Source: a bacterium
GTDB lineage: Bacteria > Cyanobacteriota > Vampirovibrionia > Gastranaerophilales > Gastranaerophilaceae
Assembly: GCA_017541465.1 (NCBI GenBank)
Contig: JAFXYZ010000011.1
Coordinates: forward strand, 1-38,014
Direction of reading: 5' to 3'
DNA: 38,014 bases
In this document: positions 1-38,014 of the stretch, one piece after another
Numbering within the stretch: the first letter of the stretch is position 1
Layout: each line of letters begins with the position of its first letter
Notes under the pieces: model-generated
Database searches by the model: none
What the model saw: only the letters and a program-made list of their open reading frames with translations
Told to the model about the DNA's origin: nothing
Translations under genes and position numbers: made by a program

Positions 1-699
1 GAAATTATAAAAAAATATCCGGGCCGTTTTCTTGGTGCTGCCGTTTTACCAACGCCTTATGTTGATGAGGCTATAAAAGAACTTGAACGTTGTGTAAAAG
101 AATTAGGTTTCAAATATTGGCACACACATTCTAACTATAAAAATGAACATTTATATGAAGAAAAATATCTTCCCCTGCTTGCAAAAGCAGAAGAACTGGG
201 ATGTGCATTCTATGTTCACCCACAAGCATCTGATGATGAAGATATGAAAAATATGGGTTATGTATATTCTTCACCCGGACTTGGTTTTGGCTTGGATGCT
301 ATGAAAACATCATTAAGGCTTATATTAAACGGAACATTTGATAAATTCCCTAACTTAAGAATGATTCTTGGTCATTTGGGTGAATATTTCCCATTCATAA
401 TGGATAGAGTTGATAATCGTTTTGAATGGATTAAGGATGATGAAGTAAAAATGAAACATCCTGTTTCTTATTACTTTAAAAATAAAAATGTTGTTGTAAC
501 AACAAGCGGTAATATGTCTAAACTTGCTTTTGAATGCACAAAGAAAGCTCTAGGTATAGACAGCATTATTTTTGCTTCAGATTATCCTTATGAATGTTTG
601 TCTGAGATGATGAAATATATGGATTCTTTAGATTTAACCGAAGAAGAAAAAGAAAAGGTATTTCACATGAATGCTGAAAAGTATATTTTAGGTAAATAA
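1..699 (+). CDS. Amidohydrolase family 2 protein, 5' end missing
   Basis: The reading frame is open from the first base, so this is the C-terminal 232 residues of a longer protein; the ATG at 244 is internal, because the upstream residues continue the same fold. It resembles the amidohydrolase-2 group (ACMSD / gamma-resorcylate decarboxylase type), metal-dependent TIM-barrel hydrolases or decarboxylases acting on small aromatic or carboxylated substrates. Supporting motifs are a His in FYVHPQ (about residue 73 of the visible part), the family hallmark ILGHLGE, and the C-terminal metal-ligand Asp in FASDYPYE. The N-terminal HxH that would complete the metal site lies outside the window. The substrate cannot be told from sequence. 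It ends with TAA and is followed by about 600 bp without an intact gene. Confidence 0.85.
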   Translation, partial: EIIKKYPGRFLGAAVLPTPYVDEAIKELERCVKELGFKYWHTHSNYKNEHLYEEKYLPLLAKAEELGCAFYVHPQASDDEDMKNMGYVYSSPGLGFGLDAMKTSLRLILNGTFDKFPNLRMILGHLGEYFPFIMDRVDNRFEWIKDDEVKMKHPVSYYFKNKNVVVTTSGNMSKLAFECTKKALGIDSIIFASDYPYECLSEMMKYMDSLDLTEEEKEKVFHMNAEKYILGK

Positions 700-1054
700 G
701 GTTTTAGCTTATAAGTCGGCTTTACTTTAAATAATGTTGATAAAAACTATAAATTTTTCGATGGCATAATAATGCCAAATGGTTTGTTGCAATAATAAAA
801 CTATCGTTTGATTTTTTGTCGATAATTTAAAAAATTTGAGGTGTATTTCTTATGGTTCGTTTTCAGCTCATGTTAAAAAATGTATCTGAAATGTGCGGTA
901 TTATTGGTTGATAGACTTGACTTGTTGCACAAACGAGTTACTATGAATAGTGACATAGCAAGCATTTTAAGACTCAATAGGTTCGGGTCTAACCTGGACA
1001 GTTTTAAGAGTTTGTGTATATAGTAATCATGAATACTCTCGATAAATGTAGATT

Positions 1055-1150
1055 ATGGCTTATGTAATGTGGGTTGCTTTTGGAATAATCGGAACAACAA
1101 TTCTCGGAGTTTTGTTATTTAGTGAAAAATTAACCGTTTTGCAAATGTAG
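1055..1150 (+). pseudogene. Fragment of an SMR (EmrE/SugE-type) multidrug transporter gene
   Basis: This frame encodes 31 residues starting MAYVMWVAFGIIG and containing TILGVLLFSEKLT. That matches the stretch covering the last part of TM3 and TM4 of small multidrug resistance proteins (typical pattern AYAxWxGxGxxGTxxLGxxxFGExLT). Family members are about 105-110 residues, so roughly the first 55 and last 15 residues are missing. In frame upstream there is a TAG at 1049-1051, and the fragment ends at TAG 1148-1150, inside a TGTAGATTAT element. The same element also abuts its left side. It is best read as a gene piece left between two insertion-sequence ends. The family assignment is by eye, but the pattern is distinctive. 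Confidence 0.65.
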
Positions 1151-1241
1151 ATTATCAGAGAGATTGAGAAAAGTACCCCCGGAAGTTTGAGAGTGTAGAT
1201 TATCAGAGAGATTAAGAAAAGTACCCCCAGAAGCTTAACAA
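1146..1241 (+). repeat. Two tandem 48-bp repeats resembling an IS21-family end
   Basis: Two adjacent copies, 1146-1193 and 1194-1241, match at about 42 of 48 positions. Each starts TGTAGATTATCAGAGAGATT and carries AGAAAAGTACCCCC. IS21-family elements are known to have multiple repeated sequences at their ends, starting with TG, and I associate the AAAAGTACCCC core with that family. No istA or istB gene is present, so this would be a solo end or deletion scar. The assignment to IS21 is inference; the repeat itself is directly visible. Confidence 0.55.
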
Positions 1242-1301
1242 TATTTACATATAAAGAAACTCATTATAAATTATTAATATGAAGATAAATAGGTTTTAAT
1301 C

Positions 1302-3245
1302 ATGGTTGATAATTTTATACGTTTTCTAAAAAACAGATCACTGGTTTTTAAACTCAGTGCAAGTATTCTTTTAACTATTTTAATAGGTTCACTTTTACTG
1401 AGTATTTTTATATCGAATTACTCGAAACCGCTGTTAAAAGAGCAGATTATCTCGGCTGCCTATAAAGCACTCGGGGAGGTTAACCACAACATTGCTCAGG
1501 GTGCGGATATTGCGGAGCAGTCAATTGTTAATACAGCAAGAATTTTGGAGTTAAAAGACAACGTAAGCGAAAAAGACCTTGATTTATTGGCTCAGGCTGG
1601 TTTAGAAGCCATAACGAAACAATACGGACATTTTTACGAGTTTTTTATATACATTCTCCCAAAGCACGGAGAACTCGCTGACGGAACATTTTATTATTCC
1701 GCTATAAAAGACGACAAAATGGAAACTTTAAGCTGGAAAGATACAGGTTTTGCAAAAGACAGAGAATGGCTCACTTATGCCCTCAAAACAGGTAAAATTC
1801 ACTGGACGGAGCCATATATGGCAGAGGACCAAAACGGAAAAAAAGTATTATCCTCCAGTGTGTCAATTCCTTTCAAATTTAAAGGAAGCAGCGATTTTGA
1901 CGGTGTAATCGGCACTTCGGGAAACCTTAGTGCAATGAGAGACTGGCTCAATAATTACAAATTTGAGGCAAACGGAAAATATCTTCTGACCTCGGCAAAA
2001 GGGTTATACCTTATACACCCCGATAAAAATATCGAGTTTAAAAAGACAATATCCCAGCTTGCGGACGACATTAATTCAAAACAGTTAAAATATGTTGCAA
2101 ACCAGGTTAAAAACGGAAACAGCGGGTTTGTCACAATGCCAAAATCTTCTGTTTATAACAGCGAGGTCGTTTTTGTTTACAGTCCTATTCCAAAGACTTA
2201 CTGGAGTTCATATCTGGTTTATTCCGCCGAAAATTTCTACAAACCGATTAAACATTTTCAGCTGATTTTATTAACAGTAACGGGAATAGGTGTTATTTTA
2301 CTTGTTCTGATGATAAGCCGTATATGTAAACTAACGACAAACCCGATTGTTGAACTATCCCACGTTGCGGAAAAATACGGCCGAGGCGAATTTGAAGCAG
2401 AGCTTCCGCCCGTAAACTCAAATGATGAGGTCGGTGTGCTCACTCAGGCATTTTATACAATGAGGGATAACCTTTTAAATTTACTGCATATCCAGAAGAA
2501 AAACGCAAAAGAAGAACAGAAAAGAGCATCGGAGCTTGAGATTGCGACAAAAATTCAGTCCTCCGTACTTCCCGTTGATTTTCCCAAAGCTGCGAATTTT
2601 GATATGTATGCTTCAATGACACCCGCGAAAGAAGTCGGGGGCGATTTTTACGATTTCTTCTTCACTGATGAAACGCATTTTGCCTTCCTTATAGCAGATG
2701 TTTCGGGGAAAGGTATTCCTGCCGCGCTCTTTATGATGAACGCAAAATCACTTATAAAAAGTAATTTACTGAGCGGCTATCCCTTAAATGAAGCTATAAA
2801 TAAATCAAACAGAGAGCTTTGCGCAACAAATGAAGCAGGAATGTTTTTGACGGCATTTATAGCGATTTTAAACATTAAAACAGGCGAACTTGAATACGTT
2901 AATGCAGGTCATAATCCGCCTGCCGTAAAATTCGGCGACAGATTTGAATATTTAAAAACAGATAATAATCTTGTCTTATCCGCCCTCGACAATTTTGAGT
3001 ATAAATCAGAAAAAATAACCTTAAACCCCGAAAATAATATTTTAATTTATACGGATGGTGTTGTGGAAGCCCAAAACACACAAAAAGAATTTTACGGGGA
3101 AGAAAGGCTAATAAACCTCTTAAACAAAGAAGTTCAGAGCCCAGAAGAAATCGTTGAAGCCGTAAAAGCTGATGTTGATGAGTTTTCCTCGGGCGCACCG
3201 CAGTTTGACGATATTACAATGCTTGATATTAAATTTATTGGCTAG
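1302..3245 (+). CDS. Membrane sensor PP2C/SpoIIE-type serine phosphatase (RsbU-like)
   Basis: A 647-residue membrane-bound protein phosphatase. Order of parts: TM1 (about 15-38), an extracytoplasmic Cache-type sensor region (about 40-310), TM2 (about 318-340), a HAMP linker (about 340-393), a short coiled coil, and a SpoIIE PP2C domain (about 410-645). Metal-binding motifs are present: EVGGDFYDFF, IADVSGKGIPAALF, NAGHNPP, IYTDGVVEA and FDDITML. Such proteins dephosphorylate STAS-domain anti-sigma antagonists in partner-switching pathways in response to an external signal. Unlike the relative at 20081-22408 it has no C-terminal HATPase domain and no STAS gene beside it. The transporter gene starts 9 bp downstream, suggesting co-transcription. 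The start is preceded only by a weak purine stretch (TAGG). Confidence 0.93.
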   Translation: MVDNFIRFLKNRSLVFKLSASILLTILIGSLLLSIFISNYSKPLLKEQIISAAYKALGEVNHNIAQGADIAEQSIVNTARILELKDNVSEKDLDLLAQAGLEAITKQYGHFYEFFIYILPKHGELADGTFYYSAIKDDKMETLSWKDTGFAKDREWLTYALKTGKIHWTEPYMAEDQNGKKVLSSSVSIPFKFKGSSDFDGVIGTSGNLSAMRDWLNNYKFEANGKYLLTSAKGLYLIHPDKNIEFKKTISQLADDINSKQLKYVANQVKNGNSGFVTMPKSSVYNSEVVFVYSPIPKTYWSSYLVYSAENFYKPIKHFQLILLTVTGIGVILLVLMISRICKLTTNPIVELSHVAEKYGRGEFEAELPPVNSNDEVGVLTQAFYTMRDNLLNLLHIQKKNAKEEQKRASELEIATKIQSSVLPVDFPKAANFDMYASMTPAKEVGGDFYDFFFTDETHFAFLIADVSGKGIPAALFMMNAKSLIKSNLLSGYPLNEAINKSNRELCATNEAGMFLTAFIAILNIKTGELEYVNAGHNPPAVKFGDRFEYLKTDNNLVLSALDNFEYKSEKITLNPENNILIYTDGVVEAQNTQKEFYGEERLINLLNKEVQSPEEIVEAVKADVDEFSSGAPQFDDITMLDIKFIG

Positions 3246-3254
3246 AAACAAAAA

Positions 3255-4559
3255 ATGGAAAATAACAGACCTTTTTGGACATCAAAATATTCGTTTATAA
3301 TAACAACAATAGGTTCAGCCGTCGGCTTAGGAAACATCTGGCGGTTCCCCTATATTATGGGGCAGTATGGAGGCGCAATCTTCCTTGCGGTTTATATTCT
3401 TATCATCTCAACAATATGTTTTATTCCGCTAATGAATGAACTTTATATAGGAAAAACTACGAAAAAAGAGTGTGTCGGGGCATATGAATCCATAAACAAA
3501 AATTTTAAATATTTAGACGCGCTGAACCCGATAACGGGTGTTTTGATAGCATCTTTTTATTTTATCGTGGGCGGCTGGATAATAAACTATATTTTTAAAA
3601 GTCTTGTTAATTCAAATATAAACGACTGGGGACAATACTTTTCAGCCTTCATACAGGCACCCGTTTACCCCTGTATTTTAACTCTGCTGTTCATTTCTAT
3701 TTGCATATTTTTTACGGCAAAAGGGCTGAAGAACGGAATTGAAAGAGCAAATAAACTTTTTATGCCACTTCTTGCCGTTATACTGATTTTTCTTGTCATA
3801 GTTTCGCTAAATCTTCCGAACGCACAAAAGGGTTTAGAGTATATGTTTAAGCCCGATTTTTCAAAACTTAATTTTCATATGGTTTTGGCGGCTCTCGGGC
3901 AGGCATTTTTTACCCTCAGTATCGGTATGGGCGCACTGCTGACTTACGGAAGCTATATCAAAGAGGACAAAAGTCTTGTAAAATCGGTTTATACAATAAT
4001 TCTCTCGGATACTGCTTTTGCCCTTCTGGCAGGAATAATGATATTCCCTGCGGTATTTTCGTTTAATATGGAGCCAAATTCCGGAGCAGGACTTGTTTTC
4101 GTTACCCTTCCTAAGATATTTTCAAATATTCCCTATGGCAATTTAATAGCATTTTCGTTCTTTATTCTGCTCTTCAGCGCGGCTCTGACTTCCGGTATCA
4201 GTATTATTGAAGGTCCGTGTGCAACATTAATTGAAAGATTTAAAATTACGAGAATTAGAGCCTCAATAATATTATTTTTTATAATATCTTTTATTGCTAT
4301 ACCAACAACACTGTCATTTAGTGTTTTGGGTGATTTAAAAATCTTTGGCAAAACACTCTTTGATTTTCTTGATTTTACGACCTCAAACATAATGCTTCCC
4401 GTCAACACGTTATTCTTATGTTTAATCTCGGGCTGGTATTTAAAAATCAAAGGCGGAGATATAATCAGAAACAAAATCGGAGTTTTTCTGTTCAATGTCG
4501 GACTTAAATTTATCGTGCCTATAGCACTCGTTTGCCTGATTTATATGGGGCTGAAATAG
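3255..4559 (+). CDS. Sodium:neurotransmitter symporter (SNF/LeuT-type) family transporter
   Basis: A 434-residue polytopic inner-membrane protein of the neurotransmitter:sodium symporter family, with the hallmark TM1 sequence GSAVGLGNIWRFPY at residues 20-33, where sodium and substrate bind in LeuT. About 11 hydrophobic segments are visible, as in the short bacterial members (MhsT/TnaT-like) that take up amino acids with sodium. TM6-equivalent residues near AALGQAFFTLSIGMGALLTY carry the unwound helix Ser/Gly pattern. The substrate cannot be assigned. It lies 9 bp after the phosphatase gene and is probably in the same transcript, which suggests that the sensor's input may concern the transported solute (inference). 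It ends in TAG, 51 bp from the convergent TolC gene. Confidence 0.92.
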   Translation: MENNRPFWTSKYSFIITTIGSAVGLGNIWRFPYIMGQYGGAIFLAVYILIISTICFIPLMNELYIGKTTKKECVGAYESINKNFKYLDALNPITGVLIASFYFIVGGWIINYIFKSLVNSNINDWGQYFSAFIQAPVYPCILTLLFISICIFFTAKGLKNGIERANKLFMPLLAVILIFLVIVSLNLPNAQKGLEYMFKPDFSKLNFHMVLAALGQAFFTLSIGMGALLTYGSYIKEDKSLVKSVYTIILSDTAFALLAGIMIFPAVFSFNMEPNSGAGLVFVTLPKIFSNIPYGNLIAFSFFILLFSAALTSGISIIEGPCATLIERFKITRIRASIILFFIISFIAIPTTLSFSVLGDLKIFGKTLFDFLDFTTSNIMLPVNTLFLCLISGWYLKIKGGDIIRNKIGVFLFNVGLKFIVPIALVCLIYMGLK

Positions 4560-4610
4560 TTATTCCAATTCGCTTTTGAGTATTATAGCAGATTTATCCT
4601 TCCATAGAAT

Positions 4611-5990
4611 TTAAATATCTTCAGGTGACAGTTCCAGTATCATCTCCTGCGAAAATTCAAGCGGTATTCCAATCTCTTTTTCGAGGTTTGCAAAAGATGT
4701 ATTATAATTCAGCATTGCGTTATAGAAATCAAGTCTTGCACTAAGATAGGTGTTTTCACCGTCTTTAAGCTCGATGGCATCTCCGACACCTGCTTTATAT
4801 CTGCCTGTTACCTGTCTGTACTGTTCTTTTGCCTGGTCTAAAGCAAGTTTTGCAAGAATTATGGATTCCTTATCCGTTTGTAAATCAAGATATGCTTTTT
4901 TTACATTAAAATATACGGAATCTCTCGTGCTTTCAAGCTCGGCTAAAGATTTTTCATACTCAGCCTTAGCCTGATTAAGTTGTTTTTTGGTTCTCATAAT
5001 ATTTAAAGCACTATAATTCAGAGAAACACCAACCTGTGATGACCTTAAATTATAATCGTTACCAATCCCGTATGAAAAACCGCCGTAAGCATCCAAGTCA
5101 GGAGTAAATTCTCTCCTTGCGGCACGAACATTCATCCTTGCGGCTTCAGAACTCTTTTGGGCTGAAATCAACTCAGGTCTTACGTCCATAGCTTTTTCAA
5201 TTGCATCCTCAGAGGTTATATCATAAGAGTTAAGAATTAATTCATCAGATAATTCATAATTTGTATATTCAGGCAATCCCATAATCTGAGATAACAGCGC
5301 CTTTGCAACCTCGAGAATATTTTTGGCTTTGACAAGGTTTAACTGAGCCTTACCTAAATTATAATGAGCAGTTACAACATCAAGTTTTGATTTTTTACCG
5401 AGTCTGTAAAAACCATTTGCCTGCTCAAGCTGCATTTCATAGTCTTTAACGGTATCTTCATAAACCCTGACCTGCGCCTGAGCAAAAAGAATATTAAAAT
5501 AAGCGACTTTAATATTATAAATTATTGAATTGATATTCTCTTTTGTATCCTCAACACTTGCCTGATACGAATATTTTGCCATATCAGCTGTTGCCTTGGT
5601 TTTACCGAAATCAAAAAGAAGCATATCAGCCGAGAGATTAGGGAGATACCCCATAGTATTATGAGTATTCATGTATGCTATTGAATTTTTTGTTTCGGTA
5701 TAAACATTATCACTCTGGTCAAAATCAAGACTTGCACTTAAAGACGGGAAATAATTAGCCCAAGCCTGACCGATTTTTGATTTATAGACCTGTTCATTGT
5801 AAATAGATGCTCTTATATCAGGATTGTACTTAATTGCAATATCCATACAATCCTTGAGGGAGAATACCGAATGGTTTTCATTGGTATATTGTGCTTTATC
5901 ATCAGAAATCCGGGTTTCTTCAACAGCATAAACAGTTCCCGCAGTCAAAGCAAATATACATATTACCGTAAATAATTTTTTAAAATTCAT
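4611..5990 (-). CDS. TolC-family outer-membrane efflux protein
   Basis: A 459-residue outer-membrane channel component of the tripartite efflux pump encoded by this operon. The signal peptide is clear ([22 protein letters not shown]). Two OEP repeats follow, each with the long alpha-helical hairpin pattern (for example [20 protein letters not shown] and [20 protein letters not shown]). I place the start at 5990: GAGAG in ACGAGAGAGTG sits about 8 nt upstream of that ATG but only 2 nt from an ATG at 5996, and a more distant ATG at 6029 would put extra residues before the signal peptide. The gene overlaps the 3' end of the RND gene by 11 bp, which implies translational coupling. Confidence 0.92.
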
Positions 5991-8900
5991 AATCATCACT
6001 CTCTCGTTTATTATTAAAATGTTTATCAATTAAATCCTGAATTATTACGTAAAATGCAGGTGTTAATACAGTACCCAATGTAGCCGCAACAAGCATACCG
6101 CCTATAACGGTTGAGCCAACCGAAATTCTGCTGTTAGCACCTGCACCCGAGGCAAAAAGCAAAGGCAAAATACCGAGAATAAAAGCGGCTTCCGTCATCA
6201 TAATTGCCCTGAATCTTAAAAATGCAGCCTGAATAGCAGCCTCCTGAATTGATAAACCGTTCTTTTCGTGTTCTTCTTTTGCAAACTCAACAATCAGAAT
6301 AGACTGTTTTGCAGCAAGACCGATTAAAGTAATCAAACCGACCTGAGAATACAAATCAAGAGATTGCCCCATCATTAATTGAAAAATTAATGCTCCGACA
6401 ATGGCAACAGGAGATATTAAAAGTACCGCAACAGGTATCATATAACTTTCATACAATGCAACCAGGAACAAATATACAAATAACAATGCAAAGCCGACAA
6501 CTATACCGGTTTGTCCCGAGGATTCTTTTTCTTGAAGGGAAGTTCCCGACCAAGCAAAGGTATAATCATTCGACAGAATTTTACCGGATAAATTTTCCAT
6601 AGCATTCATCGCATCACCTGAGGTTTTTCCGTTTGCTTGAGTTCCCATGATTTGAACGGAACGGAATTGATTAAATCTTGTTATTGATACCGCACCGGTT
6701 ACTTGTTTTGCAGTTATCAAAGTAGCGATAGGAACAGGCTTTCCCTGTGTATTTATTACATATATTTTCTGCAAATCCTCAATTTTATCTCTGTAATTAC
6801 CTTCCGCCTGCATAAATACCCTGAAAATTCTGCCGATTTTATTGAAGTCATTTATGTAAGAATAAGAAAGTGTTGAACCAAGAGTATTATGTAATTCGGC
6901 TATATCAACATTCTGAGCAAGAGCTTTTTCATAATCAATATTTAAAATATATTGGGGTACATTTGCCTGAAATTGAGTATATACATTTGTCAAATTAGAG
7001 TCAGCATTGGCTTTTTGTATAAATTCATTAGCAAAAGCGGATAAATCCTGAACATTAGCATTGTTCAAAGAAAGTAATTGATATTCAAAACCTCCCGACA
7101 TACTTAAACCATCAATTGCAGGGGGTGAAAAAGTAATAATTGATGCTTCATTTATGTCTGCGGTTCTTTTATATATTTCCGATAATATACCGTTATGGGA
7201 TAAATCAGTCTGCTTACCTTGAATAAATCTGACAATCTTCCCCAATATACCGATTTTTCTCTCACCCCATTCCTTTAGATTTATTACCACAAATCCCTGA
7301 TTTGAAGGTCCCATACCGCCAAAGGCAATTATTTTTTCCTTCTCTATCCCTTCAATATCTTCGATTGCTTTGGTAAATTTAATCATTACATCTTCTGTTC
7401 TGTTCAAAGATGCACCGTCAGGAAGTGTTACTGCACTAATCAAGAAACCCTGATCCTCGTCAGGAATAAAACCTGTCGGTATTATTTTAAACAGACCAAA
7501 CATTAAAAACATAATAGCAATATACATAATAACGGTTAATTTTTTATTAAAAACGAATTTTTTAACCATTTCAATGTAATATTTTGTTAATATATCAAAG
7601 TATTTATTAAAATAATCCAAACCCTTCAATATAAATGATAAGATTATTTTAAAAAACTTGTTTGTAACTTCTTTAGTTTGTTTTGATTTTTTAAGCAAAA
7701 TAGAACACATTGCAGGCGATAATGACAAAGCACAAATTGCCGATATTGCAATTGATACTGAAATACAAACAGCAAATTGCTTATACATGGTTCCCGATAA
7801 ACCGCTCATAAAGCACATCGGAACAAATACTGCCATCAAGACGGAGGCCATGGCAATTAATGAACCGCCAACTTCTTTCATTGTTATTTGGGTTGACTCT
7901 ATAGCTGATTTACCATCCTCCATGTGACGTTTAACATTTTCTATGACGACTATTGCATCATCTACAACAACAGCAACAGCGAGAACAAGTGCAAATAAGG
8001 TTAAAAGATTTAAAGACATTCCCAGCATTTTTAATGCAATAAATGTTCCTACCAAAGAAACAGGAATGGTAACACAAGGTATCAGTGTTGCTTTAAAATC
8101 ACCTAAAAATACAAATATAATTAAAATTACGATTAATGATGTCAAAAATATCGTAAATTCGACTTCATTCATTGATTCTGTGATAAATATGGCACTATCC
8201 ATCATTGTATCTATTTTTAAGGAATCAGGAAGTGTCTTGGATAATTTATCCATTTCCTTATGTACATTATTAACAATATCAACAGTATTTGCACCGGGAA
8301 GTGGCATAACCTGGATTAATGCGCCAGGTTTTCCGTCAATTATACCGAATTTAGAGTAAGATTTCGCACCCAATTCAACTCTGGCTAAATCCTTTAAGAA
8401 AATTTTTGAACCGTTTGAATTTGAACGGACTACAATATTTTCAAATTCAGCAACCGAGGATAATCTGCCTTTTGTAAGCAGGGATAATTTTAAACTCGGT
8501 TTTGACAAAGAAGGCTCATCACCCAAAGCACCGGTTGAAATTTGAGCATTTTGATTTCTGACAGCATTTTGAATTTCGGTAACCGATACTTTATAACTTG
8601 CAAGTTTTGCAGGATCAAGCCAAATTCTCATACTGTAATCATCAGCACCAAAGACATTAACAGCTCCCACACCGTTAATTCTTTTTATTGCATCCTTCAG
8701 ATAAATATTTGCGTAGTTAGTTAAGTCCAATTGATTCCAAGATTCATCTTGGGAGGATAAATTAAGTATTATTGCACCAATACCGCTGACTTGATTTTCG
8801 GCTGTAATACCTTGCTGTATAACCTCTTGAGGAAGCATTGACTGAACTTGTTGAAGTTTATTTTGAACATTCATCAAATTTAAGTCATTGTTAGTACCCG

Positions 8901-9201
8901 TTTTAAAAAATATATTTAATGAATATGCACCGTCATAGCTGGTAGAATTCATATAGAGCATATCCTTAACGCCGTTTAATTGTGTTTCAAGTAAGGAGGC
9001 AACGGAGGATTCAATAACCTCCGCACTTGCTCCGGGATAACTTGCAGATATGGTAACCTGCGGAGGGGTAATGTTGGGATATTTTTCTTGCTGCAAATTA
9101 AACAAGGAAAGTAAACCGACAATAACAATCAGTGTAGATATTACAACTGCAAAACGAGGTTTTTGTATAAAAAAGTACAAATCTTCTTTCTTAATTGCCA
9201 T
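5980..9201 (-). CDS. RND multidrug efflux permease (AcrB/HAE1 type)
   Basis: A 1073-residue inner-membrane proton-driven exporter of the hydrophobe/amphiphile efflux-1 group, the pump of the tripartite system. Length and layout match AcrB: TM1 near residues 17-35, a large periplasmic porter loop, TM2-6, then a second half with the same layout. The proton-relay pair is present as Asp414-Asp415 in [13 protein letters not shown] (TM4), and the conserved TM10 Lys is in [15 protein letters not shown]. The porter start [20 protein letters not shown] is family-typical. Its ATG shares one base with the adaptor stop (TAATG), and its end overlaps the TolC gene, so the three products are coordinately made. 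The substrate range cannot be predicted. Nothing suggests decay. Confidence 0.96.
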
Positions 9202-10406
9202 TATTTTGCCTCGCCATCATTTTGTTGAGTTAAAGACTCTGCCTGATAAGGTTTGGTATTTAATGGTTGTCCCGACTTATAAACATCCTGAATACCCTTC
9301 ATAACAACAACATCATCATAAGAAAGTCCGCTTTCAACTATCCAGTTATTGTCATAGTTTTCGTTTACGACAATATCCTTTTTGACAGCCTTGCCGTCTT
9401 TAACTGTCCAGACATAATATCCTGTTCCGACATCGGTTTTTGTTGCGGACTGGGGAATGAGCATAACCTTATAGGGTTTATTAATTCTTATGGTAACATT
9501 GACATAATCACCCGGAACAAGGAGTTCATCAGGATTTTCAAAAACTGCTCTCATCGTAACGGTGCCTGTCGTTTCGTCAACCTTGTTATCAACGAACTCT
9601 ATAACACCTTCTTCTTCATATTTTGAGCCGTCAGAGAGAGTTAAAAGAATAGATACGGTATTATCAAGGCTCGGGGATTCATCTTTTTTCTCTTTGAAAT
9701 ACTTTTTAAGTTCAACAAAATCACCACTTTTAAGCGGGAAAATAACTTTCATGGGATTAGTTGTATAAATCTCTGCGATAACACCGGAAGATGGGGTAAC
9801 ATAATTCCCGACCGAATAATTGGCTTTACCTATTCTTCCCTCCATAGGTGAGGTAATGTTTGTATAACTTAAATTGAGATTTGCCCTGTTAAGTTCTGAT
9901 ATAGAACCGTCAAGTGCAGCTCTGCTTTTATTCCTTTCCGTTAAAGCATTATCATAATACTCACGGCTGACCAAATCTTCCTTTAAAAGTTCCTCTGCAC
10001 GTTTTAAATCAATTTCCGAATTATTATAGACTGCCGTATTCTCATTAACCGAGGCTTTTGCGGTTTTAGCAGCAAAAACATATTCATCAGGCTCGATAAG
10101 GAAAAGTTTTTGACCTTTTTTTACTTTGTCGCCCTCCTGAAAATATCGCTCCTGCAACCATCCTGATACTCTTGCAATAACATCAACGGATTTTTGAGCC
10201 TCAATTCTGCCTGTTGTTGACAAAGTATAATAAATATCTTTTGAAACAGGGTTTGCAACTTCGACAGTTTTGGGCTGCGACATCATATATGAACTGATAG
10301 CGGCATAAATGAGAGATTTAGCCTGATTATAAATAATCGGTATAAGAATTACCGCAAGCAATATGACAACAGCTCTTGTCTGCTTTGATTTCCAGTCTAT
10401 TTTCAT
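9201..10406 (-). CDS. Periplasmic adaptor (membrane fusion protein) of RND efflux pump
   Basis: A 401-residue AcrA/MexA-type adaptor that bridges the RND pump and TolC. It has an uncleaved-looking N-terminal hydrophobic anchor (about 11-27) without a lipobox cysteine, so it is probably membrane-tethered by that helix and not lipidated. After it come the lipoyl half-motif ([20 protein letters not shown]), an alpha-helical hairpin (about 105-160), the second lipoyl half ([21 protein letters not shown]), and beta-barrel and membrane-proximal domains. It is the first gene of the operon; the pump gene starts within its stop codon. AAAGGG lies about 8 nt before the ATG. A promoter with an overlapping inverted repeat lies just upstream. 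No regulator gene is adjacent. Confidence 0.94.
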
Positions 10407-10420
10407 AATATTTTCCCTTT

Positions 10421-10486
10421 AAATGATATAATTCCAACAATATATTTAATTGAGGAAATTATATCATTCATGGAAAAATTTGTCAT
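10421..10486 (-). promoter_or_regulatory. Efflux-operon promoter with overlapping inverted-repeat operator
   Basis: On the minus strand a -35 box ATGACA (10486-10481) is followed after exactly 17 nt by a perfect -10 box TATAAT (10463-10458). The -10 lies inside one arm of an inverted repeat: arms at 10421-10435 and 10454-10468 (AAATGATATAATTCC and GGAAATTATATCATT), matching over about 14 bp with one bulged base and an 18-nt spacer. The second arm falls downstream of the expected transcription start. A repressor bound here would block RNA polymerase. A transcription terminator for the upstream repeat-protein gene is less likely, since the hairpin has no following U-run on the minus strand. Confidence 0.65.
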
Positions 10487-10508
10487 TATTGAAAAGATAT
10501 ATCAATAA

Positions 10509-11006
10509 TTAATACAGGGAATCATTCGATATGAATTCTGTCGGGACATATTCACCATTGTTGTTGTAGCCGTATTCTATTCTCTGATCGCCGAACTGAA
10601 CGGGAACATATTCGAGTTTATTGTTGTAACCGTATTCAATTCTCTGGTCGCCGACAGAAACGGGAACATATTCAAGTTTATTGTTGTAACCGTATTCAAT
10701 TTTCTCATCACCTATGGATACGGGTACATATTCAAGTTTGTTATTGTAACCGTATTCAATTCTTTGGTTGCCGATAGAGGTTGGAACGTATTCACATTTG
10801 TTGTTGTAGCCGTACTCAATGTCCTCAGAGCCGAAGGAAACGGGAACATACTGACATTTGTTGTTGTAGCCATACCCAATACTCCCGGAACGGCGAGAGG
10901 CAGGGGTATAATACCCTTTGTTGGTATAGCCGCAGTCGATTTCCTTGCATTTTGCCGAGATTTTTGATAAAAAGAATAAAACTAAAAGAAAAATAATAAC
11001 TTTCAT
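10509..11006 (-). CDS. Secreted protein of seven 20-residue tandem repeats, function unknown
   Basis: A 165-residue protein with a signal peptide (MKVIIFLLVLFFLSKISA, probable cleavage after Ala18) followed by seven 20-residue units from residue 23 onward. The consensus is IEYGYNNKLEYVPVSIGDQR; Tyr, Gly, Asn, Val-Pro and a Gly near position 17 are the conserved points. The repeat is exact at DNA level with period 60 bp. Units 1-3 are more diverged and hold the later cysteines (unit 1, 2 and 3 each have one), while units 4-6 are nearly identical, which suggests recent unit duplication. I do not recognise the family; short beta-hairpin units are plausible. AGGAGG lies well placed before the ATG. 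It precedes the efflux operon but is separated from it by that operon's own promoter. Confidence 0.8.
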   Translation of the reverse strand: MKVIIFLLVLFFLSKISAKCKEIDCGYTNKGYYTPASRRSGSIGYGYNNKCQYVPVSFGSEDIEYGYNNKCEYVPTSIGNQRIEYGYNNKLEYVPVSIGDEKIEYGYNNKLEYVPVSVGDQRIEYGYNNKLEYVPVQFGDQRIEYGYNNNGEYVPTEFISNDSLY

Positions 11007-11203
11007 AGTGACCTCCTGTTTATTTTATCATAGTATACAGGTGCGTCAGAAACGGACGAATTATAAAAATAATTTTAAAATTGACTTTTTTACAGAAGAA
11101 TGACACAATTACGGCATATTTTTATTAAATATTTTAAACACGTCCGAATGTGATATATCTCTGGTTTATTATTTTAATATAAATAAAATGAAAATGAGAA
11201 GTT

Positions 11204-12064
11204 ATGAAAAAGACCATATTTAAAATACTGACAACAATAATTATCTTAGCACTTGCAGGATATTCATATTTTATTGAGCCGAACAGACTTGAGGTAAACA
11301 GATATACAGTTGAGGGTTCAGGGTTAAAAGATATTAAAGTGGTTTTTGCAGGTGATTTTCACATTAAACCCTACGGGCAAAAACGATTAGAGAGAATTGC
11401 CGGGTTAATAAACGAAGAAAACCCCGATATTGTTCTCTCAACAGGGGACTATGTCTGCGGACACACAAAACACTCAACTATGCCAATAGAAAATATTGCA
11501 AAGACTTTGGGTAAAATTCAGAGTAAATACGGTTTTTTCACCACTCTCGGTAACCACGACAGCTGGTACGGGAAAGAAATAATAACAAAAAATCTTGAAG
11601 AAAACGGAATAAAAGTTTTAAGCAACAAAAATATTCAGTTAAATATTGAAGGCCAGAAACTTTATATTGCGGGAGTTGAGGACTATGATACGGGCAAACC
11701 CGATATTGATAAAGCCTTAAACGAAATTGAAAATGAGCCTGTCCTTCTTTTATCTCACTCACCAGATATGTTCGGCAGATATTTAGGCAAGACTACACTT
11801 CTTCTCGCAGGTCACACCCACGGAGGTCAAATCAGGCTTCCTCTTATAGGTCCTATATTTACGGCTTCTAACCACCACGACAAATATTCAAAAGGCTGGA
11901 TAGAAGAAAAAGAAGGAAAAATAATCGAAGTCGATGAAACAAAACCGATTAAGTTATCAAAAGACAGCAAAACAATGTTTGTGACAAGAGGAATAGGCGT
12001 CAGCATACTTCCCTTCCGTTTCAACTGCATTCCTGAAATTGTTGTTATAGAATTTAAAAATTGA
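11204..12064 (+). CDS. Membrane-anchored calcineurin-like metallophosphoesterase (YkuE/YaeI type)
   Basis: A 286-residue enzyme with an N-terminal membrane anchor (about 5-23) and a dinuclear-metal phosphoesterase domain facing the periplasm. The five metal-binding blocks are present in order: GDFH (about 50), GDYV (about 87), GNHDSW (about 120), LSHSPD (about 184) and AGHTHGGQIRLP (about 204). The C-terminal FVTRGIGVSILPFRFNCIPEI motif is typical of the YkuE/YaeI/LpxG-like group, some of which cleave UDP-2,3-diacylglucosamine in lipid A synthesis or act on phospholipids. The substrate is not determined here. GAGAAG is placed before the ATG. It is divergent from the repeat-protein gene and converges on the PF04020 gene with a 7-bp gap. 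Confidence 0.92.
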   Translation: MKKTIFKILTTIIILALAGYSYFIEPNRLEVNRYTVEGSGLKDIKVVFAGDFHIKPYGQKRLERIAGLINEENPDIVLSTGDYVCGHTKHSTMPIENIAKTLGKIQSKYGFFTTLGNHDSWYGKEIITKNLEENGIKVLSNKNIQLNIEGQKLYIAGVEDYDTGKPDIDKALNEIENEPVLLLSHSPDMFGRYLGKTTLLLAGHTHGGQIRLPLIGPIFTASNHHDKYSKGWIEEKEGKIIEVDETKPIKLSKDSKTMFVTRGIGVSILPFRFNCIPEIVVIEFKN

Positions 12065-12071
12065 AAAAATA

Positions 12072-12422
12072 TTATTGTTTCTTCTTTTCCGTAAAAAGCA
12101 CGACGGGTACGAGCAAAATGGCGACTACAAGAGAACCTGCGAGCCCTGCCCAGAAATTCTGAACCGAAAAACCGGGGGTTATATACGCAACAAGCATAAA
12201 TAAAAGCGCATTTATAACAAAAGTAAACAGGCCCAAGGTCAGAATATTTGCAGGAAGCGAGATAAACATCAAAATCGGTTTAATAAACGCATTCACAACT
12301 GCCATAACAACGACCGCCAGCATGGCATAAGAAAAACCGACAATGGTTATACCCGGCACAAGGTGTGCGGTCAGCATTATAATCAGTGCGGACAATACCC
12401 ATCTTACCAATAATCTCAACAT
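12072..12422 (-). CDS. Small four-helix membrane protein of the PF04020 ('phage holin family') group
   Basis: A 116-residue protein with four predicted membrane helices (about 4-21, 28-48, 52-80 and 86-108) and the family-typical segments AVVNAFIKPILMFISLPANI and LTLGLFTFVINALLF. Despite the database name, members are widespread chromosomal membrane proteins of unknown function (YvlD type), not phage lysis proteins. No phage gene is nearby. GGGG lies 6 nt before the ATG. It is downstream of the large coiled-coil gene on the same strand but separated from it by a terminator hairpin, so it is probably transcribed alone. Confidence 0.88.
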   Translation of the reverse strand: MLRLLVRWVLSALIIMLTAHLVPGITIVGFSYAMLAVVVMAVVNAFIKPILMFISLPANILTLGLFTFVINALLFMLVAYITPGFSVQNFWAGLAGSLVVAILLVPVVLFTEKKKQ

Positions 12423-12466
12423 AACTTTCCCCTCATAAATTTAACAAAACCATTATATCACCATAA

Positions 12467-12500
12467 AATAATTCCCACGATATAAATCATGGGAATTATT
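12467..12500 (-). terminator. Intrinsic terminator of the coiled-coil protein gene
   Basis: A perfect 11-bp inverted repeat (AATAATTCCCA / TGGGAATTATT) with a 12-nt loop starts 23 bp after the stop codon of the minus-strand gene. On the minus strand it is followed by a T-rich stretch (TTTTATGG), as expected for a Rho-independent terminator. Confidence 0.75.
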
Positions 12501-12522
12501 AATTTTATAAACCTGTTTTATA

Positions 12523-14133
12523 TTATGCGATTGCTTTGTCCTGAAGCAGGTATTGATAAACACCTCTGTATTCGATATTTTTAACATCGAGTTGTTTATT
12601 TGCAATTTCGATGGCATTTTCAACAGAGTAGCCTTTGTTAACCCATTCGGTAACAATTTTGTCGTATTCAACCTGAGTAACGTCAGCGCCTGTTTTGTTG
12701 ATGGGTGATTCTGCGATTTTTTCGCCGTCATTACCGGTATAGTTTGCATCTGCTCCGGTTTCGCCTTTTGCCTTTTCAAGAGCCTCTTCTAATGTGAAGC
12801 CTAATTTCAGGAATTTATCAACAATACTGTTAAATCCGCTCTGTCCGCCTCCAAAACGAGGACCATCTGACTTAAAGTTAAAGCGAAGTTCGTCAATACC
12901 GGTGATACCGCTGGCTGAACCATCATAATTATGTTTTCCTCTGTAGTAGCCTGCCATCTTCTCCTGGAGGAACTGGCTGTAGCGTTTTCTTGCGCCTGTC
13001 TGTTCGCCCGTAACTTTATCGGTATAAGTTCCGTTAACCCAAGCGCTGTTATCCTGTTTCTTAGCTTTTGACCAGGTCTTTGAAGCATGGTCATAAGTTC
13101 CGAGAACTTCATTTCTGATAGCCCTTTCATTAGAACCCTTGAAGGCACTTGCAGTACCGAGTTCGCTGTTTGACATCTGAGCCATTTGTTTAACCATTTC
13201 ATATTCTTCTTTTGATAAGTCAAGAACTGACATACAATCAAAGCCCATAGCATCAAGTGCTGCCGATACGTGAACTTCGTTCTGCTGACATTGACCATCG
13301 GGCATCAGATAGTCGTTTTTATAAACCTGAGCGAGATGACCTTCACTGTCCTGAATAACGTTTCCGTTTTCATCTACGAGAGAGAAACAGTATTGTCTGT
13401 CACCGCATTTGGTAATCTGTATTCCGTATTCTCTTAAAAGTCTGCCTGCGTTACCGCTCTTGCATAAACTTTCCCAGTTAGGATCGGTATCGCCTTTAAA
13501 TATATCAGCTATTGCTGCGGATAATTTTGCATCTAAGACAAGGTCCAAAACAGTATCATAAGATTGTGCAACTTTACATTGTGCACTGTATCTTGTGCTC
13601 TGGGAACAGCTTTCGCCCATCGCAACGGCTACGTTTTGGAAGTGTCCGTAGTTATAACCGTCTTCTAAGGCAATGCCGTATTCCTCATACATCATTCTTC
13701 TGAATTCGGCATACTCAGCATCTGACATACCGTGGACTTCATTAGCCCCCTGAGCAGCCTCCTCCTGATTTCTTTCGTCTAAAGTGGCATTGAGGTTGCT
13801 GACAGTATCTTCAGTTGTTGCACCCTGCCGGGTTGTACCCTGCTGAGTTGCGAAATATTTTTCTTCTCTGTCGCCGTCAAATATCGAAGGGCCTTCGGCT
13901 TCTTTTTGTTCTTCCTTGGCTTTTTCTTCTTCGCGGACTTTTTCTTCTTCTTCGACACGTGCTTTTTCTTCGGCCTTTTTCTGCTCTTCGGCACGTTTCT
14001 TTTCTTCCGCCTTTTTACGTTCTTCGGCGCGTCTTTTTTCTTCTTCTCTGCGTCTTTCTTCAGCGCGTCTTCTCTGTTCTTCAAGACTTGCCGTGTTTGT
14101 AGTGGTAGAATTTCCGCCAACATTCATTGACAT
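12523..14133 (-). CDS. Large hydrophilic protein with charged coiled coil, function unknown
   Basis: A 536-residue protein without signal peptide or membrane segment. Residues 1-16 are Asn/Ser/Thr/Gly-rich (MSMNVGGNSTTTNT). Residues 17-80 are an almost pure Glu/Arg/Lys/Ala stretch that should form a long single helix or coiled coil. The middle (about 140-420) is a globular-looking region with about seven cysteines. The C-terminus has two copies of a helical motif, LGFTLEEALEKAKG and KGYSVENAIEIANK, about 70 residues apart. Similar GF[TS]xxE motifs occur in the unknown protein at 28045-29796. AGGAGAG is well placed before the ATG. I recognise no family; a structural or exported effector-like role is possible but unproven. 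Confidence 0.8.
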   Translation of the reverse strand: MSMNVGGNSTTTNTASLEEQRRRAEERRREEEKRRAEERKKAEEKKRAEEQKKAEEKARVEEEEKVREEEKAKEEQKEAEGPSIFDGDREEKYFATQQGTTRQGATTEDTVSNLNATLDERNQEEAAQGANEVHGMSDAEYAEFRRMMYEEYGIALEDGYNYGHFQNVAVAMGESCSQSTRYSAQCKVAQSYDTVLDLVLDAKLSAAIADIFKGDTDPNWESLCKSGNAGRLLREYGIQITKCGDRQYCFSLVDENGNVIQDSEGHLAQVYKNDYLMPDGQCQQNEVHVSAALDAMGFDCMSVLDLSKEEYEMVKQMAQMSNSELGTASAFKGSNERAIRNEVLGTYDHASKTWSKAKKQDNSAWVNGTYTDKVTGEQTGARKRYSQFLQEKMAGYYRGKHNYDGSASGITGIDELRFNFKSDGPRFGGGQSGFNSIVDKFLKLGFTLEEALEKAKGETGADANYTGNDGEKIAESPINKTGADVTQVEYDKIVTEWVNKGYSVENAIEIANKQLDVKNIEYRGVYQYLLQDKAIA

Positions 14134-14270
14134 TGCTCTCTCCTTTAATTTTGGATTTTTTCTGCCTCTAAAAATATAAACTGTTTTTTATAAAAAAAAT
14201 TGACTTTTTATATAAAAAATATTGAAAGAAGTATATATTTTTGTTACAAATCTTTACAAAAGCTCAAGAT

Positions 14271-14299
14271 TTGCACTAATTATACTGATAAAATAATAT
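14271..14299 (+). promoter_or_regulatory. Probable promoter of the radical SAM operon
   Basis: TTGCAC (14271-14276) and TAATAT (14294-14299) are separated by 17 nt, ending 33 bp before the ATG of the radical SAM gene. Each differs from consensus at one or two positions. Confidence 0.5.
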
Positions 14300-14332
14300 A
14301 TATAGTGAAAGGTTATAATCAAAAGATACACT

Positions 14333-16132
14333 ATGAATATTCTGTTTATATTCCCGCCCCAGTGGCTTCCCGTAGAACCGCACTTCGCTATCCCTTCTCT
14401 GATGGGACAGTTCCGAGGCAGCAGGCATAATGTTGAGGGAATGGATTTAAACCTTGAATTTTACCTGAAAATTTTAAATAAAGACCATCTTGAAAAATGT
14501 ATTAAAAATGCACGGGAAATAAAAGAAAAATTAGCCCCCGAAATAAAAGAGAAATACAAAAAATCAATAAAATATGAGGACTATCCCTTAGAGGACAGAA
14601 ACAAGTTTTTAAAATATATTTTAATACGCGATTTCTTAGAGAAAAACGAAAAAGAGCTTCATAAATTTCCCTATCTTATCTCTCAGGCAATAGAGATAAT
14701 GCGCTCAAAAGAGCTTTTCTATAATCCCCGTTTGTTTATAGATTCTCTGGATATTATAGATAAGTGTTTGCGGATAGCATCACTTGAATATGCCCCATCA
14801 ACAATGTCTATGAGCAGTTTTTACAACCAGAATTTCAGATACAATTATGAAAACATAGACTATTTTGTAAACGACAAATCAACAAACATGTTCTATGATT
14901 TTATGGCGGAAAAACTGGAGGAAATAAAAGCAAAGAAACCCGACTACATCGGAATATCAATTAATTCCTCAAGTCAGATAGTTGCAGGGCTGACGCTCTC
15001 AAAACTTTTAAAAGAGAATACAAACGCCAATATAACTATAGGCGGAAACTATTTTGGGAGGGTAACGGAAGCCTTTTCAAAGCATAAAGAATTTTTTGAA
15101 GTTTATGCTGATTATCTTCTTGTGGAGGAGGGTGAAAAACCCGTTCTTGAACTTGCAGAGTTTTTTAACGGAGAGAGAAAACTCGAAGAGGTTTCAAACC
15201 TGATGTACCTGAAGGATGGGGAAGTCAAAATAAACAATAAAACAATCCCGATGCCTTTGAATGAAATGAAACCCATGAGCTTTAACGGCTACGATTTAAA
15301 GAAGTATTTAGCCCCCGAAATTATTCTTCCCTTCCAGACCTCAAGAGGGTGTTACTGGCACAAATGCAGTTTTTGCGACCATGACTTCGGTATGCACTAC
15401 AATGTAAAATCTTTAGATAAACTGGTCGATGAAATAAAGACGATGAAAAGGGAATACGACATCGACAAGTTTGAGTTTATTGATGAAGCAATAAGCCCTA
15501 ACTATATGAATAATATGGCGCAAAGGCTTCTTGATGAAGGAATAAAAATTTCTTATTTCTGTGACGGCAGACTTGAAGAAGGTTTCACCTATGAAATCTT
15601 AAAAAAGGCTCACGACTCGGGGCTTAAAATGGTATTGTGGGGTTTAGAATCAGGAAGCAGAAAGATTATGGACTTAATCAACAAGGGTGTTGATTTTGAC
15701 AAAAGAATTGATGTCTTTAAAAATGCTGCAAAGGCAGGTGTTTTCAACTTCGCCTTTATCTTCTTCGGCTTCCCCGCGGAGACAAAAGCAGATGCGATGA
15801 TGACAATAAAACTTATCCACGACAATAAAGACGTCATCCACACCTACGGAAGAAGTATTTTTACAATGGGTAAGCATACTTTAATCAGAGAAAACCCCGA
15901 AAAATACGGTGTTGACGGTGAAATTAAACAGGAGGATGAGTTCAGCCCTACTTATATTTATAAAGCAAAAGGTATGACACCAGAGGAGCTTAATGAAGTC
16001 ATCGGTTACTGCAACAATATGGCTAATAACACCTACGGAAACAACCTTGTCTTTAAATTAGTCAGCAGGGAAATTATTTTTCTCTATCTCATTAAATACG
16101 GCTTAGAAGATGTTATTAATTACAGGTTTTAA
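14333..16132 (+). CDS. B12-binding-domain radical SAM protein
   Basis: A 599-residue radical SAM enzyme with an N-terminal cobalamin-binding-like region (the start NILFIFPPQW and the GISINSSSQIVAGLTLSKLL to ITIGGNYFG segment, about 200-242) and a radical SAM TIM barrel from about 330. The cluster motif is Cys340-X4-Cys345-X2-Cys348 (SRGCYWHKCSFCDHDFG), one residue longer between the first two cysteines than the canonical CX3CX2C; such spacing variants are known among B12-type members. The canonical DxHxxG cobalamin ligand motif is not visible, so B12 binding is uncertain. Later barrel motifs (FEFIDEAISP, MVLWGLESGS) are present. The substrate is unknown; methyltransferase or ring-modifying chemistry is typical. 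The next gene starts 3 bp after its stop. Confidence 0.88.
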   Translation: MNILFIFPPQWLPVEPHFAIPSLMGQFRGSRHNVEGMDLNLEFYLKILNKDHLEKCIKNAREIKEKLAPEIKEKYKKSIKYEDYPLEDRNKFLKYILIRDFLEKNEKELHKFPYLISQAIEIMRSKELFYNPRLFIDSLDIIDKCLRIASLEYAPSTMSMSSFYNQNFRYNYENIDYFVNDKSTNMFYDFMAEKLEEIKAKKPDYIGISINSSSQIVAGLTLSKLLKENTNANITIGGNYFGRVTEAFSKHKEFFEVYADYLLVEEGEKPVLELAEFFNGERKLEEVSNLMYLKDGEVKINNKTIPMPLNEMKPMSFNGYDLKKYLAPEIILPFQTSRGCYWHKCSFCDHDFGMHYNVKSLDKLVDEIKTMKREYDIDKFEFIDEAISPNYMNNMAQRLLDEGIKISYFCDGRLEEGFTYEILKKAHDSGLKMVLWGLESGSRKIMDLINKGVDFDKRIDVFKNAAKAGVFNFAFIFFGFPAETKADAMMTIKLIHDNKDVIHTYGRSIFTMGKHTLIRENPEKYGVDGEIKQEDEFSPTYIYKAKGMTPEELNEVIGYCNNMANNTYGNNLVFKLVSREIIFLYLIKYGLEDVINYRF

Positions 16133-16135
16133 ACT

Positions 16136-16498
16136 ATGAAGGATTTCTTGAAAGCATTATTCGGACAGGAAAGAGAAGAGGACAAACCTCAGTCTTTAGA
16201 AGATATTCTCGATAATCGCGAAAAGACAAAAGAAAGGTTTGCCCAAAACCTTAGGGAAAAACTCTTTTTCACTGAAGAAGAAATTAAAGAAGTTACAGAT
16301 ATAATTGATAACAGCTATAAAATAATGGATTTAATCCGGGATAACAAGAGTTTTAAGAACTACGGACTGATTTCTTCCCAGCTGTTTGAAATGGATTTTC
16401 GCCAGGTAGAAAAGGACATGCTAGAAACACTCGATGCAAAAATCAAAGAAATTATGGCGGAAAAAGTGAAACGCGCAAAAGAATATTTTAATAAATAA
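16136..16498 (+). CDS. Small acidic helical protein, function unknown
   Basis: A 120-residue, charged, all-helical-looking protein (starting MKDFLKALFGQEREED) without cysteines, signal peptide or membrane segment. The start is 3 bp after the radical SAM stop codon, so translation is probably coupled and the two may work together, for example as a partner or adaptor; this is inference from position alone. The segment LFFTEEEIKEVTDIIDNSYK is the most conserved-looking part. I do not recognise a family. Confidence 0.75.
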   Translation: MKDFLKALFGQEREEDKPQSLEDILDNREKTKERFAQNLREKLFFTEEEIKEVTDIIDNSYKIMDLIRDNKSFKNYGLISSQLFEMDFRQVEKDMLETLDAKIKEIMAEKVKRAKEYFNK

Positions 16499-16564
16499 TT
16501 TCTTCATGGCAAAATATTTTGTTGACCGATTTTGTTAAATTGTCAAAAAAAATCGGAAGCAACA

Positions 16565-17122
16565 ATGTTAATATCCTTCGGCAAAAAAATACCCATAGCA
16601 ACGTGCGATATAAAAGATATAAACAAGGATAAATTCATAAAAGCCACTATAGTAAGATATGACTGCAGTGATTATTCCGATATTGAAGAAATACGAGATT
16701 TATCCTCCGACTGGAAATTCAGGAAAAATGTTGCCTCATATATGGGAAGAGATTACAACACTAAAGGCACATCAAGAATAAGCCCCTATTCATTTTTTGC
16801 GATGAAAACCCAAAACGGTGAAACAATAGGCTATGCTCAGACTAAAGACAGCGGCGAAGATTTGGTGCTGGATTTTTTAGAGAGCGAACCAAACAAAAAA
16901 TACAAATATGTCGGAACTAATATGATTTCATGCCTGAGCGGACTTGCTTTAAAAGAGAAAAAATACAAAAGGCTCTATATTCCCAACCCGATTAGGGAAG
17001 CAAGAGGTTTTTACATAAAACAGTGCGGATTTAAAGAGAAGACAAGAGATTTTACACTGTCACTCGATAAACAGGGAATGAAAAAATCACTAAAGACATC
17101 ACCCGTTGATTTTTATGCCTGA
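16565..17122 (+). CDS. GNAT-like N-acetyltransferase-related protein
   Basis: A 185-residue protein. I place the start at ATG 16565, with GGAAG 6 nt upstream, in preference to a TTG at 16532 that has no ribosome site. The N-terminus LISFGKKIPIATCDIKD is unlike a classical GNAT, but the C-terminal half fits the fold: an acceptor-binding strand (FFAMKTQNGETIGYAQTKD), a helix after YVGTNMISCLSGLALKEKKY in the acetyl-CoA region, and the end motif ARGFYIKQCGFKE, which is the common GNAT ending 'a..fY.k.GF'. The canonical Q/RxxGxG/A loop is not clear, so activity is uncertain. It follows the small acidic protein by 66 bp and overlaps tatC tail to tail by 10 bp. Confidence 0.65.
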   Translation: MLISFGKKIPIATCDIKDINKDKFIKATIVRYDCSDYSDIEEIRDLSSDWKFRKNVASYMGRDYNTKGTSRISPYSFFAMKTQNGETIGYAQTKDSGEDLVLDFLESEPNKKYKYVGTNMISCLSGLALKEKKYKRLYIPNPIREARGFYIKQCGFKEKTRDFTLSLDKQGMKKSLKTSPVDFYA

Positions 17123-17832
17123 TTTTTATTACAAATTTTAGAGAAAACAAGCCCGAGTTCAAAAAGCATATAGGTGGGAACAAATAACAGGATTTGGCTC
17201 ACAATATCGGGAGGTGTCAAAAGAGCCGCAGAGATTAACAAAATCACCACTACGTAAGGCCGTTTTGAACTGACCGCTTCATAAGATAAAATTCCCCATT
17301 TTATCATCATAAACACAACAAGAGGTACCTGGAACATCAGCCCGAAGGTTAAAGAGAGCCCGAGCGCGAGATTAACGACATTAGAAACCCCGAAAAGAGC
17401 TTTTACGTTATTCCCCGAAAAACTAATACCAAAATTGATTATGAGAGGAAGGATACAAAAGAGGCAAAAAATAACACCAAAGCAGAAAAGAGTACCTGAG
17501 ATAAAAACACTTGCCCTGATAAAATTTCTCTCATTTTCGTATAGTGCGGGAAGAACAAAATTCCAAACCTTCTTTAAAATATAAGGAAAAGATAAAACAA
17601 ACGAAATCAAAAGCGCAAGTTTAATCTGAAGAATAAAAACCTCCATCGGGGCAAAATAATTAAGAGTGATGTTATTGTCGGAGACCAGCACCTTGATTAA
17701 GAAATTGAGGACTTTAGGGCTTATAAAAAATGCAAACGGCAAAATAATACCGACAGCAACAAAGCACCTTATCAGTGTTTCTCTGAGCGCCTCAAGGTGG
17801 GTTATTAAACTTTGCTCCTTATCTTCACTCAT
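17113..17832 (-). CDS. tatC: Twin-arginine translocase subunit TatC
   Basis: A 239-residue inner-membrane protein with six hydrophobic segments, the receptor for twin-arginine signal peptides. The N-terminal cytoplasmic signature HLEALRETLIR (residues 12-22) and the first periplasmic loop FAPMEVFILQIKLAL are family-typical, as is SFPYILKKVWNFVLPALYENER before TM3. The start shares one base with the end of tatA. It is the last gene of the operon polyferredoxin > tatA > tatC, which suggests that the polyferredoxin is a Tat client. No tatB is in the window. Confidence 0.94.
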   Translation of the reverse strand: MSEDKEQSLITHLEALRETLIRCFVAVGIILPFAFFISPKVLNFLIKVLVSDNNITLNYFAPMEVFILQIKLALLISFVLSFPYILKKVWNFVLPALYENERNFIRASVFISGTLFCFGVIFCLFCILPLIINFGISFSGNNVKALFGVSNVVNLALGLSLTFGLMFQVPLVVFMMIKWGILSYEAVSSKRPYVVVILLISAALLTPPDIVSQILLFVPTYMLFELGLVFSKICNKNQA

Positions 17833-18038
17833 TATGACTGAGACGATTCTTCTTTTTCGGGTTCATCTTTTACGGAATTAGCAATTTCATCGGCTTCTTT
17901 TTTAATGGTTTCTTTAGCCTTTTTAAACTCATACGAGGCTCTTCCGAGGGCTCTTGCAAGCTCAGGAATACGTTTTCCCCCAAATAGAAGAAGAACAACG
18001 ATTATAACTAAAGTTATTTCCTGTATTCCGATAGACAT
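17832..18038 (-). CDS. tatA: Twin-arginine translocase TatA/TatB-family subunit
   Basis: A 68-residue protein with the TatA layout: an N-terminal membrane helix (about 6-20), the hinge FGGKRIPELARALG (19-32), then an amphipathic helix and an acidic, disordered tail rich in Glu, Lys and Ser. The hinge fits TatA of minimal TatAC systems and also TatB, so I cannot separate the two by sequence; a TatAC pair is the simplest reading. AGGAG is present before the ATG. It lies 31 bp after the polyferredoxin gene and overlaps tatC by one base. Confidence 0.92.
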   Translation of the reverse strand: MSIGIQEITLVIIVVLLLFGGKRIPELARALGRASYEFKKAKETIKKEADEIANSVKDEPEKEESSQS

Positions 18039-18069
18039 ATTTTACTCCTTATTAATTCCTTTAATTAAA

Positions 18070-19356
18070 TTATATTACTGTTTGCTCATCAACCGCAAAT
18101 ATTTTTATAGATTTGTGAAAACAAACCTTTTGACATTTACCGCACCCGATACATTTTGTTTCGTCAATAAATGCCTTGGGAAGAGATGAATCGTCAGTCT
18201 TAATATAAGATATTGCACCCTTTGGGCAAACTTTTTCACACTTTCCGCAGTATCTGCAACTCTCATCTACTTTAGCTATTGCTATTCTTGTTTTTTGTTT
18301 TTCCTCTAAAGATATTTTTTTAATAGCACCCGAGGGGCAGACGAAAGAACAATTATTGCATTTATACTCACAACTCTGTTTCCCTTTTGTGTAATCGATA
18401 TGAACGGCAGGGAAGTTTTCATCAGCCTTAACCAAAATTCCGTGAGGGCACATATTTATGCACAAATTGCAGTTTAAACATTTATTCACCATATTATCAG
18501 CACTTATAGCCCCCGGTGGAAGAATGATATTTTTAAATTTACCGATAGTATTTTTAACCAAGTTAAGCCCGAGGGTATAGCCTGCGCCCAAAACCGCAAG
18601 TGCGCCCAGGCCCCAAACAAGCCTTCTTCTGTTAAAACTGAATTTTTGAGGTTTCACCCCAAAGTTTAGCGCGCCATTCGGACACCCTGACAAACATTTT
18701 AAACATTTAATGCAGGTTTCATTGTCAATTGTTTTATCCTCAAGGTTTATACAACCTGAAGGACAAACAGAAGAACACTTACCGCACGAAACACATTTCT
18801 CCGGTTCAATATAAATTTTATTAACCGATAATTTTGAAATCAGCCCGAGAATTGCCCCGACAGGGCAGAGGTTTATACAGAAAAATCTGTTTTTAAAAAG
18901 GGTAAAAACTATAACGACAACCGTAAAAATTATTCCATAGAGGGATAATGTTGCCAAAGAGCCGAAAACAGAATAGGGTTCAAAATATCTTACTATAAGA
19001 GAAGAACCACCTATAAGAGAACCAAAGACAAGCGCAGCTATAAGATACTTAAACCCGAAGTTTCCTGCCTGTTTATTAATTTTCTTCCCTCTTAAAAAGG
19101 AAACAATTTCCTGCAAAATTCCAAACGGGCAAAGAAGGGAACAATAAAATCTTCCGAAGATAAGAGTTAAAAGAAGAAGCCCTATAACAGCACATAAGGA
19201 AAAAACAGAAAAATCAACAATTACTCTCTGAAGCAAAGGGAAAAATTGAACATCAAAGATTTTGAGGGGATAAAAAAGCCCCAAAAAAGCCAAAACAGAG
19301 AGTACAAAAACAAAAATTGCAAAGGAAAGTCTTATTTTATAAACATGTTTTTTCAT
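18070..19356 (-). CDS. NapH-NapG-like membrane polyferredoxin fusion with internal twin-arginine segment
   Basis: A 428-residue membrane iron-sulfur protein. Residues 1-160 have four membrane helices with two CX3CP motifs (Cys72/76 in YCSLLCPFG, Cys160/164 in CINLCPVG), followed by two [4Fe-4S] motifs (Cys188-198 and Cys215-225): this is the NapH layout. Then NRRRLVWGLGALAVLGAGY (242-260) forms a twin-arginine motif plus a fifth membrane helix, and four more cluster motifs follow (Cys293-303, Cys329-340, Cys367-377, Cys402-412): this is the layout of Tat-exported NapG. Together they would carry electrons from quinol or cytoplasmic donors to a periplasmic chain. tatA and tatC follow at once. 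No nitrate reductase gene is in the window, so the acceptor is unknown. The fusion reading is inference from the motif order. Confidence 0.88.
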   Translation of the reverse strand: MKKHVYKIRLSFAIFVFVLSVLAFLGLFYPLKIFDVQFFPLLQRVIVDFSVFSLCAVIGLLLLTLIFGRFYCSLLCPFGILQEIVSFLRGKKINKQAGNFGFKYLIAALVFGSLIGGSSLIVRYFEPYSVFGSLATLSLYGIIFTVVVIVFTLFKNRFFCINLCPVGAILGLISKLSVNKIYIEPEKCVSCGKCSSVCPSGCINLEDKTIDNETCIKCLKCLSGCPNGALNFGVKPQKFSFNRRRLVWGLGALAVLGAGYTLGLNLVKNTIGKFKNIILPPGAISADNMVNKCLNCNLCINMCPHGILVKADENFPAVHIDYTKGKQSCEYKCNNCSFVCPSGAIKKISLEEKQKTRIAIAKVDESCRYCGKCEKVCPKGAISYIKTDDSSLPKAFIDETKCIGCGKCQKVCFHKSIKIFAVDEQTVI

Positions 19357-19413
19357 TTAGACAAATAATCCCTAAAGCTACAAAGAGATTATACCATAAA
19401 ACAAATGAACCTG

Positions 19414-20019
19414 TTAAATCAGCTCGATTTCTTTTGCAAGATTCTCTGAGTCCTCAGTCATTCTGACAGGAATTTTTTTTAAGCCCATATCTCTCAGAAC
19501 AGCAAATCTGTGTCTGCCGTCTTCAATCTTTGTTATGACGTCACCAAATTCATCTCTTGTTAAAGAGACTTTCGGGGGCTCAATAGTGTTTTTGGTATGA
19601 AGGAACTCTTTAAAATTAGCATATTTTTCCATAGAACCGCCTATTCCTTTATAGGCGACATAGTTTTTACCAAGTTTTAAAAGGTTATCAAGTTTTTCAA
19701 CATCAACCTCCACCTGCCTGAAACCGAGAGTTGAATCGAGTTCGTCCATTTTTATTCTTGAATAAATTTCCTGTTTATCGAGCCTTTGGGCAGGGTTAAA
19801 ATAATAATACGGAATATCGAGTTTATTTAAGAGTTTTTCCATTTTCCCGTCATAAGAATCAGGAACCCAGATAGTAGTTTCATTAACATCATTTTTATGA
19901 TTAATAGTCTTAAACTTCATATGATACTGAAAGCTCTTTTTTGAAATTTTTTCTCTGTTTTTTTCTGTCAAAACTGGAGTCGATATACAAAATGTTCCTT
20001 TAAAACTTACAGGATGCAT
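19414..20019 (-). CDS. Protein with C-terminal ParB-like domain, function unknown
   Basis: A 201-residue soluble protein. The C-terminal part contains DGRHRFAVLRDMGLKKIPVR, which resembles the core GxHRxxAxxxxGxxxIPV motif of ParB N-terminal/sulfiredoxin-like domains that bind nucleotides. The rest (residues 1-150) is unrecognised; it begins HPVSFKGTFCIST. The position of the ParB-like motif at the C-terminus, without a helix-turn-helix after it, argues against a chromosome-partition ParB. It lies 57 bp upstream of the polyferredoxin gene on the same strand and could be in the same transcript. Confidence is good for the gene and moderate for the domain. Confidence 0.65.
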   Translation of the reverse strand: MHPVSFKGTFCISTPVLTEKNREKISKKSFQYHMKFKTINHKNDVNETTIWVPDSYDGKMEKLLNKLDIPYYYFNPAQRLDKQEIYSRIKMDELDSTLGFRQVEVDVEKLDNLLKLGKNYVAYKGIGGSMEKYANFKEFLHTKNTIEPPKVSLTRDEFGDVITKIEDGRHRFAVLRDMGLKKIPVRMTEDSENLAKEIELI

Positions 20020-20080
20020 AATTTAACCTTTATAAAAATGACAGAAAAGTTAAAACACGAAAAATAAAAAATTTGCGCGA

Positions 20081-22408
20081 TTAACAGTCAAAAATTAAGG
20101 TCAAAATATTTTTATCGTCAATTCTCTCATAGATAACTTCTCTTGCCATCTGCTTAACCATATAGATACCAAGTCCTCCTAAAGGTCTGTCTTCAGGCGG
20201 AAGAGTAATATCGGGATCAGGTTTTTCAAGAGGGTTATAAGGAAGCCCCGAATCAATGAATTTCAGAGTTATCGTATTATATTCATTTTTAATATAAACC
20301 TCAATTTCGCCCTGCTCAAAAGGATAAGCATAGAAGGTAACATTTGCAAAAATTTCCTCAGAGCACATATCAAGAGTGTTTTTGAGCTCTTCATTCAACC
20401 CCCACTCTTCACAAGCACCATGGAGCCAGGTGTAGCAGGGTTTATAGTTTTCAATTACAGCCTTATCTTTATAAGTCATTTCCTTCATTTGAGCCTGCCC
20501 GTTATATTTAAAAATCAGCATTGTAATATCATCACTCTGGGGATAATCAAGGGTAAATTCTTTGATATTTTTCTTAACCTCTTCGGATATTTTATTCAAA
20601 GCAATTGTTTTTATTGAATTCAGACACTCCTGAAGCCTGTTTTCCCCGTACATTTCATCAGAAGCATTTGTTGCCTCCGTGATACCGTCAGTGTAGATAA
20701 AAAGAGAATCTCCCGGGTTCATTTCGGTTTCATAAATGTTAAAATCGACATTTTCAAAAACACCGAGCACCATATTAGAGTCAAGATTCATATATTCATA
20801 GCTGCCGCCTTTTCTCTTTATCAAAGGCTGATTATGACCGCAGTTCATTAAAGAGAGTCTGCCTGTATTAAGATTGATAATGCCGGCGAGCATTGTAACA
20901 AACAAACCTTCTTTGTTATTTTGGCAGATTTTATTATTTATTGTATAAATAAGTTCACTCGGGGGGAAACCAAACTGAGAGAGGTTTTCAATGAGAGTTT
21001 TTGATGTCATCATAAACAGCGCTGCAGGAATACCCTTCCCCGATACATCAGCAACGAGGAACATAAAGTTTTGGTCATCCTTAAAATAGAAGTCATAAAA
21101 ATCGCCGCCGACCTCTTTTGCTGCATCCATTGAAGCAAAAATATCAAACTCTTTTCTGTCCGGGAAAGGAGGAAAAACACTCGGCAGGCTCGATGCCTGA
21201 ATTGATTTTGCGATATTGAGTTCGTTATTGATTTTTTCTCTGTCCATGGTTATTTTCTTAATGTTCGTAGTCATTTTATCAAAAGCCGAGGCAAGCTGAG
21301 CGAACTCTTCGGGCTTATTCAGCTGAATTTTTATATCTTCACCCCTGCTTACTTTCCTTGCTATATTCATCAAAATATAAATAGGTTTTATAATATACCT
21401 GTCAAGCCCGAAATAGAGAACTGTCGGAATAAGAATTGCAAGAAATGCAAGTATTAAAAGCATCATAAACACAAATTTGTTTATATCCGTAAACATCTCG
21501 GACTTTGGAATACAGATAATCAGAAGCATACCGTTTTTGATGTCTTTCACTATCGGAACATATTTTTTCCCGTGATAAGTCATATAAGTAACATAGCGAA
21601 GATTATCACGATACCATGGGAGTGCAGATAAGGGCTTGCCTGTTAAAGCGAGGTTATCGACATAGGGAGTATTAGAAACGATAATATAATCATCTGCTTT
21701 GCTTGCAAAAAGTGCAAAACTTCCTTTAATAGTGTCTCTTGCCTCAAAAAAGGAAAAACCTCTTTCGATTGGAGCCATTCTCATAATTTCCGCAAATAAA
21801 TCCTTTAAATCCCAGTCAATAGTGGAAATTCCGACAAGTTTACCATCGGCAAATATCCCAGTTCCTACGGTAATCATCATTGTTTCACTGCCGATTTCCT
21901 CATAATACGGCAAAGACCAGGCGGTATCGTGTTCCTTTTTAATTTTTGATTTTATTTCCTTATACCAGCTTCTGTTATGATAATCATATTCTTCACTCGC
22001 AAAACTTTCGTCAAATACAAGCTGATTATTGCGGTTTCTGAAAATATATAAACACGTTCTTTTTTGGGATTTATCAAAGGTATAAGGTTCATACCAGATT
22101 CCTCCGCCCAGGGAATTATCATAATTTTCAAAGATATTCTTTATAGATTTTTTAGTAAGAGCGATGTCCTTATCTGTCTTATAAGCAAGTTTTCCGATTA
22201 AAGCCAAATCCTCCGAATTATCCTCAAGCCTGACTACTTTTTCATTTAACCTGTTTACAAAAGTATCAACGGCAAAGATATAGTTCTGAAGCATAAGCTG
22301 TTTTGTTTTCATACGGAAAACCCCGCCGTAGCAGGCGAAGGCAATCAACAAAAACGCAAGCATAAAGATTGCTATTGCGAGTATCTTAGATTTGACTGTT
22401 TTTAACAT
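20081..22408 (-). CDS. Sensor SpoIIE-type phosphatase fused to a HATPase (RsbW-like) domain
   Basis: A 775-residue membrane protein: TM1 (about 8-28), an extracytoplasmic dCache-like sensor (about 30-300), TM2 (about 308-330), HAMP (about 330-385), a SpoIIE PP2C domain (about 400-620; AAKEVGGDFYDF, VADVSGKGIPAALF, NCGHNQP, IYTDGITEA, SDDITML) and a C-terminal GHKL ATPase domain (about 640-775; N box CSEEIFANVTFYAYP, FIDSGLPYNPL, GGLGIYMVK). The first activity removes phosphate from an antagonist, and the second resembles anti-sigma kinases that add it. The STAS antagonist gene ends 1 bp upstream, so the full partner-switch set lies in two genes. No sigma factor is adjacent, so the output target is unknown. 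Confidence 0.93.
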   Translation of the reverse strand: MLKTVKSKILAIAIFMLAFLLIAFACYGGVFRMKTKQLMLQNYIFAVDTFVNRLNEKVVRLEDNSEDLALIGKLAYKTDKDIALTKKSIKNIFENYDNSLGGGIWYEPYTFDKSQKRTCLYIFRNRNNQLVFDESFASEEYDYHNRSWYKEIKSKIKKEHDTAWSLPYYEEIGSETMMITVGTGIFADGKLVGISTIDWDLKDLFAEIMRMAPIERGFSFFEARDTIKGSFALFASKADDYIIVSNTPYVDNLALTGKPLSALPWYRDNLRYVTYMTYHGKKYVPIVKDIKNGMLLIICIPKSEMFTDINKFVFMMLLILAFLAILIPTVLYFGLDRYIIKPIYILMNIARKVSRGEDIKIQLNKPEEFAQLASAFDKMTTNIKKITMDREKINNELNIAKSIQASSLPSVFPPFPDRKEFDIFASMDAAKEVGGDFYDFYFKDDQNFMFLVADVSGKGIPAALFMMTSKTLIENLSQFGFPPSELIYTINNKICQNNKEGLFVTMLAGIINLNTGRLSLMNCGHNQPLIKRKGGSYEYMNLDSNMVLGVFENVDFNIYETEMNPGDSLFIYTDGITEATNASDEMYGENRLQECLNSIKTIALNKISEEVKKNIKEFTLDYPQSDDITMLIFKYNGQAQMKEMTYKDKAVIENYKPCYTWLHGACEEWGLNEELKNTLDMCSEEIFANVTFYAYPFEQGEIEVYIKNEYNTITLKFIDSGLPYNPLEKPDPDITLPPEDRPLGGLGIYMVKQMAREVIYERIDDKNILTLIFDC

Positions 22409-22409
22409 T

Positions 22410-22721
22410 CTAAAATTCTAAAAATTTATCAAAACCAACCATTTTAAATGAATTTTTAATTTGTTCGGGAACATTTTCAACGGTCAGTTTACCGTTTTGC
22501 TCCTGCATGTGTTTATAGAGTTCAAGCACAACCTTTAATCCGAAGCTCGAAATAAAGGTAACCTCGCCGAAATCAAGCACAAGCTCAGTAATCTGTTCAT
22601 CAGCATCATAGAGAGCATCCTTAACTGCAGTACCATACTGAACGGCAGAGTCAAGATCCATTCTTCCTGAAGCCTTAACGTAGAGAGTAAATTCACCTCT
22701 GGGTTTAATTGAATATTCCAT
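22410..22721 (-). CDS. STAS-domain anti-sigma factor antagonist (RsbV/SpoIIAA-like)
   Basis: A 103-residue single STAS domain. The phosphoacceptor loop is VTFISSFGLKVVLELYK; by alignment with the DS[ST]G loop of RsbV/SpoIIAA, Ser59 is the likely phosphorylated residue, although the usual preceding Asp is Ser here. Its state would be set by the kinase and phosphatase domains of the protein encoded 1 bp downstream. A perfect AGGAGG lies 5-6 nt before the ATG. It is the first gene of the operon, with a promoter at 22744-22772. Confidence 0.9.
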   Translation of the reverse strand: MEYSIKPRGEFTLYVKASGRMDLDSAVQYGTAVKDALYDADEQITELVLDFGEVTFISSFGLKVVLELYKHMQEQNGKLTVENVPEQIKNSFKMVGFDKFLEF

Positions 22722-22743
22722 ATTTCCTCCTGTATTCAGTTGA

Positions 22744-22772
22744 AGTATAGCATAATATTTGAATTAAGTCTA
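22744..22772 (-). promoter_or_regulatory. Promoter of the STAS/phosphatase operon (extended -10)
   Basis: On the minus strand TAGACT (22772-22767), a 17-nt spacer and TATACT (22749-22744); the -10 is preceded by TGC, giving an extended -10 (TGnTATACT). It lies 22 bp before the STAS start codon. Confidence 0.55.
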
Positions 22773-22793
22773 TTTTTAAACTGATTTTTGATA

Positions 22794-22822
22794 TTGAAAA
22801 ATAAATTAAAGTCTGATAATAT
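22794..22822 (+). promoter_or_regulatory. Promoter of mscL
   Basis: TTGAAA (22794-22799) and TAATAT (22817-22822) with a 17-nt spacer, 28 bp before the chosen mscL start. It also argues against an earlier mscL start at 22788, which would lie inside the promoter. Confidence 0.55.
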
Positions 22823-22850
22823 TATGGGCATAGAAAAGGAGAAAAACGGT

Positions 22851-23315
22851 ATGTTTAAAAAATTAGGCGGAGAACTCAGAGACTTTATTCTCAGAGGAAA
22901 CGTAATGGACATGGCAGTCGGTATCATTATCGGTGCATCTTTTGGTAAAATTGTCGATTCACTTGTTAAAGATATTATTATGCCACCTATCGGTTATATT
23001 TTAGGTAAGGTTGATTTTTCAAACCTCTATGTAACGATTTTCCCGCTGGGAGAAAAATATGATTCACTCTCTGAAGCGGCAAAAGCAGGTGCGGTAACTA
23101 TCAACTACGGTCTTTTTATTAACACGGTTATCAGCTTTTTGATTGTTGCAGTTGCTATTTTCGCAATCATTAAACTTGTAAACACTATTAAAGAAAAAGC
23201 CGTTAAAGACGAAAAAGCAGAGGAAGCAGCTACAGAAAAGAAATGTCCTTACTGCTGCACACCTATTCCTCTTGAAGCTAAAAAATGCCCTCACTGCACT
23301 TCAAATCTGGAATAA
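22851..23315 (+). CDS. mscL: Large-conductance mechanosensitive channel MscL with C-terminal zinc ribbon
   Basis: A 154-residue inner-membrane channel that opens under high membrane tension to protect against osmotic downshock. The start at 22851 is supported by AGGAG 9 nt upstream and by the family-typical N-terminus [22 protein letters not shown]1 (about 15-45) contains [20 protein letters not shown], and TM2 (about 75-100) contains [20 protein letters not shown]. After the cytoplasmic helix the protein ends in a short zinc-ribbon-like CX2C-X10-CX2C segment ([11 protein letters not shown] and [11 protein letters not shown]), an extension also seen in MscL from other phyla. It stands alone, divergent from the STAS operon, with its own promoter and a strong terminator. 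Confidence 0.95.
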
Positions 23316-23332
23316 TCAGGTATTAAAAAACG

Positions 23333-23369
23333 AAAAAATCGAGCCCTTAACCAAGAGCTCGATTTTTTT
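23333..23369. terminator. Bidirectional intrinsic terminator between mscL and the interrupted gene
   Basis: A 12-bp perfect inverted repeat (AAAAAATCGAGC / GCTCGATTTTTT) with a 12-nt loop. The A-run and T-run on either side let it act for mscL on the plus strand and for the convergent minus-strand gene ending at 23390. Confidence 0.9.
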
Positions 23370-23389
23370 ATTTATTCTTGAATATATGA

Positions 23390-23815
23390 TTACTGATTAT
23401 CAGGTACCTGAGGCGGATTACTTTTGGGAAGCAAGTCCATTATTGATTTAATTATTGGTATAGCAAACGCAATTAATTCAAGCCATGGTTTAATGTTCTG
23501 TGGTGTCAGATTTTTCGCAATATTCGCAACTGATTTTTCAGAAATTTCCTTTTTACAATATGAATCACCATCTTGATTTTTATATTCTGGCTCCATTACC
23601 TTTAAAGAATCAAAAAATGCCTCTTTCGGTGTTTTTCCCTACTCCACCTGAGATAAAAACTCTGCCTGAACACTAAGCACAGCCTCTTTATTTTTCTGAC
23701 TTTTGCTCTTCTCACGAACCGTATCAGAAGACAGTTCTTGTCTATAATTAGTCTTTTGAACAGTAGCTTGTTCAAAAGTATTAGACGAATTAGGACCTAC
23801 TGAAGAAATATTCAT
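23390..23815 (-). pseudogene. Small protein gene interrupted by an in-frame TAG, function unknown
   Basis: From ATG 23815 one frame runs through 141 codons to TAA at 23390, broken only by TAG at codon 59 (23641-23639), inside the context SQVE-stop-GKTPKEAFF. The frame is kept on both sides, so a single base change (for example CAG to TAG) explains it. The N-terminus (MNISSVGPNSSNTFEQ) is polar with no signal peptide; the C-terminus has one hydrophobic stretch (PWLELIAFAIPIIKSIMDLL, about 115-134) and then a Pro-rich end. TAG is a normal stop elsewhere here (3243, 4557), so readthrough is not expected. A shorter product from ATG 23596 is possible but lacks a clear ribosome site. I recognise no family. 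Confidence 0.6.
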
Positions 23816-23953
23816 AATTCACAACACCTTTCTGTATTTATAATCTTAAAAAAAAAATTAAAGGTGATAATTTACCTTAAATGAAAGACTATAAAATATA
23901 TGTTACAATAATTAATAATCAAAAAATTATGAAAAATCCTGTCTGAAAAGATT

Positions 23954-25639
23954 TTATCTTTTACCTGACTGTTTTACAGGAATTTTTACGATAAACTCGC
24001 TTCCCTCGTTTTCTTTTGAGGTAAAAGTAATTGTACCCCTGTGAAGTTTTATAATTCTATCACAGATAGCAAGCCCTAAACCCGTTCCCATACCAATACC
24101 TTTTGTGGTAAAGCCTGCATCAAAAATACGTTTTTTAATGTTTTGACTTATTCCTTTTCCGTTATCCTTAATCGAAACGCAGACGAAGTCACCCTCTTGT
24201 TTTGTTGTAATAATAATCTTTTTATCCTGTCTTTCAAAATTGATAAAACTGTGGCAGGCATTGATTAAAATATTCATAAAAACCTGATTGAGCATATTTG
24301 TATATGCTTCCACCTCGGGAAGAGGGGAATAATTTCTGATAACTTCAATTTTATTCTTTGTTTCGTGGGTAATAACTTTTAAAGTGTTATCAAGTTCAAG
24401 ATTAATATCCGATTTCTGAAAATCAGCTTCATCTAGATGAACAAAGCGCTTCAGAGAAGTAACTATATTTGAAATTCTTGATACCGCGTCTCTATCGATG
24501 GAATTAAGCTCACTAATCAAGGACAGCTGAGGATTATCGGTTTTTAAGAGCTTTGAAATAATCTCGCTGTTTGAATTAATTGAGGCAAGCGGAGTATTAA
24601 TTTCGTGGGCAACACCCGCAACAAGCTGACCGACAGAAGCGAGTTTTTCAGAGTTAATGAGCTGGAGCTGAGTGTCCTTTAACTCCTTCAGTGTTTTCTC
24701 GAGCTTCTTATTCTTTTTGTTTAATTCATCAATTAACTCGCTTTGCCTGATAGAACTCGACAACTGGGTTGCGATGGAATTAAAAATATCAATGTTATCT
24801 TCGAGCGAAATTTTGTGGGCGGTAAAAGAAATTATACTTCCGAGCTGCTTAGTCGTATAAAAAACAGGAATAATTAATCTCTTTGTTCCCGGAGGAAGTG
24901 TCTTTTGAGAATCGGGGGTTTCTTTTCTGCACGAAAGCAAAGAAATTTTGTTGTGTTTAATATTAAAAATTGTTTCACTGTCAGCGGTTAAGACGGTATT
25001 CAAAATATCATCTCCTGAAAGTGAGAGTGCATATTTAATTTTGAGCTTATCACCCGTCAATTTTGCGAAGTAGGTCTTTGTTGCACCGACACTGTTATGA
25101 ATTTCTGCGAGAGCAGAATTTATAATTTCCGAAATTTCCGTTGATTCTCTGATGACAGTTGAAATTCTGTTTAAAGAAGACAACTTTAAAACCTGCTCCT
25201 GAGCCGTTTGTTTGAGTTTAGCGAACTCAGTCAGTTTTCTGTTTAAAGAACTGTTTTTATTCTCAAGATTTTTAACCTCGGCAAGAGTGCGCTGAAAATT
25301 GATTGAAGAGGTCTCATCTTTAAAAATAACTACGAGGAATTTTTTATACCTTACGGAATAGAGGTTTATATACAAGTACTCGTCATTATTTTTGCGGTAA
25401 TTACAAAAGCAGAAGAAATTTTCTTTTGATGAAAGCACTAAATCCAAAGGGGTTTGCGCGATGTTATCAGAGTCAAGAACACATATATCTTCAAAGTTAA
25501 AATAGTTTTTTATTCTATCCAGGGAAGAAAAATTGCCGAATTTTCTTCTGCAGGTTTTATTCCTGTAGATAATCTCATCGGAAGAATTTAAAACCAAAGC
25601 AGCTTCATCGATTAAATCTAAAAATTCAAATTTGTTCAT
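23954..25639 (-). CDS. Soluble PAS/GAF sensor histidine kinase
   Basis: A 561-residue protein without membrane segments. Residues 1-115 look like a PAS domain (DLIDEAALVLNSSDEIIYRN start), 115-150 a coiled coil, 150-300 a GAF-like domain, 300-335 a second coiled coil, then the HisKA domain with phosphoacceptor His345 (VAGVAHEINTPLASI) and an HATPase domain (N box MNILINACHSF, G1 IKDNGKGI, G2 GMGTGLGLAIC). It resembles orphan kinases sensing a cytoplasmic ligand. There is no response regulator gene nearby, so its partner is unknown. It is the last gene of the rsgA operon, 6 bp after the PAP2 gene. Confidence 0.92.
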   Translation of the reverse strand: MNKFEFLDLIDEAALVLNSSDEIIYRNKTCRRKFGNFSSLDRIKNYFNFEDICVLDSDNIAQTPLDLVLSSKENFFCFCNYRKNNDEYLYINLYSVRYKKFLVVIFKDETSSINFQRTLAEVKNLENKNSSLNRKLTEFAKLKQTAQEQVLKLSSLNRISTVIRESTEISEIINSALAEIHNSVGATKTYFAKLTGDKLKIKYALSLSGDDILNTVLTADSETIFNIKHNKISLLSCRKETPDSQKTLPPGTKRLIIPVFYTTKQLGSIISFTAHKISLEDNIDIFNSIATQLSSSIRQSELIDELNKKNKKLEKTLKELKDTQLQLINSEKLASVGQLVAGVAHEINTPLASINSNSEIISKLLKTDNPQLSLISELNSIDRDAVSRISNIVTSLKRFVHLDEADFQKSDINLELDNTLKVITHETKNKIEVIRNYSPLPEVEAYTNMLNQVFMNILINACHSFINFERQDKKIIITTKQEGDFVCVSIKDNGKGISQNIKKRIFDAGFTTKGIGMGTGLGLAICDRIIKLHRGTITFTSKENEGSEFIVKIPVKQSGKR

Positions 25640-25645
25640 AAATTC

Positions 25646-26095
25646 CTATTGAAATAAATAATAGTGATTTAAGAAGGCAAGCCCTACACCGAGAATTGCA
25701 CCGCCAAAAACTTCAAGAGGAGTGTGTCCCAAAAGCTCCTTTAATCTCTCGGGCGCTGCCTGTCCGTGGGTATAAATTTCCTCCATTATCTTATTTAAAC
25801 AGGAAGCAATTTTACCTGTTGAGCGTCTTAAACCTGCTGCATCGTACATAACAACGAGAGTAAATGTAAGCGCAATAGCGAATTCAATGGAATCAATACC
25901 CGTTATGATAGCAACCGCAGCAGAAACCGCAGTAACACCCGCCGTATGGGAACTCGGCATTCTGCCTGTTGTCGTCAAAACAGAAAAATCAATTTTTCTG
26001 TTCCAGAGTGAATACCCGATAAACTTCAGCACCTGCGCCAAAAACGCTGCTTCAATACCTGTTATGATAACCTCAAATCCGCTGTTTAATAACAT
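25646..26095 (-). CDS. Divergent PAP2 family membrane protein (DUF212)
   Basis: A 149-residue membrane protein with four or five hydrophobic segments and the family's remnant phosphatase motifs: TTGRMPSSHTAGVTAVSAAV (about 41-60) and YDAAGLRRSTGK (about 84-95). Members occur mainly in cyanobacteria, plants and some Firmicutes; relatives are suspected lipid or prenyl phosphatases, but no activity is established. The start overlaps the prenyl-synthase gene by one base, so a role on prenyl diphosphates or phosphates is an attractive guess. From memory, a neighbouring GGPP synthase is also common in cyanobacteria. Confidence 0.9.
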   Translation of the reverse strand: MLLNSGFEVIITGIEAAFLAQVLKFIGYSLWNRKIDFSVLTTTGRMPSSHTAGVTAVSAAVAIITGIDSIEFAIALTFTLVVMYDAAGLRRSTGKIASCLNKIMEEIYTHGQAAPERLKELLGHTPLEVFGGAILGVGLAFLNHYYLFQ

Positions 26096-26982
26096 TAATT
26101 AATCCTTTCAGTCAAATCCCTTGCAAGCTCTTCAAAAAGAGAAGATTTTAAATTATTACTCTTCAGTATATCACATGCACTGTTCACGAGGGAAGTAAGT
26201 CTTTGTTTTGCTCTGTCAATTCCGAAAAGAGAGACGTAGTTTGATTTTTCAACGTTCGCGTCCTTCTTCGGAGTTTTTCCGATTTCTTCAAAAGTCGAAA
26301 TTTCATCTAAAATATCATCATAAACCTGGAAGGCATGCCCGAAATACTCTGCGTATTTTGTAAGAGCTTCCAGTTTTTCACTGTCGGCGCCCGCAATAAT
26401 CCCGCCTGTTCTGACGGCTAATTTAAACAATTTTGCGGTTTTATATTCATAGAGGAAATTGAGAGTTTTTTCATCAATTTTCTTATGCTCAGAATCCAAA
26501 TCTACTATCTGACCGGAGATAATACCGTCTGTGCCCGCCGCAATAAAAAATTCCCTCAACACCTTCAGAACCGCCTCTTTTGAAACAGATGCAGGAGTTT
26601 TATCAATGATAAATTTAGGTGCATAAGACAAAAACGCATCCCCTGCGAGCACTGCTGTTGCCTCACCGAAGGCTTTGTGGTTTGAAGGTTTACCGCGTCT
26701 GAAATCGTCATTATCCATACAGGGAAGATCATCGTGGATAAGACTCTGGCAGTGGAGCATTTCAATAGCGAGCGCGGAAGGAAGCACTTCTTCAGAATTT
26801 CCGCCGAGCATTTTTGCCGTTTCAAGAGCCATAACAGGTCTTAATCTTTTTCCGCCCAGAAGCAGGGAATATCTCATAGCTTCATAAATTTTTTCGGGGT
26901 ATTCGATGTTTATCGATTTTTCAAGACCTTCATTTATCAGATTAAGATAGTTTTTATAAATTTCTTTTGTCTCACTCTTCAT
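26095..26982 (-). CDS. Polyprenyl (geranylgeranyl/farnesyl) diphosphate synthase
   Basis: A 295-residue trans-prenyltransferase that condenses isopentenyl diphosphate with allylic diphosphates. The first Asp-rich motif is DDLPCMD (84-90), preceded by GGKRLRP (43-49) and followed by RRGKP; the second is YDDILDE in AFQVYDDILDE (about 218). At positions 4 and 5 before the first motif there are Ser and Gln, not the aromatic blocker seen in many farnesyl synthases, which favours a C20 product (inference). It overlaps rsgA by 11 bp and the PAP2 gene by 1 bp. Its product would feed quinone or undecaprenyl-type lipid synthesis; no carotenoid genes are in the window. Confidence 0.94.
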   Translation of the reverse strand: MKSETKEIYKNYLNLINEGLEKSINIEYPEKIYEAMRYSLLLGGKRLRPVMALETAKMLGGNSEEVLPSALAIEMLHCQSLIHDDLPCMDNDDFRRGKPSNHKAFGEATAVLAGDAFLSYAPKFIIDKTPASVSKEAVLKVLREFFIAAGTDGIISGQIVDLDSEHKKIDEKTLNFLYEYKTAKLFKLAVRTGGIIAGADSEKLEALTKYAEYFGHAFQVYDDILDEISTFEEIGKTPKKDANVEKSNYVSLFGIDRAKQRLTSLVNSACDILKSNNLKSSLFEELARDLTERIN

Positions 26983-27979
26983 TGTAGTTTTCTTTCCATA
27001 GATTTTGTTTATCCTGTTTTCTTGAGGTTTGCCTTTTTCTCGAAGATATTTTTGTTATGTTTTTATTAAGGTTATATTTAATTTTATCCTCGATTTTTTG
27101 GGTTGAAACCTTTATTCTTTCCTTAAACTTTTTTGCTTCCCCGACAAACTTTTTATAACTTTCAAAACGGGTAGGCGAAATCGATGAGCGGAGATGTTCA
27201 AACGCACACTCTATCTCGTTTATATGGGTACAGTCTTTAAATTTACATTTTTCTTTTAGGCTTTTGAACTCAAAGAAAAGTTTCTGTACTTCAGAGGGAA
27301 GAAGGAAATCAAAGGTTAAATTTGAAAACCCGGGGGAATCAACGACAAAAGTGTTTTCATCAATTTTAATAAGTTCACAGTGACGGGTTGTATGAACGCC
27401 TTTTTGTGTTTTTCCGCTGACCTTCTTAGTTCTTAGGTTTAGATTATCAAAAAGCGCATTTAAAATAGAAGATTTTCCGACACCCGAACAACCGCAAAGA
27501 AGGGTAGTATTGTTTTTAAGGGTTGGAAGTAAATCTTCAAGCCCTGTTTTTAAAAGCGCAGAGGTAAAGATAATATCATATAATTTATAAATTTCGGTTA
27601 TCTGCTCTCTCAGTGCGGAAAAATCATCGAGGTCATCTTTGTTAAAGCAGAGAACGGGCTTAATTTTATTATATTCGCAGTAAGCTATAAACCTGTCGAG
27701 CTGTTCAAAATCCAAATCAGGGCTTTTGAGGGCAGAAACGATTAAAGCCTGGGTTATATTTGCCGCCTTTGGTTTATTTATTACTGTTTTTCTCGGCAGA
27801 AGTTCAGAAATAAATGCCTGCCCGGAGTTTTCGTCAACAGACTCCAGCACAACGTCATCACCGACATAGGGGTGATTTTTCGCTTTTCTGATTATATCCC
27901 TTAGTTTTGCTTCAAACAGACCTTTTTCAGTATCAACATAATAAAAATCCGAATGAATCCTGATTATCTTTCCCTGCAT
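26972..27979 (-). CDS. rsgA: Ribosome small-subunit-dependent GTPase RsgA
   Basis: A 335-residue circularly permuted GTPase that checks maturation of the 30S subunit. It has an OB fold (about 1-62), then the GTPase in permuted order: NKDD (113-116, G4), GCSGVGKSS (163-171, G1), a Thr-containing G2 region (GVHTTRH, 194-200) and DSPG (214-217, G3). The C-terminal zinc site is intact: Cys245, Cys250, His252, Cys258 (CKFKDCTHINEIEC). The C-terminal tail beyond about residue 300 is strongly basic. It is the first gene of a four-gene operon. The ATG has no clear Shine-Dalgarno; a 7-bp hairpin (27985-28003) lies 5 nt upstream. Confidence 0.95.
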   Translation of the reverse strand: MQGKIIRIHSDFYYVDTEKGLFEAKLRDIIRKAKNHPYVGDDVVLESVDENSGQAFISELLPRKTVINKPKAANITQALIVSALKSPDLDFEQLDRFIAYCEYNKIKPVLCFNKDDLDDFSALREQITEIYKLYDIIFTSALLKTGLEDLLPTLKNNTTLLCGCSGVGKSSILNALFDNLNLRTKKVSGKTQKGVHTTRHCELIKIDENTFVVDSPGFSNLTFDFLLPSEVQKLFFEFKSLKEKCKFKDCTHINEIECAFEHLRSSISPTRFESYKKFVGEAKKFKERIKVSTQKIEDKIKYNLNKNITKISSRKRQTSRKQDKQNLWKENYNEE

Positions 27980-28044
27980 AGTTTTGATTTTATAACAAAA
28001 TCATAGCGAGGACAATAAATTTAAGAAAAGATAATATGGTTTAT

Positions 28045-29796
28045 CTAAGGGTTTTCATCAAACTCTTCAAACTCAAGACACTGTTCCTCGAGTTTTTGCT
28101 CCTCCTGAGATATTTTCTTTTCTTCTTCAAACTGACTGTTTATTATCTGCCCTTTCATTCTTGCAGTCTGAGAAGCAGAGTTCATGGAAGAATTTCCTCT
28201 TGATTCATTTCTTCTGAAGGTGCCTTTTGAAGTTGTAATATCAGATTTCAAATGAGAGCGGTCACGTTTTAAGTTTTTATATGTTCTTGAAAAATCAAGT
28301 GCCTCAACATTGTCGAGAGTACCTGCGCCCTGATGTCTGCCTTTTCCTTCCAGTTCATCGGTAAATTCATAGTTTTCATCAAGCCAGTCGAGTGTATCCA
28401 TTGTTTGGTACCCTGAATTAAGAGTTTTACCGCCTATGTTGACATCAAACCTGCCTAAAAGCGAATTACCGCCGCCCATATCCTTATTTTGGGCAGTATA
28501 GCTGTTAAGGTCGATACTGTCGCCTTCTTTAAACACCTCGGAGGCTTTTTTGATTTCCTGAGTTCCGTCAGGCTTTGTTACGATAACCTTAACGTTATTC
28601 CTGTCGAGCTCCTGGGCATCGACTTTTTTATCGCCGTTGAGGTCATTATTAATCATTTCCGCAAAACCGCTGTCTGCCCCTAAGAATTCATTTTCGTTCG
28701 TAATATCGCCGTTGTTGTCTCTATCTACAAAGAAATCATATCTTATGCCCGCTGCATCTCTGAAACCTATGGGATCACATCTTTTGCAGTCCTTATCTCC
28801 GGCGTTTTCCTGATTCAGCATTTCCTCCTGAATCGCCTTAATTGTTTCTTTTACATCGTCAGCTTCTTTTGCTAATTCTTTGTTTGATCTGATGAGCGTA
28901 TTCATTCTGAACAAATCTTCATTCATAGTGGTCATATCGCCCATCGCACTGATGATTTTTGAGAAAGCCTGAGAAAGCTGAGAGTTTGTTTCGCCCGCAA
29001 GTATATCTAAATCAGCTGAAACGTTATTCTGAAAAGCTGCATAACTCATTTCGCCTTTGGAATTTACATATTCATCAAGCCGCTTTTTGATTATCTCTTT
29101 TGATTTTTGTTTCTGTTCATCAGCTATCTCCTTACTCTTATCGATAGCATCGTTGATTTTATCTTCGATAGAAAGCTGAAGAGAGATAATTTCATACTCA
29201 AGATTAGCAAGCTCAGTATTATTACTTCTGATTTGTCTGTTAATGGCATTGAGTCTGTCCTGGGCTTCAGACAGTTCGGAATTACCGTTAAAGTTAGTCG
29301 ATAGCGCCATATTCGTCAAAAACTGGTCATAAATTTGCTTTGCCTCAGCGCCATGACCTTTCGGAAGAGAATAACTGCCGTCATCCCCGACATTTTTAAT
29401 ACCTATTGTAGGAAAAGCCTTAGAAATAATATCGACAATCTCTGTTTTTGAAAACCCCTGTGCGGTTAAATCTGCGATAAGCCCATCCTTGAGCGCCTGA
29501 GAAAAAGCCTGAAGCTCAGGGTTAGTTGCGGAATATACATCACCTTTTACTTTGGGTAAATCGGCACAATACTTTTGTTTTAACTTTTCAACGGCAGAAT
29601 TTACTGTCGGTTTTGAAACCGTTGAAGCATTTCTGGTAAGCAGGCTTGTATCAATACCCTCCTTCAGAAGCTCCTGAAGTTCAGCCTCGGTAAACCCGTT
29701 CTCTGCCAGCTTTTTTACTTTTTCGAGTTGTTTTTGGGTAATACCCGGAAACAATTTTTCAAAAGAAACCCCGCTGTTTAACTGAATTGGTTCCAT
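28045..29796 (-). CDS. Large hydrophilic protein with EF-hand-like loop and coiled coil, function unknown
   Basis: A 583-residue protein without signal peptide or membrane segments. The N-terminus has helical motifs (AENGFTEAELQELLKEG about 31-47; AQGFSKTEIVDIISKAF about 113-129). Residues 170-335 are mostly long helices with coiled-coil character. At about 340-400 there are two calcium-loop-like segments: DRDNNGDITNENEF (imperfect) and DLNGDKKVDAQE, which matches the EF-hand/dockerin loop (Asp1, Asn3, Asp5, Asp9, Glu12). A CKRC pair precedes them. The C-terminus is charged, rich in Glu and Gln. It starts with MEPIQLNSGVSFEKLF. I recognise no family. It shares the GF[TS]xxE motif with the protein at 12523-14133. 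Confidence 0.8.
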   Translation of the reverse strand: MEPIQLNSGVSFEKLFPGITQKQLEKVKKLAENGFTEAELQELLKEGIDTSLLTRNASTVSKPTVNSAVEKLKQKYCADLPKVKGDVYSATNPELQAFSQALKDGLIADLTAQGFSKTEIVDIISKAFPTIGIKNVGDDGSYSLPKGHGAEAKQIYDQFLTNMALSTNFNGNSELSEAQDRLNAINRQIRSNNTELANLEYEIISLQLSIEDKINDAIDKSKEIADEQKQKSKEIIKKRLDEYVNSKGEMSYAAFQNNVSADLDILAGETNSQLSQAFSKIISAMGDMTTMNEDLFRMNTLIRSNKELAKEADDVKETIKAIQEEMLNQENAGDKDCKRCDPIGFRDAAGIRYDFFVDRDNNGDITNENEFLGADSGFAEMINNDLNGDKKVDAQELDRNNVKVIVTKPDGTQEIKKASEVFKEGDSIDLNSYTAQNKDMGGGNSLLGRFDVNIGGKTLNSGYQTMDTLDWLDENYEFTDELEGKGRHQGAGTLDNVEALDFSRTYKNLKRDRSHLKSDITTSKGTFRRNESRGNSSMNSASQTARMKGQIINSQFEEEKKISQEEQKLEEQCLEFEEFDENP

Positions 29797-29981
29797 AACT
29801 CTAAAAACTCCATATTATTATTCTTTAAATTAATCGAACAAACAGAGGTAAACTTTAAATATATTTACAAATATTCACAATAATGAAAATTAAAATATTT
29901 CGGTGTGAAATAATTTATCTTTGTAATATAATTTTAAAGTAAAGTAAAAATAGGTATAACAGAAAAGAAAAAGAGGAAAAA

Positions 29982-32117
29982 ATGGTTGAATCAAAGAAAA
30001 TGGAAATCCTCGTAGGTGGTAAAACAGTTACCATTGAAACAGGTAAGTACGCGAAATCAGCAACCTCCTCGGTAACAGTAAGATGCGGAGACACAATGTT
30101 ATTTGTACACTGTGTTGTAAGCCCCGAACCGAGAGTTGGTATTGATTTCTTCCCGTTATTAATTGATTACGAAGAAAGAATGTCCGCTATAGGTAAAATC
30201 CCCGGCGGTTACAACAGAAGTGAGGGTAAAGCAAGCGATAAGGCAATCTTAATATCAAGATTAATTGACCGTCCTATCCGTCCTTTATTCCCCCACGGAT
30301 ACAGAAACGATATTCAGATTGTAGCTCAGTTATTCAGCTATGACCAGGAAAATCCCGCAGATACACTCGCAATGTTAGGTGCTTCTGCAGCCCTTTCTAT
30401 TTCGGGAGCTCCTTTTGAAGGCCCGATAGGTGCCGTCAGAGTTGCAAGAGTTGACGGACAGTTAATCGCTAACCCGACACATCTTCAAATCACAAAATCT
30501 GCACTCGATATTGTTGTAGCAGGAACTCATGACAGCGTTATTATGGTTGAGGCAGGCTGCAAATTCGTTACAGAAGACGAAATTATGGAAGCAGTCGAGT
30601 TCGCTCAGGTTGAAATCAGAAAACAATGCGAGGCTATTGAACAGTTTGCAAAAGACCTTGGTGTTGTTAAACAGGAATTTGTTGATCCTTACGATATGAC
30701 AGAACTCAGAAACATCATCAAAGAAACTGCAAACGATATGATTTTTGATGCTTATCATCACTTTGACAGAGAATACAGACAAAATAAACTCGATGAAGCT
30801 AAGAAACTCGTCAAGGAAAAGGTTGAAGCACTTCCTGATGACCACTACATCAAAACAACAATAGAAGAAACAGGAATTGATTTTGTAGCGGAAGAATTTA
30901 AAGCTGCAGAGAAGAAAATCATGAGAGCAATGATACTTGATGAAGGTGTCAGAGCTGACGGAAGAAAATACAACGAAGTCCGCCCCATTTGGTGCGAAGT
31001 CGGTGTTATCCCCAGAGCTCACGGCTCGGCTGTTTTCACAAGAGGACAAACACAAATTCTTTCAGTTGCTACTTTGGCAGGTCCTGCGATGGCGCAGGAA
31101 CTTGACGGAGTTGAACCCGAAAGAGAAAAGAGATATATGCACAAATACATCTTCCCCGGATTTTCCGTTGGTGAAGTTAAAGCACTGAGAGGTCCCGGAA
31201 GAAGAGAAGTCGGACACGGAAACCTCGCAGAAAGAGCAAATATCCCCGCACTTCCAAGCCCTGAAGAGTTTGGTTATACAATCCGAGTAACATCTGACGT
31301 TTTAGAATCAAACGGTTCTACTTCAATGGGTTCAACCTGCGGAAGCTCAATGGCTTTGATGAATGCAGGCGTTCCCGTTAAATGTATGATAGGCGGTGTT
31401 GCAATGGGTATGATAACGGAACCCGGCAGAGAGCCTGTTGTATTAACCGATATTCAGGGCATTGAGGACTTCCTCGGAGATATGGACTTTAAGGTTACGG
31501 GTAACGATGACGGTATCACCGCACTTCAGATGGATATGAAGGCAAAAGGTATCGCAAATGATACTTTAAGACGTGCTTTAGCTCAGGCTAAAGAGGGCAG
31601 ACTTCATATCTTAGGCAAGATGAGAGAAGTTATTCAAAAACCTGCAGATGATATTTCACCGTTTGCACCGAGAATATTCACAATGACTATCCCGACAGAG
31701 GACATCGGTGCAGTCATAGGGCCGGGCGGAAAGAATATCAGAGGTATTATTGATGCTTCGGGTGCTGAAATCGACATTCAGGATGACGGCAGTGTAACCA
31801 TTACTTCAAACGACAAAGAAGGTGCTGATATTGCAATGAGCATGATTAAAGCAATTACCTTCAAGCCTGAAGAGGGAATGGTTTGCAAAGGAAAAGTCGT
31901 TAAAATCGTTCAGTTCGGTGCATTTGTAGAGCTTGCTCCGGGTAAAGACGGAATGGTTCACATTTCGCAGGTCTGCAACGAAAGAATAGATACTATTGAA
32001 GGCAGACTCCACGTTGGAGATACTGTTATTGTCAAGGTTGTCAAGATTGATGACAGAGGAAAAGTAAGCCTGACAATAAAAGGCGTAACTCCTGAGGAAG
32101 CAGCAAGAGTACAGTAA
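29982..32117 (+). CDS. pnp: Polyribonucleotide nucleotidyltransferase (PNPase)
   Basis: A 711-residue 3'-5' phosphorolytic exoribonuclease of mRNA decay. It has two RNase PH domains (about 10-215 and 315-540) around an all-helical linker, then KH (PTEDIGAVIGPGGKNIRGII, about 560) and S1 (KGKVVKIVQFGAFVELAPG, about 628) RNA-binding domains. The active-site region GRREVGHGNLAERA and the DVLESNGSTSMGSTCGSSMA segment are intact. AGAGG lies 6 nt before the ATG; a TATAAT (29927-29932) about 50 bp upstream may be the -10 box. In many bacteria rpsO precedes pnp; here it does not. A good terminator follows. Confidence 0.97.
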   Translation: MVESKKMEILVGGKTVTIETGKYAKSATSSVTVRCGDTMLFVHCVVSPEPRVGIDFFPLLIDYEERMSAIGKIPGGYNRSEGKASDKAILISRLIDRPIRPLFPHGYRNDIQIVAQLFSYDQENPADTLAMLGASAALSISGAPFEGPIGAVRVARVDGQLIANPTHLQITKSALDIVVAGTHDSVIMVEAGCKFVTEDEIMEAVEFAQVEIRKQCEAIEQFAKDLGVVKQEFVDPYDMTELRNIIKETANDMIFDAYHHFDREYRQNKLDEAKKLVKEKVEALPDDHYIKTTIEETGIDFVAEEFKAAEKKIMRAMILDEGVRADGRKYNEVRPIWCEVGVIPRAHGSAVFTRGQTQILSVATLAGPAMAQELDGVEPEREKRYMHKYIFPGFSVGEVKALRGPGRREVGHGNLAERANIPALPSPEEFGYTIRVTSDVLESNGSTSMGSTCGSSMALMNAGVPVKCMIGGVAMGMITEPGREPVVLTDIQGIEDFLGDMDFKVTGNDDGITALQMDMKAKGIANDTLRRALAQAKEGRLHILGKMREVIQKPADDISPFAPRIFTMTIPTEDIGAVIGPGGKNIRGIIDASGAEIDIQDDGSVTITSNDKEGADIAMSMIKAITFKPEEGMVCKGKVVKIVQFGAFVELAPGKDGMVHISQVCNERIDTIEGRLHVGDTVIVKVVKIDDRGKVSLTIKGVTPEEAARVQ

Positions 32118-32125
32118 AACGAATT

Positions 32126-32158
32126 AAAAATCCTCGGGTTCTTCCCGGGGATTTTTTT
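32126..32158 (+). terminator. Intrinsic terminator of pnp
   Basis: AAAAATCCTCGGG and CCCGGGGATTTTT form a 13-bp stem with one G-U pair and a 5-nt loop, followed by a T-run, 9 bp after the pnp stop. Confidence 0.9.
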
Positions 32159-32173
32159 ATAAGGAAAAAAAGA

Positions 32174-33361
32174 GTGGAAAAATTAAAATATAACTGCATA
32201 TTTGGTGGCGGTGCAATACGGGGAATGTGCTATGTCGGGGCTTTAAGAGCCTTAAAAGAGCTGAATGTTGACCTGGGCGCACTTGCAGGTTCATCGGTCG
32301 GAGCGGTTTTTGCCTCCCTTCTTGCCGTCGGCTACAGCGAAGATGAACTCAGAGATATGTTTTTAGAATTTAATTTTAACGTTTTCAGGGATATTAACAT
32401 AGGTTTTACCCCCGACCTCTCGTTATCAAAGGGTGAAGTGTTCTTAAACTGGCTCAGAGAAAAGATTTCGTATAAAGTTTTAGGGGAAAAGACTACAGGC
32501 TCCCCTGTTTATTTCAAAGATTTAAAGAAAGATTTATACATTCTTACAACAGATTTAAAAGAGAACAGACCGTTTGTGTTCTCGAGAGAAAAAACTCCAG
32601 ATATTGAAGTAGCACTTGCAGTAAGAGCATCAGCGGGCATGCCGGGACTTATGAAGCCTGTTGAATATAAAGATACGATTTTAATAGACGGCGACCTCTC
32701 AAAGAGCTGGCCTGTCTGGAAAACTGACGGGGGGCTCATAAACGGCGAAGGCAGGATACTGGAGTTCAGACTTGAAGGCTCGAACGATGCAAATATAAGA
32801 AATCCTATCGATTATTTTATCACCGTTTATAACACTACTTCCTATCTTGCAACCTCAAACATAATTGATAAATACCAGAAAAAAGACAAATTTGACTACA
32901 TCATTTTTGATACAAAAGATTTATTGTTAATAGATTTTACCCTCCCGAAAGAAGAGAGGGGGAAATTAATAGATTTAGGGTACCGAGAAACCCTCAAATA
33001 CTTTAAAGAAACTCTCGTTGAGAAGAAAAAGACTTTTATTCCTCTTTATAATGACCTTATCATCAAGATAAAAGAGCTTAAAATATCCGTTAAAGCGAAT
33101 AATCACACAGGCTCTATGAATAAAATCAATGATATTCTGGCTAATGCGCATTATGAGTTTGAAATTATCGACACTGATTTTATTAAAAAGCTGTTTGATT
33201 TTAAAAAACTGATGGAAGGAAGTAAAATCTCAGGGCTCTTCGGAAATAAGATAAGCGAAAAGGAAAGAATACTCTATATTCTTGAAGGTATCGAAGAAAA
33301 ATTAAAAACTCATACCGCTGAGCTCAGCGATTACATCAAAAAATACGAAAATAATCATTAA
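32174..33361 (+). CDS. Patatin-like phospholipase
   Basis: A 395-residue soluble acyl hydrolase. The oxyanion loop is GGGAIRG (11-17), the nucleophile elbow is GSSVG (39-43, catalytic Ser41), and the dyad Asp is Asp172 in LIDGDLSKSWP; the usual DGG/A is DGD here. The patatin domain covers about 7-180, and the C-terminal 200 residues are helical and of unknown role. The gene starts with GTG, with AAGGA 9 nt upstream, just after the pnp terminator. Members deacylate phospholipids in membrane turnover or as secreted effectors; no secretion signal is present here. Confidence 0.92.
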   Translation: MEKLKYNCIFGGGAIRGMCYVGALRALKELNVDLGALAGSSVGAVFASLLAVGYSEDELRDMFLEFNFNVFRDINIGFTPDLSLSKGEVFLNWLREKISYKVLGEKTTGSPVYFKDLKKDLYILTTDLKENRPFVFSREKTPDIEVALAVRASAGMPGLMKPVEYKDTILIDGDLSKSWPVWKTDGGLINGEGRILEFRLEGSNDANIRNPIDYFITVYNTTSYLATSNIIDKYQKKDKFDYIIFDTKDLLLIDFTLPKEERGKLIDLGYRETLKYFKETLVEKKKTFIPLYNDLIIKIKELKISVKANNHTGSMNKINDILANAHYEFEIIDTDFIKKLFDFKKLMEGSKISGLFGNKISEKERILYILEGIEEKLKTHTAELSDYIKKYENNH

Positions 33362-33432
33362 ATATTATTAAAATTATAAAAAAAAATAACAAAAAATTTT
33401 TATTTATCATTTAAAATAGATGTAGAAACCCG

Positions 33433-33446
33433 ATTTACATGTAAAT
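33433..33446. promoter_or_regulatory. 14-bp perfect palindrome before the uridine kinase-like gene
   Basis: ATTTACATGTAAAT is a perfect palindrome ending 13 bp before the ATG of the next gene, in an AT-rich 98-bp gap. It could be a dimeric regulator site, but palindromes of this size also occur by chance in AT-rich DNA. Confidence 0.3.
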
Positions 33447-33459
33447 AAGAAAGACTAAA

Positions 33460-34326
33460 ATGGATTTAGCGGAAAAATTACAGGGAATTAATGAGATTAT
33501 ATCCGAGAGCGGCGGAAAGAAGGAAAATCTCAAAATTGAGATGATTTTCAAAATTGTTGACGGGCTCAAGGAAATTCTTGACGAGGACAGGAAGCAAAAA
33601 TACCCTTTGTTTTTGACGGTACACGAACAATTTCTTTTAAAAGTCGTAAAAAACATCGTTAATAAACCCCAAACAAATTATATTATAGGAATAACCGGGG
33701 AGTCCGCATCAGGGAAAACCACTCTTGTTAATTATGCGACAAAAGCATTATTGAGAGGGGATGAGGACGATTTATACACCGTTATATCCTGCGATGACTA
33801 CTACTATGACACATCAAAAGAGTTGAAAGAAGCAGGCTCTTATGAGCAGCTTTATTTGTCGGGCTTCAGCTTTGATACCCCGAAGGCAATAAATCTTGAG
33901 CTTATGAAGGCTCATTTAATCAGCCTGAAGAACGGCTGCGGTGTAATTGCACCGGAATACAATTTTGTAACCTGCGAAAGCAACCCGAATACAATTTACA
34001 AAAAACCGTCTAAGGTTATTCTTAATGAAGGTTTGTATGTTCTAAACGACACAATGCAGGGCATCCACGATATTAAAATTTATATCTATACCCCGTTTAA
34101 TGTTATTAAGGACAGATGGTTCGCCCGCGCTGCCCTGAGAGGAAAAACAGGAAAAGCAGCAGATTTGCAGTTCGCTGACGTAAACGAAACGGCGCAGACA
34201 TATATCCGCCCCTCTATGAATAATGCTGATGTTGTCATAAGCGGTCTGACTTCTGCCGATTATATCCAGTATATAACGACAAAGATTTTGAATTTCGTAA
34301 GAGAAATTACACTGTTTTACAGATAA
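33460..34326 (+). CDS. Uridine kinase/phosphoribulokinase-family P-loop protein
   Basis: A 288-residue protein. After a 70-residue N-terminal helical extension it has a Walker A motif GESASGKTT (80-88), a metal and substrate motif ISCDDYYYDT (about 109-118) typical of uridine kinases, and the segment FDTPKAINLELMKAHL that aligns with the family's 'FDhPdAfD' region. VILNEGLYVL (about 186) corresponds to the 'iieGif' strand, and DRWFARAALRGKTGKAA to the lid Arg region. It probably phosphorylates a nucleoside or a similar small hydroxyl compound; the true substrate is uncertain because the N-terminal extension is not usual for Udk. It stands alone, 98 bp after the patatin gene. Confidence 0.82.
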   Translation: MDLAEKLQGINEIISESGGKKENLKIEMIFKIVDGLKEILDEDRKQKYPLFLTVHEQFLLKVVKNIVNKPQTNYIIGITGESASGKTTLVNYATKALLRGDEDDLYTVISCDDYYYDTSKELKEAGSYEQLYLSGFSFDTPKAINLELMKAHLISLKNGCGVIAPEYNFVTCESNPNTIYKKPSKVILNEGLYVLNDTMQGIHDIKIYIYTPFNVIKDRWFARAALRGKTGKAADLQFADVNETAQTYIRPSMNNADVVISGLTSADYIQYITTKILNFVREITLFYR

Positions 34327-34346
34327 TTTTTTTTTAAAACTCTTTT

Positions 34347-35204
34347 TTAATAATCCGACAGGTTGTATATCATGACAATCCCGTCACCCTGACCTGACGC
34401 ATAGAGAACATCGTTATCTATATTCAGGAAATAAGGCTGGGTGATATTCTCCATAAATACACTACTTCTGCCGGAAGGAGTTATTTTTAAAATATTATTC
34501 CCGTCATAATTGGCGACATAAACATTATCGAGCCTGTCAACCGCAAGACCGATAGGTCCTTTTAAATACCCATCCTGCTGGAATACAACGGCTTTTTTAT
34601 CTTTTGGGTTAATCTTCAGAATTGAGTTATCACCGTAAGATGCAACATAGATAAAACCTTTGGAATCAGACGCAATACCCGCGGGGGCATTGAAGTTATC
34701 AAGAATGGTTCTCTGGTGAACATTTGCGGTCGATGATTTTGTTCTTGTGATGACATCTTTCTGCTCATTGAAGAAAGACATGGCATCGTTTCTTAACTGA
34801 ACAACCTTATCATAATTGCGGTATGAAGAAGGAATATTGTTCAGTAATTTAATACAGTGAGAATAATTTTTTCTGTTATACTGAATTTTAGCCATTTCAA
34901 GTAAAACCGAATAGCTTTTCGGTTCTAACCTGACTATTGATTCATAGCATTCATAAACGTCATCTATCTGTTTTTTGTAAAGATAAATAGACGCAAGGTT
35001 ATAGTAGGCTTCAATCAAAGTCGGATCGGCTTCGGTTGCCTGGGTAAAGGAATTAATCGCACTGTCATAGTCCTTTGCCTTTGAATACTGAACACCTTTA
35101 TTGAAGTACATAATCGCCTGAGTGCTTCTGGGCGAATACCCAAAAGCTACTGACGATATAAGCAAACTCCCCAAAATTATTAAAGAATAAAATATTTTTT
35201 TCAT
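34347..35204 (-). CDS. Exported TPR and NHL-repeat protein
   Basis: A 285-residue protein with a signal peptide ([22 protein letters not shown], cleavage near residue 22), TPR repeats (about 30-130; AIMYFNKGVQYSKAKDYDSA and EAYYNLASIYLYKKQ) and a C-terminal NHL/SMP-30-like beta-propeller part (about 165-285; blades SKGFIYVASYGDNSILKINP, DRLDNVYVANYDGNNILKIT). With only three blades visible the propeller is incomplete, so it may dimerise or be a short variant. It probably acts in the periplasm as a scaffold. Its start shares one base with the gatA stop (TAATG), so it is co-translated with gatA, which seems functionally unrelated. Confidence 0.85.
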   Translation of the reverse strand: MKKIFYSLIILGSLLISSVAFGYSPRSTQAIMYFNKGVQYSKAKDYDSAINSFTQATEADPTLIEAYYNLASIYLYKKQIDDVYECYESIVRLEPKSYSVLLEMAKIQYNRKNYSHCIKLLNNIPSSYRNYDKVVQLRNDAMSFFNEQKDVITRTKSSTANVHQRTILDNFNAPAGIASDSKGFIYVASYGDNSILKINPKDKKAVVFQQDGYLKGPIGLAVDRLDNVYVANYDGNNILKITPSGRSSVFMENITQPYFLNIDNDVLYASGQGDGIVMIYNLSDY

Positions 35205-36682
35205 TATGCCCTGATTAAACTACCTCTCATATAGTCAAATTTTACAACACCTTCAAGCATGTGGGCAACATTTAACAATTTTGTTTCATTAAAATTATTT
35301 GCAAGAAGCTGAAGTCCTATCGGCATGCCTGTTGAATCAAGTCCGACAGGAATACTCATTGCGGGAAGTCCTGCAAGGTTTGCGGTAATAGTACCGATGT
35401 CGGTTAAGTACATAGCAAGCGGATCAGAGACTTTTTCACCCAACTTAAATGCAGTAAACGGACATGTGGGCGAAAGAAGTACATCGACCTGTTTAAAGGC
35501 ATTATCAAAGTCTTTCTTGATTAATCTTCTTATCTGCTGAGCTTTTTTATAGTAAGCATCATAGTAGCCTGAGCTCAGTGCATAGGTTCCGAGCATTATT
35601 CTTCTCTTAACCTCAGGTCCGAAGCCTTCAGCACGGGTTTTCATATACATGTCAATTAATGTCTGCGCATCTTTTGTGCGGTAGCCATACCTAACACCAT
35701 CGAATCTTGCGAGGTTAGAACTTGCTTCTGCTGTTGCAACGATGTAATAAACAGCTATTGAATATTTAATCAGAGGAAGTGAAATCGGTACAAGTTCTGC
35801 TCCGAGTTCTTCATATTTCTTCATCGAATTTTCGATTGACGATTTAACATCAGGCGCTAAACCTTCTGAGCATAATTCTTCAATGTATCCGATTTTTACG
35901 CCTTTAAGTGAGTTATTAAGTCCTTTTGTATAATCTTCAACAGCTAAATCGGAGGATGTAGAATCGTGGTAGTCATGACCTGAGATAGCATTTAAAAGAA
36001 GTGCGGCATCTTCGACTGTTCTTGCGAACGGACCGATTTGGTCAAGTGATGAAGCAAAAGCAATTAAACCGTATCTTGAAACTCTGCCGTAGGAAGGTTT
36101 TAAACCGACCAAACCGCAGTATGAAGCGGGAAGTCTGATACTTCCGCCCGTATCCGAGCCGAGAGCAAGAGTGGCTTCGCCCGAAGCAACTGCAGCTGCG
36201 CTTCCGCCCGAGCTTCCGCCAGGAACTTTTGAAGTATCCCAGGGGTTTCTGACAGGTTTATAGGCTGAGTTTTCATTACTTGAACCCATTGCAAACTCAT
36301 CGAGGTTTGTTTTACCGATTATGGGAATTAAGTTTTCTTTTAGTTTTGTAACGACAGTTGCATCATAAGGGGAAACGAAGTTTTCTAAGATTTTGCTTGC
36401 AGCGGTTGTTTTTGAGCCGATTAAGTTCATATTATCCTTCAGCGCAAGAGGAATACCTGCAAGCGGAGGAAGTTCTTCGCCCTTTGCTATTTTTTCATCA
36501 ACTGTTTTTGCGGTTTCAAGTGCGTTATCTTTGGTTAAAGATAAATAAGCGCCTATTGTTTCATCGTTTTTTGAAATGTTTTCATAAACTGCATTAACGA
36601 GCTCGACCGCACTGACTTCTTTGTTTAAAAGAGCTTCTCTTTGCTCTTTTGATGATTTTAAAACTAATTCCTTAATATCCAT
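35204..36682 (-). CDS. gatA: Glutamyl-tRNA(Gln)/aspartyl-tRNA(Asn) amidotransferase subunit A
   Basis: A 492-residue amidase-signature enzyme, the glutaminase subunit of GatCAB, which converts misacylated Glu-tRNA(Gln) or Asp-tRNA(Asn). The catalytic Lys is in PLALKDNM (about 80), and the Ser-cisSer-Lys signature is in [20 protein letters not shown] to [13 protein letters not shown] (about 150-185). [20 protein letters not shown] and [12 protein letters not shown] are GatA-typical. AGAGGG is well placed before the ATG. gatB and gatC are not adjacent, so they must lie elsewhere in the genome. Confidence 0.97.
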
Positions 36683-36813
36683 TTTTCCCTCTTATAATTA
36701 TCTTTCGGCTAAATAACCTACATTAAATATTATATTATAAACATAGATTTATTATCATGCCGGCTTGATAAAAAGATATATTTTTACAAAATATTAACCC
36801 GATTAAAAAAAAG

Positions 36814-36844
36814 TTGCTTGAAAAATAAGTTTTTATAGTATAAT
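36814..36844 (+). promoter_or_regulatory. Promoter of the putative small RNA
   Basis: A perfect -10 box TATAAT lies at 36839-36844. The -35 is weak: TTGCTT (36814-36819) at 19 nt or TTGAAA (36818-36823) at 15 nt. Transcription should start near the GGG at 36851. Confidence 0.5.
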
Positions 36845-36850
36845 AAATTC

Positions 36851-36937
36851 GGGTAGAATTTTTATATTACCAAGGAACTTAATATTTTAAGAGAATTGGT
36901 AATGACTCCACAGGTTCCTCGCTTGTGGAGGTTTTTA
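36851..36937 (+). ncRNA. Putative structured small RNA of about 87 nt
   Basis: The region is bounded by a TATAAT box and a terminator, and contains no plausible reading frame. Stem P1 is ATTACCAA (36866-36873) with TTGGTAAT (36896-36903), 8 perfect pairs; inside it is a small hairpin CTTAA/TTAAG (36878-36891). The 3' hairpin CTCCACA/TGTGGAG (36906-36930) is followed by GTTTTTATTATTT, an intrinsic terminator. AGGAA in the P1 loop (36873-36877) is complementary to TTCCT (36915-36919) in the terminator loop, allowing a loop-loop contact. A strong promoter lies after the terminator, so a free small RNA is more likely than a leader of the transporter, but a riboswitch or attenuator cannot be excluded. 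I recognise no Rfam family. Confidence 0.5.
36906..36937 (+). terminator. Intrinsic terminator of the putative small RNA
   Basis: A 7-bp stem (CTCCACA/TGTGGAG, extendable by G-U and G-C pairs) is followed directly by a T-rich run. No plus-strand protein gene ends upstream, so it must end a non-coding or leader transcript. Confidence 0.8.
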
Positions 36938-36953
36938 TTATTTAAGGCATTTT

Positions 36954-36981
36954 TTGACACCCTCGTTTCAGCAAATATAAT
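36954..36981 (+). promoter_or_regulatory. Near-consensus promoter of the ion transporter gene
   Basis: Perfect TTGACA (36954-36959) and perfect TATAAT (36976-36981) hexamers with a 16-nt spacer, giving a start near 36988 and a leader of about 28 nt with a clear ribosome site. Confidence 0.75.
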
Positions 36982-37015
36982 TGAAGTAATATACACGAGA
37001 AACAAAGGGGATAAA

Positions 37016-38014
37016 ATGGAAAGTTTTCTTGCCTTCTTACACGCAAATGCACTACCGATTACGGCTGCAATTTTGATTATTGCGTATATATTTATTGTAA
37101 TAGATAAAATACCCAAAATGACTATAGCGCTGATAGGTGCGTGCTTCACAATTCTCCTGGGACCTCTTTCCCAGTCACCAAACGCCCCTCATCATCTCTA
37201 TTTTATACATTATATTGATTTTGGGGTTCTTATCCTTTTAATCAGCATGATGATAACAGTTAATATTTCAGCCAAAACCGGAATGTTTGATTATGCGGCA
37301 ATAAAATTAATCAAAGCCACAAAAGGGCATCCTTTCTGGCTTTTGTTTGTTATCGGAGCACTTACTGCCGTTATTTCAGCATTTTTGGATAATGTCACAA
37401 CCGTTATTCTTATGATACCCATATCCTTCATAATCGCAAAGGAGCTTTCAATTTCACCGATACCACTGTTAATAACAGAGATTATCTCTTCAAATATAGG
37501 CGGAACTGCTACATTAATCGGTGATCCTCCGAATATCATCATAGGTTCAAAAGCAGGCTTCACCTTTATGGACTTCCTTCTCGAGCTGACGGATATTGTA
37601 TCCTTCATCTTCGTTGTTTCAATATGTATTTTGTATTACATGTTCAGAAAACAACTCAAAACCACTCCCGAGCAGAGAGCAAATATTCAAAATCTTTCAA
37701 CTGAGGGAATAATCAAAGACAGACAGGGGATGATAAGGTCGATTATTGTTCTTTCCATTATAGTTCTAGGGTTTTTAACCCATGATATAACGCATGTTTC
37801 AAACTATTTAATCGCTCTTCTGGGGGCGAGTATATTGTTATTATTTGAAAAGCCGGAAGAAATTCTTCCTCACGTAGAATGGAATACTCTCTTCTTCTTT
37901 ATGGGGTTATTCACTATTATCGGAGGTTTTGAAGCCGCAGGCGGTATAAAACTGATTGCTCAGTGGGTAATTGACATCACAAACGGTCAACAGAGTGCAG
38001 CATCAATGCTAATC
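37016..38014 (+). CDS. ArsB/NhaD-type ion transporter, 3' end missing
   Basis: The frame is open from ATG 37016 to the window end (333 codons). AAGGGG lies 5 nt before the ATG. The protein is polytopic, with about nine hydrophobic segments visible. The motifs SAFLDNVTTVILMIP (about 121-135) and GGTATLIGDPPNIIIGS (about 162-178) are hallmarks of the ArsB/NhaD branch of the ion transporter superfamily, which includes arsenite exporters and sodium/proton antiporters. There is no arsR or arsC gene nearby, so NhaD-like sodium/proton exchange is slightly favoured, but the ion is not determined. Usual family length is about 420-450 residues, so the last 100 or so are outside the window. Confidence 0.9.
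   Translation, partial: MESFLAFLHANALPITAAILIIAYIFIVIDKIPKMTIALIGACFTILLGPLSQSPNAPHHLYFIHYIDFGVLILLISMMITVNISAKTGMFDYAAIKLIKATKGHPFWLLFVIGALTAVISAFLDNVTTVILMIPISFIIAKELSISPIPLLITEIISSNIGGTATLIGDPPNIIIGSKAGFTFMDFLLELTDIVSFIFVVSICILYYMFRKQLKTTPEQRANIQNLSTEGIIKDRQGMIRSIIVLSIIVLGFLTHDITHVSNYLIALLGASILLLFEKPEEILPHVEWNTLFFFMGLFTIIGGFEAAGGIKLIAQWVIDITNGQQSAASMLI

Follow-up and report, generated by a model that had tools for sequence, protein, structure and literature searches.

A candidate lineage-specific small RNA between divergent gatA and ion-transporter genes

Intrinsically terminated trans-acting small RNAs (sRNAs) of bacteria are intergenic transcripts of 50–300 nt that are made from a sigma-70-type promoter, carry a 5' hairpin and end at a rho-independent terminator. 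Yfr1 of cyanobacteria is likewise short; it has two hairpins, a pyrimidine-rich stretch and a conserved unpaired motif between the hairpins. A literature search, performed under a guessed lineage name, found no sRNA study of the lineage considered here. We describe an intergenic locus at 36851–36936 on the plus strand, with an inferred start at a GGG positioned by its -10 box and with a predicted fold. We hold at about even confidence that it is best explained as a short, free-standing transcript, specific to the lineage and some 80–86 nt long.

Promoters and terminator of the intergenic region

The window, that is the whole stretch of 38,014 nt analysed here, contains a gatA-type amidase gene on the minus strand (35204–36682; Pfam PF01425, E = 6.6e-160) and, on the plus strand, an ion/anion transporter gene of the CitMHS/ArsB type, related to ArsB/NhaD (37016–38014, running off the window; Pfam PF03600, E = 5.9e-67). 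The two genes are divergent and are separated by 333 bases with a G+C content of 27%. Read in the plus direction, the region presents, in order, a -35 element, a TATAAT box, a GGG, an 8-bp stem-loop, a terminator and then the promoter of the transporter.

The elements that the earlier note had described from this region, namely a TATAAT box, a GGG start, an 8-bp closing stem with an inner hairpin and a terminator hairpin with a T-run, were all recovered at their positions to within a base or so. More specifically, the TATAAT box lies at 36839–36844 and is preceded, across a 15-nt spacer, by a -35 element TTGAAA at 36818–36823 (sequence pattern 36818–36844, plus strand), and the GGG at 36851–36853 stands at the distance from the -10 box expected for a transcription start. 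The form TTGNAA-(10 to 16)-TATAGTATAAT has two sites in the organism's own genome, the candidate locus and C56:53963–53989 on the minus strand, the latter preceding GGAGG and the ATG of a reading frame. In relatives, stretches resembling the candidate promoter stand, on inspection by eye, upstream of tRNA genes (L004 and L005) and of an acyl-carrier-protein-like gene (L007); L041 has a similar stretch upstream of the transporter itself. Because the same form precedes genes both in its own genome and in relatives, the candidate promoter appears credible as a housekeeping (sigma-70-type) promoter, with a spacer that is short at 15 nt. As sequence, the candidate has the promoter of its own that is expected of a free-standing, intrinsically terminated sRNA.

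At the other end, an intrinsic terminator spans 36906–36936 on the plus strand, with a 10-pair stem (36906–36915/36921–36930), the loop TCCTC and the tail GTTTTT; the stem is followed by GTTTTTATTATTT. A terminator scan expects 0.2 such elements per shuffled region, and the hairpin folds alone at -15.4 kcal/mol, which accounts for most of the stability of the total fold. As the earlier note had stated, no plus-strand gene ends at the locus, so that the terminator has no gene of its own, as in free-standing sRNAs of this kind. The note was also right that the transporter has its own stronger promoter downstream: a TTGACA-16-TATAAT element at 36954–36981 (plus strand) matches the consensus at 12 of 12 positions and lies 3' of the terminator.

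Because a terminator in the plus direction needs a transcript, and because a suitable promoter stands at the right distance upstream, we infer a short independent transcript; in our own estimate it is quite probable that such a plus-strand RNA is made at all. A sigma-70-type RNA polymerase would start near 36851, and transcription would stop at the intrinsic terminator near 36936. Since no plus-strand gene ends here and the transporter promoter follows the terminator, the region is best read as giving rise to an independent transcript.

Predicted fold and internal pairing

The 90-nt segment that begins at 36851 has a predicted fold of -27.1 kcal/mol (z = -4.36), more stable than those of all 200 dinucleotide shuffles, and the candidate ranks among the top two in structure of the 254 intergenic stretches scanned in the window. 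The first hairpin (36866–36903, plus strand) is predicted with a pair probability above 0.99 and folds alone at -11.4 kcal/mol. It consists of a perfect 8-bp stem, ATTACCAA/TTGGTAAT (36866–36873/36896–36903), a purine 4x4 internal loop GGAA/AGAA, and a weak, A/U-rich inner stem of 5 bp, CTTAA/TTAAG (36878–36882/36887–36891), closed by the loop TATT. The 8-bp stem by itself is unremarkable, since the 38-kb window has 42 perfect 8-bp stems whose loops are no longer than 30 nt, most of them inside genes.

The earlier note had proposed a contact between an AGGAA in the first loop and a TTCCT in the terminator loop. The complementarity itself stands and is longer, AGGAAC (36873–36878) being exactly complementary to GTTCCT (36914–36919). 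The strength of the contact did not hold up: A36873, C36878, G36914 and U36915 sit in predicted stems (U36915 in a wobble pair), which leaves free bases for about 3–4 base pairs. Shuffling the loops gave a match run of at least 6 in 0.8% of cases, and random sequence with intergenic composition did so in 4.0%, figures that precede any counting of other possible contacts and concern a match picked after the fact. A functional loop–loop contact is close to chance level. We consider it very unlikely that the locus encodes a regulatory RNA, specific to the genus, with a kissing contact between the purine internal loop of its first hairpin and the pyrimidine loop of its terminator, such that opening of this contact would free the anti-Shine-Dalgarno loop or modulate termination. 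A second pairing suggested in the note, GGTA with TACC, survives in the nascent chain, where it is optimal only up to about 36895, and fails in the full RNA (-22.0 versus -27.1 kcal/mol; pair probability 0.001).

Other features of the window were recorded in their own right. Between two minus-strand genes, 10422–10468 holds a perfect inverted repeat of 12 bp around a 23-nt loop, within a gap that is a structured intergenic stretch on the minus strand (z about -3), and 10509–11006 (minus strand) encodes a 165-aa protein of about 19-residue repeats (IEYGYNNKLEYVPVSIGD...) after an apparent signal peptide. Two near-identical copies of GTAGATTATCAGAGAGATTRAGAAAAGTACCCCC, at 1147–1180 and 1195–1228 (plus strand) and 48 bases apart, lie in a 600-base gap that has no long reading frame, 5' of a gene at 1302. 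On the minus strand at 23390–23815, the adjacent short frames 23639–23815 (58 aa) and 23390–23596 look like one small gene divided by an in-frame TAG, the frame being open beyond the stop; a pseudogene or a suppressed amber codon is possible, and a strong terminator (23368–23333, minus strand) lies 3' of these frames.

Distribution among relatives and rival explanations

The source genome is the only member of its genus in the collection, and it holds no second copy of the candidate RNA. DNA searches (BLAST) of 59 relatives, 383 family genomes and 382 class genomes found no homologue: the matches inspected covered the promoter only (5' of tRNA or protein genes) or apparently lay inside coding sequence, and the class genomes contributed additional short matches of 20–37 nt. 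A single-sequence covariance model run on 116 relatives and 383 order genomes returned nothing convincing. Its best foreign matches, at 29.6 and 26.6 bits, both lie inside reading frames, and the top one (E = 0.00126 per genome, from the search of 383 genomes) was rejected as such. These homology searches used fast first filters, which a very diverged homologue could escape. The covariance search against Rfam proposed by the earlier note was run as well, and gave chance hits with no fitting family at gathering and at lax thresholds. Viral contigs lacked the exact terminator pattern and matched a loose pattern uninformatively, and the phage and plasmid collections gave no match. With one copy in one genome and no homologue in the genomes searched, the note's suggestion of a possible new RNA is not supported if a new family is meant; promoter, hairpin, terminator and second promoter are still best read together as those of an independent short transcript.

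The flanking genes were followed in the same way. Homologues of the transporter, about 57% identical, are present in 55 of the 59 relatives; a search of GTDB genome contigs with it returned only two Lentisphaerota proteins of 40% identity, and no close relative. In 26 relatives the start of the transporter closely follows its own ribosome-binding site and a promoter-like box, and none of the 26 has a terminator hairpin just upstream of that start. The 29 gatA loci of relatives (two or three of them incomplete) have other neighbours and no such RNA. Neither the arrangement of the locus nor the candidate RNA appears to be conserved.

Because those 26 relatives carry no terminator hairpin at that place, the element is not part of the conserved regulation of the transporter. 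This bears on a leader, attenuator or riboswitch of that gene, in which the terminator would govern read-through from 36851 into 37016. Such a leader would fit the shared strand, the distance of 80 nt to the transporter and a frame that stays open from ATG 36902 into it, but the relatives, the independent 12/12 promoter behind the terminator and the fold energies make it unlikely: the nested AGGAAC:GUUCCU pairing, which as an antiterminator would unfold the terminator, reaches -13.6 versus -27.1 kcal/mol and was rejected as much less stable. A riboswitch, moreover, would have no counterpart among the known Rfam families even at the lax threshold. We see no support for a new class of RNA, for a riboswitch or for a leader that is conserved.

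The same open frame raises the question of a longer transporter protein, starting at ATG 36902 or TTG 36896, in place of a non-coding RNA. Upstream of ATG 37016 the frame indeed runs on for 38 codons without a stop, but homologues align from residues 1–16 of the short form, and a ribosome-binding site and promoter stand directly ahead of their starts, while the extension would enclose a strong terminator and a promoter, and ATG 37016 is itself preceded by AAAGGGGATAAA. The longer frame was rejected on the homologue alignment and the upstream regions of relatives, and we regard it as hardly credible.

The main rival to a functional sRNA is a transcript that has no function or serves as insulation: a promoter would fire outward from the divergent region, the terminator would insulate the transporter, and the short RNA would be a by-product. 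The want of any conservation in the genomes searched, a stem and a loop match near chance level, and the perfect promoter right behind the terminator would all suit this possible, if tentative, account. Against it, hairpin and terminator are unusually stable, beyond an insulator's need, and the missing relatives may only reflect the scarcity of close genomes. As an orphan, the candidate would fit a functionless transcript just as well. If the free-standing transcript has a function, the likeliest is that of an ordinary trans-acting sRNA, with a 5' hairpin that protects it and a terminator hairpin; the UUCCUC loop of the latter could, speculatively, pair with AGGA-type Shine-Dalgarno sequences of messengers.

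Comparison with known small RNAs

Two small and stable RNAs, the bacterial small SRP RNA (RF00169) and 6S RNA (RF00013), might be expected in a genome of this kind. Neither model matches the candidate, which lacks the long hairpin and the length of 6S RNA; the SRP RNA of the genome lies at C17:26298–26383 (51 bits). The RF00013 model detected several controls, including a cyanobacterium, and found no 6S RNA in the whole genome (G000), where that RNA may be absent or too diverged.

Like Yfr1, the candidate is short and has two hairpins and a pyrimidine-rich stretch. Unlike Yfr1, it has only GA between the hairpins, its CUCCACA lies inside the terminator stem, and it has no Rfam match.

If transcribed, the candidate would add another orphan sRNA to its lineage and would leave the general picture unchanged; its main value is as an object to be checked against closer genomes or RNA data. 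It is an ordinary kind of object with real sequence features. It differs from the intrinsically terminated trans-acting sRNAs in that no homologue was found and that the likeness is one of sequence and predicted fold; it resembles them in having its own promoter, in its predicted size, its 5' hairpin and its terminator, and in its intergenic site.
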